Shown here piece after piece: positions 1 to 64,000 of a DNA stretch of 64,000 nucleotides (the first letter of the stretch is position 1; each line of letters opens with the position of its first letter). Both the position numbers and the translations under genes were made by a program. The stretch comes from Streptomyces sp. NBC_01233. Lineage in GTDB: Bacteria > Actinomycetota > Actinomycetes > Streptomycetales > Streptomycetaceae. Below the pieces are notes generated by a model. The model made no database searches. It was not told the origin of the DNA and saw only the letters and a list, made by a program, of their open reading frames with translations. The stretch lies in the NCBI RefSeq assembly GCF_035989305.1, contig NZ_CP108514.1, positions 1,913,501 through 1,977,500 of the forward strand, given 5' to 3'.

Positions 1-354
1 GACCTTGAGGTCGGCGGCGAGGACCTTCTTGACGTCGGTCGCCGCGTCGGTGTCCAGACCGGAGATCTGGATCCGCAGGCCGCCGGTGCCGAGCTCCTGG
101 ACGATCGCGTCGTGGCCCGAGGCCTTCTCCGCGGCCTCCGTCGCCTTGGCGACGGAGACGGCCGTCTTCGGGGTGGTGAAGACGGCACCGCCCTTGAACT
201 CGATGCCCATGTTGAGGCCCTGAACGGCCAGGGCGACGATCGCCGTGATGGTGATCAGGATGGAAACGCCGTACCAGAGAAAACGCTTGCCGACGAAGTC
301 GTAGCCGACCTCACCGCGGTACAGCTTGGCGCCGAGATCTCCCAGCTTCGACAT
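1..354 (-). CDS. secF: Protein translocase subunit SecF (5' part only)
   Basis: SecF pairs with SecD in the inner membrane and uses the proton gradient to complete protein release from the Sec channel. Only the N-terminal 118 residues are in the window and the rest runs off the left edge. They show the usual cytoplasmic start (MSKLGDLGAKLYRGE), a first membrane helix (WYGVSILITITAIVALA) and the SecF signature GIEFKGGAVF at about residues 50-59. The start lies 3 bases after the secD stop, behind a GGAGGCG ribosome site, so secD and secF are translationally coupled. Confidence 0.95.
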   Translation of the reverse strand, partial: MSKLGDLGAKLYRGEVGYDFVGKRFLWYGVSILITITAIVALAVQGLNMGIEFKGGAVFTTPKTAVSVAKATEAAEKASGHDAIVQELGTGGLRIQISGLDTDAATDVKKVLAADLKV

Positions 355-357
355 CTC

Positions 358-2151
358 TCACGCCTCCTTTGCTTCGACGGGGGCGGGGGCGGAACCGGTA
401 CGGCGGGACCGGCGCAGCGGGGGCTTGGCACCCAGCCGCTTCGGGTCCAGCCCGGACCACGGGTGACCGCTGGCGAAGAACTTCGTACGCGCCAGCAGCG
501 TCATGACGGGCTTGGTGAAGAGGAACACCACGACCACGTCGAGCAGGGTCGTCAGACCCAGCGTGAAGGCGAAGCCCTGCACCTTGCCGACGGTCACGAT
601 GAACAGCACCGCGGCGGCGAGGAACGACACGAAGTCGGAGACCAGGATCGTGCGCCGGGCGCGCGGCCAGGCCCGCTCGACGGCCGGACGCAGGGTGCGG
701 CCCTCGCGGATCTCGTCCCGGATGCGTTCGAAGTACACGATGAACGAGTCCGCCGTGATGCCGATCGCCACGATCGCGCCGCAGACGGCGGGCAGGTTCA
801 GCGCGAAGCCGATGCCCTTCCCGAGGAGCGACATGATCGTGTAGGTCAGGACCGCGGAGACCAGGAGGCTGAGGATGGCGACGAACGCCAGGCCCCGGTA
901 GTACACCAGCAGGTAGATCACCACGAGCAGCAGACCGATGGCTCCGGCGATCAGGCCGGCCCGCAGCTGCTCACCGCCGAGCGCGGCGGTGACGGTGGTG
1001 ACGCTGTCCTCCTGGAAGGACAGCGGCAGGGCGCCGTACGAGAGCATGTTGCCCAGGTCCTGCGCGGACTGCTGGTTGAAGCCGCCGGAGATCTGGGCGT
1101 TGCCGCCCGTGATCGCGGTGCTGACCGACGGGTCCGAGACGACGGCGCCGTCGAGCACGATCGCGAACTGGTTCTGCGGCATCTGCTTGGCCGCGAGCTC
1201 GCCGGTGACCTTGGCGAAGGCGTCGGAGCCGCGGTCGTTGAAGTCCATCGTGACGATCCACTGACCCGTCTGCGGGTCGATGACGCCCTTGGCGCTCTTC
1301 ACGTCCTTGCCCTCGACCGCTGCCGGGCCGAGCACCCACTTGCCCCACGCGTTGCCGCGCTGGCCGCAGGCGAGCGTCGGGTCCGTGGGCTTGACGCCCT
1401 TGCCGACGGCGGCGCGCTGCGCCTCGTCGGTGCAGTCGAGCGCGGCGAACTTGGCCTGCAGGTCGGCGGCGGCCGCCTCGTCAGCCGTCGCGGGAGCGGA
1501 CGCGGACGGCGACGGAGCCTTGGTGTCGTCTGCCTTCTTCGACTCGCTCGCCGAGGGCGAGGGAGTGGGGGCCGTCGGGGCCTTGAGGGCCTCGCTGAGC
1601 GCACGGCCCTGGGAAGTGGCGCTGGACGACGGGGTGGCGGAGGGGCTGGCCTTCTTGCCGTCCTCGGCCTTGGGGGCACCGGAACCGCTCGCGGACGGGT
1701 TCGGGCTCGGGCTCTGGGTGCCCTCGGGAGCGGCGGGGGCGCCGTCCGCGAACGCGATGACCGGGCGGAAGTAGAGCTGGGCGGTGGTGCCGACCTGCTC
1801 GCGCGCCTGCTGCTCGTTCGTCCCCTTGGGGATGTTCACGATGATGTGGTCGCGGCCCTGGGTCTGGACCTCCGCCTCGGACACGCCGAGACCGTTGACG
1901 CGGCGGTCGATGATGCCGACCGCCGTGTTCATGTTGGTCTCGTTGACGGCGTTCTCTTTGCCGGGCTCGCTCTTGGCCTTGAGCGTGATGCTCGTGCCGC
2001 CGGCGAGGTCGATGCCCAGCCGGGGAGTCGTCTGCTTCGAGAGGAACATCCCCGCGGTGAGCGCCACCATCGCGATCAGGATGATCGCCAGGGCGCGCCC
2101 CGGCCTCCCCTGAGCCCCCGTGGGCCGCCGGCCCTTCTTCGGTGCTGCCAC
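358..2151 (-). CDS. secD: Protein translocase subunit SecD
   Basis: Membrane subunit of the SecDF translocation motor. The 597 residues contain an N-terminal membrane helix (about 22-42), the motif GIDLAGGTSITL (about 46-57), a large extracytoplasmic domain, and a C-terminal bundle of about five membrane helices that includes GITADSFIVYFERIRDEI. A Ser/Pro/Ala/Lys-rich linker at about residues 135-225 makes the extracytoplasmic domain longer than in most bacteria; it looks disordered and is probably a lineage-specific spacer. The start is GTG. It lies between yajC (153-bp gap upstream) and secF. The C-terminal tail is basic and likely cytoplasmic. Confidence 0.96.
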   Translation of the reverse strand: MAAPKKGRRPTGAQGRPGRALAIILIAMVALTAGMFLSKQTTPRLGIDLAGGTSITLKAKSEPGKENAVNETNMNTAVGIIDRRVNGLGVSEAEVQTQGRDHIIVNIPKGTNEQQAREQVGTTAQLYFRPVIAFADGAPAAPEGTQSPSPNPSASGSGAPKAEDGKKASPSATPSSSATSQGRALSEALKAPTAPTPSPSASESKKADDTKAPSPSASAPATADEAAAADLQAKFAALDCTDEAQRAAVGKGVKPTDPTLACGQRGNAWGKWVLGPAAVEGKDVKSAKGVIDPQTGQWIVTMDFNDRGSDAFAKVTGELAAKQMPQNQFAIVLDGAVVSDPSVSTAITGGNAQISGGFNQQSAQDLGNMLSYGALPLSFQEDSVTTVTAALGGEQLRAGLIAGAIGLLLVVIYLLVYYRGLAFVAILSLLVSAVLTYTIMSLLGKGIGFALNLPAVCGAIVAIGITADSFIVYFERIRDEIREGRTLRPAVERAWPRARRTILVSDFVSFLAAAVLFIVTVGKVQGFAFTLGLTTLLDVVVVFLFTKPVMTLLARTKFFASGHPWSGLDPKRLGAKPPLRRSRRTGSAPAPVEAKEA

Positions 2152-2304
2152 CTTGTCGTTTCTCCCTGTCCAACCGCCCCGCGCCGGGTCAGCGCGCGGA
2201 CGGCCACGAAATGTGTGGTGGGGACCCCTGCCCCCCGCAGAAGTGTCACTGCCGGGGACCGCGGCGGCCGCCGGTCTGGCGCCTCCACGGTCCCCCGCCG
2301 CGCG

Positions 2305-2781
2305 CTACTTCGCGCCGGCCTCGCCGTCGGCCTTGCCGTCCTTGGGCTCGTCGTCGCCCTCGGCCTCGTCCTTCTTGCCCAGGTCGAGCTTGGGAGCCTC
2401 GTCCTCGCCCTTGTCCTTGGCGAGGTCCGTCTTCGGCTCCCCGGTGAGGGAGGAGGCGTCGTCCGGGATGACCGGCGTGTCGGTCGTCACGTCTTCGGTG
2501 ATGCCGTGGACGATGCGGTTGTACTCCGCGTCCTCGAGAACGGCGCCGATGGCGTTCTTCGCGAAGAACGCGTGGACACCCGGAGCCACCTCGAGGGTGA
2601 CGGTGTCGTCACCGATCTCCTTCACCGTGGCGTACATGCCGCCGATGGTGCGGACCCCGGTGCCGGGCGTCATGTGGTCGCGCATCTGCGCGGCTGCCTG
2701 CTGCTTCTTCTTCGCGGAGCGGGTCATCAGGAACATCGCCCCGATGAGCACGATGAACGGGAGGAGTGTCACGAGATTCAC
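2305..2781 (-). CDS. yajC: Preprotein translocase accessory subunit YajC
   Basis: Small single-pass membrane protein that co-purifies with SecDF. One N-terminal membrane helix (LVTLLPFIVLIGAMFLMTR) is followed by the conserved YajC core with MTPGTGVRTIGGMYATV and DDTVTLEVAPGV at about residues 38-70. The C-terminal 55 residues are highly charged (Asp/Glu/Lys) and look disordered. At 158 residues it is longer than the roughly 110-residue Escherichia coli protein because of that tail. The start is GTG. It heads the yajC-secD-secF group. Confidence 0.95.
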   Translation of the reverse strand: MNLVTLLPFIVLIGAMFLMTRSAKKKQQAAAQMRDHMTPGTGVRTIGGMYATVKEIGDDTVTLEVAPGVHAFFAKNAIGAVLEDAEYNRIVHGITEDVTTDTPVIPDDASSLTGEPKTDLAKDKGEDEAPKLDLGKKDEAEGDDEPKDGKADGEAGAK

Positions 2782-2947
2782 GGGACGGAGATCCTTCGCA
2801 CGACCGCACGCGGACGGCGGCCTTTTCTACGGGGGGTGGGCATACCGACCCGAAGGGTCGGCATCGGCGGAGTCTAGGCGAGTCCGCACCGATGGAACAA
2901 CGCCCAGCATGGCACCGCAGTTCCTGAGGGGGCGAACCTCCGCGCCG

Positions 2948-4021
2948 TCAGGCCCCGAACAAGCCCTGTTGTCCGCTTGATCCACTTCCACCGTGCTGCG
3001 GCGGCACAAGCCCCAGGTGAGCCCATGCGGCGGGCGTCGCCACCCGTCCCCTGGGGGTGCGCGCGAGCAGGCCCTCGCGGACCAGGAACGGCTCCGCGAC
3101 CTCTTCCACGGTCTCCCGCTCCTCGCCGACCGCCACGGCGAGGGTGGACAGCCCGACGGGGCCACCGCCGAACAGTTTGAGCAGCGCCTCCAGGACGGCC
3201 CGGTCCAGCCGGTCGAGCCCGCGCGCGTCCACCTCGTAGACCTGGAGGGCGGTACTGGCGACCTCGCGGTTGATCACGCCGTCCGCCCGTACCTGGGCGT
3301 AGTCGCGTACGCGGCGCAGCAGGCGGTTGGCGATGCGCGGGGTGCCGCGGGAGCGCCCGGCGATCTCGGCGGCGCCGTCGGTGTCGATCTCCACGTCGAG
3401 GAGGCGGGCGGAGCGGTGGATGACGCGCTCCAGCTCCTCGGGGGCGTAGAACTCCATGTGCCCGGTGAAGCCGAAACGGTCCCGCAGCGGAGGGGGCAGC
3501 AGTCCGGCCCGGGTGGTGGCGCCGACCAGGGTGAAGGGCGGCAGCTCCAGCGGGATCGCGGTGGCCCCCGGCCCCTTGCCGACGATCACGTCGACGCGGA
3601 AGTCCTCCATGGCCATGTAGAGCATCTCCTCGGCGGGCCGGGACATGCGGTGGATCTCGTCGAGGAAGAGGACCTCGCCCTCCTGGAGGGAGGACAGGAT
3701 GGCGGCGAGGTCGCCGGCGTGCTGGATGGCCGGGCCGGAGGTGATGCGGATGGGCGCGCCCATCTCGGCGGCGATGATCATCGACAGCGTGGTCTTGCCG
3801 AGGCCGGGCGCGCCGGAGAGCAGGACGTGATCGGCGGTGGCTCCGCGCTGCCTGGCCGCCTTCAGGACCAGGTCCAGCTGCTGGCGGACCTTCTCCTGGC
3901 CGACGAACTCCCCGAGGTCCTTGGGCCGCAGGGCCGCCTCCACGGCGGTGTCCTCCCCGTCGGCCGAGGCCGCGACGAGTCGCTCACTCTCGTCTGCGTT
4001 GGTCTCGTCGTCCCAGTTCAC
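2948..4021 (-). CDS. ruvB: Holliday junction branch migration helicase RuvB
   Basis: AAA+ motor that drives branch migration of Holliday junctions together with RuvA. Visible motifs are Walker [10 protein letters not shown] (about residues 69-77), Walker B LFLDEIHR, the sensor segment GATTRAG, and the C-terminal winged-helix region ending in TPRGR. The length of 357 residues is usual. The start is GTG. It follows ruvA after 115 bp, a looser spacing than the ruvC-ruvA overlap; that gap holds GC-rich inverted-repeat sequence but no gene. Confidence 0.97.
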
Positions 4022-4136
4022 GGTGTCAGTCTGCCTTCTCGGTTCGTACGGTGGTCGGTCGCGTGCGGCGCCGCTGCGGGGGCCCTGCCCCCGAACCCCC
4101 GCGGGCGGAGCCCCGGCAGCCGGGCGGCGCGGGCGG

Positions 4137-4769
4137 TCAGCGGGCGCGGTTCAGGGACTGGAGGGCGGCTCGCAGGAGCTGCGGGACCGGGGCCGAACCG
4201 CCGGCGGCGATCGCGGCTTCGGCCTGCGGCGTCACCGCCGAGACGGCCTCCTCCGCGTCCCGCGAGGCGTAGCCCAGCCCGATCAGCGCGGCGGACAGCT
4301 GCTCCGTCCACGGCGCCGGCCCCGCCGCGACGGCGCGCTGCGCACCCACCAGCCCGCTCGCCCCCAGTGGTGCGCCCAGCTTGCCCTTGAGCTCCAGCAG
4401 CAGCTTCTGCGCGCCCTTCTTGCCGATGCCCGGCACCGCCGTCAGCGCCTTCTCGTCCCCCGTGGAGACGGCCAGCCGGAGCGCGTCGGGGCTGTGCACG
4501 CCGAGCATCGCCTGCGCCAGCCTCGGCCCGACCCCGCTCGCGGTCTGCAGGAGCTCGAAGACCTGGCGTTCGTCGTCGTCGGCGAATCCGTACAGGGTGA
4601 GCGAGTCCTCCCGTACGACCAGGGAGGTGGCCAGCCGGGCCTGTTCCCCCGTCCGCAGGCCGGCGATGGTGTTCGGCGTGCACTGCACGGCCATCCCCAC
4701 TCCCCCGACCTCGATCACGGCGAGGGTGGGGGCGAGTGCGGCGACGGGGCCGCTGACGAAGGCGATCAT
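4137..4769 (-). CDS. ruvA: Holliday junction branch migration protein RuvA
   Basis: Tetrameric protein that recognises the four-way junction and loads RuvB. The 210 residues begin [12 protein letters not shown], the OB-fold domain I. The paired helix-hairpin-helix segments follow ([14 protein letters not shown] and [13 protein letters not shown], about residues 70-125), then domain III at the C-terminus ([15 protein letters not shown]), which binds RuvB. The ATG start overlaps the ruvC stop by 4 bases (ATGA), so the two are coupled. Confidence 0.97.
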
Positions 4770-5302
4770 CGGGTACGGCCTTTCGAGCCAGAGGCGTGCA
4801 GGGCGACCGCCTGCTGGAGGCGGTTCTGGGCGGGGGCCCGCCAGATGTGGCAGATGGCGAGGGCGAGTGCGTCGGCGGCGTCCGCCGGTTTGGGCGGTGC
4901 GGCCAGCCGCAGGAGCCGGGTGACCATCGCCCCGACCTGGGCCTTGTCGGCGCGGCCGGTGCCGGTGACGGCGGCCTTGACCTCGCTGGGGGTGTGCAGG
5001 GCGACCGGTATCCCGCGGCGGGCGGCGCACAGCATCGCGACGGCGCTCGCCTGGGCGGTGCCCATCACGGTGCTGACGTTGTGCTGGCTGAACACCCGTT
5101 CCACGGCGACGACTTCGGGCTGGTGCGTATCGAGCCATTCCTCGATCCCCTGCTCGATGGCGACGAGGCGGTGGCCCAACTCCGCGTCCGCGGGGGTGCG
5201 TACGACCCCCACCCCGAGCATGGTCAGGGGGCGGCCGGCGACACCCTCGACGACGCCGACACCGCATCGCGTCAGCCCCGGGTCCACACCGAGTACGCGC
5301 AC
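4766..5302 (-). CDS. ruvC: Holliday junction endonuclease RuvC
   Basis: Resolvase that cuts Holliday junctions. The first catalytic Asp lies in [12 protein letters not shown] at the N-terminus. The second acidic residue is in [14 protein letters not shown] and the last pair in [12 protein letters not shown], matching the RuvC DEDD set. I start the gene at the GTG giving VRVLGVDPG, with a GAGGGGGG ribosome site 8 bases upstream; the frame is open further upstream but that extension is not conserved-looking. The protein is 178 residues. In Streptomyces this gene normally follows yebC; here an IS110 element has been inserted upstream. Confidence 0.95.
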
Positions 5303-5354
5303 CTTCGCCCCCCCTCGTCCACTCGTCCGTCCGTGTCGGTGCAGGTTATCGGGC

Positions 5355-5375
5355 ACCACTGACAGTCATAGTGGT
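5355..5375. promoter_or_regulatory. Palindrome upstream of ruvC
   Basis: ACCACT and AGTGGT flank an inner palindrome TGACAGTCA, 53 bases upstream of the ruvC GTG. It could be an operator or the 5' end of a leader hairpin. The 206 bases between ruvC and the IS110 element (5303-5508) otherwise hold no gene. I found no actinobacterial LexA-type box here. Confidence 0.3.
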
Positions 5376-5539
5376 ACACGGGTCCCCGGTGGTCGTGACC
5401 CAATCACTGACTGACGTCCTGCTGGACTGTCCTTGCCTTGATCTGTCCGACCGCCGGGGCCCGGTTCCCCAGGGCTCCGGCCGGGCGGAGCATGACCTCA
5501 TAGGAGTCAGCCGTTCACCTGCGGTTGACGCCTCGCGAG

Positions 5540-5731
5540 CGTGAAAATCGGTACGGGGGCTGTCCGCCGACGCCGCTTGATGTTTGGGCTGTGAGCCCGC
5601 ATAGGAGTCTGGTGAGGGAGCCGTCCGAGGGGCCGCACACTGTCGTCTCGAGCACGCCGTTCAGCTTCTCTGTCTCCCCTCAGGCTTCCCGGGCAGCCCC
5701 CGCCCGCACCTTGCGCAAGGGGAGGAAGACG
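5540..5731 (+). ncRNA. Candidate IS110 bridge RNA region (5' UTR of transposase)
   Basis: In IS621 a structured RNA from this position guides recombination through internal loops that pair with target and donor DNA. Here a hairpin GGGCT-GTG-AGCCC (5586-5598) is flanked by TTGATG (5577-5582), the reverse complement of the right host flank (7178-7183), and by CATAGGAGTC (5600-5609), identical to the left host flank (5499-5508). Further on, CCGTTCAGC (5657-5665) equals the right-end junction (7170-7178). A hairpin at 5709-5720 sits just before the ribosome site. RNA ends and fold are inferred. Confidence 0.42.
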
Positions 5732-7093
5732 ATGGAGGAGTCCAGGGAGGACCACGACGACGGAAGTGTTGCCCGGGTCGCGGCGATCGACATCGCCAAG
5801 GCGTCCGGGATGGTGTGTCTGCGCGTCCCGCACGACACCATTGAAGGCCGGCGCGTCCAGCAGGTCTGGACGGTCGCGTCCACCACGAACGCGATCCTCG
5901 AGCTCGGCGACCGGCTGGTCTGCCAGGGTGTCCAGCGGGTGGTGATGGAGGCGACGGGCTCGTACTGGCGGCCCTTCTTCTACCTCTTGGAGGCCCGTGG
6001 CCTGGAATGTTGGCTGGTCAACGCCCGCGATGTGAAGAACGTCCCGGGCCGGCCGAAGACCGACAAGCTGGACGCGGTCTGGCTGGCCAAGCTCGCCGAA
6101 CGCGGCATGGTCCGCGCTTCGTTCGTACCGCCCAAGCCGGTCCGGCAGCTACGGGACCTCACCCGCACCCGCACGGTCTTCATCCAGGAACGCACCCGGC
6201 ACAAGCACCGGGTGGACAAGGCCCTGCAGGACGCGCAGATCAAGCTGTCCGACGTTGTCTCGGACCTCTTCGGCCTCTCCGGCCGGGCCATGCTCGACGC
6301 CCTGGCCGCCGGTGAACGCAACCCCCGAGCTCTGGCGGATCTCGCCAAGGGGAGCCTGGTGAAGAAGAAGCCGGCCCTGGCCGAGGCACTCACCGGGCAG
6401 TTCGAAGAACATCACGGCCGCCTGCTGGGAGTGTTGCTGGGCACCATCGACCACCTCACCGCGCAGGTCCGGGAACTCGACCGGCTGATCGCCGACCTCA
6501 TGGAACAGACCAGGGCCCCGCACGACGGCACCGGAACCGGACCGCCCCGCACAGACGACACCAGCACGTCGTCAGCCCGTGACGCTGTGACCGCGCGGGA
6601 ACTGGCCGAGCGTCTGGACGCGGTCCCCGGCATCGGACCGGCCACCGCCCAGATCATCCTCGCCGAGATCGGCTTGGACATGAGCCGCTTCCCCACCCCC
6701 GAGCACCTGGTCTCCTGGGCGAAGCTGTGCCCCCGCACGATCCAGTCCGGAGCGAAGAACACCACCGGCCCAGCCGGCAAAGGCAACCCCTGGCTCAAGG
6801 GCGCCCTCGGCGAGGCCGCCAACGCCGCCGCCCGCACCGACACCTTCCTCGGCGCCCGCTACCGCAGGATCGTCAAACGCCGCGGCCACGCCAAAGCCCT
6901 CGTCGCCGTCGCCCGCTCGATACTCGTCATCACCTGGCACCTGATCAACGACCCCGACGCCCGCTACCAGGAACTCGGCGCCGACTGGCACCAGCGACAT
7001 CTCAACCCCGCCCGCAAGACCCGCGACCTCGTCCGCCAGCTCCAGGCCCTCGGCCACCAGGTCACCCTCGCCGCCCCCACTACTGCGGCCTGA
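5732..7093 (+). CDS. IS110-family DEDD transposase
   Basis: 453-residue recombinase with a RuvC-like N-terminal domain and a serine-containing C-terminal Tnp domain. The acidic tetrad is visible as AAIDIAKASG (D), VVMEATGSYW (E) and KTDKLDAVWLA (D, D). A coiled-coil-like middle follows. The C-terminal domain has LDAVPGIGPATAQII and then IQSGAKNTTG, whose Ser is the expected catalytic residue. I use the ATG at 5732 because GGGGAGG lies just upstream; the open frame extends to 5525, but that stretch is the non-coding RNA candidate. The gene appears intact, so the element may be active. Confidence 0.93.
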   Translation: MEESREDHDDGSVARVAAIDIAKASGMVCLRVPHDTIEGRRVQQVWTVASTTNAILELGDRLVCQGVQRVVMEATGSYWRPFFYLLEARGLECWLVNARDVKNVPGRPKTDKLDAVWLAKLAERGMVRASFVPPKPVRQLRDLTRTRTVFIQERTRHKHRVDKALQDAQIKLSDVVSDLFGLSGRAMLDALAAGERNPRALADLAKGSLVKKKPALAEALTGQFEEHHGRLLGVLLGTIDHLTAQVRELDRLIADLMEQTRAPHDGTGTGPPRTDDTSTSSARDAVTARELAERLDAVPGIGPATAQIILAEIGLDMSRFPTPEHLVSWAKLCPRTIQSGAKNTTGPAGKGNPWLKGALGEAANAAARTDTFLGARYRRIVKRRGHAKALVAVARSILVITWHLINDPDARYQELGADWHQRHLNPARKTRDLVRQLQALGHQVTLAAPTTAA

Positions 7094-7184
7094 CCGCACT
7101 CCTCGTTCCCGACGTCCGTCCCGCTCCGCGGAACGGACGCTGCCGCCTGCCCGGCTGAGGTTCGATTTTCCGTTCAGCATCAAA

Positions 7185-7225
7185 GCAGCGGGCCGACGGG
7201 GGGTGTGTCCCCGTCGGCCCGCTGC
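7185..7225 (-). terminator. Hairpin terminator after yebC
   Basis: Perfect 17-bp inverted repeat (7185-7201 with 7209-7225) and a 7-base loop, 16 bases past the yebC stop. It implies that yebC transcription stops here. The IS110 right end lies immediately outside it. Confidence 0.8.
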
Positions 7226-7240
7226 TGCACAGTCTGCCGG

Positions 7241-7993
7241 TCAGGCGTCGACCTTCTCCATGACCTCGTCCGAGACGTCGAAGTTGGCGAAGACGTTCTG
7301 CACGTCGTCGCTGTCCTCCAGCGCGTCGATCAGCTTGAAGATCTTGCGCGCGCCCTCTTCGTCCAGCTCGACCTGCATGGTCGGAAGGAAGTTGGAGTCG
7401 GCCGAGTCGTAGTCGATGCCCGCCTCCTGGAGAGCGGTACGGACGGCGACCATGTCGGTGGCCTCGCTGATGATCTCGAAGCTCTCGCCGAGGTCGTTGA
7501 CCTCTTCGGCACCGGCCTCGAGCACCGTCTCCAGGACGTCGTCCTCGGAGAGCTCGCCCTTGGGCAGGAGGACGACACCCTTGCGGTTGAACAGGTACGA
7601 GACCGAGCCCGGGTCGGCCATCGAGCCGCCGTTGCGGGTCATGGCGACGCGGACGTCGGAGGCGGCGCGGTTGCGGTTGTCGGTGAGGCACTCGATGAGC
7701 ACCGCGACACCGTTCGGACCGTAGCCCTCGTACATGATCGTCTCGTAGTCGGCGCCACCGGCCTCAAGACCACCGCCGCGCTTGACCGCGGAGTCGATGT
7801 TCTTGTTCGGGACCGAGCTCTTCTTGGCCTTCTGGATGGCGTCGAAGAGCGTCGGGTTGCCGTCGATGTCCGCGCCGCCCATGCGGGCCGCGACCTCGAT
7901 GTTCTTGATCAGCTTCGCGAAGAGCTTGCCGCGCTTGGCGTCAACCACGGCCTTCTTGTGCTTCGTCGTAGCCCATTTAGAGTGGCCGGACAT
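7241..7993 (-). CDS. yebC: YebC/TACO1-family translation regulator
   Basis: 250 residues starting [23 protein letters not shown], the family's hallmark N-terminus. It continues with [20 protein letters not shown] and [19 protein letters not shown], all conserved in YebC/PmpR proteins. Members relieve ribosome stalling at difficult motifs and some also bind DNA. In Streptomyces it normally precedes ruvC; here it is cut off from ruvC by its terminator and by the IS110 element. pdxT lies 57 bp upstream in the same direction. Confidence 0.95.
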
Positions 7994-8050
7994 CTGCCTG
8001 TCTCCTTCGCGTCACCAACAGTGTTCGTCTCCGATCCTACCGGGACCTGA

Positions 8051-8644
8051 TTACAGCCCCGCGCGCACCATGTCGACGAAGTAGGCGTGAACCCGGTCGT
8101 CTCCGGTCAGCTCGGGGTGGAACGAGGTCGCGAGGACGTTGCCCTGGCGCACGGCGACGGTGTGGCCGTCGTACGTGGCGAGCACCTCGGCGGCGGCGCC
8201 GACGGACTCGACCCACGGGGCGCGGATGAAGACGCCCTCGACCGGGCCGCTCTCGATGCCCGCGAAGTCGATCTTGGCCTCGAAGGACTCGTTCTGGCGG
8301 CCGAAGGCGTTGCGGCGGACGATCATGTCGATGCCGCCCAGGGTCTCCTGGTCCTCGCGGCCGTCCAGGAGCTTGTCGGCCAGCATGATCATGCCGGCGC
8401 AGGTGCCGTACACGGGCATGCCGGCGGCCACGCGCTCGCGCAGCGGCTCCAGCATGCCGAACAGCACGGCGAGCTTCGACATGGTCGTGGACTCGCCGCC
8501 GGGGATCACCAGGGCGTCGACCTCGGCGAGCTCCTCGGGACGCCGGACCGGCCTGGCCACGGCGTCCGCCGCGGCCAGGGCGATCAGGTGCTCCCGTACG
8601 TCGCCCTGAAGAGCCAGGACACCTATGACGGGGGTGTTCGTCAT
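8051..8644 (-). CDS. pdxT: Pyridoxal 5'-phosphate synthase glutaminase subunit PdxT
   Basis: Class I glutamine amidotransferase that feeds ammonia to PdxS for vitamin B6 synthesis. Visible features are [14 protein letters not shown] at the start, [11 protein letters not shown] (about residues 46-56), the nucleophile Cys in [11 protein letters not shown], and the His-Glu pair in [12 protein letters not shown]. The length of 197 residues is typical. It lies 7 bp downstream of pdxS on the same strand, so they form one operon. Confidence 0.97.
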
Positions 8645-8651
8645 GTCGGTA

Positions 8652-9569
8652 CTACCAGCCGCGGTTGGCGTAGCGCTCGGCCTCGGGGAGGGTGTCGCAG
8701 TTGATGCCGACCATGGCCTCGCCCAGGTTGCGGGAGGCGTCCGCGATGATCTTCGGGTCGTCGTAGAAGGTGGTGGCCTTCACGATGGCGGCGGCGCGCT
8801 TGGCCGGGTCGCCCGACTTGAAGATGCCGGAGCCGACGAAGACGCCCTCGGCACCGAGCTGGCGCATCAGCGCGGCGTCGGCGGGGGTGGCGACGCCACC
8901 GGCCGAGAACAGCACGACCGGGAGCTTGCCGAGCTCGGCGACCTCCTTGACGAGCTCGTACGGCGCGCGCAGCTCCTTGGCGGCGGCGAACAGCTCGTTG
9001 TTGTCGTAGCCGCGCAGGCGGGCGATCTCGTTCTTGATCTGGCGCAGGTGGCGGACGGCCTCGACGACGTTGCCGGTGCCGGCCTCGCCCTTCGAGCGGA
9101 TCATGGCCGCGCCCTCGGCGATGCGGCGCAGGGCCTCGCCCAGGTTGGTGGCGCCGCAGACGAAGGGGGTGGTGAACGCCCACTTGTCGGAGTGGTTGAC
9201 CTCGTCGGCCGGGGTCAGGACCTCGGACTCGTCGATGTAGTCGACGCCGAGGGACTGCAGGACCTGGGCCTCGACGAAGTGGCCGATGCGGGACTTGGCC
9301 ATGACCGGGATGGAGACGGCCTCGATGATCTCTTCGATCATGTTGGGGTCGGACATGCGGGCGACCCCGCCGTCCTTGCGGATGTCGGCCGGGACCCGCT
9401 CCAGGGCCATGACGGCGACGGCGCCCGCGTCCTCGGCGATCTTCGCCTGCTCGGCGTTGACCACGTCCATGATCACGCCGCCCTTGAGCTGCTCGGCCAT
9501 GCCGCGCTTGACGCGCGAGGTGCCGATCGCCGACTCGGCGGACTGGGGGGAGGTGGGAAGCGTGCTCAC
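8652..9569 (-). CDS. pdxS: Pyridoxal 5'-phosphate synthase lyase subunit PdxS
   Basis: TIM-barrel subunit that condenses ribose 5-phosphate, glyceraldehyde 3-phosphate and ammonia to PLP. The N-terminal segment [18 protein letters not shown], the conserved [27 protein letters not shown] (with the second catalytic Lys) and [17 protein letters not shown] are all present. At 305 residues it is the usual size. It is the first gene of the pdxS-pdxT operon; its promoter should lie in the 128-bp gap after position 9569. Confidence 0.97.
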
Positions 9570-9697
9570 GGATTGACCTCACTCGAAGGGAACTCGAAAG
9601 GAAGACGGGTACTACCTGCCCGAGGAAACCCCACGGGGTCAGTCCACTACAAGGGCCAATGTGGAGCCTGTGGCTCCTTCATTTGTCCCTCACGGCC

Positions 9698-10240
9698 CTA
9701 GGTGGGCCGATCGGCAAGATCCACCGGTGGCTCATCGTCCATTTCGAAGGCCAGCGGGAACGGCGCGTGCCCGGCCAGTCTGAACCAGCGGACCTTGCGA
9801 TGGCGACGCAGCGCGCGGGCGGCCCGTACGGCGTCGTTGTGGAACCGGCGGGCCATGGGCACCCGGCGGACCGCCGCCGCCAGCTCCTCCGTGGCCTGCA
9901 CCCCGCCTGGGGCCGCCTTGAGCACCTCGACGTGGTCGGCGTCGACGAAGACCGCCCGCAGCGCCTGGCTGAGCTCGCTCTCGGCGACCTCGCGGTGCTC
10001 CTCCTCGGCCTGCCGGGCGGCGTGCGCGGCCTCGTACAGCACCAGCGAGGAGGCCGGATCCAGCACCCCGGAGGTGGCCACCTCCAGCACCACCGAGGCC
10101 CGCCGTACGAGCTGCGCGTCGAGCGCGGCCCGCGCGGCGTCCATCCGCGAGTGCAGCCGGTCGAGCCGGCCGGCGGTCCAGCTGAGGTAGACCCCGACGA
10201 CTCCGAGAGCCAGGGCGATCCAGACAAGGGTTTCGATCAC
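9698..10240 (-). CDS. LemA-like membrane-anchored protein
   Basis: 180 residues with one N-terminal membrane helix (TLVWIALALGVVGVYLSW) followed by a long helical domain. The pattern RLDRLHSRMDAARAALDAQLVRRASVV resembles the LemA core, and PMARRFHNDAVRAAR plus the closing FPLAFEMDD match the end of LemA domains. The function of the family is unsettled. No partner gene is obvious; the neighbours are pdxS and a divergent small membrane protein. Confidence 0.7.
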   Translation of the reverse strand: MIETLVWIALALGVVGVYLSWTAGRLDRLHSRMDAARAALDAQLVRRASVVLEVATSGVLDPASSLVLYEAAHAARQAEEEHREVAESELSQALRAVFVDADHVEVLKAAPGGVQATEELAAAVRRVPMARRFHNDAVRAARALRRHRKVRWFRLAGHAPFPLAFEMDDEPPVDLADRPT

Positions 10241-10341
10241 GCTGCGCGACCCTACCGCTCCGCGAGGCGCCGACCCCCATCGGCCTCGCCCCTGCCCGGC
10301 CCGTTCCCTTAGGCTGCGTGATCCACATCGTTCGGGGGATC

Positions 10342-10935
10342 ATGAATCACACGCGTTACCGCAGACCGTCGGCCCTCCTGCTGCTGACCGTGGGGATCGC
10401 TTGCGCCGCCGCGGTCGTGGCCGGGATCGAATCGGGCGAAGAGGGCGGTCTGGTCCTGCTGACCGACCTCCACGAGTACCTCGTCCCGCTGGGGTGGCTG
10501 GCCGTGGCCACGCTCACGGGGGCGGTCCTGCTGGGGCTTGCGAGGTCCCCGCTGCGCCTGCCCCTGGTCACCGCCCTGCTCGTCGTCGGCGTCCCGATGA
10601 TGCTTCTCGCCGGCTTCGTCTCCGCGACCTTCGGCGCCTCGAGCACGGAGGAGACGACCGAGCCGGCTCCCGGACGCGGCGACCGCCGGTTGGTCGTCGA
10701 GAGGGACAGCAGCCTCCTCGACCCCGTCTGGCACGTCTACGTCCAGCAGGGGAGCCGACTCCTGGAACGCCGCTGGCGTGTCGGCTCCTTCAACGGCGAC
10801 TCCGACGCCAACGCGCTCCGCGAGACCGTGTGGACCTCCCCCGACCGGATCCGCATGACCACGGAGGAGGGCGCGGTCCACGAAGTGACCGTCACCCCCG
10901 GCGGCCGGCCCGACCGGGTCGTCTCCGTCGGGTAG
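10342..10935 (+). CDS. Small integral membrane protein with extracytoplasmic tail
   Basis: I do not recognise this protein. The 197 residues (ATG at 10342 behind GGGGGA; a GTG at 10318 is possible) show three hydrophobic segments (about 14-32, 48-65 and 73-98). A roughly 95-residue polar domain follows that ends TVTPGGRPDRVVSVG. The arrangement fits a membrane-anchored extracellular domain. The gene is flanked by the divergent LemA-like gene and the convergent pimA. Confidence 0.65.
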   Translation: MNHTRYRRPSALLLLTVGIACAAAVVAGIESGEEGGLVLLTDLHEYLVPLGWLAVATLTGAVLLGLARSPLRLPLVTALLVVGVPMMLLAGFVSATFGASSTEETTEPAPGRGDRRLVVERDSSLLDPVWHVYVQQGSRLLERRWRVGSFNGDSDANALRETVWTSPDRIRMTTEEGAVHEVTVTPGGRPDRVVSVG

Positions 10936-10961
10936 CGCCCCGGCGGGTCCTGGCCGGGAGG

Positions 10962-12134
10962 TCAGGACGAGGTGTCGCGGGAGAAGCCCAGGCGGGTGCG
11001 CAGGCTGGTGCTGCGGTCGTCCTCGGCCACCGCCGCCGCGCCGTCCGTGACCGTCTCGTAGACCGCCAGGATGTCCGCTCCGACCGTGGACCAGTCGAAG
11101 CGGCGGACGTGCGCCGAGCCGCTGGCGCTGAGCCTGGCCCGGCGGGCCGGATCGCGCAGGAGGGTGATCGCCGCCGTCGCCAGGGCGTCGGCGTTCTCGT
11201 TGGCGAAGAGGTCTCCGGCCCCGCCCTGGTCCAGGACCTGCGCGAAGGCGTCCAGGTCCGATGCCAGGACCGCGGCGCCCGCCGACAGGGCCTCGACCAG
11301 GATGATGCCGAAGCTCTCGCCGCCGGTGTTCGGGGCGACGTACACGTCCACGCTGCGCAGCAGCCGTGCCTTGTCCTCGTCCGAGACCATGCCGAGGAAC
11401 TCGACCCGTCGGCGGAGTTCCGCGGGCAGCGAGGCCACCGCCTCCTCCTCGTCGCCGCGGCCGGCGACGAGCAGCCGGACGTCCGGGCAGGCCTCCACGA
11501 TCTTCGGGAAGGCCTCCATCAGCACCGGAAGGCCCTTGCGCGGCTCGTCGATGCGGCCGATGAAGCCCAGGGTCTGCCCGGACCAGTCGGGGTTCGGGTC
11601 GGCCTTGGCGAAGAAGTCCACGTCGACCCCGTTGGGGATGACGACCGCGTCGCCGCCGAGGTGCTCCACCAGCGTGCGCCGCGCGTACTCGCTCACCGCG
11701 ATCCGCGCGCTGATCTTCTCCAGCGCCGGCTGGAGGATCGGGTACGCCGCGATCATGGCGCGCGAGCGCGGGTTCGAGGTGTGGAAGGTGGCCACGATCG
11801 GGCCCTGCGCGGCCCAGCAGGACAGCAGCCCCAGCGAGGGCGACGCCGGCTCGTGGATGTGGATCACGTCGAAGGTGCCGTCGTGCAGCCAGCGCCGTAC
11901 GCGCGCGGCGGAGAGGAACCCGAAGTTGAGGCGGGCCACCGAGCCGTTGTAGGGCACCGGCACCGCCCGTCCCGCCGAGACCACGTAGGGCGGCAGTGGG
12001 GTCTCGTCGTCCGCCGGGGCCAGGACCGACACCTCGTGGCCGAGACGGATCAGGTGCTCGGCCAGATCCCGGATGTGGAACTGGACGCCACCCGGCACGT
12101 CCCACGAGTAGGGGCACACGATGCCGATCTTCAC
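10962..12134 (-). CDS. pimA: Phosphatidylinositol alpha-mannosyltransferase PimA
   Basis: GT-B (GT4) glycosyltransferase that adds the first mannose from GDP-mannose to phosphatidylinositol. The N-terminus MKIGIVCPYSWDVPGGVQFH carries the GGVQ loop. The C-terminal donor domain has FIGRIDEPRKGLPVL and the EX7E-type motif GESFGIILVEALSAG. The length is 390 residues. The GTG start overlaps the stop of the upstream acyltransferase gene by 1 base (TAGTG), making a tightly coupled pgsA-acyltransferase-pimA operon. Confidence 0.93.
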   Translation of the reverse strand: MKIGIVCPYSWDVPGGVQFHIRDLAEHLIRLGHEVSVLAPADDETPLPPYVVSAGRAVPVPYNGSVARLNFGFLSAARVRRWLHDGTFDVIHIHEPASPSLGLLSCWAAQGPIVATFHTSNPRSRAMIAAYPILQPALEKISARIAVSEYARRTLVEHLGGDAVVIPNGVDVDFFAKADPNPDWSGQTLGFIGRIDEPRKGLPVLMEAFPKIVEACPDVRLLVAGRGDEEEAVASLPAELRRRVEFLGMVSDEDKARLLRSVDVYVAPNTGGESFGIILVEALSAGAAVLASDLDAFAQVLDQGGAGDLFANENADALATAAITLLRDPARRARLSASGSAHVRRFDWSTVGADILAVYETVTDGAAAVAEDDRSTSLRTRLGFSRDTSS

Positions 12135-13036
12135 TACGCGCGCTCCTCCAGGTCGTCCAGCCACAGTCGCTGCAGCATGTGCCAGTCCTCCGGGTGCTCG
12201 GCGATCCCCCAGGCGAAGGCGTCCGCCACCGCCTGCGTCATGACGGCGGTCTTCTCGATCCGCGTGCCGTTCTTCGGCACCTCCACCTCGGGGTGGATGC
12301 GGCCGTACATCTTCGGCGTGTCCCCGTAGTGCAGGGTGGCCGGGAGCAGGACCGCACCGGTCTGCTGGGCCAGCAGCGCCGGCCCGGCCGGCATGCGCGC
12401 CGTGGAGCCGAAGAACTCCACCTCGACCCCGGAGGCCGACAGGTCCCGGTCGGCGACCAGGCAGACCAGGCCGCCGGAGCGGAGCCGGCGGGCGAGGGTG
12501 CCGAAGGCGGCGCCGCCGCTGTGCGGCAGGACCTCCATGCCCAGGCTCTCCCGGTAGGCCACGAAGCGGTCGTAGAGGGTCTCGGGCTTGAGCCGCTCGG
12601 CGACCGTGGTGAACGGGACGCCGATGTGGCCGATGGCCCAGGCCCCGGCGAGGTCCCAGTTGGCGAGGTGCGGCAGTGCGACGACGACCCCGCGCCCGGA
12701 CGCGATGGCGTCGCGCAGGAGGTGCTCGTCCTTGAACTCGACGTCCGTGCTGAACCGCTCCGGGTCCATGGTCGGCAGCCGGAAGGACTCCATCCAGTAC
12801 CGCATGTACGAGCGCATGCCCGCCTTGGACAGCTCGCGCAGCCGCTCCGGACCGGCGTCGGGCACCACGCGGGCCAGATTCGACTCCAGCCGCAGCACGC
12901 TCTTGCCTCGCCGCTTCCACGCGAAGTCCGCGATCCGCCGGCCCAGGGCCACCGCGGCCTGCTCGGGCAGCTTCTTGACCCCGGCCCAGCCGAGCCCGTA
13001 CAGCCCGCTGACCAGCTTGTCCTGTGCGCTGCCCAT
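12134..13036 (-). CDS. Phosphatidylinositol mannoside acyltransferase (PatA-type)
   Basis: 300-residue LpxL/HtrB-superfamily acyltransferase that acylates the mannose of PIM1/PIM2. The motif PHLANWDLAGA, with the catalytic His and Asp spaced HxxxxD, lies at about residues 127-137. LVCLVADRDLSASGVEVEFFG and ARMPAGPALLAQQTGA follow, as in mycobacterial PatA. The ATG overlaps the pgsA stop by one base (TGATG). The context (PIP synthase upstream, PimA downstream) supports the PIM assignment. Confidence 0.9.
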   Translation of the reverse strand: MGSAQDKLVSGLYGLGWAGVKKLPEQAAVALGRRIADFAWKRRGKSVLRLESNLARVVPDAGPERLRELSKAGMRSYMRYWMESFRLPTMDPERFSTDVEFKDEHLLRDAIASGRGVVVALPHLANWDLAGAWAIGHIGVPFTTVAERLKPETLYDRFVAYRESLGMEVLPHSGGAAFGTLARRLRSGGLVCLVADRDLSASGVEVEFFGSTARMPAGPALLAQQTGAVLLPATLHYGDTPKMYGRIHPEVEVPKNGTRIEKTAVMTQAVADAFAWGIAEHPEDWHMLQRLWLDDLEERA

Positions 13037-13695
13037 CAGGCTGCGCCGCCGTCGGCAGCGGCAGCCTCGGCCTCGGCCGACTCGCGGCGTACGGTGACCA
13101 CCCGCTGGATCAGCGTGACGAGCGAGCCCACGGCCACGATCCACAGCGCGATCGGCAGCAGCACCCCGATCCAGGACGGCACGCCGAAGGTCTGCAGCCC
13201 CGACAGGCCGGCCGCGACCAGCGAGATCACCAGGCGCTCGGCCCGCTCGATGAGCCCGTTGACGGCCACCGGGAGCCCGATCGACTCGCCGCGCGCCTTC
13301 GTGTACGAGACGACCTGCCCGCTGGCCAGGCAGAAGATCGCCACCGCGCAGAGGACGTTGTCGTTCCCGGATCCCGCGTACCAGAGCGCGAGACCGCCGA
13401 AGATCGCCGCGTCCGCCACCCGGTCGAGGGTGGAGTCGAGGAAGGCTCCCCAGCGGCTGGAGATGCCGGCCTGGCGGGCCATGTTCCCGTCCACCAGGTC
13501 GGAGAAGACGAAGAGGGTGATGGTGATCGTGCCCCAGAAGAACTCGCCCCGGGGGAAGAAGAACAGCGCTCCCGCCACCACTCCGGCCGTGCCGATCAGG
13601 GTGACCGCGTCCGGGCTCACCCCCCGCCGGAGCAGAAAAGCGGCGAATGGCGTGAGAACACGCGTGAAGAATGCACGCGCGTACTTGTTCAGCAT
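13036..13695 (-). CDS. pgsA: Phosphatidylinositol phosphate synthase (CDP-alcohol phosphatidyltransferase)
   Basis: 219-residue membrane enzyme that transfers phosphatidyl from CDP-diacylglycerol to an inositol phosphate in actinobacteria. The CDP-alcohol signature is complete: DLVDGNMAR, then G, then FLDSTLDRVAD, at about residues 66-92, supplying the metal-binding Asp residues. Six hydrophobic helices are visible. It is first in the three-gene PIM operon. The close relative phosphatidylglycerophosphate synthase is the alternative, but the neighbours favour inositol. Confidence 0.9.
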   Translation of the reverse strand: MLNKYARAFFTRVLTPFAAFLLRRGVSPDAVTLIGTAGVVAGALFFFPRGEFFWGTITITLFVFSDLVDGNMARQAGISSRWGAFLDSTLDRVADAAIFGGLALWYAGSGNDNVLCAVAIFCLASGQVVSYTKARGESIGLPVAVNGLIERAERLVISLVAAGLSGLQTFGVPSWIGVLLPIALWIVAVGSLVTLIQRVVTVRRESAEAEAAAADGGAA

Positions 13696-13991
13696 GGCCT
13701 TCCCGGAGGGTCGCTGGGCCGCACGGCCACCACGGCCACCGGCTGGCCCATCGTAGCCAGCACGCCGCCGCCCGAACGCCGCGCACCCACCGGTTCGTGC
13801 CGCGTAAGACGTACTTCACGTCACGGACCGCCTCCGGTGCGCCCCGGGTACGTGCCCGGTACGACGTATGGACGCGGTGTGACACCAGTGCAAAGCTCGA
13901 AGAACCCCGTGTTCCTCATCCGAGGAGCCGCGCAAGGAATCGATCATGGAACCCACCCTCCTCACCGTCACCACCGGGAGGCACGAGCACC

Positions 13992-16187
13992 ATGGGAGCC
14001 ACATCACACCAAGCCGGAGCCGCCGGCAGGGCACTGACGGCCGACCGCCCTTCCTCCATCCGGAACGTCGTGCTGGTCGGCCACAGCGGATCCGGCAAGA
14101 CCACGCTCGTCGAAGCCCTCGCCCTGACCGCCGGAGCGGTCAACCGGGCCGGCCGCGTCGAGGACGGCGCCACCGTCTCCGACTACGACGAGATCGAGCA
14201 CCGTCGGCAGCGCTCCGTCCAGCTGTCCCTCGTCCCCGTCGAATGGGGCGGGATCAAGATCAATATCCTGGACACCCCGGGATACGCCGACTTCGTCGGG
14301 GAACTCAGGGCCGGTCTGCGTGCCGCGGACGCGGCCCTTTTCGTCGTCTCGGCCTCGGACGGCGTCGACGGGGCCACCCGCATGGTCTGGGACGAGTGCG
14401 AGGCCGTCGGGATGCCCCGCGCCATCGTCGTGACCCACCTGGAGGCCGCCCGCTCCGACTACGCGCAGATGACCACCGTCTGCGGCGAGATCTTCGGCGC
14501 CGAGGACCCCGACGCGGTCATCCCCCTCTACCTCCCCCTGCACGGCCCGGCCGGACCCGACGGCCACGCCCCCGTCGCCGGTCTGCTCGGCCTGCTCTCC
14601 CAGCGCGTCTACGAGTACTCCTCCGGCGAGCGCGTGGAGCGCGACCCGGACCCCGCCGAGCTCGCGCTCATCGCCGACGCCCGCTCCCGCCTCATCGAGG
14701 GGATCATCGCCGAGAGCGAGGACGAGAGCCTCATGGACCGCTACCTCGGCGGCGAGGACATCGACGTCAAGACACTCGTCGACGACCTGGAGCGGGCCGT
14801 CGCCCGCGGCACCTTCCACCCCGTCCTGATGGCCGCGCCCGCCACCGACGGCGCCCGCCAGGGGCTCGGCACGGTGGAACTCCTCGAACTGGTCACCGGC
14901 GGCTTCCCCACCCCCCTGGAACGCGGCGCCGTCACGGTCACCCGCCCCGACGGCTCCGCCCGCCCCGACATCACCTGCGATCCCGCCGGCCCCCTGGTCG
15001 CCGAGGTCGTCAAGACCTCCTCCGACCCCTACGTCGGCCGCGTCTCCCTCGTCCGCGTCTTCTCCGGCACCCTGAAGGCCGAGGAGACCGTCCACGTCAG
15101 CGGGCACGGGCTCGCCGACCGGGGCCACGAGGACCACGACGTCGACGAGCGGATCGGCACCCTCACCGGCCCCTTCGGCAAACATCAGCGCGCCCTGACC
15201 CAGTGCATCGCCGGCGACCTGGCCTGCGTGGCCAAACTCACCCGCGCGGAGACCGGCGACACCCTCTCCGCCAAGGACGACCCGCTCCTCATGGAGCCCT
15301 GGACCATGCCCGACCCGCTGCTCCCCCTCGCCATCGAGGCCCACAGCAAGGCCGACGAGGACAAGCTCTCCCAGGGCCTGGCCCGGCTCGTCGCCGAGGA
15401 CCCGACCATGCGGCTGGAGCAGAACCCGCACACCCACCAGGTCGTCCTGTGGTGCCTGGGCGAGGCCCACCAGGACGTCGCCCTGGAACGGCTGCGCACC
15501 CGCTACGGCGTCCAGGTCGACCCCGTCCCGCACAAGGTGAGCCTGCGCGAGACCTTCGCCGCCAAGGCCGCCGGCCGCGGCCGGCACGTCAAGCAGTCCG
15601 GCGGCCACGGCCAGTTCGCCATCTGCGAGATCGAGGTGGAGCCGCTCCCGCCGGGCAGCGGCATCGAGTTCGTCGACAAGGTCGTCGGCGGCGCCGTGCC
15701 CCGCCAGTTCATCCCGTCCGTGGAGAAGGGCGTACGCGGCCAGGCCGCCCGCGGGGTCGCGGCCGGCTACCCGCTGGTCGACGTGCGCATCACCCTCCTC
15801 GACGGCAAGGCCCACTCGGTGGACTCCTCCGACGCCGCCTTCCAGACGGCCGGCGCCCTCGCACTGCGCGAGGCCGCCGCCGAGGCCCGCATCGACCTCC
15901 TCGAACCGGTCGCCGAGCTCGCCGTCCTCGTCCCCGACGAGTACGTGGGCCCGGTCATGAGCGATCTCGCGGGCCGCCGCGGCCGCGTCGTCGGCACCGA
16001 CCAGGCCGGCCCCGGGCGCACCCGGGTCCGCGCCGAGATCCCCGAGATCGAGATCGGCCGCTACGCCGTGGAGCTGCGCTCCGTCTCGCACGGCACGGGA
16101 CGCTTCGCCCGGGCCTATGCCCGCCACGAGCCCATGCCACCTCAGATCGCGGAAAAGGTCCGCGAACAGCCTGAGAAGGGAAGCTAG
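13992..16187 (+). CDS. Elongation factor G-like GTPase (EF-G2 type)
   Basis: 731-residue paralogue of EF-G. The P-loop is GHSGSGKT (residues 30-37) and the G3 motif DTPGYADF (94-101). The usual G4 motif NKxD is replaced by THLE (148-151), so guanine recognition may differ. Domains II-V follow, ending in EIPEIEIGRYAVELRSVSHGTG, typical of EF-G domain V. I start at the ATG at 13992 behind GGGAGG; the frame is open further upstream without a good ribosome site. The role of this subfamily is not established. It is divergent from pgsA across a 296-bp gap with no gene. Confidence 0.88.
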   Translation: MGATSHQAGAAGRALTADRPSSIRNVVLVGHSGSGKTTLVEALALTAGAVNRAGRVEDGATVSDYDEIEHRRQRSVQLSLVPVEWGGIKINILDTPGYADFVGELRAGLRAADAALFVVSASDGVDGATRMVWDECEAVGMPRAIVVTHLEAARSDYAQMTTVCGEIFGAEDPDAVIPLYLPLHGPAGPDGHAPVAGLLGLLSQRVYEYSSGERVERDPDPAELALIADARSRLIEGIIAESEDESLMDRYLGGEDIDVKTLVDDLERAVARGTFHPVLMAAPATDGARQGLGTVELLELVTGGFPTPLERGAVTVTRPDGSARPDITCDPAGPLVAEVVKTSSDPYVGRVSLVRVFSGTLKAEETVHVSGHGLADRGHEDHDVDERIGTLTGPFGKHQRALTQCIAGDLACVAKLTRAETGDTLSAKDDPLLMEPWTMPDPLLPLAIEAHSKADEDKLSQGLARLVAEDPTMRLEQNPHTHQVVLWCLGEAHQDVALERLRTRYGVQVDPVPHKVSLRETFAAKAAGRGRHVKQSGGHGQFAICEIEVEPLPPGSGIEFVDKVVGGAVPRQFIPSVEKGVRGQAARGVAAGYPLVDVRITLLDGKAHSVDSSDAAFQTAGALALREAAAEARIDLLEPVAELAVLVPDEYVGPVMSDLAGRRGRVVGTDQAGPGRTRVRAEIPEIEIGRYAVELRSVSHGTGRFARAYARHEPMPPQIAEKVREQPEKGS

Positions 16188-16207
16188 TTGACATAGCGTC
16201 GGGGAAG

Positions 16208-16239
16208 GCCGCCCACCCAACCAGCTTGCGGTGGGCGGC
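16208..16239 (+). terminator. Terminator after EF-G-like gene
   Basis: Inverted repeat GCCGCCCACC / GGTGGGCGGC with a 12-base loop, followed by ATTTCC, 20 bases past the stop codon. Confidence 0.7.
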
Positions 16240-16317
16240 ATTTCCCTGTCCCATGACCATGGGGCGAGATCCGCCGATAGGCTCATCGGCGCACCAAAAG
16301 AGCACGAACGCACAGCG

Positions 16318-17997
16318 ATGGGGGCAGCGGTGGCGGACGACGGATTCGACTTCAGGCCCGGAGCGCAGATTCCTCTCCTGGGTGGCGGTGGGCAGACGGC
16401 GGCGACCAACGCCCTCGCCTCGGCCGCGTACCGCGACGGCGGCCAGGACAGCAGACTGGAGAAGATACTCACCGCCAACAGCGAGAACCACCCCGCGACG
16501 GTCAAGCCCCCGAAGCTCTCCCTCTTCGAGCCCAGCCTCGGCGAGGCCTTCTGCCGCGCCGTCGAGGCCCGCACCCTGGGCCCGGGCCGCAAGCCGCTGA
16601 TCCAGTCCTTCGGCGCCGATCCGCAGACCGTGGTGGAGCACTGCCTGGCCGCCTCCCACATCCGCAAGGAACGCGACCGCAGGCTCCGGCTGATCATGCT
16701 GGTCTGCGGCGTGCTGTTCCTGCCCGGTCTGCTGCTGTGGCTGGGCCTGTTCCAGCTCCGCAAGAGCCTGGCCTCCAAGGAGGGCAAGCGCGGCTCCTGG
16801 ATCAGCACCGCGGTCCTGGTCGGCGTCGCGCTCGTGGTGGCCGTCCTGATGTTCCGGCTGCCGCTCACCGGCTTCCTCGGCCTCTACGTGCGCGGCTTGA
16901 TCATCGCCCCGGCCCTGGGCTGGCTGCTGGCCCGCCGGACCTGCGAGGCCACCGCCAAGGACCTGCGCGCCCGCTGGGACGGGCTGCTGTCCGGCGGCGG
17001 GGTCGGCGCCAAGATCCCGGAGGCCGTGCCCGGCAACCCCGACGAGAAGGCGCGCGAGGACCTGCGCCACCAGCTCGCCAAGCTCACCGCGGAGGACCGC
17101 AGCAACCAGGTCTTCTACGCGGGGCCCAAGGGCATCCTCGGCATGGGCACCCGCTGGGGCAGCTGGCAGATGGCCGAGGAGCTCGCCCCCAAGAACGAGG
17201 GGATGGAGATCCACCCCTTCCGCAGCTGGGACGTCATACGCGCGATCGACGCCCACCTCCGCAAGCTGGAGCGGGGCCCCCTGCACACCGGCGGGTTCCC
17301 GCCCGCCGCGATCCAGCACTGGATCGTCACCCCGATCGGCGAGGGCGCCGGCGAAGTGGCCCGCCCCACCGGTGAGAACGTCGACGCCTTCCTCATCAAG
17401 CCGCACGAGATCACCCGGATCTGCAACGAGCAGCAGTTCAGCGCCGGGAACCGGCACTACCTGGGCATCCAGTACCCGCTCTGGGACGGCCAGCTCGTCA
17501 TCAACATGCTGGTCACGGTCACCGTGCTCTACAAGACCCTGCGCGTGGACGTCACCGCCCACGCCCTGGGCCCCGTGCACGGCCTGTTCACGACGAAGTC
17601 CGCGGCCCCGGTGGTGGAGGTCCCCAAGAGCATCCGCTTCTGGGAGACCGTGGAGCGCCCGCTGCCGCTGGTGAACGCCCAGGAGGTGGTACGCCTGGCC
17701 GTGCGGGCCCCGCTGACCTGGTACCCGCCGATCCTCGACTTCTTCGGCGGCAAGCTGGTCCTGCCCGAGCCGTTCGGCCTGCGCCACGTCTGGGCGAGCT
17801 CGATGTGGCGCCACCGGTTCATGGCGGACGACGCGCTGCGCACGGTGGCTCCGGTCCTGCGCTCGATCCACGCCGCGACGTTCAAGGTGCTGGAGGAGAA
17901 CGGCGTCGACACCGACCGCTTCACCAACCGCTCCTCGATCATGAGCGGGCTCATCCAGGAGCCGTCGCCGCGCAAGGCCGACGTCTACGACGCGTAG
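16318..17997 (+). CDS. Unknown membrane protein, about 560 residues
   Basis: I cannot assign a function. The N-terminal 120 residues are soluble. Two or three hydrophobic stretches follow (LIMLVCGVLFLPGLLLWLGL; WISTAVLVGVALVVAVLMF; a third near LTGFLGLYVRGLIIAPALGWLLA). The remaining roughly 340 residues look globular, with a further hydrophobic segment at LVINMLVTVTVLYKTL. The start is ambiguous: ATG at 16318, or GTG at 16330 with the better-placed GGGGG ribosome site. It precedes the DUF1992 gene by 56 bp. Confidence 0.8.
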   Translation: MGAAVADDGFDFRPGAQIPLLGGGGQTAATNALASAAYRDGGQDSRLEKILTANSENHPATVKPPKLSLFEPSLGEAFCRAVEARTLGPGRKPLIQSFGADPQTVVEHCLAASHIRKERDRRLRLIMLVCGVLFLPGLLLWLGLFQLRKSLASKEGKRGSWISTAVLVGVALVVAVLMFRLPLTGFLGLYVRGLIIAPALGWLLARRTCEATAKDLRARWDGLLSGGGVGAKIPEAVPGNPDEKAREDLRHQLAKLTAEDRSNQVFYAGPKGILGMGTRWGSWQMAEELAPKNEGMEIHPFRSWDVIRAIDAHLRKLERGPLHTGGFPPAAIQHWIVTPIGEGAGEVARPTGENVDAFLIKPHEITRICNEQQFSAGNRHYLGIQYPLWDGQLVINMLVTVTVLYKTLRVDVTAHALGPVHGLFTTKSAAPVVEVPKSIRFWETVERPLPLVNAQEVVRLAVRAPLTWYPPILDFFGGKLVLPEPFGLRHVWASSMWRHRFMADDALRTVAPVLRSIHAATFKVLEENGVDTDRFTNRSSIMSGLIQEPSPRKADVYDA

Positions 17998-18053
17998 GTA
18001 GGCTGGAGGCGCGGGCAGGGGCAGGGGCATCCCTATGATCCGGAGGAGCGGCC

Positions 18054-18467
18054 GTGACGGAGCGCAAACCGCCTGGCGTCAGCTTCGAGTCCTTCGTGGA
18101 CCGGCAGATCCGACAGGCCGCCGAGCGGGGCGACTTCGAGAACCTGCCCGGCTACGGCAAGCCGCTGGCCTCCCTCGACGCGCCGTACGACGAGCTGTGG
18201 TGGATCAAGGGCAAGTTGCACCGCGAGGGGTTCGCCGTCCTGCCTCCGGCGCTCGCGCTGCGCAAGGAGGCGGAGGACGCCCGGGAGGCCGCGCTCGCGG
18301 CCCGCTCCGAGCGCCAGGTGCGGGACGTCCTCGCGGCGGTCAACGAGAAGATCCGCGCCGCCCTGCTCAGGCCCCCGCCGGGACCGCCCCTGGGCCTGAC
18401 CGAATTCGACGTCGAGGCCGTGCTGGAGACGTGGCGCGAGAGCCGTGCGGGCCGATCGGCCGACTGA
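18054..18467 (+). CDS. DUF1992 (DnaJ-homologue C28-like) protein
   Basis: 137-residue soluble protein. FESFVDRQIRQAAERGDFENLPGYGKPL near the N-terminus is the hallmark of DUF1992, whose function is unknown. GTG start with GGAGG eleven bases upstream. Its TGA is directly abutted by the stop codon of the convergent HIT gene, leaving no intergenic base, so terminators must lie inside the opposing gene or be absent. Confidence 0.85.
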   Translation: MTERKPPGVSFESFVDRQIRQAAERGDFENLPGYGKPLASLDAPYDELWWIKGKLHREGFAVLPPALALRKEAEDAREAALAARSERQVRDVLAAVNEKIRAALLRPPPGPPLGLTEFDVEAVLETWRESRAGRSAD

Positions 18468-19028
18468 TCAGCCGACCGGCCAGGCGTCCGCGAGCATCTG
18501 ACGGGTGTCCGCGAGCAGTTGCGGCAGCACCTTGGTGTGGCCGACGACCGGCATGAAGTTCGTGTCCCCGCCCCAGCGGGGCACGATGTGCTGGTGCAGG
18601 TGCGCGGCGATGCCGGCTCCGGCCGCGACGCCCTGGTTCATGCCGATGTTGAAACCGTGCGCACCCGAGGCCTTGCGCAGCGCGACCATCGCCCGCTTGG
18701 TGAGGTCCGCGAGCTCGGCCGTCTCGAGGGCGTCGAGCTCGGTGTAGTCGGCGACGTGCCGGTACGGGACGACCATCAGGTGGCCGCCGTTGTACGGGTA
18801 GAGGTTCAGCACCGCGTAGACGTGCTTGCCGCGGCCCACGACCAGGCCGTCCTGGTCGGACATCTCCGGAATCCCGCAGAAGGGACAGCCGTCGCCGGCC
18901 TCCGGACCGGTCGGCTTGTTCTCCCCCTGGATGTAGGCCATCCGGTGGGGCGTCCACAGACGCTGGAACGCGTCCTGCGTGCCCACACCGATCTGCTGCT
19001 CCGGCTCAATCGTCATGGCGGCAAGCAT
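18468..19028 (-). CDS. HIT-family nucleotide hydrolase/transferase
   Basis: 186 residues with the histidine-triad motif HLHQHIVPRW at about residues 140-149 and an N-terminal zinc-like knuckle CPFCGIPE (about 48-55). MNQGVAAGAGIAAHLHQH gives the classic Fhit/HIT signature. Such proteins hydrolyse dinucleoside polyphosphates or related phosphorylated adenosines. The start at 19028 has GAGG just upstream; an internal ATG at 19016 is possible. It is downstream of thrS and separated from it by a strong terminator. Confidence 0.88.
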   Translation of the reverse strand: MLAAMTIEPEQQIGVGTQDAFQRLWTPHRMAYIQGENKPTGPEAGDGCPFCGIPEMSDQDGLVVGRGKHVYAVLNLYPYNGGHLMVVPYRHVADYTELDALETAELADLTKRAMVALRKASGAHGFNIGMNQGVAAGAGIAAHLHQHIVPRWGGDTNFMPVVGHTKVLPQLLADTRQMLADAWPVG

Positions 19029-19048
19029 ATGACCTCGGCCTCGCGTAC

Positions 19049-19090
19049 GAGGAAGGCCCCCGGAAAATGATCACTCCGGGGGCCTTCCTC
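19049..19090 (-). terminator. Terminator after thrS
   Basis: Perfect 16-bp inverted repeat (19049-19064 with 19075-19090) and a 10-base loop, 35 bases past the thrS stop. Confidence 0.8.
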
Positions 19091-19124
19091 GGTGCTGCGC
19101 GGGTACGGATGCCGCGGGTGCGGA

Positions 19125-21101
19125 TCAGACCTGGACGCGGTCCGCGACGACCTTGGCCAGCTTGGCCAGCGCCTCGTCCTTGGCGATGCCGTTCTCCTGC
19201 GAACCGTCGCGGTAGCGGAAGGAGACCGTGCCCGCCGCCATGTCCTCGTCACCGACGATGATCATGAAGGGGACCTTGAGCTTCTGGTGGTTGCGGATCT
19301 TCTTCTGCATGCGGTCGGAGGAGGCGTCCACCTCGACCCGCAGACCCTGCTTCTTCGCCGCCGCGGCGAACTCCTGCAGGTACTCGACGTGCCCGTCGCC
19401 GATCGGGATGCCGACGGCCTGGACCGGGGCCAGCCACGGCGGCATGGCGCCCGCGTAGTGCTCCAGCAGCACGGCGAAGAACCGCTCGATCGAGCCGAAC
19501 AGCGCGCGGTGGATCATGACCGGGCGCTGGCGGGAGCCGTCCGGGGCGGTGTACTCCAGGTTGAAGCGCTCCGGCAGGTTGAAGTCCAGCTGCACGGTCG
19601 ACATCTGCCAGGTACGGCCGATGGCGTCGCGCGCCTGCACGGAGATCTTCGGGCCGTAGAAGGCCGCGCCGCCCGGGTCGGGGGTGAGGGGCAGGCCCTG
19701 CTTCTCGGCGACCTGCTGGAGGACGGCGGTCGCCTCCTCCCAGACCTCGTCCGAGCCGACGAACTTCTCCGGGTCCTTGGTGGACAGCTCCAGGTAGAAG
19801 TCGGTCAGACCGTAGTCGCGGAGCAGGTTCAGCACGAAGGTGAGGGTGCGGTCGAGCTCCTCCGCCATCTGCTCACGGGTGCAGTAGATGTGCGCGTCGT
19901 CCTGGGTGAAGCCCCGGGCGCGGGTCAGGCCGTGCACGACGCCCGACTTCTCGTACCGGTACACGGTGCCGAACTCGAACAGGCGCAGCGGCAGTTCGCG
20001 GTAGGAGCGGCCGCGCGCGTCGAAGATCAGGTTGTGCATCGGGCAGTTCATGGGCTTGAGGTAGTAGTCGGTACCACCGTCGAGCTGCATGGGGGGGTAC
20101 ATGCCCTCCGCGTACCAGTCCAGGTGACCGCTCTTCTCGAAGAGCGCGCCCTTGGTGGCGTGCGGGGAGTAGACGAACTCGTAGCCCTCCTCCTCGTGCC
20201 GGCGGCGCGAGTAGTCCTCCATGGTCCGGCGGATGATGCCGCCGCGCGGGTGGAAGACGGCGAGGCCGGAGCCGATCTCGTCCGGGATGGAGAAGAGGTC
20301 CAGCTCGTTGCCGAGCTTGCGGTGGTCGCGCTTCTCGGCCTCGGCGAGGAAGTCGAGGTGGGCCTTCAGCTCCTCCTTCGACGGCCACGCGGTGCCGTAG
20401 ATGCGCTGGAGCATCGGGTTCTTCTCGCTGCCGCGCCAGTAGGCGGCGGCGTTGCGCATGAGCTTGAAGGCCGGGATGTTGCGGGTGGTGGGCAGGTGGG
20501 GGCCTCGGCAGAGGTCCTTCCAGCACAGCTCGCCGGTCTTCGCGTCCAGATTGTCATAGATGGTCAGCTCGCCGCCGCCCACCTCGACGTTCGCGCCGTC
20601 GTCGGTGGACGCGGAACCCTTGATGCCGATGAGCTCCAGCTTGTACGGCTCGCCGGCGAGCTCCTCGCGGGCCGCCTCGTCGGTGACGACGCGGCGGGAG
20701 AAGCGCTGGCCGCGCTTCTGGATCTCCTGCATCTTCTTCTCGACGGCCTTCAGGTCCTCCGGGGTGAAGGGCCGGGCCACGTCGAAGTCGTAGTAGAAGC
20801 CGTTCTGGACCGGCGGGCCGATGCCCAGCTTGGCCTCGGGGAAGAGCTCCTGCACGGCCTGCGCCATGACGTGCGCGGTCGAGTGGCGCAGGATGTTGAG
20901 GCCGTCCTCGGAGGAGATCTCCACCGGCTCGACGGTCTCGCCGTCCTTCACCTCGCACGCGAGGTCCCTGAGCTCGCCTGCGACACGCGCGGCGACGATG
21001 GTGCGCTCGCCGGCGAAGAGCTCCGCCGCCGTAGTGCCCGTGGCCACCACGCGCTCGTCCCGCTCGGAATCGCGTTGGATGATCACACGGACGTCTGACA
21101 C
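19125..21101 (-). CDS. thrS: Threonyl-tRNA synthetase
   Basis: Class II synthetase of 658 residues. It has an N-terminal TGS-like domain (about 1-60), an editing domain with HSTAHVMAQ, and the catalytic core with the class II motifs ([24 protein letters not shown], here [24 protein letters not shown]). A C-terminal anticodon-binding domain starts near [21 protein letters not shown] start. No T-box leader is recognisable in the 297 bases upstream. Confidence 0.97.
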
Positions 21102-21232
21102 CGGTCTCTCCTGAACTCTGGGGGTGCGCGAGCGAACACTGCGCGCCTGAATCGTACCGAGCGGAGTGGCTGCGCCGCTAAACGGTTACTCGGCGGTCCC
21201 GCCGGACACGTCTCCCGAGCCCGCGGTCACGG

Positions 21233-21260
21233 CCCCCTGCCCCCTGCCCCCTGCCCCCTG
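21233..21260. repeat. Tandem heptamer repeat CCCCCTG
   Basis: Four exact copies of CCCCCTG plus a partial fifth, in the gap between thrS and the acetyltransferase. This 297-bp gap (21102-21398) also holds GC-rich palindromic sequence and no gene. Confidence 0.85.
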
Positions 21261-21355
21261 CCCCACCCGAAGCCCCGCCCCGGTGCCGAGGGTGCGGCGC
21301 CGCTGCCGGGGCTCCGCCCCAGCCCCTCCCCCGGACTCCGTCCGGGGGACCCCAC

Positions 21356-21371
21356 GCCTCAAACGCCGGCG
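21356..21371 (+). repeat. Intergenic palindromic repeat, left copy
   Basis: GCCTCAAACGCCGGCG, inverted relative to the copy at 21896-21911 and identical to the copy at 40167-40182. It is preceded by the GC-rich arm CCCCCGGAC-TCC-GTCCGGGGG. Confidence 0.8.
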
Positions 21372-21398
21372 AGGCTGGTAGTCGGTAGCCTGGCTCGT

Positions 21399-21908
21399 AT
21401 GCCGAGCCCGCAGATACGCCCGCTGGACCTGACCGACGACGCCACCGCGAGGGCCACGCACCGGATCGGACGGGCGGCGTACGCGGTGGAGGCGGAGCTG
21501 ATCGGCTTCGACGGCATCCCGGCGCTGAGCGAGAGCCTCGCGCAGATGCGCGCGCAGGAATTGGACTGGGTCGGCGCCGTCTCGGACGCCGGGGAGCTCG
21601 CCGGCTTCCTCGCCTGGGAGGACGCCGACGGCGGCATCTCCATCGACCGTCTCTGCGTGGCCCCGGCCTGGTTCCGCCGGGGCATCGCCTCCCTGCTGCT
21701 CCGCCACGCCCTGACCGACCTCTTCCCCGGCCGCCCCGTGACGGTCACCACGGGCGCCGCCAACACCCCCGCGGTCTCCCTCTACGCACGCCTGGGCTTC
21801 ACCCGCGGCCCCGACTTCTCCCCGGCCCCGGACCTGATCATGGCCTCGTTCAGCCTCGCCACCACCCGACCCTCCCCGCCGCACGAATCCGGCCCCGCCG
21901 GCGTTTGA
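21399..21908 (+). CDS. GNAT-family N-acetyltransferase
   Basis: 169 residues with the acetyl-CoA-binding core: ISIDRLCVAPAWFRRGIASLLLRHA (about residues 86-110, the V/I-x-x-x-x-R-x-x-G-I/A motif) and NTPAVSLYARLGFTRG near the end. The substrate is unknown. The gene is bracketed by a 16-bp inverted repeat, and its stop codon lies inside the right-hand copy. The last about 17 residues are therefore encoded by repeat-related sequence. Confidence 0.82.
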   Translation: MPSPQIRPLDLTDDATARATHRIGRAAYAVEAELIGFDGIPALSESLAQMRAQELDWVGAVSDAGELAGFLAWEDADGGISIDRLCVAPAWFRRGIASLLLRHALTDLFPGRPVTVTTGAANTPAVSLYARLGFTRGPDFSPAPDLIMASFSLATTRPSPPHESGPAGV

Positions 21909-21911
21909 GGC
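21896..21911 (-). repeat. Intergenic palindromic repeat, right copy
   Basis: CGCCGGCGTTTGAGGC, the exact reverse complement of 21356-21371. It contains the TGA of the acetyltransferase gene and is followed by the GC arm GGGGCGGAGCCCC. Confidence 0.8.
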
Positions 21912-21950
21912 GCGCGGTCCGGGGCGGAGCCCCGGCAGCGGCGCCGCGCC

Positions 21951-23192
21951 CTACTCATCCGCCGCGAGCACATCCGCCGGATCGAACGCGTCGTCCAGCG
22001 ACTTCATCAGCCGGTCCCGCTCGACCTCGTCCAACGGCACCGGCGTCACGTCCGTCGCATCCGTCAGGCGACGGAAGCCGCCCCGCCGCTGCAACCGCCC
22101 GCCGACGCGGATCGGCAGGCCCACCAGGTGCGCGTGCCCCGCCACCCGGTACGCCTCCTCGTCCAGCGCGACGCGTATGTACGGGACCTCCGCCCCGGCG
22201 AGGACCCGCAGCCGGACCGTGCCCCCGCCCCCCGGGGCCGAGCGCCGCATCCGGACCACCGCCCCCGCGATGCGGACCTGGACGGCCGGTTCGTCCCGGG
22301 TGTACCGCGCCGCCGCCTCCCGCAGCACCGGCAGGTCGCCCGGCGAGAACTCCACCGGCTCGGGCCGGGCCGCGCAGCCCGCCGGAACCCCCGCCGCCGG
22401 CGCCCAGGCGAGCGCGATCCGGGCCCCCTCCGAGCCCCGGACCAGCGCGATCAGTGCCTCGGCGAGCTCCCGGCTGACCCCGGCCCGCACCGCGGCGTCG
22501 AAGGCCTCCATGCCGCCGGTGGCCCGCTGGTAGTCCACGGCTTCGCGGGCCGCGTGCAGGGCGTGGTGGAGCCGGGCCACGATGCCCCGGCCGCCGTCCA
22601 CCGGTACGTACGCGGTCAGGTGCCGGCCGCCCGGGTGCGGGCCCACCAGAACCCCGTCCAGGGCCCGTTCGGCCTTGGCCCGGTGCCGGGCCCCGTAGTA
22701 CCCGGCACGGGCCCGTTCGGCCAGGGCCCCGGCGAGGAGGAGCTGCCGGGCGGCCGAGCGCAGCTGTTCCTGCACCGTCCACGCGGCCTCGCCCTGGAGC
22801 CCGTACGCCCCTTGCGGGATCTCCCGGTCCCAGTGGATCTCGTCGCTGGGCACGCTCAGCCCGTAGAGCACCTCCCGCGCGGAGGGCAGGCCGCTGCGCG
22901 AGAGGGCGGTGATGGCCTCTTCGAGCAGGTCGGCGCAGTCGGGGAAGGTGCGGCTCTCGGGGACGAGCACGCTGGTGGCGGCGCGGGCCGTCGAGTGCGT
23001 GGCGGGCGGGGTCCAGCGCCCGTACCGGCCGGCGGCCCCGCCCCGGCGCAGCCAGCCGTGGCGGTGCAGCAGCGCGCCGAGCACGGCCGGATCGACCTGC
23101 GCGGGATCGGGGGCGGCGGGCTGCGCGGAGTCCGTGAATCCGCCGTAGTCCGGGGACGGCAGCGGCTCCAGGTTCGGCGAGTGCCAGTGCAT
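21951..23192 (-). CDS. Unknown protein coupled to a DUF4365 gene
   Basis: 413 residues starting MHWHSPNLEPLPSPDYGGF. I do not recognise a family. The middle has several Arg/Glu-rich helical stretches (QEQLRSAARQLLLAGALAERARAGY). The C-terminal third is beta-rich with MRRSAPGGGGTVRLRVLAGAE. No signal peptide or membrane helix is seen. The ATG overlaps the stop of the upstream DUF4365 gene by one base (TGATG), so the two are almost certainly translated together and probably act together. Confidence 0.8.
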   Translation of the reverse strand: MHWHSPNLEPLPSPDYGGFTDSAQPAAPDPAQVDPAVLGALLHRHGWLRRGGAAGRYGRWTPPATHSTARAATSVLVPESRTFPDCADLLEEAITALSRSGLPSAREVLYGLSVPSDEIHWDREIPQGAYGLQGEAAWTVQEQLRSAARQLLLAGALAERARAGYYGARHRAKAERALDGVLVGPHPGGRHLTAYVPVDGGRGIVARLHHALHAAREAVDYQRATGGMEAFDAAVRAGVSRELAEALIALVRGSEGARIALAWAPAAGVPAGCAARPEPVEFSPGDLPVLREAAARYTRDEPAVQVRIAGAVVRMRRSAPGGGGTVRLRVLAGAEVPYIRVALDEEAYRVAGHAHLVGLPIRVGGRLQRRGGFRRLTDATDVTPVPLDEVERDRLMKSLDDAFDPADVLAADE

Positions 23193-23794
23193 CAGGGTGT
23201 CCCTCCCGACCCGACCCGGGTCATGATCTCGCACAGCGCCCGGTCGTCGAAGATCCGCGTGGTCGGGATTCGTACGGTGGTCCGGCGGCGGCCGGTCACC
23301 GGGTGTCCGGCGAGATTGGTCCAGTAGCAGCAGTGCCGCAGGTCTAGGCGGTCGTGCCCGGCGGCGAGCCACTGGTCGCGCTCCCGCGGGACGATCATCA
23401 CGACGAGGATCTTGTGCACGGCGACCGGGGTGCGGGCCAGTTTCACCAAGTGCTCGTTGTCGAGGGTGAAGGCGAAGGTGGGCCCGGCCGGCCGGGGCGG
23501 TATCTGGTAGGTCGCCTTCAACTGCACCTTGATGGTGACCTCGTCGTCGACGACGTGCTCGGGGGCGCCGTGGCTGACGTGCCAGTCGATGCCGTTGTCC
23601 GGAAAGGGCTGGGAGAGCGAGCAGCCGGCCGCGGCGGCGACGGCGTGCAGGTATCCCACCTGAAGGGTTTCCATACAGGCGGTGGTGGCGAGTGTGCCGC
23701 GCAGCGGTCCGGTCCGCGCGTCGTCCGGTGTTCCGGTCCGCGGATCGATCTGCCCCGCCAGCACCCCGCCCGGTTCGGGCTGCGCGAGCGCCAT
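23192..23794 (-). CDS. DUF4365-domain protein (predicted nuclease-like fold)
   Basis: 200 residues; ATG behind GGGGAG. The core DNGIDWHVS ... TIKVQLKATYQ matches DUF4365, which resembles PD-(D/E)XK nucleases, with D in GIDW and the Q-x-K of VQLKAT as candidate active-site positions. HLVKLARTPVAVHKILVVMIVP and the Cys pair in LRHCCYWTNLAG follow. Family function is not established. It is coupled to the downstream unknown gene and divergent from an exonuclease gene across 207 bp. Confidence 0.8.
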   Translation of the reverse strand: MALAQPEPGGVLAGQIDPRTGTPDDARTGPLRGTLATTACMETLQVGYLHAVAAAAGCSLSQPFPDNGIDWHVSHGAPEHVVDDEVTIKVQLKATYQIPPRPAGPTFAFTLDNEHLVKLARTPVAVHKILVVMIVPRERDQWLAAGHDRLDLRHCCYWTNLAGHPVTGRRRTTVRIPTTRIFDDRALCEIMTRVGSGGTP

Positions 23795-24001
23795 GGCCGG
23801 CTCCCCATGCCTTCCGGGCTCTGCCGTCGGTGGTGGGTGGGGTGACGACCGGTCATGTGTACGGCCCCCCATGGATGTTGTCTCCGCACCCGGGTCCCCG
23901 CAAACGGCGTACGGGGCAAACAGCCCGGGTATCACCGATGCGGGCGAAGGTGGCGTGATCCAGGTGCGCCCCATCTGCCGACCGGGGACGAGGAGTTCGC
24001 C

Positions 24002-24727
24002 ATGACACGCTGGTACGAGGGCCCGCTGGCCGCATTCGACACGGAGACCACCGGGGTGGACGTCGAGCAGGACCGGATCGTGTCCGCCGCGCTCATCGTG
24101 CAGGAGTGTGCGGGAGGCCGGGTCCGCACCACGCGCTGGCTGGTCAATCCCGGCGTTCCGGTGCCCCCGGGGGCGACGGAAGTGCACGGGCTGACTGACG
24201 AGCACCTGCAGCGTCACGGGCGCTGGCCGGCGCCCGTGGTGGAGGAGATAGCCCGTGCGCTCGGGGAGCAGCAGGTGGCCGGCCGGCCGGTGGTGGTGAT
24301 GAACGCGCCGTTCGATCTGACGCTGCTGGACCGGGAGTTGCGCCGGCACCGGGCCTCGTCGCTGGCCCGCTACCTGGACAACCGGCCGCTGACGGTGCTG
24401 GATCCGCGGGTGCTGGACAAGCACCTGGACCGGTACCGCAAGGGGCGGCGGACGCTGACGGACCTGTGTGCGCACTACGGGATCGAGCTGGAGGGCGCGC
24501 ACGACGCGGCGGCGGACGCGATGGCCTCGCTGGAGCTCGTACGGGCGGTGGGGCGCCGGTTCGCGGCCCGGCTGGAGCGGCTGTCGCCGGCGGAGCTGCA
24601 CACGCTGCAGGCGGTCTGGCACGCGGCGCAGGCGCGGGGCCTGCAGGCGTGGTTCGCGCGGCAGGGGACGCCGGAGCCGGTGGATCCGCACTGGCCGCTG
24701 CGGCCGGACCTGTCGACGGCGGCCTAG
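24002..24727 (+). CDS. DnaQ-type 3'-5' exonuclease
   Basis: 241 residues with all three DEDDh exonuclease motifs: FDTETTGVD (Exo I, about residues 11-19), NAPFDLTLL (Exo II, about 101-109) and HDAAADA (Exo III with the general-base His). The start ATG follows GAGGAG. It is a stand-alone proofreading-type nuclease rather than a polymerase subunit; a similar fold occurs in RNase T and in the epsilon subunit. A terminator and tRNA-Val follow. Confidence 0.9.
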   Translation: MTRWYEGPLAAFDTETTGVDVEQDRIVSAALIVQECAGGRVRTTRWLVNPGVPVPPGATEVHGLTDEHLQRHGRWPAPVVEEIARALGEQQVAGRPVVVMNAPFDLTLLDRELRRHRASSLARYLDNRPLTVLDPRVLDKHLDRYRKGRRTLTDLCAHYGIELEGAHDAAADAMASLELVRAVGRRFAARLERLSPAELHTLQAVWHAAQARGLQAWFARQGTPEPVDPHWPLRPDLSTAA

Positions 24728-24751
24728 GGCGCACGGCCCCGTACATGCGGA

Positions 24752-24781
24752 AGGCCGGTCCGTCTTGCGACGGACCGGCCT
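24752..24781 (+). terminator. Terminator after exonuclease gene
   Basis: Perfect 13-bp inverted repeat (24752-24764 with 24769-24781) with a TTGC loop. It sits between the exonuclease gene and the 3' end of the convergent tRNA gene and may serve both. Confidence 0.75.
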
Positions 24782-24788
24782 GTCCCGG

Positions 24789-24860
24789 TGGGCGATACTG
24801 GGATCGAACCAGTGACCCCTTCGGTGTGAACGAAGTGCTCTCCCGCTGAGCTAATCGCCC
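24789..24860 (-). tRNA. tRNA-Val(CAC)
   Basis: 72-nt cloverleaf. The acceptor arm GGGCGAT/ATCGCCC, anticodon loop TTCACAC (anticodon CAC, codon GTG) and T arm with GGTTCGATCC are all present; CCA is not encoded. It is nearly identical to the tRNA gene at 28857-28928. Confidence 0.95.
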
Positions 24861-27199
24861 GGGAACGCACCGAACAATACAGAAGCCCCGGGGCTGGTTC
24901 AAACCGCTTGCCTCCCGTTGCGTACTCAGAGCGGATCTGAGTACGTCCGCCCATGTCCTGACGGCGTGACCGGCGCCACACTCCCGGTATGAACACCCCT
25001 CTGCCGCCGGCCGAAGAGCTGGCGCTCATCGACCGTGAGCTGGTGCAACTCGATGCCCGGCGGCTCCACTTGCTGACCCGCCGGGACTGGCTGCTGCGCA
25101 TCCTCCAGCAGCCCGGACCCGCCACCGCCCCCGCCAGCTGGGGAGCCGCCGTGCCCGCCGGGCCGCCGAAGGAGACCTCGGCCCCGAGCGCGCAGAACGT
25201 GCTGCTCACCCTGGGCGCCGTCCTGCTGGCCGTGGCCGCGCTGGCGTTCACGCTGGTCAGCTGGGGGTCCATGGGGATCGCCGGGCGCTCGGCGGTACTG
25301 GCCGCGGTGACGGCGGCGGCGCTGGCCGCGCCCGTGCCGCTGCTGCGCCGGGGGCTGCGGTCGACGGCGGAGTCGGTCGCCGCGGTGGGGCTGCTGCTGA
25401 CGGTGCTGGACGCGTACGCGCTGTACGCGGTCGGCATGCCGGACGCCGACGGCACCGGGTACGCGGCGGGTGCGGCCGCGGTGCTGGCGGCGGTGTGGGC
25501 CGGGTACGGCTCGGCCCTGCGTAAGCTGCGGCTCCCGCTGCCGGCGGCGGTGCTGGCGGCGCAGTTCCCGCTGCCGCTGGCGGCGCTGGCCGCGCAGGCG
25601 GGCCCGCTGGAGCTCGGCTGGGCGCTGCTGGCGACGGCGGTGCTGGACGCGGCGCTCGCCCTGCGGGCGCGGGCGGCGGCGGCCCCGGCGGCCGTGCTCG
25701 CGGCGGCGGCGCTGCTGATCGGGGTGGCCGAGTCGTGGTCGGCGGGCTCGGTGGCGCAGGCGCTGGCTCCGGCGGCGCTGCTGCTGGCGGGCGCGGCCCT
25801 GGGCACGGCGGCGGCCTGGCGGGAGCCGCGCGCCTGGGGCGCCGCGCTGGCGGCCGGTCTGGCGGCGGTGGTGGCGCTGGGCGGGCTGGCCCGGCCGGCC
25901 CTGACGGATTCGGTCCGGGACGGCGCGTGGGTGGCACTGGCACACCTGCTGGTGGCGCTGCCGCTGCTGGCGGCGGTACGCGTCTGCGCGCTCCCGGCGG
26001 CGGTACGGCGGGGCCTGGTGCGGGCGGGGGTGGCGGTGACCGCCCTGGTGGCTCTGTCGGCCGGTGCCGCGGTGGTTCCGACGCTGCTGGCCCGGCTGCG
26101 GGTGCTGGAGGAGGTGTGGGCGGTGACCACTCCGGCCCCGGCTCCGTACGCGCCGGGTGCGGCGGGTGTGGTGATCCTGCTGACGGCGGCGGGGGCGGCC
26201 TGGTGGCTGTCCCGGGTGCTGGCGCGGCCGGAGCCCGGGGTGGTGGCGGTGGTCCTGGCCTGGGCGGGGCTGTTCACGGCTCCGGTGCTGCTCGGGTTCC
26301 CGGCGGCGGCGGTGTTCGCCGCCCAGCTGGCGGTCACGGGCGCGGCCGGGGCGTTCGCCCTGCGCTCCCCCGCGCGGGGCGCCGGGATCGCGGCGGCCGT
26401 GTGCGCGCTGGCCGGCGCCGCGAACGTGTCCGTGGGCGCGCTGGACGGCCGCGTGGCCACCTTCGCGGTGTGGGGGCTGCTGGGCACGGCCTGCGCGGCG
26501 GGGGCGGCGTACGGGCCCGCTCCGCGCCGGGTCCGCGCCGCGGCGGCGGTGTGCGCCGTCGGATACGCCACGGCGGTGCTGGTGGCGGCGGCCGCGGTGA
26601 CGGACCTGGCGGTGGTCTGGTGGGCGCTGCCGGTGCTCGCGGTCCCGGCGCTGGCGGCGGCTGCCGGGCCGCGGCTGGGCGGCGTGCGGGTGCCCGTGGA
26701 GATCGCGGCGGCCGTGGCCGGTGCCCTTGCGGTGGCCCTGTCGGCCGGGCGGGCCGGGACGCTGGCGCTGGTCCTGGCGCTGGCCGGGGTGGTCTGTGCG
26801 GGCGCCGCGGTGCGCCCGGAGCGGCGCGCGGTGGGCTGGGCGGCGGGGGCGCTGTTCGCGGCGGCCACCTGGGTGCGGCTGGCCGACGCCGGGGTCACGA
26901 CGCCGGAGGCCTACACGCTGCCGGTGACGGCGGCGGCCCTCGTGGTGGGCTTCCTGCGGCGCCGCAAGGACCCGCAGGCCTCGTCCTGGACGGCGTACGG
27001 CCCGGGGCTGGCGGCGACGCTGCTGCCGAGCCTGCTGGTGGCCCTGGACGACCGGAACTGGGTGCGCCCGCTGCTGCTGGGGCTGGCCGCGCTGGCCCTG
27101 ACCCTGATCGGCGCCCAGCGCCGGCTGCAGGCCCCGCTGCTGCTGGGCGGCGCGGTGCTGGCGGTGGTGGCGGTGCACGAGCTGGCCCCGTACGTGGTG

Positions 27200-28671
27200 G
27201 GCGGATTCTTGGGGTCCTCGCAACACCTGACGGTCTACGTGCTCGTCAGTAGATCACGCAGGCGCTCGGCTGGGGTTTTCCAGCCGAGCGTTTTGCGGGG
27301 CCGGCCGTTGAGTTGCTGGGCGACGTGTTCGAGGTCTTCGGGGCTGTGCACGGACAGGTCGGTGCTCTTGGGGAAGTACTGCCGTAGCAGGCCGTTGGTG
27401 TTCTCGTTCGATCCGCGCTGCCAGGGTGAGTGCGGGTCGCAGAAGTAGACCGGCACGCCTGTGGCCACGGTGAACTGCTTGTGCGCGGCCATCTCGCAGC
27501 CCTGGTCCCAGGTCAGCGAGCCGCGCAGGTGCCCGGGCAGGGTCTGGATCAAGGGCACCAGCACGTCGCGGACCTCCTCGGCCGTATGCCCGCCGGGCAG
27601 ATGCCCCAGCATGACGTAGCGGGTGGAGCGCTCGACCAGGGTGACGATCGCGCTCTCGCTGCGGGGGCCGACGATCAGATCGCCCTCCCAGTGACCGGGC
27701 ACTGCCCGGTCCTCGACCTCGGCAGGACGCTCGGAGATCATCACCATCTCGTCGACGAACCGGCGCGTGCGCTGGTCCGGGCTGCGGTGCGGCTTGCGGC
27801 GAGTGCGCCCGGTGCGCAGCGCGGCCGCGACTTCGCGGCGCAGTCCGCCACGGGCCTGGACGTAGACCGCCTGGTAGATCGTTTCCGGGCTCACGCGCAT
27901 GCTCTCGTCGTCGGGGAACTCGATGACCAGAGCGTGGCAGATCTGCTCGGGTGACCACTGTTCCTGCAGCTTTTCCGCGACGAACCGGCGGAGCGGGCTG
28001 TCCTGGGCGAGCTTGGAGTCCTTGGGGCGCGACCGGCTCCTCGCCCATGCCCGCTGGGCCCGGTGCGGCCGGTAGACGCCATCGACCGACCGGGCGTCGA
28101 TCTCGCGCTTGATCGTGGACGCCGGTCGGCCCAGTGCCCGTCCGATCGCGCGCAGCGACCGGCCTTCACGGTGCAGATCAGCGATCAGCTCTCGCTCGGT
28201 CACCGTGAGAAACCTGGGGTGCAGTTCGGCCTCGACCGTTGCGAGGGACGACCTTGAAGAGGTGGCGGCGATGGTGGTCACACCGGTCTTGTAGTCGATG
28301 CGGCGCCCGTCAGGATGCAGGCGCGAGTGGCCGATCTGCCGGATACCGCGGTCCCAGTCCTCAGCGGTGCGCTCATGGACGCCGGCCTGCGCGGCGGCAT
28401 CACGGCGCCGGACTCCCGCAGCACGCAGCCGCTCGTACTCCGCCCGACCGGGGTGGCCGGGCCTGCGAGGCTTGCCGCGACCACGGACTCCGGCCCGGCG
28501 TGCCCACCCGAACGCCGTGTTGCGGTTCACTCCGACTGCACGAGCCGCAGCAGTGATGCTGCCGTTCTCCCTGTCCAGCGCCTCGAAGAACCTCGCCTTC
28601 AGCACCTCGAAATCCACGATCCCCGCAACTCCCTGAACTCCAGGGTGTTGCGTGGATCATTAGAACCCGCC
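27200..28671. mobile_element. IS30-family insertion sequence, complete
   Basis: 1,472 bp bounded by imperfect 28-bp inverted repeats (22 of 28 matching). The left end begins GGCGGATTCT and the right end, read inward, begins GGCGGGTTCT; both finish in CGCAACACC. The host triplet GTG is repeated at 27197-27199 and 28672-28674, a 3-bp target duplication within the IS30-family range. One intact transposase gene fills the element on the minus strand. Confidence 0.93.
27235..28617 (-). CDS. IS30-family DDE transposase
   Basis: 460 residues. The N-terminal region has helix-turn-helix motifs (ITAAARAVGVNRNTAFGW; RSLRAIGRALGRPASTIKREI). The catalytic domain has D in GHWEGDLIVG, D in SLTWDQGCEM and E in GSNENTNGLLRQYFPK, the IS30 DD(33)E set. 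It is longer than the commonest IS30 proteins because of an extra N-terminal helix-turn-helix block. No frameshift is seen, so the enzyme should be functional. Confidence 0.95.
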   Translation of the reverse strand: MDFEVLKARFFEALDRENGSITAAARAVGVNRNTAFGWARRAGVRGRGKPRRPGHPGRAEYERLRAAGVRRRDAAAQAGVHERTAEDWDRGIRQIGHSRLHPDGRRIDYKTGVTTIAATSSRSSLATVEAELHPRFLTVTERELIADLHREGRSLRAIGRALGRPASTIKREIDARSVDGVYRPHRAQRAWARSRSRPKDSKLAQDSPLRRFVAEKLQEQWSPEQICHALVIEFPDDESMRVSPETIYQAVYVQARGGLRREVAAALRTGRTRRKPHRSPDQRTRRFVDEMVMISERPAEVEDRAVPGHWEGDLIVGPRSESAIVTLVERSTRYVMLGHLPGGHTAEEVRDVLVPLIQTLPGHLRGSLTWDQGCEMAAHKQFTVATGVPVYFCDPHSPWQRGSNENTNGLLRQYFPKSTDLSVHSPEDLEHVAQQLNGRPRKTLGWKTPAERLRDLLTST

Positions 28672-28811
28672 GTGCAGGTCGCGGGGGCGCTGCCGCGCTG
28701 GGTGCCGCCGGCCCTGGCGGGCCTGCTGCTGCTGGCGGTGGGGGCGACGTACGAGAAGCGGCTGCGCGACGCCCGTCGGCTGCGGGACGCGATCGGACGG
28801 CTGCGGTAACG

Positions 28812-28850
28812 CCAGAGGCCCGGAGACTGTGAAAGTCTCCGGGCCTCTGG
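28812..28850. terminator. Bidirectional terminator between broken gene and tRNA-Val
   Basis: Perfect 17-bp inverted repeat (28812-28828 with 28834-28850) with a GTGAA loop, immediately 3' to both the membrane-protein gene and the convergent tRNA. Confidence 0.8.
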
Positions 28851-28856
28851 TCCGGG

Positions 28857-28928
28857 TGGGCGATACTGGGTTCGAACCAGTGACCCCTTCGGTGTGAACG
28901 AAGTGCTCTCCCACTGAGCTAATCGCCC
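28857..28928 (-). tRNA. tRNA-Val(CAC), second copy
   Basis: 72 nt, same acceptor arm and anticodon loop TTCACAC as the copy at 24789-24860. It differs only at a few positions in the D loop and T arm (GGTTCGAACC here). CCA is not encoded. Confidence 0.95.
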
Positions 28929-28974
28929 GGACGCACCGCAAACATTACCGCATGTCAGCGGTGCTCCATGACCA

Positions 28975-29484
28975 TCACTGGTCCTTGAGGTTCCAGGGCA
29001 GGACGAGCCCGTACTTCCACAGGTAGAAGCCGATCAGCACGCCCGCGATGACGAGGCCCACGCTGGTCAGGATGATGTTGCGGCGGCGGACCTTCGGGTC
29101 GAGCGCCTTCTGCGCCGCTTCGGTGACCTTGCGCTTGGTCCAGCGCAGCACGAGGTGGGCCCAGGCGAACTCGGTCGCCCAGATCGCCAGGCCCGCGAAG
29201 ATCGCGACCCAGCCGGGGCCGGGCAGGATGAGCATGGCCACACCGGCGGCGATCACGGCGAGGCCGACGACGAAGACGCCGACCTGCCAGCTGAGGTGCA
29301 GGCCCTTGCTGGCCTTGATGAAGGCGGGCGCCTTCGACACGTGCGGCGCCTCGGCCGCGGCTTCCGCACCCTCGGCGGCTTCCGCACCCTCGGCGGCTCC
29401 CGTGCCCTCGGCGGCTCCCGTGGCGCGCACGGCGGATTCGTCGGCGGCGGACTCGTTCGTTCCGCGGTCACTCCCCGTATTCAT
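28975..29484 (-). CDS. TIGR02611/PGPGW-family membrane protein
   Basis: 169 residues. The first 55 are Ala/Glu-rich with repeats of AAEGAE and look disordered. Two close membrane helices surround the family motif LPGPGWVAIFAGLAIWATEF (about residues 85-104). A basic stretch TKRKVTEAAQKALDPKVRRRN and a third helix follow. The function of this actinobacterial family is unknown. It is divergently arranged with ssgB. Confidence 0.85.
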   Translation of the reverse strand: MNTGSDRGTNESAADESAVRATGAAEGTGAAEGAEAAEGAEAAAEAPHVSKAPAFIKASKGLHLSWQVGVFVVGLAVIAAGVAMLILPGPGWVAIFAGLAIWATEFAWAHLVLRWTKRKVTEAAQKALDPKVRRRNIILTSVGLVIAGVLIGFYLWKYGLVLPWNLKDQ

Positions 29485-29576
29485 GGGGTCGAATCTACCG
29501 GAGCCGGAAGCACACGTGAATGACCGTTTGGATCCGCCGTCCGAGGGACCCAGAGGTCCGCAAAACGGTCAGAGGG

Positions 29577-29603
29577 GTTTACAACGGCACCGTAGGTGGC
29601 ATG
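29577..29603 (+). promoter_or_regulatory. Candidate SigH-type promoter of ssgB
   Basis: GTTTAC, a 15-bp spacer, then GGCATG, 59 bases upstream of the ssgB start. This fits the stress/sporulation sigma-H class pattern (GTTT ... GGGTAT-like), and Streptomyces coelicolor ssgB is known to depend on sigma-H. The match at the second box is partial. Confidence 0.45.
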
Positions 29604-29661
29604 TCGATTTCGCCGACGTGCGAATCCCCGAGCGCACACTGAGCGAAAGGCCCTGGCGCTT

Positions 29662-30075
29662 ATGAACACCACGGTCAGCTGCGAGCTGCACCTGCGCCTC
29701 GTTGTGTCGAGCGAGTCCTCACTGCCTGTTCCCGCGGGCCTGCGGTATGACACGGCCGACCCCTACGCCGTGCACGCCACCTTCCACACCGGCGCCGAGG
29801 AGACGGTCGAATGGGTATTCGCCCGCGACCTCCTCGCGGAGGGTCTCCACCGGCCCACCGGTACCGGCGACGTCCGCGTCTGGCCGTCCCGCAGCCACGG
29901 TCAGGGCGTCGCCTGCATCGCCCTGAGCTCACCGGAGGGAGAAGCGCTGCTCGAAGCACCCGCCCGAGCACTCGAGTCGTTCCTCAAGCGGACGGACGCC
30001 GCGGTTCCACCCGGGACCGAGCACCGGCACTTCGACCTCGACAAGGAGCTCTCCCACATCCTGGCCGAAAGCTGA
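29662..30075 (+). CDS. ssgB: Sporulation-specific cell division protein SsgB
   Basis: 137-residue SsgA-like protein that positions FtsZ at sporulation septa in aerial hyphae. MNTTVSCELHLRLVVSSES, YAVHATFHTGAEETVEWVFA and the C-terminus HFDLDKELSHILAES agree with my memory of SsgB from other streptomycetes almost residue for residue; SsgB is unusually conserved. ATG at 29662. Its presence places the organism among sporulating streptomycetes. Confidence 0.97.
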   Translation: MNTTVSCELHLRLVVSSESSLPVPAGLRYDTADPYAVHATFHTGAEETVEWVFARDLLAEGLHRPTGTGDVRVWPSRSHGQGVACIALSSPEGEALLEAPARALESFLKRTDAAVPPGTEHRHFDLDKELSHILAES

Positions 30076-30272
30076 GCCAGGCCTACAGCCGCTCGACACC
30101 GTCCGACTCGGGGCGACGGTGCGGGTCGGACAACCACATACGGCAGTGCCGGCGCTGTTCCCGCGGAATCCACCCGCGAGAACGGCGCCGGTGTGCGTCG
30201 GGGTACCCGCTAGAGTCGGGCGGCAGCGGCGGCGCCTCCCGTCGCCGCAGGCCCGGCCCCTAGGGAGACCCC

Positions 30273-30893
30273 GTGCAGATCCCCCACGACACCCGTCGCG
30301 CGCTCGACGTCGTCGTCGCGCTGGTGAACACCGTGGCCGAGGCGGACCAGCCCGACGGACTCTCGGACGTCGGCTCGCTGCGCGGCTTCGTCCAGGAGTA
30401 CGCGATCAGTGACGTCGGCGAGCTCGGCGCCCGCGACCTGGCCGGCGTCCGGACCGTGCGCGGCAAATTCGCCCAGGTCTTCGGAGCACCGAACCCGCGT
30501 GCGGCGGCCGCGCTGATCAACGAGCTCGTGGCCACCGCGGGCACCACCCCGCAGCTGACCGACCACGACGGCTACGACTGGCACGTCCACTACTTCGCGC
30601 CGGGCGCGTCGGTGGGCGACCACCTGGCGGCCGACGGCGGCATGGCCCTGGCCTTCATCGTGGTCTCCGGCGAACAGGAGCGGCTGCGCCGCTGCGAGGC
30701 ACCGGACTGCCGGCGCGCCTTCGTGGACCTGTCCCGCAACCGCTCCCGGCGCTACTGCGACAGCCGGACCTGCGGGAACCGGCTGCACGTGGCGGCGTAC
30801 CGGGCCCGGCGCAAGGAGGCCGACGCGGGGCTGTCAGAGCATGAAGAGGTCGTGCACGGCGGCGAGCAGCAGCAGGATGCCGATCACCGCTAG
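30273..30893 (+). CDS. CGNR zinc-finger protein (ABATE/CGNR family)
   Basis: 206 residues. The N-terminal ABATE-type domain begins RRALDVVVALVNTVAEAD and contains DVGSLRGFVQEY. The C-terminal zinc finger is CEAPDCRRAFVDLSRNRSRRYC followed by the family signature TCGNRLHVAAYRARR. Such proteins are likely transcription regulators. The last about 20 residues (after RRKEADAGL) are encoded by bases that also encode the end of a small membrane protein on the other strand, so the true end may be an artefact of stop loss. Confidence 0.85.
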   Translation: MQIPHDTRRALDVVVALVNTVAEADQPDGLSDVGSLRGFVQEYAISDVGELGARDLAGVRTVRGKFAQVFGAPNPRAAAALINELVATAGTTPQLTDHDGYDWHVHYFAPGASVGDHLAADGGMALAFIVVSGEQERLRRCEAPDCRRAFVDLSRNRSRRYCDSRTCGNRLHVAAYRARRKEADAGLSEHEEVVHGGEQQQDADHR

Positions 30894-31007
30894 GAAGATC
30901 ATCAGGGGCGGCTGGGAGAGCGCGAAGAGGCAGCCTCGCGGCTCCTCCACGACGGGGGCGGGTACCGGCACGGGCACCGAGGGCTCACTCTGCGATGTCT
31001 CGAGCAT
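30834..31007 (-). CDS. Small single-pass membrane protein (57 residues)
   Basis: Starts MLETSQSEPSVPVPVPAP, continues with a basic/Cys hinge EEPRGCLFALSQPP, then one strong membrane helix (LMIFLAVIGILLLLAAVHDL) and a short end FML. Third codon positions are GC-rich in this frame, supporting real coding. It has no strong ribosome site. It overlaps the 3' end of the CGNR gene by 60 bases on the opposite strand. Confidence 0.55.
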   Translation of the reverse strand: MLETSQSEPSVPVPVPAPVVEEPRGCLFALSQPPLMIFLAVIGILLLLAAVHDLFML

Positions 31008-31139
31008 GTCGGGGCGATGATGACGCAGTGGACGGCCGTCCGCGCCTCAACACGCCAACAACCGCGCGGCAGTTCGCCCGATCTCGTGTACGGGGCGCCC
31101 TGCGACCCGTTCCAGGGGTGCCCTCCGGAAGCCCCGGAG

Positions 31140-31598
31140 TCAGATGCCGTGCTTCTTGAGGATGGCCTCGATGTCGGAGAAGTCGTCGGCGGGGGCGGCG
31201 GCCGGCTTGCGGCTCGGCGCGGGCTCGCGCTGCGCACCGGCTCCGGCGGCGCCGAGGGACGGCGCGGAGGCGGCCGGGGCCACGGCCTCCGGGGCCCGGC
31301 TCCCCTTGACCTTCTTCTTCGCGGGCTCCCCGGACGCGCCGAGGCGGCGGCGCTCGATCGCCCGGGTGGTGAAGAGGAGCAGCCAGGCCAGCGCCAGCAG
31401 CCCGAAGCCGGCCCAGACGGACGGGTTGAAGACCATCCCGGACACCCACTCCACGACACCGGTCAGGACGAGGCCGATGGGCACCAGCGCGTACGCGGTG
31501 ATCCGCGCGGCGGCCAGGAAGCGCTTGCGGTAGGCGGTCAGCGCGGCGATGCCCAGGCCCGCCGCGGACACCGCAGAGCAAATGGTCTCGGCAAGCAT
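31140..31598 (-). CDS. Unknown membrane protein with conserved acidic tail
   Basis: 152 residues. Four hydrophobic segments span about 4-80 (ETICSAVSAAGLGIAALTAY; ARITAYALVPIGLVLTGVVEW; VWAGFGLLALAWLLLF). A basic patch and an Ala/Pro-rich linker follow, ending in DDFSDIEAILKKHGI. That tail looks like a short helical docking motif. I do not know its function; it is a typical Streptomyces small membrane protein. Confidence 0.75.
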   Translation of the reverse strand: MLAETICSAVSAAGLGIAALTAYRKRFLAAARITAYALVPIGLVLTGVVEWVSGMVFNPSVWAGFGLLALAWLLLFTTRAIERRRLGASGEPAKKKVKGSRAPEAVAPAASAPSLGAAGAGAQREPAPSRKPAAAPADDFSDIEAILKKHGI

Positions 31599-31774
31599 GC
31601 GGTCCTCCGGGCTGTCGGCGGCAAGGCGATCTGTCCCTATCCATCCTGCACCGCCCGTCGCCGCGGGGGCCAGGCCCGCAGCCGCCCCCGGACGGATCTC
31701 CGGGACATCTCCGGGTCGCGCCTCCTCCCTGGGTCCCGGTCGGTGGGCCCGGCGGGGGCTGGGAGACTGTCCGT

Positions 31775-32269
31775 ATGACCGATTCCGTGATCCTCGACGT
31801 CTGGTGCGAGCTCCAGTGCCCGGACTGCCACCGCGCCCTGGACGACGTGCGCGCCCTGCGGGCCCGCTACGGCGACCGGCTGGACATCCGGCTGCGCCAC
31901 TTCCCCCTGGAGAAGCACAAGCACTCCTTCGCCGCGGCGCAGGCCGCCGAGGAGGCCGCCGAGCAGGGGCAGGGCTGGCCCTACGCGGAGGCCGTCCTGG
32001 CGCGCACCGCCGAGCTGGCCGAGCGCGGCGAGCCGGTGCTGCTGGACGTGGCGCGCGAACTGGGTCTGGACGTCGAGGAGTTCGACACCGCCCTGATCGA
32101 CGGGCGGCACATCCTGATCGTCGACGCGGACCAGGCCGAGGGCAAGGCGATCGGCGTGACCGGCACCCCGACGTACGTGATCGACGGCGAGCGCCTCGAC
32201 GGCGGCAAGAGCCAGGACGGCCTGCGCGCCCGCATCGAGGAGATCGCCGACCGCCTGCTCGGCGCCTGA
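31775..32269 (+). CDS. DsbA/FrnE-like thioredoxin-fold protein
   Basis: 164 residues, no signal peptide, so probably cytoplasmic. The CxxC motif is CPDC at about residues 16-19 in VWCELQCPDCHRAL, and the cis-Pro loop is GVTGTPTYVIDGERLDGG. The helical insertion with AAQAAEEAAEQGQGWPYAEAVL is typical of the DsbA fold. It may act as a disulfide oxidoreductase or isomerase on unknown substrates. It is convergent with the acetyltransferase gene 4 bp away. Confidence 0.88.
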   Translation: MTDSVILDVWCELQCPDCHRALDDVRALRARYGDRLDIRLRHFPLEKHKHSFAAAQAAEEAAEQGQGWPYAEAVLARTAELAERGEPVLLDVARELGLDVEEFDTALIDGRHILIVDADQAEGKAIGVTGTPTYVIDGERLDGGKSQDGLRARIEEIADRLLGA

Positions 32270-32273
32270 GGTC

Positions 32274-33119
32274 CTAGATCAGTTCCTTGACGGCGTTCAC
32301 CGTGGTGTCCCGGTACCCGAGCGACTCGTAGAGCCGCCGGGCCGGGGTGTTGCCCTCGACCACGTACAGCCCCAGGCGGCGGGCGCCGGCGGCCAGTGCG
32401 CTGTGTTCGGCCAGCAGCATGAGGGTCCGGCCGTGCCCCTGGCCGCGGTGTCCGGGCTCGACCCGGACGTCGTACACGTACGGGACGGAGCCGAGGCCGG
32501 GCAGTTCGCGCTCCCCCACCCACACGCTGCCCAGGATCGCGCCCTGCGGGCTCTCCACCACGTGGAAGGCCGTGCCGGGGGTCTCCCGCCCGGCCGGCAG
32601 CATCCGGGCGTGCTCGGCGCGGGACGCGGCCACGCCCTGCTCCGCGGTCATGCCCGGGGCGACGAGGCGGGGGGCGTACTCCACGGTCGCCACCTCCAGC
32701 CAGGCCTCGAACTCGGCCTGGGTCATGGGGCGGCCCGTGCTGCCCGCCGGGAGCGCGGGCGGTTCGGCCGGCAGCTCCTTGACCATGACCCGGCCGGTCT
32801 CCCGGTAGCCGAGGGCCGTGGCCATCCGCAGCGCCGGCCCGGCGCCGGCGGGCACCGACACGGCGACGCCGGTGCAGCGCCAGGAGCGCAGCACCTCCTC
32901 GGCGGCGAGCGCGGCGACCGTGCCGCGCCCGCGCCGGCGGTCCTGTTCGTCGATCCACAGGTCGCGGATCACACCGATCCGGGGCTCTGCGGCGGACCGG
33001 GTGGCCAGTTCGAGGGCGCCGACGTGCCGGCTGTTGACCCGCACCTCGTAGGTCCGCGAGCGGGTTCCGTCACTGTTCTGCTGGAGCGGCTGTGCGGGCC
33101 GCAGGGTGGTGGTCATCAC
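32274..33119 (-). CDS. Tandem GNAT acetyltransferase
   Basis: 281 residues with two GNAT domains. The N-terminal half has IRDLWIDEQDRRRGRGTVAALAAEE. The C-terminal half has VYDVRVEPGHRGQGHGRTLML and TPARRLYESLGYRDT, with the second acetyl-CoA site more canonical. Tandem GNATs such as MshD make mycothiol, but I see no diagnostic residues for that here. It lies 40 bp after pabC on the same strand and could be transcribed with it. Confidence 0.82.
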   Translation of the reverse strand: MMTTTLRPAQPLQQNSDGTRSRTYEVRVNSRHVGALELATRSAAEPRIGVIRDLWIDEQDRRRGRGTVAALAAEEVLRSWRCTGVAVSVPAGAGPALRMATALGYRETGRVMVKELPAEPPALPAGSTGRPMTQAEFEAWLEVATVEYAPRLVAPGMTAEQGVAASRAEHARMLPAGRETPGTAFHVVESPQGAILGSVWVGERELPGLGSVPYVYDVRVEPGHRGQGHGRTLMLLAEHSALAAGARRLGLYVVEGNTPARRLYESLGYRDTTVNAVKELI

Positions 33120-33159
33120 TTCGAGTTCTACCTGCCCGGCGGCCCCGCGTCACCAGGGT

Positions 33160-33981
33160 TCACGGATCGATGTCCGAAGCGGCCTTCACCTCGAAGATCC
33201 GCATCACCTCGGCCGTGACGGGCCCGGGGCCCGTGCCCAGCTCGCGGTCGTCGATCCGGACGACCGCCTGGGCGTCGCGCAGGGAGGAGGTCACGAAGAC
33301 CTCCTCGGCGCGCTCCAGCTCCTCGAAGGGCAGGTCGGTCTCCTTGGCGCCGGCCCAGTCGACGATGAGGGCCCGGGTGATGCCCGCCAGGCAGCCGGAG
33401 CTCAGTGGCGGGGTGTGCAGTTCCCCGTCGAGGACGACGAAGACGTTGGAGCCGGTGCCCTCGCAGAGCCGGCCGACGGTGTTGGCGAGGAGCGCCTCGG
33501 AGGCCCCGGCCCGGTGCGCGGCGGCGAGCGCGACCACGTTCTCGGCGTACGAGGTGGTCTTCAGGCCGGCGACGGCGGAGCGCTCGTTTCGCACCCAGGG
33601 GACGGTGACGACGGCGGTGGTGTCCGCGTGGCGGACGTTCGGCGCGACGGCGGCGATCAGGGTGGTGCCGGCGTCCCCGCGGTCGGAGCCGAGCGGGGCG
33701 ACTCCGCCGGTGTAGGTGACGCGCAGCCTCCCGTGCTCCATCGGGTTGGCCTCCAGTACGGCGGAGCAGGCCCGGCGCACCTCGTCGAGGTCGGGGTCGG
33801 GCAGGCCGAGTCCCCGGGCGGAGCGGGTCAGCCGCTCCAGGTGGCGGGTGAGCGCGAAGGCCCGGCCGCGCTCCGCCTTCAGCGTCTCGAAGACGCCGTC
33901 TCCCACGGTCAGCCCGTGGTCGAGGACGGACACGTGCGCGCTGCCGACGTCCTTCAGCACTCCGTCGAGCCAGATCTTCAT
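33160..33981 (-). CDS. pabC: Aminotransferase class IV, probable aminodeoxychorismate lyase
   Basis: 273 residues of the fold-type IV PLP family. LDHGLTVGDGVFETLKAERGR near the N-terminus is the class signature. The PLP-binding Lys lies in GLKTTSYAENVV (about residues 145-156), and GSNVFVVLDGELHTPPLSSGCLAGITR is the conserved second half. Branched-chain or D-amino-acid aminotransferases share these features, but the ATGA overlap with a chorismate-binding enzyme upstream makes PabC (4-aminobenzoate for folate) most likely. Confidence 0.85.
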   Translation of the reverse strand: MKIWLDGVLKDVGSAHVSVLDHGLTVGDGVFETLKAERGRAFALTRHLERLTRSARGLGLPDPDLDEVRRACSAVLEANPMEHGRLRVTYTGGVAPLGSDRGDAGTTLIAAVAPNVRHADTTAVVTVPWVRNERSAVAGLKTTSYAENVVALAAAHRAGASEALLANTVGRLCEGTGSNVFVVLDGELHTPPLSSGCLAGITRALIVDWAGAKETDLPFEELERAEEVFVTSSLRDAQAVVRIDDRELGTGPGPVTAEVMRIFEVKAASDIDP

Positions 33982-35060
33982 GGTGCGGTCCTTCCGATCG
34001 TCCCGTTGCTGCCCTGGCCACCGGTGGTTTCGAGGCCCGACGCCACCCGCAGCAGGCGGGCGGCCTTCAGCTCGGTCTCCGCCCACTCGCGGTCGGGGTC
34101 CGAGCCCCAGGTGATGCCGGCGCCGGTGCCGAAGAGCAGGCTGGGGCCGCCCGGGGTCTCGCGGTCGATCCAGAAGGTTCGGATGCCGACGGCGAGCTCG
34201 GCGGTGCCCCGGTCGGCGTCGACCCAGCCGATGCCTCCGCAGTAGGGACCGCGCGGGGCGGTCTCCAGCGCCTCGATGATCCGCAGGGCGGAGGACTTGG
34301 GGGCACCGGTGACGGAGCCGGGCGGGAAGGTGGCGGCGAGCAGCTCGGGCCAGCCGGCGCCGTCGGCCAGCTCGCCGCTGACGGTGGAGACGAGGTGGAC
34401 CAGGCCCGGGTGCTCCTCGACGGCGCACAGTTCGGGCACGGTGACGGAGCCCGTCGCGCAGACCCGGCCGAGGTCGTTGCGTACGAGGTCCACGATCATC
34501 ACGTTCTCGGCGTGGTCCTTGGGGAGCAGGTCGGCGACGGTGCGGCCGGTGCCCTTGATGGGGCCGGACTCGATGTGGCGGCCGGTCCGGCGCAGGAAGA
34601 GCTCCGGGGAGGCGGTGGCGATCTCCACGCCGCGGGCGGCCAGCCGAATCGTTCCTGCATAGGGTGCGGGGTTGCCGCGGGCGAGGAGCGCCGTGAGCGC
34701 GTCGACGTCGGCGCGGTCCGGGTGCGGCAGCGGCGCGGACATCACCCGGCAGAGATTGGCCTGGTAGACCTCGCCTGCGGCGATGTGCTCACGGATGCGG
34801 CGCACGCCGGCGACGTACGCGGCCCGGTCGAGCGAGGAGGTCCACTGGTCGGCGTCCGGCCCGCGCCAGGCGCCGGGGACCGGCGCGGGCACCGGGTCGG
34901 GGCGCACGTCACCGAAGCGCGCGCAGACCAGCCGCCCTTCGAAGTCGGCGGCCACCGCCCAGAAGCCGGTGGAGTCGAGGGCGGCGGGATCACTGGTGAC
35001 GTCCCGGAGGTCGGTCGCGAGGAGGCCGCCGAAGCGGGCCATGGGGGGCAGGTCGTGCAC
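33978..35060 (-). CDS. pabB: Aminodeoxychorismate synthase component I-like (chorismate-binding)
   Basis: 360 residues from a GTG at 35060 (an ATG at 35042 is possible). The chorismate-binding domain shows IAAGEVYQANLCRVM, SPELFLRR, GPIKGTGRTVADLL, DLVRNDLGRVC and FPPGSVTGAPKSSALRIIE, the usual ordered motifs. It lacks most of the N-terminal domain of full-length PabB/TrpE, as is common in actinobacterial versions. It is coupled to pabC by a 4-base overlap. Confidence 0.87.
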   Translation of the reverse strand: MHDLPPMARFGGLLATDLRDVTSDPAALDSTGFWAVAADFEGRLVCARFGDVRPDPVPAPVPGAWRGPDADQWTSSLDRAAYVAGVRRIREHIAAGEVYQANLCRVMSAPLPHPDRADVDALTALLARGNPAPYAGTIRLAARGVEIATASPELFLRRTGRHIESGPIKGTGRTVADLLPKDHAENVMIVDLVRNDLGRVCATGSVTVPELCAVEEHPGLVHLVSTVSGELADGAGWPELLAATFPPGSVTGAPKSSALRIIEALETAPRGPYCGGIGWVDADRGTAELAVGIRTFWIDRETPGGPSLLFGTGAGITWGSDPDREWAETELKAARLLRVASGLETTGGQGSNGTIGRTAP

Positions 35061-35157
35061 GGCTGCGAGTCTATGACCGGTGACGACGCGGCGCCGGTGG
35101 GGTGACGAAGAGGTGACCTGTGGTGATCGGGTGGCAGCACGCTGCGGAAACGCGTTT

Positions 35158-35185
35158 TTGAGCTGGCCCGGGAATCCGCTAGAGT
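35158..35185 (+). promoter_or_regulatory. Promoter of the tRNA operon
   Basis: TTGAGC, 16-bp spacer, TAGAGT: a good housekeeping-sigma promoter, 56 bases upstream of tRNA-Gly. The gap between pabB and the tRNAs (35061-35240) holds nothing else I can name. Confidence 0.7.
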
Positions 35186-35240
35186 TCAACTCGTCGCCAG
35201 GGAGCGAAGGGGGAAAACCCCGGAGTGAGCACGGTGACCT

Positions 35241-35313
<73 letters not shown>

Positions 35314-35352
35314 CGAAGTGGGGGATCTTCCCGAGAACCCCTGCAGCTCCAT

Positions 35353-35426
35353 GGTGGAGTGGCCGAGAGGCGAGGCAACGGCCTGCAAAGCCGTCTACAC
35401 GGGTTCAAATCCCGTCTCCACCTCCA
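35353..35426 (+). tRNA. tRNA-Cys(GCA)
   Basis: 71-nt tRNA plus encoded CCA (35424-35426). Acceptor GGTGGAG/CTCCACC and anticodon loop CTGCAAA (anticodon GCA). Only one base separates it from the next tRNA. Confidence 0.96.
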
Positions 35427-35427
35427 A

Positions 35428-35499
35428 GGACGATTAGCTCAGCGGGAGAGCGCTTCCCTGACACGGAAGAGGTCACTGGTTCAATCCCAGTATCGTCCA
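35428..35499 (+). tRNA. tRNA-Val(GAC), copy 1
   Basis: 72 nt. Acceptor GGACGAT/ATCGTCC, anticodon loop CTGACAC (anticodon GAC). CCA is not encoded. Confidence 0.96.
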
Positions 35500-35518
35500 C
35501 TGATCCGCAAGGATCCCC

Positions 35519-35590
35519 GCGCGATTAGCTCAGCGGGAGAGCGCTTCCCTGACACGGAAGAGGTCACTGGTTCAATCCCAGTATCGCGCA
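35519..35590 (+). tRNA. tRNA-Val(GAC), copy 2
   Basis: 72 nt. Identical to copy 1 except for the acceptor arm GCGCGAT/ATCGCGC, where both strands have changed together. Confidence 0.96.
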
Positions 35591-35642
35591 CGCAGCACCT
35601 GGCATCACTTGCCTGACCTGCGGCTTCCGAGCCGTGGTTCCC

Positions 35643-35714
35643 GCGCGATTAGCTCAGCGGGAGAGCGCTTCCCTGACACGGAAGAGGTCACTGGTTCAAT
35701 CCCAGTATCGCGCA
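35643..35714 (+). tRNA. tRNA-Val(GAC), copy 3
   Basis: 72 nt, identical to copy 2 (35519-35590), including the GCGCGAT/ATCGCGC acceptor arm. Last gene of the tRNA operon. Confidence 0.96.
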
Positions 35715-35720
35715 CCGAAC

Positions 35721-35754
35721 GAAAGCCCCGGCCGTCTCTTCGGCCGGGGCTTTC
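35721..35754 (+). terminator. Terminator of the tRNA operon
   Basis: GAAAGCCCCGGCCG / CGGCCGGGGCTTTC, 14-bp perfect stem with a TCTCTT loop, 6 bases after the last tRNA. Confidence 0.9.
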
Positions 35755-35789
35755 GCGTTCCCCCTTCACGTTCCCGCGCGGGCATGAAA

Positions 35790-35835
35790 AAGGGTGCTGC
35801 CCGTCCGACTCCCCAGTCGTACGGGCAGCACCCTT
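35790..35835 (-). terminator. Long hairpin terminator of the small membrane-protein gene
   Basis: 21-bp inverted repeat with one mismatch and a CCCC loop, flanked on the minus strand by a T-run (CCCTTTTTC). It is placed 92 bases past the minus-strand small gene and tail-to-tail with the tRNA terminator. Confidence 0.85.
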
Positions 35836-35926
35836 CACCTGCCGTCCGTCCGTCGCTCCCCCGTCCCCACGGGGTTCGACAGCCGATGTCCCGGCCCGGA
35901 CCGCTCTCCCGGGCCCGGGGCGCCGC

Positions 35927-36112
35927 TCAGCGCCCCGGCATCAGACCCACGGACGACGCCTGTGCCACCAGCTGGTCGAAGCCTCCGAAGAGGAAGAGCA
36001 GCAGGGCGGCCAGGGGGAGCACCATGGCCGCGGCCACCAGTGGGTGGCGGGTGCCGGACTCGTGGCCGTTGAACGCGAATGCCTTGCGTCCCTGCCGCGC
36101 GATGTCCGCCAT
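35927..36112 (-). CDS. Small membrane protein (61 residues)
   Basis: Starts MADIARQGRKAFAFNGHESG behind GGGAGAGG. One long hydrophobic helix follows (HPLVAAAMVLPLAALLLFLFGG), then a short polar end SSVGLMPGR. I do not recognise a named family. The strong ribosome site and dedicated terminator argue that it is a real gene. Confidence 0.75.
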   Translation of the reverse strand: MADIARQGRKAFAFNGHESGTRHPLVAAAMVLPLAALLLFLFGGFDQLVAQASSVGLMPGR

Positions 36113-36657
36113 GGCCCTCTCCCTGTCGTTTGGCAGCGGCGGGCTTGTGACCTCGGGGGACGAGTGCGCCACCCGCCGCTTGTCTTCAACACTAGGCGGG
36201 CGGACGGCCCCTGGCCTCATGCCTTCGTACCCATTGCCGGGCCTCCAGGAGGATGACGGGGCCTCCTCCGCGTACTCCCCTGGGTGGAGGCCGCTCCCCC
36301 GGTATCGGGGTCTTCCCGGAGGGGATGACCGGAGGGTAGTGACTTCTCTCACTTGCGTCACTCCCTGTTGATGCGTGTCCGCCCGCCGCCCCTCGGCAAG
36401 ATCCACTCGCGCGTGGGCGGCGTACGCGTGCACCGGGGAGGTCCCGGACCCGCTCCGAGGCCTCAATCCCCTTACGCCGAAGGCCGCTTGGGCGTGTGGA
36501 GCATTCGCCTCGCGCTGCCGTCCGGAATCCCTGAGGCTCCCTCAAGTGTGCTGTGTCGCACTGACAATCGAATCCCACGGCGAGGGCGCGGCCTCTGAGC
36601 ACGCATGCCGGATGGTCCGTAAGCTGTGGCAGGTCAACAGGACGACCGGTCAGCGGG
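36113..36657. other. 545-bp intergenic region upstream of the kinase
   Basis: I see no convincing gene on either strand. It contains a near-palindrome CCCCGGTATCGGGG close to 36297-36311 and presumably divergent promoters for the small membrane protein and the kinase, but no box I can name with confidence. A regulatory RNA is possible. Confidence 0.5.
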
Positions 36658-36663
36658 GTGGAC

Positions 36664-37842
36664 ATGGCGATGATGCGGCTCCGGCGCGAGGACCCGCGTG
36701 TCGTCGGCTCGTTCAGACTGCACCGGCGGCTCGGCGCCGGCGGCATGGGCGTGGTCTACCTGGGATCGGACCGGCGCGGGCAGCGCGTCGCGCTCAAGGT
36801 CATCCGGCCGGACCTGGCCGAGGACCAGGAGTTCCGCTCGCGGTTCGCGCGCGAGGTGTCCGCCGCCCGGCGGATCCGGGGCGGATGCACCGCACGGCTG
36901 GTGGCGGCGGACCTGGAGGCCGAGCAGCCGTGGTTCGCCACCCAGTACGTGCCCGGACCCTCACTGCACGACAAGGTGGCCGAGGAGGGCCCCCTGACGG
37001 CCGCGCAGATCGCCGCCGTCGGCGCCGCGCTCTCCGAGGGCCTGGTCGCCGTACACGAGGCGGGGGTCGTCCACCGGGACCTCAAGCCCTCGAACATCCT
37101 GCTCTCCCCCAAGGGCCCGCGGATCATCGACTTCGGGATCGCCTGGGCCACCGGGGCCAGCACGCTCACCCACGTGGGTACGGCCGTCGGCTCCCCCGGC
37201 TTCCTCGCGCCCGAGCAGGTGCGCGGCGCGGCCGTCACCCCCGCCACGGACGTCTTCGCCCTCGGCGCCACCCTCGCCTACGCGGCGACCGCCGACTCGC
37301 CCTTCGGGCACGGCAGTTCCGAGGTCATGCTCTACCGCGTGGTGCACGAGGAGCCGCACCTGCAGGGGGTCCCGGACGCGCTGGCACCGCTCGTACGGGC
37401 CTGCCTGGCCAAGGATCCCGAGGAGCGGCCCAGCACGCTCCAGCTGTCGATGCGGCTCAAGGAGATCGCGGCCCGCGAGGCGCAGGGACTCTCGGAGTCC
37501 CGCCCGCCGGCGCAGCGGGCCCGCACCGAGCGGCCGACGGGACGGCTCCCCGAGGACTACGCGGAGCAGCGCACGGAGCGTCGTACGGGCGGCTCCACCA
37601 CGCCCCAGGCCCCGGGCGGGCCGCACTCGCGGCCCTCGTCCTCCCGCAATCCGCGCAACCCCGGCGGTCCGTCCTCCCGGCCGACCGCCGGCCGTACGGG
37701 CGGCCGCCCGGCGCCCAGGACGACGGGGACCGGACGGCGCCCCTCACGGCCGGACCCGCGGCTGATGCGGCAGCGGCTGATCGTGTTCGTCCTGGTGACC
37801 CTGATCGTGGCGCTGGGCATCGCCGCGGCACAGAAGCTCTAG
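36664..37842 (+). CDS. Membrane-anchored Ser/Thr protein kinase
   Basis: 392 residues, PknB-like. Kinase motifs in order are GAGGMGVVYLG (P-loop), VALKVIRP (Lys), VHRDLKPSNILL (catalytic loop), IDFGIA (DFG) and GSPGFLAPEQ (APE). A Pro/Arg/Gly-rich juxtamembrane region (about 285-365) leads to a single C-terminal membrane helix (LIVFVLVTLIVALGIAAA) with almost no extracellular part, so no PASTA sensor. I prefer ATG 36664 behind GGGGTGG; a GTG at 36658 is in frame. Confidence 0.93.
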   Translation: MAMMRLRREDPRVVGSFRLHRRLGAGGMGVVYLGSDRRGQRVALKVIRPDLAEDQEFRSRFAREVSAARRIRGGCTARLVAADLEAEQPWFATQYVPGPSLHDKVAEEGPLTAAQIAAVGAALSEGLVAVHEAGVVHRDLKPSNILLSPKGPRIIDFGIAWATGASTLTHVGTAVGSPGFLAPEQVRGAAVTPATDVFALGATLAYAATADSPFGHGSSEVMLYRVVHEEPHLQGVPDALAPLVRACLAKDPEERPSTLQLSMRLKEIAAREAQGLSESRPPAQRARTERPTGRLPEDYAEQRTERRTGGSTTPQAPGGPHSRPSSSRNPRNPGGPSSRPTAGRTGGRPAPRTTGTGRRPSRPDPRLMRQRLIVFVLVTLIVALGIAAAQKL

Positions 37843-37900
37843 GGCGCGTCTTGCGGATCCCGCCGGACCCGCGTGCCCGGGCGGGATCGCAGGAGACGGT

Positions 37901-38710
37901 CTAGCGGCCCTGGGCCACCGCGTAGAACGCGACGGCGGCCGCCGCGCCCACGTTCAGCGAATCCACGCCGTGCGCCATCGGGATCCTTACCCACTCGTCG
38001 GCGGCGACCAACGCCGGCGTGGACAGGCCGTCCCCCTCGGCGCCGAGCATCAGCGCGACCCGCTCCAGGGACTGCGGGGCGGCCACGTCGATCGGCGAGG
38101 CCTTCTCGTGCGGGGTGAGGGCGAGCAGTTTGAAGCCCGCCTCCCGCACCGAGTCCAGGCTCTTGGGCCAGGCCTCCAGGCGGGCGTAGGGGACGGAGAA
38201 CACCGCGCCCATCGAGACCTTGACCGAGCGGCGGTAGAGCGGGTCCGCACAGTCGGGCGACAGCAGCACCGCGTCCATGCCGAGGGCGGCGGCGCTGCGG
38301 AAGATGGCCCCGATGTTGGTGTGGTCGTTGACCGCTTCCATGACGACCACGCGGCGGGTCGTGGCGAGGAGTTCCTCGGCCGTGGGCAGCGGCTTGCGCT
38401 GCATGGAGGCGAGGGCGCCGCGGTGCACGTGGTAGCCGGTGACGCGTTCGGCGAGCTCGGGGCTGACGGCGTAGACCGGGGCCGGGAGTTCGTCGATGAC
38501 GTCGCGCATGACGTCGACCCACTTGGCGGAGAGCAGCATCGAGCGCATCTCGTACCCGGCGTCCTTCGCGCGTCTGATGACCTTCTCGCCCTCGGCGATG
38601 AAGAGGCCTTCGGCGGGCTCGCGCCGGCGCCGCAGTTCGACGTCGGTCAGGCCCGTGTAGTCGCGCAGGCGCGGGTCGTCGGGGTCCTCGACGGTGATGA
38701 GATCAGCCAC
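37901..38710 (-). CDS. SpoU/TrmH-family RNA 2'-O-methyltransferase
   Basis: 269 residues. A substrate-binding N-terminal domain starts ADLITVEDPDDPRLRDY with LFIAEGEKVIRRA. The SPOUT knot motifs are NDHTNIGAIFRSAAALGMDA (motif 1), LALMLGAEGDGLS-like, here VALMLGAEGDGLS (motif 2), and IPMAHGVDSLNVGAAAAVA (motif 3). The target (23S rRNA or tRNA ribose) cannot be told from sequence. GTG start; 42 bp downstream of cysG on the same strand. Confidence 0.92.
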   Translation of the reverse strand: MADLITVEDPDDPRLRDYTGLTDVELRRRREPAEGLFIAEGEKVIRRAKDAGYEMRSMLLSAKWVDVMRDVIDELPAPVYAVSPELAERVTGYHVHRGALASMQRKPLPTAEELLATTRRVVVMEAVNDHTNIGAIFRSAAALGMDAVLLSPDCADPLYRRSVKVSMGAVFSVPYARLEAWPKSLDSVREAGFKLLALTPHEKASPIDVAAPQSLERVALMLGAEGDGLSTPALVAADEWVRIPMAHGVDSLNVGAAAAVAFYAVAQGR

Positions 38711-38752
38711 AGGGTGATACTGCCTTGTCCTGGGTGCGGTGCCAACGGCCTG

Positions 38753-39970
38753 TCAGGCGCTGGTGCTGGGGGCGTTGACGCGGACGACCTCGCCGATGAC
38801 GATGACGGCCGGCGGGCGGACCTCCTCGGCCCGGACCCGCTCGCCGACCGTGGCGAGGGTGGCGTCCACCCGGCGCTGGGTGGCGGTGGTGCCCTCCTGG
38901 ACGACCGCGACCGGGGTGTCGGCCGCGCGCCCGTGCCGTACGAGCGCCTCGGCGATCAGACCGATCTTGTCGACGCCCATCAGGATCACCAGGGTGCCGG
39001 TGAGCTTGGCGAGGGCGGCCCAGTCCACGAGGGAGCGCGCGTCGTCGGGCCCGACGTGCCCGCTGACCACGGTGAACTCGTGGGCCACACCGCGGTGGGT
39101 GACCGGGATGCCGACGGCGCCGGGCACCGAGATGGAGCTGGAGATGCCGGGCACGACGGTGCACGGGATCCCCGCCTCCGCGAGCGCCTGGAGCTCCTCC
39201 ATGCCGCGGCCGAAGACGTACGGGTCCCCGCCCTTGAGCCGCACCACGGCCTTGCCGGCCTTGGCGTGCTCGATCAGCGCGTTGTTGATGGCCTCCTGGG
39301 CCATGAAACGGCCGTACGGGATCTTCGCGGCGTCGATGACCTCGACGTGCGGCGGAAGCTCGTCGAGCAGGTCACGGGGGCCGAGGCGGTCGGCGATGAC
39401 GACGTCGGCCTCGGCGAGGAGGCGGCGGCCGCGCACGGTGATGAGGTCCGGGTCGCCGGGCCCGCCGCCGACGAGGGAGACGCCGGGGGTGCGGGTGCGG
39501 GCGGCCGTGAGGGTGCCGTCGCGCAGCCCCTCGACGACCGCGTCCCGGACGGCGGCGGAACGGCGCGGGTCGTTGCCGCTCAGCACGGCGACGGTCACGC
39601 CCTCCACGCGGCCGGTGGCCGGGGTCCAGGCGGTGGCGGCCTCGGCGTCGTCGGCCCGGACGCACCAGACCCGCTCGCGCTCGGCCTCGGCGGAGGCACG
39701 GTCGTTGGCCTCGCGGTCCCGGGTGGCGATGAGGGCGTACCAGGCACCGGCCAGGTCGCCGTCCTCGTAGCGGCGGCGCTCCCAGCGGATCTCGCCGGTC
39801 TCGGCCATGGCGTCCACGGAGGGGGTGGCGGAGGGCGAGACGAGCAGGACGTCGGCGCCGGACGCGATGAGCGCGGGGAGGCGGCGCTGGGCGACCTGGC
39901 CGCCGCCGATGACGACGACGCGGCGGCCGGCGAGTCGGAGACCGACGGGGTACGCGGGGTGTTCGGCCAT
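38753..39970 (-). CDS. cysG: Siroheme synthase: precorrin-2 dehydrogenase / uroporphyrinogen-III methyltransferase fusion
   Basis: 405 residues. The N-terminal Rossmann domain VVVIGGGQVAQRRLPALIA (about 18-36) is the NAD-dependent precorrin-2 dehydrogenase part. The C-terminal tetrapyrrole methylase domain has SLVGGGPGDPDLITVRG, VVRLKGGDPYVFGRGMEE and VVPGISSSISVPG. It makes precorrin-2, the branch point to siroheme and cobalamin, which fits the B12 genes upstream. A short form lacking the bridging dimerisation segment of enteric CysG is likely, given 405 versus about 457 residues. Confidence 0.92.
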   Translation of the reverse strand: MAEHPAYPVGLRLAGRRVVVIGGGQVAQRRLPALIASGADVLLVSPSATPSVDAMAETGEIRWERRRYEDGDLAGAWYALIATRDREANDRASAEAERERVWCVRADDAEAATAWTPATGRVEGVTVAVLSGNDPRRSAAVRDAVVEGLRDGTLTAARTRTPGVSLVGGGPGDPDLITVRGRRLLAEADVVIADRLGPRDLLDELPPHVEVIDAAKIPYGRFMAQEAINNALIEHAKAGKAVVRLKGGDPYVFGRGMEELQALAEAGIPCTVVPGISSSISVPGAVGIPVTHRGVAHEFTVVSGHVGPDDARSLVDWAALAKLTGTLVILMGVDKIGLIAEALVRHGRAADTPVAVVQEGTTATQRRVDATLATVGERVRAEEVRPPAVIVIGEVVRVNAPSTSA

Positions 39971-40166
39971 GGCGGTGCGGCTCCTGATGCGGCGGTCGCT
40001 CTGTCTTGCCGCTGCGGCTTTGGAGCGGCGGGGTGCGTGTGCGGTGTCGTGTGGCGCGGTGCTGACGTGCGGCTTTCCTGTGCGGGTCCACGATACGGCC
40101 CGGCGGTGGCGCGGGGCGGGCCGGGCCCGCTGCGCGGGGCTCCTGGGGCTCCGCCCCAGACCCCGC

Positions 40167-40249
40167 GCCTCAAACGCCGGCGAGGCTGGAGCGGGCTGGG
40201 GCCGCCTGCCGAGAACGGCTGGATTCCCCGGCCCGCCGGCGATTGAGGC
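40167..40249. repeat. Inverted pair of intergenic palindromic repeats
   Basis: GCCTCAAACGCCGGCG (40167-40182) and its inverted partner with one change, CGCCGGCGATTGAGGC (40234-40249). The same unit brackets the acetyltransferase at 21.4-21.9 kb. A GGGGGTCCCCCC/GGGGGGACCCCC arm follows (40252-40286) and may act as the cobT terminator. The roughly 326-bp gap 39971-40296 holds these repeats and no gene. Confidence 0.75.
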
Positions 40250-40296
40250 GTGGGGGTCCCCCCGGACGGCGTCTGGGGGGACCCCCCGGCCCGGGG

Positions 40297-43200
40297 CTAC
40301 TTTTCCGTGACGCCCGCCGAGTCGAAGGTGGCCACCTCGTGCATCGCGCGGGCCGCGCTCTGGACCAGCGGGAGGGCCAGCAGGGCGCCCGTGCCTTCGC
40401 CGAGGCGGAGGTCCAGGTCGACCAGGGGGCGCAGGCCGAGCTTGTTCAGGGCCGCCACGTGGCCCGGCTCCGCGCTGCGGTGACCCGCGATGCACGCCGA
40501 CAGGGATTCGGGGGCGATGGCGCGGGCCACCAGGGCGGCCGCGCCGGCGCTGACGCCGTCCAGGATGACCGGCGTGCGCAGGGATGCTCCGCCCAGGAGG
40601 AGGCCCACGATCGCCGCGTGCTCCAGGCCGCCGATGGCGGCCAGGACGCCGATCGGGTCCGCCGGGTCGGGCTGGTGGAGTTCCAGGGCCCGGCGTACGA
40701 CCTCGACCTTGCGGGCGTGCGTCTCGTCGTTGATGCCGGTGCCGCGGCCGGTGACCTCCGCCGGGTCGACGCCCGTGAAGACCGAGATCAGGGCGGCGGA
40801 GACCGTGGTGTTCGCGATGCCCATCTCGCCGGTCAGCAGCGCCTTGTTGCCGGCCGCGACGAGGTCGCGGGCCGTCTCGATGCCCACCTCGATCGCCGCG
40901 ATCGCTTCCTCACGGGTCATCGCCGGGCCGGTGGAGAGGTCGGCCGTACCGGGGCGGACCTTGCGCGGGAGCAGGCCCGGCGTGGACGGGAGGTCGCCCG
41001 CGACGCCGACGTCGATGACGCAGACCTCCGCGCCCACCTGGTTCGCGAACGCGTTGCAGACCGCGCCGCCGCCGAGGAAGTTGGCGACCATCTGGGTCGT
41101 GACCTCCTGGGGCCACGGGGTGACTCCCTGGGCGTGGACCCCGTGGTCACCCGCGAAGATCGCAACCGCTGCCGGCTCCGGGATCGGCGGCGGGCAGACC
41201 CGGGAGAGGCCCGCGAGCTGCGCCGAGATGATCTCCAGCATGCCCAGGGCCCCGGCGGGCTTGGTCATGCGCTTCTGGCGCTCCCAGGCCTCGCCGAGCG
41301 CCTTCGCGTCGAGCGGGCGGATGCTGGCGACCGTCTCCGAGAGCAGGTCGTGCGGCTCCTCGCCGGGCAGCGCGCGGCGCCCGTACGTCTCCTCGTGGAC
41401 GACCCAGGACAGCGGGCGGCGCTGGGACCAGCCGGCCTGCGCGAGCTCGGGCTCCTCGGGGAACTCGTCGACGTAGCCGACGCACAGGTAGGCGACGACC
41501 TCCAGGTGCTCCGGCAGGCCGAGCTCGCGGACCATCTCGCGCTCGTCGAAGAAGCTGACCCAGCCGACGCCGAGGCCCTCGGCGCGGGCGGCGAGCCAGA
41601 GGTTCTCGACGGCGAGGGCCGAGGAGTACGGGGCCATCTGCGGCTGGGTGTGCCGGCCGAGGGTGTGGCGGCCGCCGCGGGTGGGGTCGGCGGTGACGAC
41701 GATGTTCACCGGGGTGTCGAGGATGGCCTCGATCTTGAGTTCCTTGAACTGCTTGGCCCTGCCCTTGGGCAGCGACTTCGCGTAGGCCTCGCGCTGGCGC
41801 TGGGCGAGCTCGTGCATCGTCCGGCGGGTCTCGGCCGAGCGGATGACGACGAAGTCCCAGGGCTGGGAGTGGCCGACGCTGGGGGCGGTGTGGGCCGCCT
41901 CCAGGACGCGGAGCAGCACCTCGTGCGGGATCGGGTCGGTACGGAAGCCCTTGCGGATGTCGCGGCGCTCGCGCATGACGCGCAGGACGGCCTCGCGCTC
42001 GGCGTCGGCGTAGGCGGGGGCCGGGTCGCCGGCGTGCTCGCCTGCCTGCTCGCCTGCGGCGGGCTCGGCCGGGGCCAGCGCCTCGGGCTCGGCCTCGGCC
42101 GCAGCGACCGGCTCGGGCTGCGCCGCGGCGGGCTCCGGCTGGACCGGCTCGGCCACGACGGCCTCGACCGGGACGACCGGCTCCGGCGCGACCTCGATCA
42201 GCTCCGGCGCGACGGGCTCCTCATGGGCGACCGGCTCGGGCTGCGCCGGGGCCGGCTCCGGCTGGACCGGCTCGGCCACGACGGCCTCGACCGGCACGAC
42301 CGGCTCCGGCGCGACCTCGGCCGGCTCCGGCGCGACGGCGACGGGCTCGACGGGCTCGGGCTGCACGGGCTCGACTGCAACGGCCTCGACCGGGACGGCC
42401 GGCTCGGGCTGCGCCGGGGCCGGCTCCGGCTGGACGGGCTCGGCCACGACGGCCTCGACCGCGGCCACGGGCACGGGCCCGACCTCGATCGGCTGCGGCT
42501 CGGGGGCCTCGACTGCCGCGGGCGCCTCGGCGACCACGGGCTGCTGCTCGGGCTGCACGGGCTGTCCCGGCTGCTCGGGCTGTCCCGGCTGCTCGGGCTG
42601 AGCCACCGTTTCTGCGGGTACCGCGAGCGGCTCCGGCTCCACGGGCGGCTGCGCGGGCTCGGCCTCCGGCGCGGCGACCGGCTCCGGCGCGGCGACCGGC
42701 TCCGCCGCCCACGGCCCACCGGCCTGCGGCGGGATCCCGCCCGGCTGCGGGACGGGGGCCGCGACGGCCTCGGCGCGCGGGACGTCCAGGTATTCCGGGC
42801 CCGTGGTCGGGGGCCCCTCCTGGCGGAGCGGCGCGGGCACCACCGGGGTGCTCGGCACGGCGCCCACCGGAGCGGCCTGAGCGGGGGGCGCGGCCGGGCC
42901 GCGGTCGGCGAGGGAGCGTACGACTCCGCCGGTGGCCTCGGGCACGGGCGGGCCCATGTGCAGCGGGCGCCGGACGGGGGCCGCGGGAGCGGCCGGGGCG
43001 GCGGGCTGGGGTACGACGAGCCCGCCGAGGTCGAGCGCGCCGGAGTCACGGCCGCCCGCCTCGTGCGCGCCCGCGCTGTAGCCGGTGTCGGGGAAGGAGG
43101 GCTGGGGGAACTCGGGGTACGCGGCCGGCTCGGTGTACGCCACCGGGGCCCCGGGGTACGCGGGCTCGGCGCCGAAGGACGCGTCGGTGAACAGCTGCGG

Positions 43201-43455
43201 CTCGGGGAGCTGGGGGTCCACGGGGAAGACGGGGGCCGGCGGGACGACCTGGGGGTCGCTCCACGCGCCCTGGCCGCTCGGCATCAGCAGCAGTTCCTCG
43301 TCCTCCGGCTCGGCCGGGTTGTCCATGAGGTCCTGGAAGGCGTAGCCGCCGGGAATCGGTGCCGGGATCTGGACCGGAGCGGGGATGCCCTGCTGATCCA
43401 CCATGCCCGCACTGTCCGGGAGACCCTCGCCCGGTACCTGGCCGGTGTCAGTCAT
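40297..43455 (-). CDS. cobT: BluB-CobT fusion with long Pro/Glu/Val-rich N-terminal region
   Basis: 1,052 residues. From about residue 482 comes a BluB-type flavin-dependent domain (VMRERRDIRKGFRTDPI; SVGHSQPWDFVVIRS; EGLGVGWVSFF), which makes 5,6-dimethylbenzimidazole. From about 705 is nicotinate-nucleotide:DMB phosphoribosyltransferase, with IFAGDHGVHAQGV, GEMGIANTT and the catalytic Glu in DLRLGEGTGALLA. The first 480 residues are low complexity with repeats rich in VEAVVAEPVQPEP. I start at the ATG behind GAGGGG. No B12 riboswitch is visible in the 274 bases upstream. Confidence 0.93.
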   Translation of the reverse strand: MTDTGQVPGEGLPDSAGMVDQQGIPAPVQIPAPIPGGYAFQDLMDNPAEPEDEELLLMPSGQGAWSDPQVVPPAPVFPVDPQLPEPQLFTDASFGAEPAYPGAPVAYTEPAAYPEFPQPSFPDTGYSAGAHEAGGRDSGALDLGGLVVPQPAAPAAPAAPVRRPLHMGPPVPEATGGVVRSLADRGPAAPPAQAAPVGAVPSTPVVPAPLRQEGPPTTGPEYLDVPRAEAVAAPVPQPGGIPPQAGGPWAAEPVAAPEPVAAPEAEPAQPPVEPEPLAVPAETVAQPEQPGQPEQPGQPVQPEQQPVVAEAPAAVEAPEPQPIEVGPVPVAAVEAVVAEPVQPEPAPAQPEPAVPVEAVAVEPVQPEPVEPVAVAPEPAEVAPEPVVPVEAVVAEPVQPEPAPAQPEPVAHEEPVAPELIEVAPEPVVPVEAVVAEPVQPEPAAAQPEPVAAAEAEPEALAPAEPAAGEQAGEHAGDPAPAYADAEREAVLRVMRERRDIRKGFRTDPIPHEVLLRVLEAAHTAPSVGHSQPWDFVVIRSAETRRTMHELAQRQREAYAKSLPKGRAKQFKELKIEAILDTPVNIVVTADPTRGGRHTLGRHTQPQMAPYSSALAVENLWLAARAEGLGVGWVSFFDEREMVRELGLPEHLEVVAYLCVGYVDEFPEEPELAQAGWSQRRPLSWVVHEETYGRRALPGEEPHDLLSETVASIRPLDAKALGEAWERQKRMTKPAGALGMLEIISAQLAGLSRVCPPPIPEPAAVAIFAGDHGVHAQGVTPWPQEVTTQMVANFLGGGAVCNAFANQVGAEVCVIDVGVAGDLPSTPGLLPRKVRPGTADLSTGPAMTREEAIAAIEVGIETARDLVAAGNKALLTGEMGIANTTVSAALISVFTGVDPAEVTGRGTGINDETHARKVEVVRRALELHQPDPADPIGVLAAIGGLEHAAIVGLLLGGASLRTPVILDGVSAGAAALVARAIAPESLSACIAGHRSAEPGHVAALNKLGLRPLVDLDLRLGEGTGALLALPLVQSAARAMHEVATFDSAGVTEK
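42110..42480. repeat. Coding repeats in the BluB-CobT N-terminal region
   Basis: Three near-identical DNA segments (starting about 42118, 42241 and 42413) each encode VEAVVAEPVQPEP followed by an Ala-Gln-Pro-Glu-Pro stretch. High DNA identity between copies points to recent duplication, and copy number may vary between strains. Confidence 0.75.
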
Positions 43456-43729
43456 GCTTACCCCTCGCCCATCGGTTCTGCCTCGTCGGTCGCCCGGTCG
43501 CCCACGAGGCCTCCAAGCGGAGTTGCCGTGCGGGGCCGGCGTGCGACGACTCCGTCCCACATACGCCTGCACGACAACCAGTAAGCATTGTCGCGCCCGT
43601 TAGCCATCGTGGCGGCCATAACCGCCACGGTCCTCTGTGGACTGCGCCACGTCGCGCGTTCCGGCGGTGTCGCGATGCCCGGAACGCCGGGGCAGTACGA
43701 CGATCGGCCAGCCTACCCCGGCCCTCGTC

Positions 43730-44932
43730 TCAGCGGGTCACAGGACGTTCTGCCGACAGGAGGAACACCACGGAACGGTCCTGTTCGGCCCAGGTGCGGG
43801 GGTCCAGGGCGACGGACTGGAGCAGGGCGCACTCGACGGCGTAACCGTGTTCGGTGAGGGTGCGGCCGATGGCCTCCGCCTCGTCGCGGGTGGAGGCGTG
43901 GCTGACGATCCGTTCGGGGCGGCGGTCGGCGACGGCCGCGACGACCTCGGCCCCGCCGCCGCCGACGCGGACGACGTCGGGCTCGGGCAGGTTCTCCAGT
44001 ACGTGCGGTGCCCGCCCGGCGACGACCTGGAGCTGCACTCCGCGCTTGCGGGCGGCGGCAGTTACGCGTTCGCAGGCGCGCGGGTCGGCGTCGACCGCGA
44101 TGACGGCGGCGCCGAGGACGGCGGCGTCCACGGCCACGCCGCCGGAGCCGGCGCCGATGTCCCAGACGAGGTCGCCGGTGCGCGGGCCGAGTCGGGCGAG
44201 CTGGGCCGCGCGCAGCTGCGCCGACTCCCCTTCGCCCGCGTCGGGCTGCGGGCGCGCCCAGCCCCGGTCGCCGGAGTGGGCGGCGCCCTGGCCGAGCAGC
44301 CAGCCCGGGTCGGCGGCCGGGGTCTGTCCTGCGCCGCCGATGACGATGACGACGTTGGGGTCGCGCCAGCTGTGGTCGGCGGCCTTGTCGGAGGTGAGGA
44401 CGCTCACCTGCTCCCGGTCCGTGCCGAGTTCCTCGCAGACGACGAAGGTGCGGTGGACTCCGTCGAGGAGCAGGGCCAGTTCGGCGGGGCCGGCGCCGGG
44501 CGAGGTGAGGACGGCGACCTTGGCGTGGGCGCGGCAGACGTTGACGGCGCGGCGCAGGGTGCGGGGGTGGGCGACGACGACCTGGGCGTCGTCCCAGGGC
44601 ATGCCGGCGCGGGCGAAGGCGGCGGCCACGGAGGAGACGGCCGGGACCACCTCGACCTCCAGGCCGTGCTCGGGGGCGCGCAGGGTGCGTACGACGCCGA
44701 AGAAGCCGGGGTCCCCGTCGGCGAAGACCACCGCGGTGCCGCGGTGGCCGGCGATGCGGCGGGCGGCGAGGCCGAGGCTGCCGAGGCGGATGCGTTCGGC
44801 GGTGGGCGGGACCTCGGGGAGGGCGAGGTGGTGGGCGGCGCCGGCCACGAGGGTGGCGGCGGAGAGCGCGGACCGGGCGGCCGCGGTCAGGGGCGAACCG
44901 TCCCAGCCGATCACCGTGACCCGGTCGGCCAT
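43730..44932 (-). CDS. cobL: Precorrin-6Y C5,15-methyltransferase (decarboxylating)
   Basis: 400 residues, a CbiE-CbiT fusion. The N-terminal tetrapyrrole methylase domain has VTVIGWDGSPL, VVFADGDPGFFGVVRTL and VVPAVSSVAAAFARAG. The C-terminal SAM domain has LVWDIGAGSGGVAVDAA (residues about 250-266) and VIAVDADPRAC. It acts late in corrin ring synthesis, with cobT and cysG downstream on the same strand. Confidence 0.94.
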   Translation of the reverse strand: MADRVTVIGWDGSPLTAAARSALSAATLVAGAAHHLALPEVPPTAERIRLGSLGLAARRIAGHRGTAVVFADGDPGFFGVVRTLRAPEHGLEVEVVPAVSSVAAAFARAGMPWDDAQVVVAHPRTLRRAVNVCRAHAKVAVLTSPGAGPAELALLLDGVHRTFVVCEELGTDREQVSVLTSDKAADHSWRDPNVVIVIGGAGQTPAADPGWLLGQGAAHSGDRGWARPQPDAGEGESAQLRAAQLARLGPRTGDLVWDIGAGSGGVAVDAAVLGAAVIAVDADPRACERVTAAARKRGVQLQVVAGRAPHVLENLPEPDVVRVGGGGAEVVAAVADRRPERIVSHASTRDEAEAIGRTLTEHGYAVECALLQSVALDPRTWAEQDRSVVFLLSAERPVTR

Positions 44933-45008
44933 CGTCGTCAGTCTCCTGGTGTGGGGGCGGGCGAAGCTTCGTCGGGGGCGGGCACGGTGAGACTACCCGG
45001 TCATCGGT

Positions 45009-45698
45009 TCAGTTCCAGTCGGCGCCGACGGCGCGGCCGTGCGCGTCGGCCCGCTGCCCGAAGGCGGTGCTGCCCGCGTACCCGTCGTAGGAGTCGTAGC
45101 CATCGTATCCGTCGCCTTCGTCGAGGTCCTCGGGGACGAGGCTCCAGACGATGAGGTCGGTGCGGGTGTCGGTCCAGGCTCCGTCGGGCGTCTGCGTGCG
45201 CACTATCCACGCGTTGCGCAGCACGCCTTCGCTGATGCAGCCGATCTTCTGGGCGACCTGCTGGGAGGCGGTGTTGTCGGCGGCGGTGCGCAGTTCGAGG
45301 CGCTCGAACCCCTGGTCGCGGAAGAGCCATTGGGCGACGGCCAGGACGGATTCGCTGGCGTAGCCCTCGCCGCGGGCCCAGGGGGCGGTGACGTAGCCGA
45401 CCTCGGTGGCGCGGGTGCGCCAGTTGGTGTTCCGGAGGTGGACGATGCCGACGAGGCGCTGGGTGAGGAACTCGGTGACGGCGAAGACGATGCCGCGGCC
45501 CTCGGTGCGTTCGGTGTGGGAGTCGCGGGTGGCCCAGCCGTGCGCGTCGGCGTGGGTGTAGGGGTGCGCCACGGTGGTCCAGGCGGTGACGTACTCGTCG
45601 TTCATCATCTCGGTGAGCGCGGTGACGTCCTCTTCCTCGAAGGGGCGCAGCACCAGCCGTTCCGTGCTGATGGTGACGTCCGGGAAGGTGGTAGTCAT
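45009..45698 (-). CDS. RimJ/RimL-type GNAT acetyltransferase with Tyr-Asp-Gly tail
   Basis: 229 residues, ATG 45698 behind GGAG. ISTERLVLRPFEEEDVTAL, RATEVGYVTAPWARGEGYASE and DNTASQQVAQKIGCISEGVLR are typical of ribosomal-protein/amino-acid acetyltransferases. After the domain is an odd acidic tail in which D-G-Y is repeated (GDGYDGYDSYDGYAG). The target is unknown. Confidence 0.85.
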   Translation of the reverse strand: MTTTFPDVTISTERLVLRPFEEEDVTALTEMMNDEYVTAWTTVAHPYTHADAHGWATRDSHTERTEGRGIVFAVTEFLTQRLVGIVHLRNTNWRTRATEVGYVTAPWARGEGYASESVLAVAQWLFRDQGFERLELRTAADNTASQQVAQKIGCISEGVLRNAWIVRTQTPDGAWTDTRTDLIVWSLVPEDLDEGDGYDGYDSYDGYAGSTAFGQRADAHGRAVGADWN

Positions 45699-45854
45699 GC
45701 GCAGCTCCATGCCTGAGAAACGTGGTGCGACCGTGGTGCGATGCGACCGTGGTGAGGGACCGTTCGTACGCGGCCGCCTCCACGGGTCGTAGGCCACAGC
45801 ATGCAGCATCGACCGGGGGATGTGCAGGGCCGGGTTGCCCGGAAGCGGGCAGAG

Positions 45855-45892
45855 CTCGGCCCCGCGCGCCGTCAGGGGCGTGCGGGGCCGAG
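45855..45892 (-). terminator. Terminator of the metNIQ operon
   Basis: CTCGGCCCCGC / GCGGGGCCGAG, an 11-bp perfect stem followed on the minus strand by further GC-rich sequence, 44 bases past the metQ stop. Confidence 0.65.
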
Positions 45893-45936
45893 ATTCCTGA
45901 CTGCGGGGCCGGGCCCGGGGGCTGACCGGCCCCGGC

Positions 45937-46800
45937 TCAGGAGGCCGGGGTGCCGAAGGCCGGGATGACCGAGCCCTGGTACTTCTCCTCGATGAACTTC
46001 TTGACCTCGTCGGAGTTCAGCAGCTTGGCGAGCTTCTGGATCCGCGGGTCGTTCTGGTTGCCTTCCTTGACCGCGAGGAAGTTGGCGTAGGGGTTGCCCT
46101 CGGCCTTCTCCAGGATCAGGGCGTCCTTGGCGGGCGACAGCTTGGCCTCGATGGCGTAGTTGCCGTTGATGACGGCGGCGTCCACGTCGTTCAGGGCGCG
46201 CGGGACCGTGGCGGCCTCCAGCTCCTTGAACTCCAGGCCCTTCTTGTCGGTGATGTCGGACAGCTTGGCGCTGGTGCCGACGCCCTCCTTGAGGGTGATC
46301 AGGTTGTTCGCGGCGAGCAGCTGGAGCGCGCGGCCCTCGTTGGTGGTGTCGTTGGGCACGGCGATGGTCTGGCCGGCCTTGATGTCGGCTATCGCCTTGA
46401 CCTTCTTGGAGTAGAGGCCGAGGGGCTCCAGGTGCACGTTCACGACGGGCACGACGTGCGTGTTGTTCTTCTTGTTGAAGTCGTCGAGGTACGGCTTGTG
46501 CTGGAAGAAGTTGCCGGCGACCTGCCCCTGCTCGGTGGCGGTGTTCGGCAGGACGTAGTCCGTGAACTCCTTGACGTCGAGCTTGAGGCCCTCCTTCGCC
46601 GCGAGGTTGTCCTTGACGAAGTTCAGGATGTCGGCGTGCGGGCTCGGGGAGGCCGCGATGACGAGCGGCTTGCTCTCGTCGGTCTTGCCGCCGTCGGCCT
46701 TGCCGGAGGACGGGTCCGAGGAGCTGCCGCAGGCGGTGAGGCCGAGGGCGAGCGCGGTGGCCGTGGCGGCGAGGGCGGTGAGCTTGATGTTCTTACGCAC
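45937..46800 (-). CDS. metQ: Methionine ABC transporter substrate-binding lipoprotein MetQ
   Basis: 287 residues of the NlpA/MetQ family. GTG start, then a lipoprotein signal with lipobox LTAC (LGLTACGSSSD). The mature domain shows NVHLEPLGLYSKKVK, TIAVPNDTTNEGRALQLL and AVINGNYAIEAKL, which line the methionine site in relatives. Third gene of metN-metI-metQ, 110 bp after metI. Confidence 0.94.
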   Translation of the reverse strand: MRKNIKLTALAATATALALGLTACGSSSDPSSGKADGGKTDESKPLVIAASPSPHADILNFVKDNLAAKEGLKLDVKEFTDYVLPNTATEQGQVAGNFFQHKPYLDDFNKKNNTHVVPVVNVHLEPLGLYSKKVKAIADIKAGQTIAVPNDTTNEGRALQLLAANNLITLKEGVGTSAKLSDITDKKGLEFKELEAATVPRALNDVDAAVINGNYAIEAKLSPAKDALILEKAEGNPYANFLAVKEGNQNDPRIQKLAKLLNSDEVKKFIEEKYQGSVIPAFGTPAS

Positions 46801-46910
46801 GAAGAGTGCCTTTCTTGCTGAACAAGTACCGAAGACTTGCTGGTGGTGGCCCAAGCACGACAAGTGCGGGCTCTGTGGGGTGGGAAGGTCGGGGGCGGCC
46901 CGTGGGCCGG

Positions 46911-47579
46911 TCAGGCGGTGCGGCCGCGGCGGGCCAGGAGGCGGACCACGCCGTCGCCGGCCAGCTGGACCACCGTGACGAGGACGATCAGGACCGCGAC
47001 GGTGGCGACCATGAAGCCGGTCTCGAAGCGCTGGAAGCCGTACGTGATGGCCTTGGAGCCGAGTCCTTCGCCGCCGACGGCGCCGGCCATGGCGGAGTAG
47101 CCGACGAGGGTGATGACGGTGGTGGTGACACCGGCGACCAGCGAGGGCAGGGCCTGCGGCAGGAGCACCTTGCCGACGAGGGTGGGGATGCCGCCGCCCA
47201 TGGACTCGACGGCCTCGATCAGGCCGTGGTCCACCTCGCGGACGGCGGTCTCGACGAGCCGGGCGAAGAAGGGGACGGCGCCGATGGCCAGCGGGACGAT
47301 CATGGCGGTGGGGCCGATGAAGGTGCCGACGACCGCGGTGGTGACCGGGATCAGGAAGATCAGCAGGATGATGAACGGCAGCGAGCGGCCTATGTTCACG
47401 ATCACGCCGAGGACCTTGTTGAGCGGCTGGTTCTGCAGCAGGCCGCCCTTGTCGGTGAGCACCAGCAGGATGCCGATGGGCAGTCCGCCGAGCACGGTCA
47501 CCAGGGTGGACCACAGCACCATGTAGAGGGTGTCGTAGGTGCCCTGGGTGAGCAGGGGCTGCATTTCGGACCAGGTCAC
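46911..47579 (-). CDS. metI: Methionine ABC transporter permease MetI
   Basis: 222 residues, five membrane helices. TLYMVLWSTLVTVLGGLPIGILLVLT starts the first helices. The coupling motif EAVESMGGGIPTLVGKVLLPQALPSLVAG is the ABC permease EAA loop. GTG start overlapping the metN stop by 2 bases, so the genes are coupled. Confidence 0.95.
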   Translation of the reverse strand: MTWSEMQPLLTQGTYDTLYMVLWSTLVTVLGGLPIGILLVLTDKGGLLQNQPLNKVLGVIVNIGRSLPFIILLIFLIPVTTAVVGTFIGPTAMIVPLAIGAVPFFARLVETAVREVDHGLIEAVESMGGGIPTLVGKVLLPQALPSLVAGVTTTVITLVGYSAMAGAVGGEGLGSKAITYGFQRFETGFMVATVAVLIVLVTVVQLAGDGVVRLLARRGRTA

Positions 47580-48631
47580 TTCGCACCATCCTTGACCAGC
47601 GCGGCCAGTTCGTCGTCGATCTCGTCGGCCTCGTCGATCACGTCGACCTGGAGGCCCTGCTCACGCAGGAAGCCCACCGGCACGACGTTGTCCTCGTAGC
47701 GGCCGGGCAGTTCGATGCGCATGCGGCCGATCAGCCGGCCGGCGACGGTGTCCATCGCGGCGCCGAGGATCGAGATGTCGATGTTGTACGTGCGCGAGAG
47801 CTGCGAGATGACCGGCTGGGCGGCGGCCTCGCCGTGGAAGGTGACGTCGACGACGGTGCGGTCGGGGCCGGTGGCCGCGCCGGTGACCGGGAAGAGCTCG
47901 CCCGCCAGCTCGGAGCCGGGGGTGGCGAGCAGTTCGGCGACGGTGCCGGACTCGACGATCCGGCCGTTCTTCATCAGGGCGGCCGAGTCGCAGACGGTCT
48001 TGACCACGTCCATCTCGTGCGTGATGAGCAGAACGGTGAGGCCGAGCTGCTGGTTGAGGTCGCGCAGCAGCTTGAGGATGGAGCGGGTGGTCTCGGGGTC
48101 CAAGGCGCTGGTGGCCTCGTCGGAGAGCAGCACCTTGGGGTCGCCGGCCAGGGCGCGGGCGATGCCGACGCGCTGCTTCTGGCCGCCGGAGAGCTGCGTG
48201 GGGTAGGCCTTGGCCTTGTCGGCGAGGCCGACCAGGTCGAGGAGTTCGAGCGCCTTGCGGGAGCGCTCGCGGCCGGAGACGCCGAGGATCTCCAGCGGCA
48301 GTTCGACGTTGCCCTGGACGGTGCGCGAGGACAGCAGGTTGAAGTGCTGGAAGACCATGCCGATGCGGCTGCGGGCCTCGCGGAGCTCCTTGCCGGCGCG
48401 GCGGCCGCGGCCGGCGAGCGCGGTGAGGTCGACTCCGTCGACGCTCACGGTGCCGGTGGTGGGGCGCTCCAGCAGGTTCACGCAGCGGATCAGGGAGGAC
48501 TTGCCGGCGCCGCTCTGGCCGATGACTCCGTACACCTCGCCCTCACGGACGTGGAGATCGACGCCGTCCAGGGCGGTGACCTCGCGGCCACGGGACTGGT
48601 AGACCTTCGTGAGGCCCGATGTGGTGATCAC
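47576..48631 (-). CDS. metN: Methionine ABC transporter ATP-binding protein MetN
   Basis: 351 residues from the GTG at 48631 (VITTSGLTKVYQSRG). Walker A is GQSGAGKSS, the signature LSGGQKQRVGIARAL and Walker B VLLSDEATSALD. The C-terminal NIL domain (from about residue 265) senses methionine and inhibits transport in homologues. The reading frame is open for 47 codons upstream, but that part overlaps the leader region and looks non-coding. Confidence 0.94.
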   Translation of the reverse strand: MITTSGLTKVYQSRGREVTALDGVDLHVREGEVYGVIGQSGAGKSSLIRCVNLLERPTTGTVSVDGVDLTALAGRGRRAGKELREARSRIGMVFQHFNLLSSRTVQGNVELPLEILGVSGRERSRKALELLDLVGLADKAKAYPTQLSGGQKQRVGIARALAGDPKVLLSDEATSALDPETTRSILKLLRDLNQQLGLTVLLITHEMDVVKTVCDSAALMKNGRIVESGTVAELLATPGSELAGELFPVTGAATGPDRTVVDVTFHGEAAAQPVISQLSRTYNIDISILGAAMDTVAGRLIGRMRIELPGRYEDNVVPVGFLREQGLQVDVIDEADEIDDELAALVKDGAK

Positions 48632-48834
48632 AGGATTTCCGTCGCTGTCGAGTGCACGGCGCAGCGGGGTGCCGGGCACGGGGCAAACATCTGGGGACGC
48701 GATACGGGACGAACCGTCAGAAAACGATGGCTTGGTCGCATGCGCGGGGCAGGAGTGAGCCGTGCCGTTCATCAGCTGGTGACGCTCTGGCGCGGCTGGT
48801 CTCGCTTCGGGGCGCGAGGCTCAGGAAGGGGCCC

Positions 48835-48921
48835 TCAGAAGGCGCACATTCGACACATACAACGAGCACCGGGCGTCATCGTCGCCTCGGTCGCAAGGGT
48901 GCGGCTGCTCGTCGTGGTCAT
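48835..48921 (-). CDS. Candidate Cys/Met leader peptide upstream of metNIQ
   Basis: 28 codons: MTTTSSRTLATEATMTPGA then RCMCRMCAF. The end carries three Cys and two Met codons within eight residues, using TGT and CGA codons that are rare in this genome. It ends 203 bases before the metN start. The pattern fits a leader peptide whose stalling on Cys (or Met) codons controls the downstream transporter. There is no strong ribosome site, so translation may be leaderless. Confidence 0.55.
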   Translation of the reverse strand: MTTTSSRTLATEATMTPGARCMCRMCAF

Positions 48922-48963
48922 GGGCCCAAGTAAAGCAGACGCCTCCCCTGACCGATCAACAAT

Positions 48964-49000
48964 GTCCGGATAGCGGACGCATTCTGCCCGCATACCGGAC
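48964..49000. promoter_or_regulatory. Tandem palindromic boxes upstream of metNIQ
   Basis: Two 15-bp sites with the pattern GYCCG-N5-CGGAC: GTCCGGATAGCGGAC (48964-48978) and GCCCGCATACCGGAC (48986-49000), spaced exactly 22 bp, so on the same DNA face. They lie about 45-80 bases before the leader peptide, where a repressor or activator would act. The 578-bp stretch 48632-49209 contains these boxes, the leader and no other gene I can support. Confidence 0.45.
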
Positions 49001-49209
49001 GACATCCGCCCGTGCCCCTTGCCTTGCTCCTGCCCCTGACCTGCGCTGACGCGACTCACGGGCCCGTACGGCGGCACCAGCCCGGAGCCCGGCGGGAGGG
49101 CCTATGTGGTCAAGACCACGGTCCCCGCAGCGCACGCGGCCACCGGAGCGCGAAGCCGGCCGGAAGGGGCGCGCGCATCGGGTCTTCCGGCCCGTAATAC
49201 CCTCGCTGC

Positions 49210-49578
49210 ATGCTCGACGCCCTGACGGTCGCCATAGGCGTGGCCGCACTCGCACTCGCCGCCTGGTGCGGCCACGCCGCATGGCGCGACCAGCCGACCA
49301 AGGACTGGCACTTCATCGGCATGGCCGTCGTGACCGTGCTGGTCCTGGTCCAATTGGTGATCGGTCTGGTCAAGCTGGGCCAGGGCGAGAAGCCCGACGA
49401 GGGCACGGTGATCTTCGTGGCGTACCTGGTGGGCGCGTTCGCCGCGGTGCCGGCGGCCGGAATGCTCTCGCTGACCGAGCGGACCAGGTGGGGATCGGTG
49501 ACGGTGGCCGCCGGCGCGGTCGTCCTCGCCGTCCTCGAAGTGCGGCTCCACGACATCTGGGGAACCACCGGTGCCTGA
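49210..49578 (+). CDS. Small integral membrane protein (122 residues)
   Basis: Four hydrophobic helices: ALTVAIGVAALALAAWCGHA, FIGMAVVTVLVLVQLVIGLV, VIFVAYLVGAFAAVPAAGML and VTVAAGAVVLAVLEVRL. The loop WRDQPTKDW is the only clearly polar region. I know no function. The 3' end overlaps the next membrane protein by 8 bases, so they are likely partners. Confidence 0.8.
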   Translation: MLDALTVAIGVAALALAAWCGHAAWRDQPTKDWHFIGMAVVTVLVLVQLVIGLVKLGQGEKPDEGTVIFVAYLVGAFAAVPAAGMLSLTERTRWGSVTVAAGAVVLAVLEVRLHDIWGTTGA

Positions 49579-49993
49579 CGCTGAGACGACGACCGCCACT
49601 CCCGCCGGGCGCAAGCGGCTGGTCTCCGGGCCCGGGCTGCTGCTGGTGTGGCTCTACGGGGTGATGGTGGTGGGCGCGGTCTCGCGCTCCGCCTTCCAGA
49701 TCTCCACCGAGTTCGACAAGGCGCCGCTCGCGTACTCGCTGTCCGCCGTGGCGGCGCTGGCCTACGCCTTCATCACGTACTCGCTGGTGCGCGGCGGGGA
49801 GACGGCCCGCAAGGCGGCGCTGGTCTGCTGCGCCGCCGAGCTGGCCGGTGTGCTGGCGGTGGGCACCTGGACCCTCGTGAACCCCGACGCCTTCCCCGAC
49901 ACGACCGTGTGGTCGGCCTTCGGGATGGGGTACCTGTTCATCCCGGTGATCCTGCCGATCACCGGGATGCTCTGGCTGCGCACGAAGCGCTGA
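49571..49993 (+). CDS. Small integral membrane protein (140 residues)
   Basis: GTG start inside the preceding gene. A short cytoplasmic N-terminus MPDAETTTATPAGRKR is followed by four helices (PGLLLVWLYGVMVVGAV; LSAVAALAYAFITYSL; AALVCCAAELAGVLAVGTW; MGYLFIPVILPITGML) and a basic end RTKR. Function is unknown. Topology is complementary to the partner upstream. Confidence 0.8.
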   Translation: MPDAETTTATPAGRKRLVSGPGLLLVWLYGVMVVGAVSRSAFQISTEFDKAPLAYSLSAVAALAYAFITYSLVRGGETARKAALVCCAAELAGVLAVGTWTLVNPDAFPDTTVWSAFGMGYLFIPVILPITGMLWLRTKR

Positions 49994-50042
49994 GCGAACG
50001 GGCCCAGGGCGACCGGGCACAGGACGACTGCGGACCTGCCGA

Positions 50043-50549
50043 CTACGCGCTGACCGTGAAGTCGGTCGGGTCCTTGGCCTCCTTCTCCAGGATCACCAGC
50101 TGGACCCCGTCGGAGGCCGTGCGGCCGCCGACCTTGACGTAGCCGGCCTTGCGGTAGAGGCGCAGGTTGGACTCGCTCTTGTGTCCGGTGTGCAGGCGGA
50201 AGCGAGTGGTGGTGCCGGGGCTCGCGAGGGCCTCCTCGACCGCGCGCAGCAGGCGCGCGCCGAGTCCGTGGCCCTGCAGGCGCGGGTGGACGCACAGCTT
50301 GGCGATCTTGCCGGTGCCGTCCTCGTCCACGCTGCCGCGCACGGTGCCGACGATCTCGTCGCCGAGCCGGGCCACCAGGACCGTGTCCGCCGCCAGCTCT
50401 CCCTTGAGGGAGTCCAGGGACTGGGTGAGCGGCTGGATGAGGTAGTTGCCGTACAGCTCGGCCTCGCGCTGGAAGGCCAGGTACTGCAGTTTGAAGATCT
50501 GCTCAGCGTCCTCGGCAGCCGCCGCCGAAATGGTCACGCTCATGCCCAT
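50043..50549 (-). CDS. GNAT-family N-acetyltransferase
   Basis: 168 residues from ATG 50549 with GGAGG nine bases upstream. AKLCVHPRLQGHGLGARLLRAVEEAL is the acetyl-CoA motif and ESNLRLYRKAGYVKVG the closing motif. The N-terminal TISAAAAEDAEQIFKLQYLAF is a usual GNAT start. The substrate is unknown. Confidence 0.85.
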   Translation of the reverse strand: MGMSVTISAAAAEDAEQIFKLQYLAFQREAELYGNYLIQPLTQSLDSLKGELAADTVLVARLGDEIVGTVRGSVDEDGTGKIAKLCVHPRLQGHGLGARLLRAVEEALASPGTTTRFRLHTGHKSESNLRLYRKAGYVKVGGRTASDGVQLVILEKEAKDPTDFTVSA

Positions 50550-50586
50550 GTGCGCATGCCTCCAGCTCACCTGGTAGCCCGTTGGT

Positions 50587-51159
50587 CTACCGCTCCTTTC
50601 CCCGAAGGCCAGGAGCCGCAACCTCTGCAGCCAGCATTCTGCGCAGACATCCCAGGCAACGGGAACGGACGGGCCCCAAACTTCCTTGTGAGATACCCAA
50701 CTCTCCTGCGATTTCACGGTAAGTGAGGTCTCTGGGCGAAAGAAATGCCTTCATCAGCTCGGGACAGCGTCCGGGCAACCGGGCGACCGCCGATCGGAGT
50801 GCGCGGTTCACCTCACCGTGCAGAAGGGCGTCTTCCGGTTCGGTCCCCGCGGCCGGTTCGCGTCCGACGGCCGGCTCGTCTCCCGCGCTGTCGCCGACCG
50901 GCGGGCCGTCGTACGGGACCTCCCGGCGGGCCCGGCGCCGGGCCAGGCGGGCCTCCGCGCGTACCGCCCGGCGCAGCCAGCGCGCCGGCTCCGCCGGCTC
51001 GGCGGGATCGGGGGCGCGCCGGTCGCTCTCCAGCAGCCTGACCCAGACGGCTTGTTCCAGGTCGGCCGCGTCCATTCCGGTGCCCGCGGCCTCCGCGGCC
51101 GCCTCCGCGGAGAGCAGCGGGCCGAGCTTCTCAAAGAGGTCAGCCTTCAGCAGGTCCAT
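50587..51159 (-). CDS. ECF-like sigma factor
   Basis: 190 residues. The N-terminal half has a region-2-like segment (DAADLEQAVWVRLLESDRR; WLRRAVRAEARLARRRARRE), and the C-terminal half a clear region 4 helix-turn-helix, LTYREIAGELGISQGSLGPVRSRCLGCLRRML. The linker is Gly/Glu/Pro-rich. No anti-sigma gene is adjacent, so control is unclear. It could also be a sigma-like DNA-binding protein. Confidence 0.82.
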   Translation of the reverse strand: MDLLKADLFEKLGPLLSAEAAAEAAGTGMDAADLEQAVWVRLLESDRRAPDPAEPAEPARWLRRAVRAEARLARRRARREVPYDGPPVGDSAGDEPAVGREPAAGTEPEDALLHGEVNRALRSAVARLPGRCPELMKAFLSPRDLTYREIAGELGISQGSLGPVRSRCLGCLRRMLAAEVAAPGLRGKER

Positions 51160-51232
51160 GCCGGGCGGGACGAGTGGGCCGGGCCTGGCGGTTTCCCCAC
51201 CGGGCCCGGCCCACTCGTTCGGGAAGGCGCGC

Positions 51233-52396
51233 TCAGCCGTTGACGGGGCGTCGGCCCGGGCGGAAGGCCTCGGCCGCGAGCAGTCCGGTGTCCGGGTTGT
51301 CGGTGAAGATCCCGTCGATGCCCTGTTCGAAGTACGTCCGGAAGGCGGCGAGGGCGTCGCCGTAGGCGGCAGGGTCCGTGCCCTTGCGGTACTCGGCCGG
51401 CAGGAAGCTGTTCTCGTTGCGCGCGGTATAGGGGTGCAGCACCAGCCCGTGCGCGTGGGCGTCCTTCACCAGGGTGGTCGGGGCTCCGAGCCTGCCGTCC
51501 GCCGTGCGCGGGAGGATCAGGTCCATGGTCGGGCCGATGCCCTGGGCGAAGCCGGCGATCCACTTCAGGCCCTCGGGCTTGACCAGGTCCGCGACCGTCC
51601 GCGGGTCCTTGGCCTGTTCGAAGTCCCAGGGACGCGTGTTCGCCGCGGAGAGCAGCACCACGCGGGGCGCGGAGACCAGCCGGGAGAGCCGCTGGATGCT
51701 GGAGGGCTCGAAGGACTGGAGGAAGACCGCCGAGTCGTGGCGGTCGCGTCCGTAGCGGCGCAGCAGCTTGGCGAGGGGCTCTTCCAGCCCGAGGCCCAGG
51801 GCCCGGAAGTAGCTGGGGTGCTTGGTCTCCACGTGCAGCCAGACCTGCCTGTCGCGCCGGCGGCCCTCCCGGTTGGCCCAGCGCAGCACCTCCTCGAAGG
51901 TGGGCACCGCCCACTGGCCGTCGTAGAGGGTGTTCCGCTGCCGGACGGCGGGGATGCGTTCCTTCGCGCGCAGGGTCTTCAGCTCGGCGAGGGTGAAGTC
52001 CTCGGTGAACCAGCCGGTGACGGAGACCCCGTCGACGGACTTGGTGGTGCGCCGGGCGGCGAACCCGGGGTGGTCGGCGACGTCCGTGGTACCGCCGATC
52101 TCGTTCTCGTGGCGGCACACCAGGTGCCCGTCCTTGGTCGGGACCAGGTCCTGCTCGATGACGTCGGCGCCCAGGTCGAGGGCGAGCTGGTAGGAGCCGA
52201 GCGTGTGCTCCGGCCGGTAGCCGCTGGCTCCGCGGTGCCCGATGACCGTCGGGTAGGGGAGGTCCCGGTGGCCTCCGTCGCCGTGCCCGCCGCTCGCGGC
52301 GGACGCGGATCCCGCCCCGAATCCGGTGATGCCGCCCCCGGCCGCCAGGACGGCCGCCCCCAGGACCGTGCGCCGCGCTGCCCCACCCTGTGTCAT
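51233..52396 (-). CDS. glpQ: Tat-exported glycerophosphodiester phosphodiesterase
   Basis: 387 residues. The signal peptide starts TQGGAARRTVLGAAVLAAGGG with a twin-arginine and ends near SASAAS. The GDPD motifs are VIGHRGASGYRPEHTLGSY (catalytic His) and VIEQDLVPTKDGHLVCRHE (metal-binding Glu/Asp and second His). It matches the larger periplasmic GlpQ type and hydrolyses glycerophosphodiesters outside the cell. ATG 52396 has AGGAG eight bases upstream. Confidence 0.92.
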   Translation of the reverse strand: MTQGGAARRTVLGAAVLAAGGGITGFGAGSASAASGGHGDGGHRDLPYPTVIGHRGASGYRPEHTLGSYQLALDLGADVIEQDLVPTKDGHLVCRHENEIGGTTDVADHPGFAARRTTKSVDGVSVTGWFTEDFTLAELKTLRAKERIPAVRQRNTLYDGQWAVPTFEEVLRWANREGRRRDRQVWLHVETKHPSYFRALGLGLEEPLAKLLRRYGRDRHDSAVFLQSFEPSSIQRLSRLVSAPRVVLLSAANTRPWDFEQAKDPRTVADLVKPEGLKWIAGFAQGIGPTMDLILPRTADGRLGAPTTLVKDAHAHGLVLHPYTARNENSFLPAEYRKGTDPAAYGDALAAFRTYFEQGIDGIFTDNPDTGLLAAEAFRPGRRPVNG

Positions 52397-52635
52397 GAGT
52401 GCCACTCCTCGTCGTCGTGCCCTGATCGGCGTGCCGATGGTAGGCAAACGGGGGTGGCCGAGGGGGGTGCGGCGACGGCACATCCGGGGAACTTGGCGGA
52501 AACGTGTGTCAACACTGCGTATCCGACACGTGAACCCGATGTGCGCTCGGACCTGACCCGCGAGTATCGTCCTCACCTGCACCACCGCCGTGTGGTGAGT
52601 GCGAGAACCCGCTTTTCGATGCCGGAGGGCCCACG

Positions 52636-53307
52636 TTGTTCCGTACGCGCCTCATCAAAGCCACTGTCGGACCGGTCATGCGCATGATGTTCCGCACCCG
52701 CGTGGAGGGCGTCGAGAACATCCCCGGCGACGGACCGGTGATCCTGGCGGGCAACCACCTCACCTTCATCGACTCCATGATCCTTCCGCTGGTCTGCGAC
52801 CGTACGGTCCACTTCATCGGCAAGGACGAGTACGTGACGGGCAAGGGCGTCAAGGGGCGCGCCATGGCCTGGTTCTTCACCGGGGCCGGCATGATCCCCG
52901 TGGACCGTGACGGGGCCAACGGCGGGGTCGCGGCCCTGATGACCGGCCGCCGGATCCTCGAAGAGGGCAAGATCTTCGGCATCTACCCCGAGGGCACCCG
53001 CTCCCCCGACGGCCGGCTCTACCGCGGCCGCACCGGCATCGCCCGCCTGACCCTGATGACCGGCGCCCCCGTGGTCCCGTTCGCGATGATCGGCACCGAC
53101 AAGCTCCAGCCCGGCGGCGCCGGCATGCCACGCCCCGGCCGCGTCACCGTCCGCTTCGGCGAGCCGATGGAGTTCTCCCGCTACGAGGGCATGGACCGCG
53201 ACCGCTACGTGCTGCGCGCCGTCACCGACTCGGTGATGGCCGAGGTCATGCGGCTCTCGGGGCAGGAGTACGTGGACATGTACGCCACCAAGGCGAAGGC
53301 CGCGTAG
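52636..53307 (+). CDS. plsC: 1-acylglycerol-3-phosphate acyltransferase (PlsC family)
   Basis: 223 residues with the acyltransferase boxes NHLTFIDSMIL (HX4D), KDEYVTGKGVKG, GMIPVDRDG and YPEGTRSPDGRLYRG. It adds the second acyl chain to make phosphatidic acid. TTG start with GGAGG upstream (GGAGGGCCCACG-TTG). A hydrophobic N-terminal segment suggests membrane association. Confidence 0.9.
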   Translation: MFRTRLIKATVGPVMRMMFRTRVEGVENIPGDGPVILAGNHLTFIDSMILPLVCDRTVHFIGKDEYVTGKGVKGRAMAWFFTGAGMIPVDRDGANGGVAALMTGRRILEEGKIFGIYPEGTRSPDGRLYRGRTGIARLTLMTGAPVVPFAMIGTDKLQPGGAGMPRPGRVTVRFGEPMEFSRYEGMDRDRYVLRAVTDSVMAEVMRLSGQEYVDMYATKAKAA

Positions 53308-53321
53308 CCCCGCCCGCCCCG

Positions 53322-54797
53322 CTACTGACGCTGGAGTGACCGGCTGACGCCCGCCGCCGTGGTGGTGGCGAGGATCCAGCCGGTCACGATCAGCAGGTAC
53401 GACAGCCACTGGTGCCAGCCGCCCGGCGCGAAGGCCGCCTCCTGGCCGAAACTGACGATCGGCACCATCAGGTCGATCGTGTAGAAGACCGCGTTGAAGT
53501 CCGGCGCCTCCCCCGCCTTCAAGGCGCGCGGGGGGTCGATCCCGTACGCGATCGACCCGGTCATCAGCAGGGCCACCAGCCAGCCCGCCGCACGCAGCGG
53601 CCGGAAGCCGTAGCCGACGGTCGCGTCCTGGAGCAGGCCCCACGCCCGGGCGGCCCGGGGCAGGGTGTGACGGTGCCTGCGCAGCTTCGCGAGCTGGACG
53701 GTCCGGGCGGCCGCCTCGTCGCCCGCCGTACGGTAGGCCGCCGCGAGCTGTTCGTAGGCGTACGTGAGGTAGCCGGACTCCTCCCGCTCCAGGGCGGGCA
53801 GCCGCTGCTCGGCGGGGAGGTGCGGGGCGAGGGTGCGGTAGGTCAGGCCGTCGATGGCGATCCGCTCGGGCCAGGCCTCCGGGTCGATGTGGAGCAGCTC
53901 GACGGTGGACCGGCGTAGGTTCACATCGCCCCGGATCGTTTCGCAGCGGCGCAGCCACAGCTCGCCTATGGCGCAGCTGGAGGCGCGCAGGGCGGTTCCG
54001 TCCGGGTTGGCGAGGTCGGCACGGGAGAGGTTGGCCTGGCCGGGTATCCGGGAGCCGGTGAGGTTGAGCATTCCGCGGGCCTGTATCCGGTGCGCGCGCA
54101 GGTCGGTGCCGACAGTCAGGTTCTCGGCGTGCAGGGCGATCCCGCCCGGGGCGAGCAGCCGGGCGCGGTCGAGCTGGATCTGGCCGCCGACGGTGGCCCC
54201 GTTGAGGCGGAGCTGGCCGTGCACGGTCAGGTCGTTCGCGATGATGTCGGTGTCGACCTCGACGTGGTTGAGCTGGAGCGGGGGCTCGTCCGCCTCCTCG
54301 CCGGCCGTGGGGCCGATCACGGCCCCCTGGAGGAAGAGGCCCCCGGATATCTTGGAGCCCTGCAGCCGGACGGGGCCGACGATCCGGCAGTTGGACAGGC
54401 GCAGGACCACGTCGACGCGCAGCGTGGAAGCGGTCAGGCCGGGCAGCGTGGAGTAGCCGAGGACCAGGGCGCGCAACTGGGCCCCGTACATCAGGGGCTT
54501 GCGCTCGAACCAGCAGTCACGCAGCCGGATGGGGTGGTCGATGACGGCGTAGCGCAGGTCGAGCTTGCCCACGATCTTCGCGCCCTTGACCTTGAGGCCG
54601 GGGACCCGGCCCTCCACGACGGGGCAGGCGCCCAGCAGGATGGCCCGCAGCACCTCCGCGCGCAGGGTGCGGTCGAGGCCCCAGTCGGCTCCGTCGACGG
54701 AGCTGTCCTCGGGGGCGGCGCGGAAGTCGACCCCGTCGCCGCGCGGGAAGGCCTCCCAGACGCGGCGTTCCGCCGGGGTCAGATCGTTGATCTCCAT
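53322..54797 (-). CDS. Pentapeptide-like beta-helix protein with C-terminal membrane domain
   Basis: 491 residues. Residues about 60-310 consist of repeating short units around L/V-x-L-x-x-A/S (LRLNGATVGGQIQLDRARLL; LNLTGSRIPGQANLSRADLA), predicted to form a right-handed beta-helix. The last about 110 residues carry three hydrophobic helices (PLRAAGWLVALLMTGSIAYGI; WHQWLSYLLIVTGWILATTTAA). There is no signal peptide, so the helix part is likely cytoplasmic. Often mis-named oxidoreductase; function is unknown. Confidence 0.8.
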   Translation of the reverse strand: MEINDLTPAERRVWEAFPRGDGVDFRAAPEDSSVDGADWGLDRTLRAEVLRAILLGACPVVEGRVPGLKVKGAKIVGKLDLRYAVIDHPIRLRDCWFERKPLMYGAQLRALVLGYSTLPGLTASTLRVDVVLRLSNCRIVGPVRLQGSKISGGLFLQGAVIGPTAGEEADEPPLQLNHVEVDTDIIANDLTVHGQLRLNGATVGGQIQLDRARLLAPGGIALHAENLTVGTDLRAHRIQARGMLNLTGSRIPGQANLSRADLANPDGTALRASSCAIGELWLRRCETIRGDVNLRRSTVELLHIDPEAWPERIAIDGLTYRTLAPHLPAEQRLPALEREESGYLTYAYEQLAAAYRTAGDEAAARTVQLAKLRRHRHTLPRAARAWGLLQDATVGYGFRPLRAAGWLVALLMTGSIAYGIDPPRALKAGEAPDFNAVFYTIDLMVPIVSFGQEAAFAPGGWHQWLSYLLIVTGWILATTTAAGVSRSLQRQ

Positions 54798-54867
54798 CGC
54801 CGGGATGGTGTCCCGCAGTTCTACGAACTGTCAACTCCGGCCGGAACAGCACCCCTTCGGCGGGACG

Positions 54868-56412
54868 TCAGTGCTCGGTGCCGTCCTGGAGCCGCTGGCC
54901 CTTCAGCAGGAACCAGGCGGCCGCGGCGGTGACCAGCAGCACGGCCGCACCGACGCCGGAGGCGAGGCGCAGGCCGTCGACGAAGGCGTCCTGGGCGGCG
55001 CCCACCATCTGCGTGGCGGTGGCCGGGTCCAGTGACCTGGCGGCCTCGACCGCGCCGCCCAGGGATTCGTGCGCGGCGTCGGCCACCGGCCCGGCGGCGC
55101 CGGCCGGGGCGGTGAAGCCCTGGTAGACACCGGTGACGATGGAGCCGAGCAGGGCGATGCCGAGGGCGGCGCCGAGTTCGTACGCGGTCTCGGAGACCGC
55201 GGAGGCCGAACCGGCCTGCTCCTTGGGCACGCTGGAGAGGATCACGTCGGCGGTGACGGTGAAGGAGAAGCCGGCGCCGAGGCCGACGACGAGCAGGGCC
55301 ACGCCGAGCAGCGGGTAGCCGGTCTCCTTGTGGATCACGGTCAGGACGGCCAGGGCCAGGCCGATGGCGCCGAGGCCGCCGGCCACGACGGACCGTACGG
55401 AGTACCTGCGGGCGTAGTTGCCCGCGATCAGGCCGGTGACCACCGCGCCGACGGCGGCGGGCAGTTCCGCGAGGCCGGCCTCCAGCGGCCCGCGTCCCTG
55501 AACGAGCTGGAGGAACTGCGAGAGGAAGAAGACCAGTCCGGAGAGGCCGAAGACGGTGAGCAGGTCGGCGAGGACCGCGCCGGAGAAGCCGCGGTGCTTG
55601 AAGAGCCGCATGTCGAGCAGCGGGGACGGCAGGGTGAACTGGCGGCGGACGAAGGCGTACAGGGCGCCCGCGCCGAGCCCCGCGGTGGCCACGACCTCCC
55701 AGGTGAGGCCGTGGGTGGCGACTTCCTTGACGGCGTAGACCACAGCGATGACGCCGACGAGCGAGAGGCCGACGCTGACCAGGTCCCAGGGGCCCGCGAC
55801 CGGGTTCTTGGACTCGGGAAGCAGCTTGATGCCGACGAGGACCAGGGCGATCATCACGGGGAGGTTGATGAGGAAGACCGAGCCCCACCAGAAGTGCTGG
55901 AGCAGGGCTCCGCCGACGACCGGGCCGACGGCCGCGCCGGCGGAGGCGGTGGCGCCCCAGATGCCGATGGCGAGGCTGCGCTCCTTGGGGTCGTGGAAGA
56001 TGTTGCGGATCAGCGCGAGGGTGGACGGCATCAGGGTGGCGCCCGCCACGCCGAGCAGGGCCCGGGCGACGATCATCATCTCGGGGCTGGTCGCGTAGGC
56101 GTTGAGGACCGAGACGGCGCCGAAGGCGGTGGCGCCGACGAGGAGCAGCTTCTTGCGGCCGATGCGGTCGCCGAGACTGCCCATCGACACGAGGAGTCCG
56201 GCGATGACGAAGGAGTAGATGTCGCCTATCCACAGCAGTTGGGTGCCGGACGGCTTGAGGTCCTCGCTGAGGGAGGGGGTGGCGAGGCCGAGTACGGTGG
56301 CGTCCACCGCGACCAGCAGCACGGCCAGGACGAGCACGGAGAGCGCGAGCCAGCGCCCCTTGCCCTTCTCCTCCGTCCCCGTCTGCCTGCTCAGCTGTTC
56401 GGTACGGCTCAT
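54868..56412 (-). CDS. DHA2-family major facilitator drug transporter
   Basis: 514 residues, about 14 membrane helices. VDATVLGLATPSLSEDL in helix 1, GSLGDRIGRKKLLL (MFS motif A) and ARALLGVAGATLMPSTLALI are typical of DHA2 quinolone/antiseptic exporters. The ATG overlaps the TetR stop by 4 bases (ATGA) and has GGAG six bases upstream. It is controlled with, and probably by, the adjacent TetR protein. Confidence 0.93.
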   Translation of the reverse strand: MSRTEQLSRQTGTEEKGKGRWLALSVLVLAVLLVAVDATVLGLATPSLSEDLKPSGTQLLWIGDIYSFVIAGLLVSMGSLGDRIGRKKLLLVGATAFGAVSVLNAYATSPEMMIVARALLGVAGATLMPSTLALIRNIFHDPKERSLAIGIWGATASAGAAVGPVVGGALLQHFWWGSVFLINLPVMIALVLVGIKLLPESKNPVAGPWDLVSVGLSLVGVIAVVYAVKEVATHGLTWEVVATAGLGAGALYAFVRRQFTLPSPLLDMRLFKHRGFSGAVLADLLTVFGLSGLVFFLSQFLQLVQGRGPLEAGLAELPAAVGAVVTGLIAGNYARRYSVRSVVAGGLGAIGLALAVLTVIHKETGYPLLGVALLVVGLGAGFSFTVTADVILSSVPKEQAGSASAVSETAYELGAALGIALLGSIVTGVYQGFTAPAGAAGPVADAAHESLGGAVEAARSLDPATATQMVGAAQDAFVDGLRLASGVGAAVLLVTAAAAWFLLKGQRLQDGTEH

Positions 56413-56960
56413 TTCTCCACACTCCGTCTGACGCCACCGAGCAGCAGCTCGGTGATCATGTACTGAAAGTCCTTGGCTGCGACCCGGCCGTCCATGACGG
56501 CCCAGGCGCAGCTGCCGATGAGGCCGTAGAGGGCCTCGGTGAGCCAGGCCGGGCTCAGGTCGATCCGGATGTCGCCCTCTTGCTGGCCGCGCCGGAACAG
56601 GGCGGTGACGCGGGCGTCGAGCCGGGCCCATCCCTCGTGGATCTCGTCGCCTTCGAACAACTGGTTCTCGGTGACGAGGAAGGCCAGCAGTTCGGCGTTG
56701 GGCTCGGCCTGTGCGACGAGGCGTCTGAGCGCCTCCACGGCCGTGTCCTCGTCGAGGCGGGCGTTGTCGAACGCCACCTCGAACTCCCGGATGCCGAGTT
56801 CTTCGAGGGCCCGTACGAGGGCGTCGCGCCCGGCGAAGTGCCGGTGGAGGGTCGCGCGCCCGATCCCTGCGGCGCGGGCGACCTCGTCCATCGTGGCGGT
56901 CGATTTGCGGGAGAGCAGGGCGGCGGCGTCGCGGAGCACCTGGTCACGGTCCATGGCCAT
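56409..56960 (-). CDS. TetR-family repressor
   Basis: 183 residues. The N-terminal helix-turn-helix is MDEVARAAGIGRATLHRHFAGRDAL (about residues 24-48), and the remainder is an all-helical ligand domain. I start at the ATG at 56960 (MAMDRDQ); a TATGCT -10 ends six bases before it, suggesting a leaderless transcript. An upstream ATG at 56987 would read through the operator. It is first in a two-gene operon with the exporter. Confidence 0.93.
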   Translation of the reverse strand: MAMDRDQVLRDAAALLSRKSTATMDEVARAAGIGRATLHRHFAGRDALVRALEELGIREFEVAFDNARLDEDTAVEALRRLVAQAEPNAELLAFLVTENQLFEGDEIHEGWARLDARVTALFRRGQQEGDIRIDLSPAWLTEALYGLIGSCAWAVMDGRVAAKDFQYMITELLLGGVRRSVEK

Positions 56961-56965
56961 GAGAC

Positions 56966-56999
56966 AAGCATACCCCAAATGAGACATCACTGTCTCATT
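56966..56999 (-). promoter_or_regulatory. TetR operator and promoter
   Basis: AATGAGACA-TCAC-TGTCTCATT (56978-56999), a perfect 9-bp inverted repeat. It overlaps a -35-like GAGACA placed 18 bp from the -10 TATGCT. A further TGAGACA half-site lies at 56960-56966. This is the expected site for autoregulation by the adjacent TetR protein. Confidence 0.8.
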
Positions 57000-57049
57000 C
57001 TCGCGGAAAATGGGCTGCCTCACGGGCAGCCGGAAGGGAATCTGACCCG

Positions 57050-57565
57050 ATGAAGCCACTGCTGCTGATCGATGTCGACGGACCGCTGAACCCCTACGCG
57101 GCCAAGGCCCAGCGCCGCCCCGAGGGCTACACCACCCACCGGATGAGGCCGACGGGCTGGAGGGAGGCGGAGAGCGCGAAGCCGCTGCGGGTCTGGCTGA
57201 ATCCCGCCCACGGGGAGGAACTGCTCGCACTGGCGGACGCGTACGAACTCGTGTGGGCCACGACCTGGAAGGACGAGGCGAACGACTGGATAGGCCCCCA
57301 CCTCGGCCTGCCCCGGCTCCCCTTCATCGACTGGCCGTCGATGCACGGCCGCGCACCGCGCGGCACCTTCTGGAAGACCCAGTACGTCCTGGAGTACGCG
57401 GGCGGGCGTCCCTTCGCCTGGATCGACGACGACATCGGCGCCATGGACCACGAGTACGTCGAACAGCACCACCCGGCGCACGCACTGCTGCTGCGCATCG
57501 ACGAGCAGATCGGCCTGACCGGGGAGGACTTCGACACCCTGGCGAACTGGGCGGACCCACTGTGA
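57050..57565 (+). CDS. HAD-like hydrolase domain protein
   Basis: 171 residues. The N-terminal LLLIDVDGPLNPY carries the HAD nucleophile/acid pair DxD. ELVWATTWKDEAN supplies the motif II Thr, and FAWIDDDIGAMDHEY the acidic motif IV. It resembles the stand-alone HAD domains related to the Swiss Army Knife RNA-repair group, but here there is no RNA ligase or kinase partner. Likely a phosphatase of unknown substrate. Confidence 0.82.
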   Translation: MKPLLLIDVDGPLNPYAAKAQRRPEGYTTHRMRPTGWREAESAKPLRVWLNPAHGEELLALADAYELVWATTWKDEANDWIGPHLGLPRLPFIDWPSMHGRAPRGTFWKTQYVLEYAGGRPFAWIDDDIGAMDHEYVEQHHPAHALLLRIDEQIGLTGEDFDTLANWADPL

Positions 57566-57799
57566 TTCGATGACTACTACCCGTGCCCGTCCGGACGATG
57601 CACAGTCGTCAACGGACCGCGCCGGAAAATCCCCCATCGAACGAACGCTCCCCCTTCCGGAGGCCCTGATCATTTGGAGTGACCGTGCCCGCAAGACCTT
57701 TCCCGGCCGGTGCGTGAAGCGGGAGGCTCCTCTCCCGTGAGCCCTTACCCGGGGCGGGTTCACCTGCACTGAGTCCATCTTTTCGGCAGGGAGAGAACC

Positions 57800-58222
57800 A
57801 TGAACGCATCGAAGAAGCTGGCCCTCGGGGCCACGGCGTTGGCACTGACGGTCGGCGGCGCGGTCGCCGTGTCCTCGGCGTCGGCCGAGCCGCACCAGGC
57901 GGCCCGGGCGGCGGCCACCACCACCGCCTGGGCCAAGGTCTCCGCGAACGGGCAGATCCTGGGCGGGCAGGGCATCACCGGGATCAACAAGTTCGGCATC
58001 GGCCGCTACAACATCACCACGTCGTCCGGCCTCAACGGATGCGCCCTCCTGGGCACCATCAACAGCAACGGCGGGAACGACCCCGGACCGGGCAGCTCGT
58101 CCATCCTGGTCGGCCAGGTGAACGGGAACACCCTCTTCATCCGCACCGCGACCCCGTCCGCGGGCGGCACCGCGGCCGTCGACAGCGACCGGCCGTTCTC
58201 CCTCGGCATCGTCTGCCCGTAA
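57800..58222 (+). CDS. Small secreted protein
   Basis: 140 residues, ATG behind GGGAGAG. Sec signal MNASKKLALGATALALTVGG with a likely cut near SSASA. The mature part is Gly/Asn/Ser-rich with two Cys residues (LNGCALLG and GIVCP), likely one disulfide. No known domain. Similar short secreted proteins are common in Streptomyces. The gap 57566-57799 shows no other gene. Confidence 0.78.
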   Translation: MNASKKLALGATALALTVGGAVAVSSASAEPHQAARAAATTTAWAKVSANGQILGGQGITGINKFGIGRYNITTSSGLNGCALLGTINSNGGNDPGPGSSSILVGQVNGNTLFIRTATPSAGGTAAVDSDRPFSLGIVCP

Positions 58223-58229
58223 CGCCGAA

Positions 58230-58261
58230 GGGGCGGGGGAGCCCATCCGCTCCCCCGCCCC
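58230..58261. terminator. Bidirectional terminator between secreted-protein gene and argH
   Basis: GGGGCGGGGGAGC / GCTCCCCCGCCCC, 13-bp perfect stem, 6-base loop, between convergent genes. Confidence 0.75.
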
Positions 58262-58276
58262 CGGCCACGCTCGGGA

Positions 58277-59716
<1,440 letters not shown>

Positions 59717-59758
59717 TCAGGACTGCATGGCCTGTACGGCATGCTTTTCGGATGTGAA

Positions 59759-59794
59759 ACCGCCTCCCCGCCGCGGAGGAAACGGGGAGGCGGT
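59759..59794 (-). terminator. Hairpin between argG and argH
   Basis: ACCGCCTCCCCG / CGGGGAGGCGGT, 12-bp perfect stem with a 12-base loop, 18 bases after the argG stop. It may terminate argG transcripts or partly attenuate read-through into argH. Confidence 0.65.
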
Positions 59795-59811
59795 CACGTA
59801 CTGCTGATCGG

Positions 59812-61005
59812 TCAGGCGAGGTCGCGCCGCGCCGCGATCTTCGAGGAGAGGCCGAAGATCTCGATGAAGCCCTGGGCCTTGGACTGGTCGAAGGTGTCGC
59901 CCGAGTCGTAGGTCGCGAGGTTGAAGTCGTACAGCGACTCGTCCGACCTCCGGCCGGTGACGACGGCGCGGCCGCCGTGCAGCGTCATCCGGATGTCACC
60001 GGTGACGTGCTGGTTGGCCTCGTTGATGAAGCCGTCCAGCGCCCGCTTGAGCGGGGAGAACCACAGGCCGTCGTAGACCATCTCGCCCCAGCGCTGCTCG
60101 ACCTGCCGCTTGTAGCGGGCCAGCTCGCGCTCGACGGTGACGTTCTCCAGCTCCTGGTGGGCGGTGATCAGCGCGATCGCACCCGGGGCCTCGTACACCT
60201 CACGGGACTTGATGCCCACGAGACGGTCCTCGACGATGTCGATCCGGCCGATGCCGTGGGCGCCGGCGCGGTCGTTGAGCTGCTGGATCGCCTGGAGCAC
60301 GGTGACGGGCTTGCCGTCGATGGCGACCGGGACGCCCTCCTTGAAGGAGATGACGACCTCGTCGGCCTCGCGCGGCAGGGCCGGGTTCGAGGTGTACTCG
60401 TAGATGTCCTCGATCGGGGCGTTCCAGATGTCCTCCAGGAAGCCCGTCTCGACGGCGCGCCCGAAGACGTTCTGGTCGATGGAGTACGGGGACTTCTTGG
60501 TGGTCGCGATCGGGAGCTGCTTCTCCTCGCAGAAGGCGATCGCCTTGTCACGGGTCATCGCGTAGTCGCGGACGGGGGCGATGCACTTGAGGTCCGGGGC
60601 GAGGGCGACGATGCCCGCCTCGAAGCGGACCTGGTCGTTGCCCTTGCCGGTGCAGCCGTGGGCGACGGTCGTGGCGCCGTGCTTCTTGGCGGCGGCGACC
60701 AGGTGCTTGACGATGGCCGGCCGGGAGAGCGCCGAGACCAGCGGGTACCGGTCCATGTAGAGGGCGTTCGCCTTGATCGCCGGGAGGCAGTACTCGTTGG
60801 CGAACTCGTCGGAGGCGTCGGCGACCTCGGCCTCGACCGCACCGCAGTCGAGCGCGCGCTTGCGGATGACGTCCAGGTCCTCGCCGCCCTGGCCGACGTC
60901 CACGGCAACGGCGATGACCTCGGCGCCCGTCTCCTCGGCGATCCAGCCGATGGCGACGGAGGTGTCCAGGCCGCCCGAGTAGGCGAGTACGACGCGCTCG
61001 GTCAC
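59812..61005 (-). CDS. argG: Argininosuccinate synthase
   Basis: 397 residues from the GTG at 61005, behind AAGGAG (an ATG at 61026 is possible but lacks a ribosome site). [18 protein letters not shown] is the ATP PP-loop. [14 protein letters not shown] and [15 protein letters not shown] are conserved substrate-site segments. It condenses citrulline with aspartate. Directly upstream of argH; in Streptomyces coelicolor, from memory, argG lies elsewhere. Confidence 0.95.
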
Positions 61006-61020
61006 GGGTTTCTCCTTACG

Positions 61021-61070
61021 GTGCATTCAACGACAGGCATAACTATGCACTACTCCGTATGTTTCGTCAA
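61021..61070 (-). promoter_or_regulatory. argG promoter with ARG-box-like sites
   Basis: TTGACG (61065-61070), 17-bp spacer, CATAGT (61042-61047). The -10 lies within TGCATAGTTATGC, an AT-rich near-palindrome (61037-61049), and a second TGAATGCAC-like half lies at 61022-61030. This fits ArgR binding that blocks the promoter, but the boxes match the consensus only in part. Confidence 0.6.
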
Positions 61071-61189
61071 TCGAGTCGTGCGCGTGCCGCGACTGGCGTC
61101 CACACGCCCAGCCTGACCTGCGGATATATGGGAGGCGAGTCGGCAGCGCGATTGCCTACGATCAGCGGCAACGACCACGAGGGGGACAC

Positions 61190-62674
61190 ATGAGCGCCGG
61201 ATCGCAGGGCGAAAGACGGGCCGGGCGCGCGTGCGCGCAGCGGCTGACGGGCACGGCGCCGGACGAGACCGGGTTCCCGCTCCCCGAGGGCGCGGCGGCC
61301 GAGTGGATCGATTTCGACCACGAGGTCCGCCGGATCCACCGCTGGTCGTACGTGCCCCCCGGCAGCGGGGCGGCGCAGGCCGTGCGGCTGTGCCATCCCG
61401 ACGGCCGGGTCCGCGAGGCGGCGCTGCGCGAGCCGGAGCCGGTACCCGAACTCGTCGCGATCCGGTGCGCGGACTGGGTACCGGCCGTACAGAAGCGGGC
61501 CCGGCGGCTGCTGGTCGCAGCCCTGGCCGGCGACCCCGCGGGCACGCTGCGCCGGCTGACCCCGATCGTGTTGCGGCTGGGCCGGCGCGAACAGGGCGCG
61601 TGGGCGATGGAGTTGTTCCGGGCCGTGCTGCGCGGCGAGCCGGTGGCCGCGGACACGTCCTGGTGGGATCTACGGTCGTCGCGGGGCATCCTGCTCCTGG
61701 GCGACACCGCCGAGTTCCTCGGCGAGCTGCGCGGCAGCGCCGACCTGCCGACCCGGCGGTACGCCGCGCGGCTGACCCTCGACGCCGGGCTGCTCGGCCT
61801 CCGGGAGCTGGCCCGGCTGGCCGCCGGCGAGCACGACCCCGCGGCGGCCCGGCTGTGGACGGACGCCGCGCTGGCGGCCATGGCCGCCGACGGGCCGGAC
61901 GACGGGGCGATCGACACGCTGATCGGCGCGCGCACCCCGATGGTCCGCTCCGCCGGAATCACCACCCTGCGCCGGGCCGGGCGGGCCGCCGAGGCCGCCG
62001 ACCACCTCGCCGACCGCTCCGGGATCGTCCGGGCCTGCGCCCGCTGGCTGGTCCGCCAGGACGGCGGCGACCCGTACCCCTCCTGCCGCGAACGGCTGGC
62101 CGACCCCGTACGCGTGACCCCCTACGCCGTGACCGGCTTCGCCGAGTGCGCCAGGCGCGAGGACGCGCCGCTGCTGCGCACCCTGCTGGAGCACCCCGCC
62201 GGTCCGGTGCGGGCCGCCGCCGTCGCCGGGCTGCGCCTGCTGGACACCGCGGACGACGAACTGCTGCTGCCCCTGCTGGACGACCCGTCGCCGGCGGTGG
62301 CCCGCGAGGCCGCCCGCAGTCTCGGCCCCTCGGCCGGGCAGCTGCCCGCCGACTGGCTGCTGGCCCGCGTCGCGCCCGAGCAGCCGCTGCACACCCGCCG
62401 GGCCGCCTACCGACTGCTGTTCGCGCGGGGCGGTATAAACGGGCTGCGGGCCTCCGTGGATCTTCTGTCCGACGAGGACGCGGGGTTGCGGCGGCTCGCC
62501 GGGCAACGCCTCGGGAGCCTGTGGTCCCCCTACCGGCCGCCCGCCCTTCCGATCCGGGATCCGGAGGTCGGCGCCCTGCTGGACCGCTGCACCGGAGTGT
62601 TCAGCGACCACGTCCTGCAGCGGATGCGCTCACAGCTCGGGCTCCCCCGTGCGACCACGACGGAGGGATACTGA
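61190..62674 (+). CDS. HEAT-repeat protein
   Basis: 494 residues, ATG behind GAGGGGG. From about residue 190 to 400 there are repeated helical pairs with the HEAT pattern (TPMVRSAGITTLRRAGRAAEA; PAGPVRAAAVAGLRLLDTADD; SPAVAREAARSLGP). The N-terminus is basic and Arg-rich. HEAT arrays usually bind proteins or DNA; partners are unknown. It overlaps nothing and precedes the flavin-fold gene by 5 bp. Confidence 0.82.
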   Translation: MSAGSQGERRAGRACAQRLTGTAPDETGFPLPEGAAAEWIDFDHEVRRIHRWSYVPPGSGAAQAVRLCHPDGRVREAALREPEPVPELVAIRCADWVPAVQKRARRLLVAALAGDPAGTLRRLTPIVLRLGRREQGAWAMELFRAVLRGEPVAADTSWWDLRSSRGILLLGDTAEFLGELRGSADLPTRRYAARLTLDAGLLGLRELARLAAGEHDPAAARLWTDAALAAMAADGPDDGAIDTLIGARTPMVRSAGITTLRRAGRAAEAADHLADRSGIVRACARWLVRQDGGDPYPSCRERLADPVRVTPYAVTGFAECARREDAPLLRTLLEHPAGPVRAAAVAGLRLLDTADDELLLPLLDDPSPAVAREAARSLGPSAGQLPADWLLARVAPEQPLHTRRAAYRLLFARGGINGLRASVDLLSDEDAGLRRLAGQRLGSLWSPYRPPALPIRDPEVGALLDRCTGVFSDHVLQRMRSQLGLPRATTTEGY

Positions 62675-62679
62675 TCACC

Positions 62680-63261
62680 ATGGGAAAACTGCACGACCGA
62701 ATAGACGCCCGCCTGCGCGAGTTCATCGAAGAGCAGCCGGTCTTCTTCACCGCGACCGCCCCCCTGGCGGGTGACGGTCACGTCAACCTGTCCCCCAAGG
62801 GTCGCGCCGGGACCCTCGTGGTCATCGACGAACAGACGCTCGCCTACCTGGACTTCGGCGGCAGTGGCGCCGAGACCATCGCGCACGTCCGCGAGAACGG
62901 CCGGATCACCCTCATGTGGTGCGCGTTCAGCGGCCCGCCGAACATCGTGCGCATCCACGGCGAGGGCGAGGCGGTCTTCCGCGACGACCCGCGCTGGGCC
63001 GAGCTGATCGCCCTGTTCGGCGAGGCCGACGGACCCGCGGCGCGGGCGATCATCCTCGTCCGCGCGTGCCGGATCGCCGATGTCTGCGGGTACGCCGTCC
63101 CCCTGATGGAGTACCAGGGCGAGCGCACCCTCCATGCGGAGTACTTCGGCCGCAAGACGGACGAGGAGTTCGCCGCGTACTGCGAGAAGAAGGAGTTCAT
63201 CGGAACGAGCGTCGACGGCCTGCCTGCGCTGCCTCTGCCCCTTCCGCCCCGTACCGTCTGA
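62680..63261 (+). CDS. Pyridoxamine 5'-phosphate oxidase-fold flavoprotein
   Basis: 193 residues. IEEQPVFFTATAPLAGDGHVNLSPKG is the split-barrel N-terminus typical of PNPOx-like (FMN or F420) proteins. LAYLDFGGSGAETIAHVRENGRITLMWC continues it. The Tyr/Pro-rich C-terminus LPLPLPPRTV is probably disordered. The reaction is unknown. It is translated 5 bp after the HEAT gene. Confidence 0.85.
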   Translation: MGKLHDRIDARLREFIEEQPVFFTATAPLAGDGHVNLSPKGRAGTLVVIDEQTLAYLDFGGSGAETIAHVRENGRITLMWCAFSGPPNIVRIHGEGEAVFRDDPRWAELIALFGEADGPAARAIILVRACRIADVCGYAVPLMEYQGERTLHAEYFGRKTDEEFAAYCEKKEFIGTSVDGLPALPLPLPPRTV

Positions 63262-63264
63262 CAT

Positions 63265-63954
63265 GTGCTGCGTACCGCTCTCGTCATCGGCGTAACCGTC
63301 GTCACCAGCCTTCTCCCGCAGACCCCCGCGCCCCTGCCGTCCCGGCTCGCCGACACCGGCGGCGGCAGTCAGCTGATCATCGCCGTCGCGCCGGCGCCCG
63401 GATCCACCACCGGCCGGTTGACCTGGTGGGACCGGTGGTCCGGGGGCTGGCACGAGGCCGGGAGCGCGCCCGCCCGCTTCGGGGCGAACGGCCTCACCGA
63501 GGGCACGACCCGTACGCAGGGCACCAGCACCACGCCGACGGGCCTGTACGGACTCCCGTACGCCTTCGGGATCCGGCGGGCGCCGGCCGGCACGGAGTAC
63601 CGCTACCGGCGGGTGCGGGGCGACTCCTGGTGGTGCCAGGACAACGCGTCCGCGCACTACAACCGCTGGGTGGATCCGCTGCCCGCGGACTGCGCGCCGG
63701 GCGAGGCCGAGCACCTGGTGACGTACGAGAAGCAGTACGCGCACGCGCTGCTCATCGCCTTCAACTACGAGCGGCCCGTACGCGGCCGGGGCGCCGGGAT
63801 CTTCCTGCACGTCAACGGCAAGGGTGCGACGGCCGGTTGCGTGTCCGTGCCCGAGCGGGCCATGCGGGCGATCCTGCGCTGGGCGGACCCGCGCCGGCGC
63901 CCGCACATCGCGATCGGCACGGAGGAGGGGCCGCTCGCCGTCACCCGCTACTAG
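63265..63954 (+). CDS. L,D-transpeptidase-like (YkuD) secreted protein
   Basis: 229 residues, GTG start. Signal peptide LRTALVIGVTVVTSLLPQ. The C-terminal catalytic motif is HVNGKGATAGCVSVPE, with His and the nucleophile Cys of the YkuD fold. TRTQGTSTTPTGLYGLPYAFG is the conserved N-terminal strand. It probably forms or edits 3-3 peptidoglycan cross-links or a related linkage at the cell wall. Confidence 0.87.
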   Translation: MLRTALVIGVTVVTSLLPQTPAPLPSRLADTGGGSQLIIAVAPAPGSTTGRLTWWDRWSGGWHEAGSAPARFGANGLTEGTTRTQGTSTTPTGLYGLPYAFGIRRAPAGTEYRYRRVRGDSWWCQDNASAHYNRWVDPLPADCAPGEAEHLVTYEKQYAHALLIAFNYERPVRGRGAGIFLHVNGKGATAGCVSVPERAMRAILRWADPRRRPHIAIGTEEGPLAVTRY

Positions 63955-64000
63955 GTCCCGTGGCCTCGTCCTCGTCGGCGGCCCGGTACTCGTACGCGTC
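63941..64000 (-). CDS. Possible 3' end of a minus-strand gene
   Basis: The right edge of the window reads DAYEYRAADEDEATGPSSG and a TGA on the minus strand, overlapping the end of the transpeptidase gene by 14 bases. The acidic composition suits the C-terminus of a soluble protein, but 19 residues are too few to be sure. Confidence 0.3.
   Translation of the reverse strand, partial: DAYEYRAADEDEATGPSSG

Follow-up and report, generated by a model that had tools for sequence, protein, structure and literature searches.

A candidate bridge RNA with apparently reversed guide order upstream of an IS110-family transposase gene in Streptomyces

Introduction

Does the region upstream of an IS110-family transposase gene in Streptomyces sp. 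NBC_01233 encode a bridge RNA, and do its guides read the two halves of the target in the reverse of the order published for IS621? The question was raised by an initial annotation of the window, the whole stretch of 64,000 nucleotides analysed here, which proposed a likely bridge RNA with a reversed guide layout and added the worry that its own orientation might be wrong. The short motifs on which it relied are present in the sequence: TTGATG (5577-5582), the hairpin GGGCT-GTG-AGCCC (5586-5598), AG at 5509-5510 and 7176-7177, and CCGTTCAGC at 5657-5665, which equals 7170-7178. Guide order and RNA position have been reported to be linked, the RNA lying upstream with the bottom-strand match first in IS110 elements and downstream with the top-strand match first in IS1111 elements (PMC11187229). 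We call the element of the window IS-Y and a second one, lying against it, IS-X.

Results

Genomic setting and transposase

The host genome comprises 10.3 Mb in four contigs and holds 11 copies of IS-Y, with a protein identity of 99.8-100%; among the named loci retrieved with the IS-Y transposase, 41 of 45 are from Streptomyces. In the window, IS-Y is flanked by genes that, from their open reading frames, we take to encode a RuvC-like protein (4766-5359, minus strand) and a YebC-type regulator (7241-7993, minus strand). Directly 3' of the yebC-like gene stands a perfect 18-bp inverted repeat (7184-7226), likely a terminator, which the insertion has spared.

5732..7093, + strand: tnpA, IS110-family transposase, 453 aa

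The product of tnpA matches PF01548 (DEDD_Tnp_IS110; 87 bits, cut-off 29), PF02371 (Transposase_20; 67.3 bits, cut-off 21.3) and the IS110 model NF033542 (251.4 bits, cut-off 140). Its residues D20, E73, D111, D114 and S339 correspond to D11, E60, D102, D105 and S241 of IS621, numbered as in PMC11208158 (the chain numbering of PDB 8wt6 is two higher); the E, D, D and S were placed by alignment to 8wt6 and the first D by motif only, the match to the IS621 and ISCro4 PDB chains covering only a stretch towards the C terminus and, weakly, one towards the N terminus.

Ends, core and insertion site

The ends of IS-Y were placed with the help of its left neighbour, and the features of the two junctions are as follows.

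5357..5363, + strand: host left half-site of IS-X, CACTGAC
5364..5506, + strand: remnant left end of IS-X with its target loop, the direct left neighbour of IS-Y
5405-5411, + strand: IS-X remnant left guide, CACTGAC
5436-5444, + strand: IS-X remnant right guide, CCTTGAT-CT
5499-5506, + strand: IS-X remnant donor-loop guide, CATAGG-AG
5505..5506, + strand: left copy of the IS-Y core AG (CT on the minus strand), as also found at IS-X right ends
5507..7177, + strand: IS-Y including a single core copy, from TC... on the left to ...CCGTTC-AG on the right
5507..5508, + strand: nucleotides 1-2 (TC) of the IS-Y left end, copied by target-loop nucleotides 5608-5609
7170..7177, + strand: IS-Y right end CCGTTC with the right core AG
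7178..7185, + strand: right target half in the host, CATCAAAG

Among the 11 copies of the genome, the left flank reads ATAGGAGTC in ten and CATTGGAGTC in the exception (L010). The right flank starts with C in all 11 and with CWTCA in nine; the variants CATCAA, CTTCAA, CTTCAG, CCCATG and CAAGGA amount to tolerance on the right side. A stretch of about 150 bp, present in two versions, is common to seven of the 11 left flanks and is the left end of IS-X. At IS-X right ends without IS-Y, ...AGGAG runs straight into CATCA: CATCAA or CATCAT follows the right end in six of eight fetched regions, with the sequence ...GATAGGAG in L158-L160, ...AATAGGAG in L161 and L165 and ...AACAGGAG in L162, and none was seen in the other two (L163, L164). 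Because IS-X right ends abut CATCAA/CATCAT, we place IS-Y between NATAGG-AG and CATCAA, with TC as its left end and the core at 5505-5506 and 7176-7177. The left AG at 5509-5510, first taken as the core, cannot be so, since close relatives have AG, GA or TG there; the element thus begins at 5507, and its left end had been set 4 nt off. The CT core on the minus strand, as in IS621, is retained with its left copy moved to 5505-5506. Likewise, CATAGGAGTC at 5600-5609 is indeed an exact copy of 5499-5508, but this flank is not host DNA, as had been assumed, 5364-5506 being the left end of IS-X.

From these junctions we infer that the target of IS-Y was NATAGG-AG-CATCAA at an IS-X end, and the empty site of the host would read CACTGAC-AG-CATCAAAG. 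Neither the IS-X right ends nor the ruvC-yebC spacers of relatives support the empty site proposed before, CATAGGAGTC-AG-CATCAAAG. In ten of 14 such spacers the alignment passes through the insertion point, with neither element present and small gaps there; L225, L226, L229 and L235, for example, read CACTGACA at that point. The joined sequence CACTGAC-AG-CATCAAAG had no verbatim match in any fetched relative.

A short inverted match, GAAAATCG/CGATTTTC, was observed at 5543-5550 and 7163-7170, 36 nt past the left core and, counting the core, 7 nt short of the right end; it may be a covarying sub-terminal inverted repeat, because its counterpart in the L012-type clade is GTAAAT/ATTTAC.

Predicted RNA structure

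The upstream region of IS-Y was folded with its relatives, and the following elements are predicted.

5546..5701, + strand: predicted bridge RNA with closing stem, target loop and donor loop; its ends are predicted only
5556-5565/5691-5700, + strand: closing stem
5571..5614, + strand: target-binding loop; closing stem 5571-5574/5611-5614, hairpin inside the loop at 5586-5598

RNAalifold recovered the closing stem, the target-loop stem and a donor-loop hairpin from a 24-sequence alignment; of the 23 pairs, 8 have both sides changed at some point in the alignment. To this result we added the hairpin of the target loop and the donor stems, giving a structure of 37 pairs, drawn partly from the window sequence, in which 87.5% of cells are paired and 16 pairs are changed on both sides (shuffle mean 10.3; 1/500). 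Its covariation score was 0.307, against 0.187 in shuffles (0/500) and at most 0.128 in slid versions. Further pair types were in no excess over shuffles (46 vs 45.7), and the fit of helices 3-5 was poorer (77, 70 and 80% paired; the target-loop hairpin 5586-5598, 77%). Single-sequence folds were no better than shuffles (z 0.94 and 0.00), and in Rfam, with E values of up to 5 admitted, no family came close to its gathering score. The covarying structure, together with the guides described below, supports the likely bridge RNA.

Guides and flanks

Three candidate guides can be read in the two loops.

5576..5584, + strand: 5' guide for the target, CTTGATG-TT; complement of the right target on the top strand and, by A-U and G.U, of the core
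5600..5609, + strand: 3' target guide CATAGG-AG followed by handshake-like TC; identical to the left target, pairing with the bottom strand
5657..5665, + strand: 3' donor guide CCGTTC-AG with handshake-like C, same sequence as the IS-Y right end

Rows for the guide tests came from the host genome, the named loci, a genus sample (392 genomes, each contributing no more than four scored candidates) and four multi-copy genomes; 109 were placed, window included, and 96 kept. The 13 dropped rows were the window copy itself (L004), four repeats of loci already present (L016-L019, the same as L012-L015) and eight with unalignable ends or guides (L012, L035, L036, L042, L045, L048, L052, L064); the duplicates L017-L019 agreed with the guide/flank rule. 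Loops were read from alignment columns in 93 rows and by motifs written after viewing the sequences in 16, and right ends by motif. Each distinct arm was represented by the first row that had it, and the permutations ignore the relatedness of loci.

In the 3' arm of the target loop, the five nucleotides ahead of the core agree with the left flank at 5/5 positions in 81 of the 96 rows, at 4/5 in 13 and at 3/5 in two. Over 18 distinct arms (ATAGG, ACAAG, GTGAA, AGAAG, GCGAC, AGGTC, GACAC, CGTCT, GGGTC, CATTG and GGGTT among them), 82 of 90 nucleotides equal the flank (permuted mean 27.7; 0/20,000), and the core AG is found in 95/96 left flanks and 92/96 arms. The donor-loop 3' arm equals the right end at 5/5 positions in 77 and at 4/5 in 14 of 91 rows, or in 63 of 65 nucleotides over 13 distinct pairs (mean 33.0; 0/20,000). 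Complementarity of the 5' arm to the right flank, scored with three core offsets allowed alike for real and permuted pairs, reached 116 over 28 distinct arms (82.5 under permutation; 0/5,000), and 20 random draws of the representatives gave the same result (0/1,000 each). Core-adjacent Watson-Crick runs of at least four between this arm and the right flank occur in 28 of 85 rows, with 26/56 outside and 2/29 inside a multi-copy GGTCAG clade (genomes G290, G057 and G370). Of the 29 loci fetched for that clade, 28 have CAGGTCAG as their left flank and the remaining one is a tandem junction; their right flanks show no conservation. L039, L043, L076 and L077 also match poorly on the right side. From these counts, the strong determinant appears to be the left half-site, with the 3' arm as its reader, and the right one the weaker, the GGTCAG clade apparently making no use of the right. 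The matches first noted are thus not due to chance, since the 11 copies of the genome repeat the flank pattern and the agreement over 96 loci beats permutation; that loop segments should follow the flanks at other loci holds plainly for the left flank and with more latitude for the right.

In G290 (L071, L166, L190), tandem copies have the right-end/left-end junction TTTTCCGGTCAGCCC, as expected of a circle inserted beside a copy. Right flanks GATCGAGTCATG are common to different species (L037, L042, L044) and fit the 5' arm complement poorly; right and left flank together look like a hairpin there (ACTCGAT...ATCGAGT).

A scan of upstream columns against the flanks in 27 non-redundant rows of the main clade ranked highest 5604, 5605, 5602, 5603 and 5601, against left-flank positions 2, 1, 4, 3 and 5 (z 8.7 to 4.9). 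In the same rows the right-flank complement was not outstanding (5582 against nucleotide 1 was second, z 3.4), and no diagonal was seen for a donor-loop 5' arm over all upstream columns. In IS621, the bases directly 3' of the 3' arms are described as pairing with the partner DNA after strand exchange (PMC11208158). Similarly placed bases were found in IS-Y: the two after the core in the target-loop 3' arm both equal nucleotides 1-2 of the left end in 81 of 96 rows, and one does in 15 (15/18 distinct arms match, mean 4.4; 0/20,000), with 5609 against nucleotide 2 ranking first among left-end identities in the scan and 5608 against nucleotide 1 eighth (z 4.0). The donor-loop base after the core equals the first right-flank nucleotide in 61 of 91 rows and in 52/62 outside the GGTCAG clade (19.3/28 distinct, mean 9.0; 0/10,000), and 5665 ranks first among right-flank identities (z 3.9); the second base showed no significant agreement with right-flank nucleotide 2 (3,250/10,000 permutations). 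As judged from this comparison, both handshake-like nucleotides of the target loop and the first of the donor loop fit what a mirror-image IS621 would predict.

Guide order in IS-Y and IS-X

With tnpA, RNA and flanks all read on one strand, the mirror layout gave, in 30 non-redundant rows, scores of 140 of 150 (54.0 expected) and 111.5 (76.5 expected), with 0 and 0 of 5,000 permutations as good; the IS621 layout gave 72 (66.6 expected; 575/5,000) and 48.5 (51.5 expected; 3,770/5,000), near chance. The reversed layout is therefore borne out. IS-X, read in the same way, is different: in 26 loci (L143, L145 and L149 were not readable and are left out of the count), the segment 5' of the hairpin equals the left flank in 8/8 bases at 20 and in 7/8 at six. 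The permutation test for this guide was modest (45/48 vs 38.6; 59/5,000) because the six guide versions are alike. By eye, and with some rows disagreeing at the core, the segment across the hairpin is similar to the AG-CATCAA complement apart from one skipped base, and the donor loop has the right-end copy GATAGG-AG first and the left-end complement second. IS-X thus appears, from its sequence, to have the published IS621 order under the same strand conventions, which argues that the choice of strand is not the cause of the reversal in IS-Y and removes the worry over orientation.

IS-X/IS-Y hybrids

The left end of IS-X matches 45 of the 392 genus-sample genomes, the host included, at E < 1e-10, and 84 at E up to 0.001, where many matches are short and weak; the IS-X transposase, as found in L159, is 404 aa long and contains the two Pfam domains of IS110. 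This left end lies directly against IS-Y in seven of the 11 copies of the host genome, in L021 and L046 and in eight contigs of Streptomyces sp. SM11; three of the host-genome copies, L001, L002 and L008, have the composite at identical codons of a gene that we presume, by eye, to encode an IS256-type transposase. IS-Y is also found near an IS-X-like transposase gene (33-64% identical stretches) in L069, L056/L070 and L023. The predicted guides of the window fit IS-X right-end/host junctions, NATAGG-AG-CWTCA, and such junctions are, by this match, putative targets of IS-Y among other sites.

In the hybrids of the host genome, the two versions of IS-X are 74-77% alike and IS-Y differs by at most 2 of 1,673 bases, which speaks for repeated insertion of IS-Y followed by loss of the IS-X interior. 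By a route in keeping with the sequences, IS-Y might enter the copy of GATAGG-AG in the donor-loop DNA of IS-X, and its right end might then recombine with the IS-X right-end junction and so remove the rest of IS-X, a deletion that would leave the hybrid. In SM11, a hybrid of 1,771 bases is identical in eight contigs: four left flanks (L026, L027, L030, L040) end in CGACTGAC, where the other four contigs start, and four right flanks (L025, L028, L029, L031) start with CATC, two of them alike for about 18 bases. Being identical in eight contigs with these flanks on the left and right, the hybrid may move as one unit, although the contigs do not join left to right and the draft assembly may blur copies.

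Relatives on plasmids

Eleven of the loci listed in plasmid records were fetched and represent nine elements, L237-L239 being one, annotated in its record as ISArsp3 of Arthrobacter. Five of the nine have a copy of at least 8 bases of the left flank in the 3' arm (ISArsp3, and L240, L242, L243 and L245, of which three are from Rhodococcus and one from Cupriavidus); an 8-base repeat of this kind was not found in L241, L244, L246 and L247, with L246 holding a 7-base copy, CTG-AG-CC. The donor arm copies the right end in L237, L240, L241, L242, L245 (4/5), L246 and L247, and we located no right end in L243 and L244. ISArsp3 resembles IS-Y in its transposase (45.5% identical, same Pfam domains), in a 3' arm that copies the left flank (AAGTG-AG-TT) and in a donor arm that copies the right end (ATGTC-AG); it differs in its target, and the match to its right half-site is weak by eye. 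No paper naming this element was found in the literature searched.

Discussion

We observe for IS-Y the covariation of guides with flanks, covariation in the RNA structure, natural retargeting and a contrast with IS-X. The reading that we prefer, with a probability of about 0.86, is that its upstream region encodes a two-loop bridge RNA and that the mechanism of IS621 operates there in mirror image relative to tnpA. The RNA would be made, bound and used. The AG core forms part of the arms; on the strand copied by the 5' arm it reads CT, the same as the core of IS621. Since the core is CT in the frame of the RNA, the RNA-protein machine looks IS621-type, with the cassette of RNA and tnpA turned round relative to the donor junction, which would be the simplest account; the bottom strand relative to tnpA, and not the top, would then be exchanged first.

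The likeness to IS621 and ISCro4 of the IS110 group (PDB 8wt6, 9t56) extends to a DEDD+S recombinase and a two-loop RNA, predicted in IS-Y, upstream of tnpA, and, for IS621, to a core within the pairing, CT in the RNA frame, and handshake-like bases after the 3' arms (PMC11208158, PMC11208160). The differences are that left half-sites are read by 3' arms in IS-Y and by 5' arms in IS621, and that the transposase has 453 aa against about 330 aa. An ordinary layout of the IS621 type, with the reversal coming from a wrong strand, wrong ends or a misplaced RNA, would agree with the RNAs of IS621 and ISEc21, described with the bottom-strand match first (PMC11208160; PMC11187229), and the left end first noted really was 4 nt off; with corrected ends, however, the IS621 order falls near chance and the mirror order far above it, and IS-X gives the usual order on the one strand used throughout, which makes this explanation very improbable. 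More improbable still is that the guide/flank matches are leftovers of shared ancestry of element ends and flanks. One flank can resemble guide DNA by descent, because the donor-loop DNA and the right ends of IS-X (GATAGGAG and its variants) are nearly identical, but 18 distinct arms track their own flanks, mutually unrelated host sites included.

IS-Y could also be an IS1111-type element with its RNA brought upstream by rearrangement, its order being simply that of IS1111. Like ISEc11, ISPa11 and ISKpn4 of that group, it has the top-strand complement 5' and the bottom-strand complement 3', and exceptions in RNA placement such as ISMtsp17 are reported (PMC11187229); the short inverted match near its ends may be counted on the same side. 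Unlike those elements, for which an RNA downstream of tnp, sub-terminal inverted repeats usually of 11-13 bp and transposases of 330-350 aa are described (PMC11187229), IS-Y has its guide matches and structure in the upstream region. Its longest exact inverted match, between the first and last 60 nt of the window copy, is 8 bp with 36/7-nt extensions, against about 11-13 bp with 7/3, and its 453 aa fall within the 395-455 aa given for the subgroup with IS110 itself (PMC11187229), in keeping with the NF033542 score. Judging by protein length, model score and inverted match, we regard an IS1111 origin as unlikely. The long upstream non-coding region with a predicted RNA, seen in sequence and structure, is that of the IS110 group, and the bottom-strand match 5' of the top-strand match, the published order of that group, is what IS-Y lacks. 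Two loops with covarying guides, seen for both target arms and one donor arm, are as in bridge-RNA systems generally. ISEc21 shares the upstream RNA and a target inside other insertion sequences and differs in having precisely that order (PMC11187229).

The IS-Y clade therefore seems, from its sequences, to join an upstream RNA with the reverse order, a pairing unlike those reported for IS110 and IS1111 elements. Beyond PMC11187229, PMC11208160 and PMC11208158, no report on this combination in IS110 was recognised in a search of texts that did not take in preprints, figures or supplements (e.g., the six elements including ISAar29 in Extended Data Fig. 10 of PMC11208160). Because the clade separates the two traits, guide order is not dictated by RNA position, and the clade offers a direct test of what sets insertion orientation and the first-exchanged strand, as well as recombinases whose 3' guide arm is long. 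IS-Y would moreover be one putative RNA-guided element living on the ends of another. A wider proposal, which we put forward tentatively and hold to be possible rather than probable, is that of a third bridge-RNA architecture, with the RNA upstream, the cassette inverted relative to the donor junction and the bottom strand first, present in Streptomyces, Rhodococcus, Arthrobacter relatives and Cupriavidus; it would aim at canonical IS110 ends and so make hybrids of an IS-X left end and IS-Y, which, as SM11 suggests, might be moved as a unit to IS-X targets through the borrowed IS-X target loop.

The chromosome of the host has 32 matches to PF01548, and two more multi-copy IS110 groups were seen in this genome, of 405 aa (L193-L196) and 429 aa (L198-L203), which we set aside, their ends and guides being too ambiguous. 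In the 429-aa group, GCCTAATGG stands at the left junction and its reverse complement, CCATTAGGC, within the upstream region.
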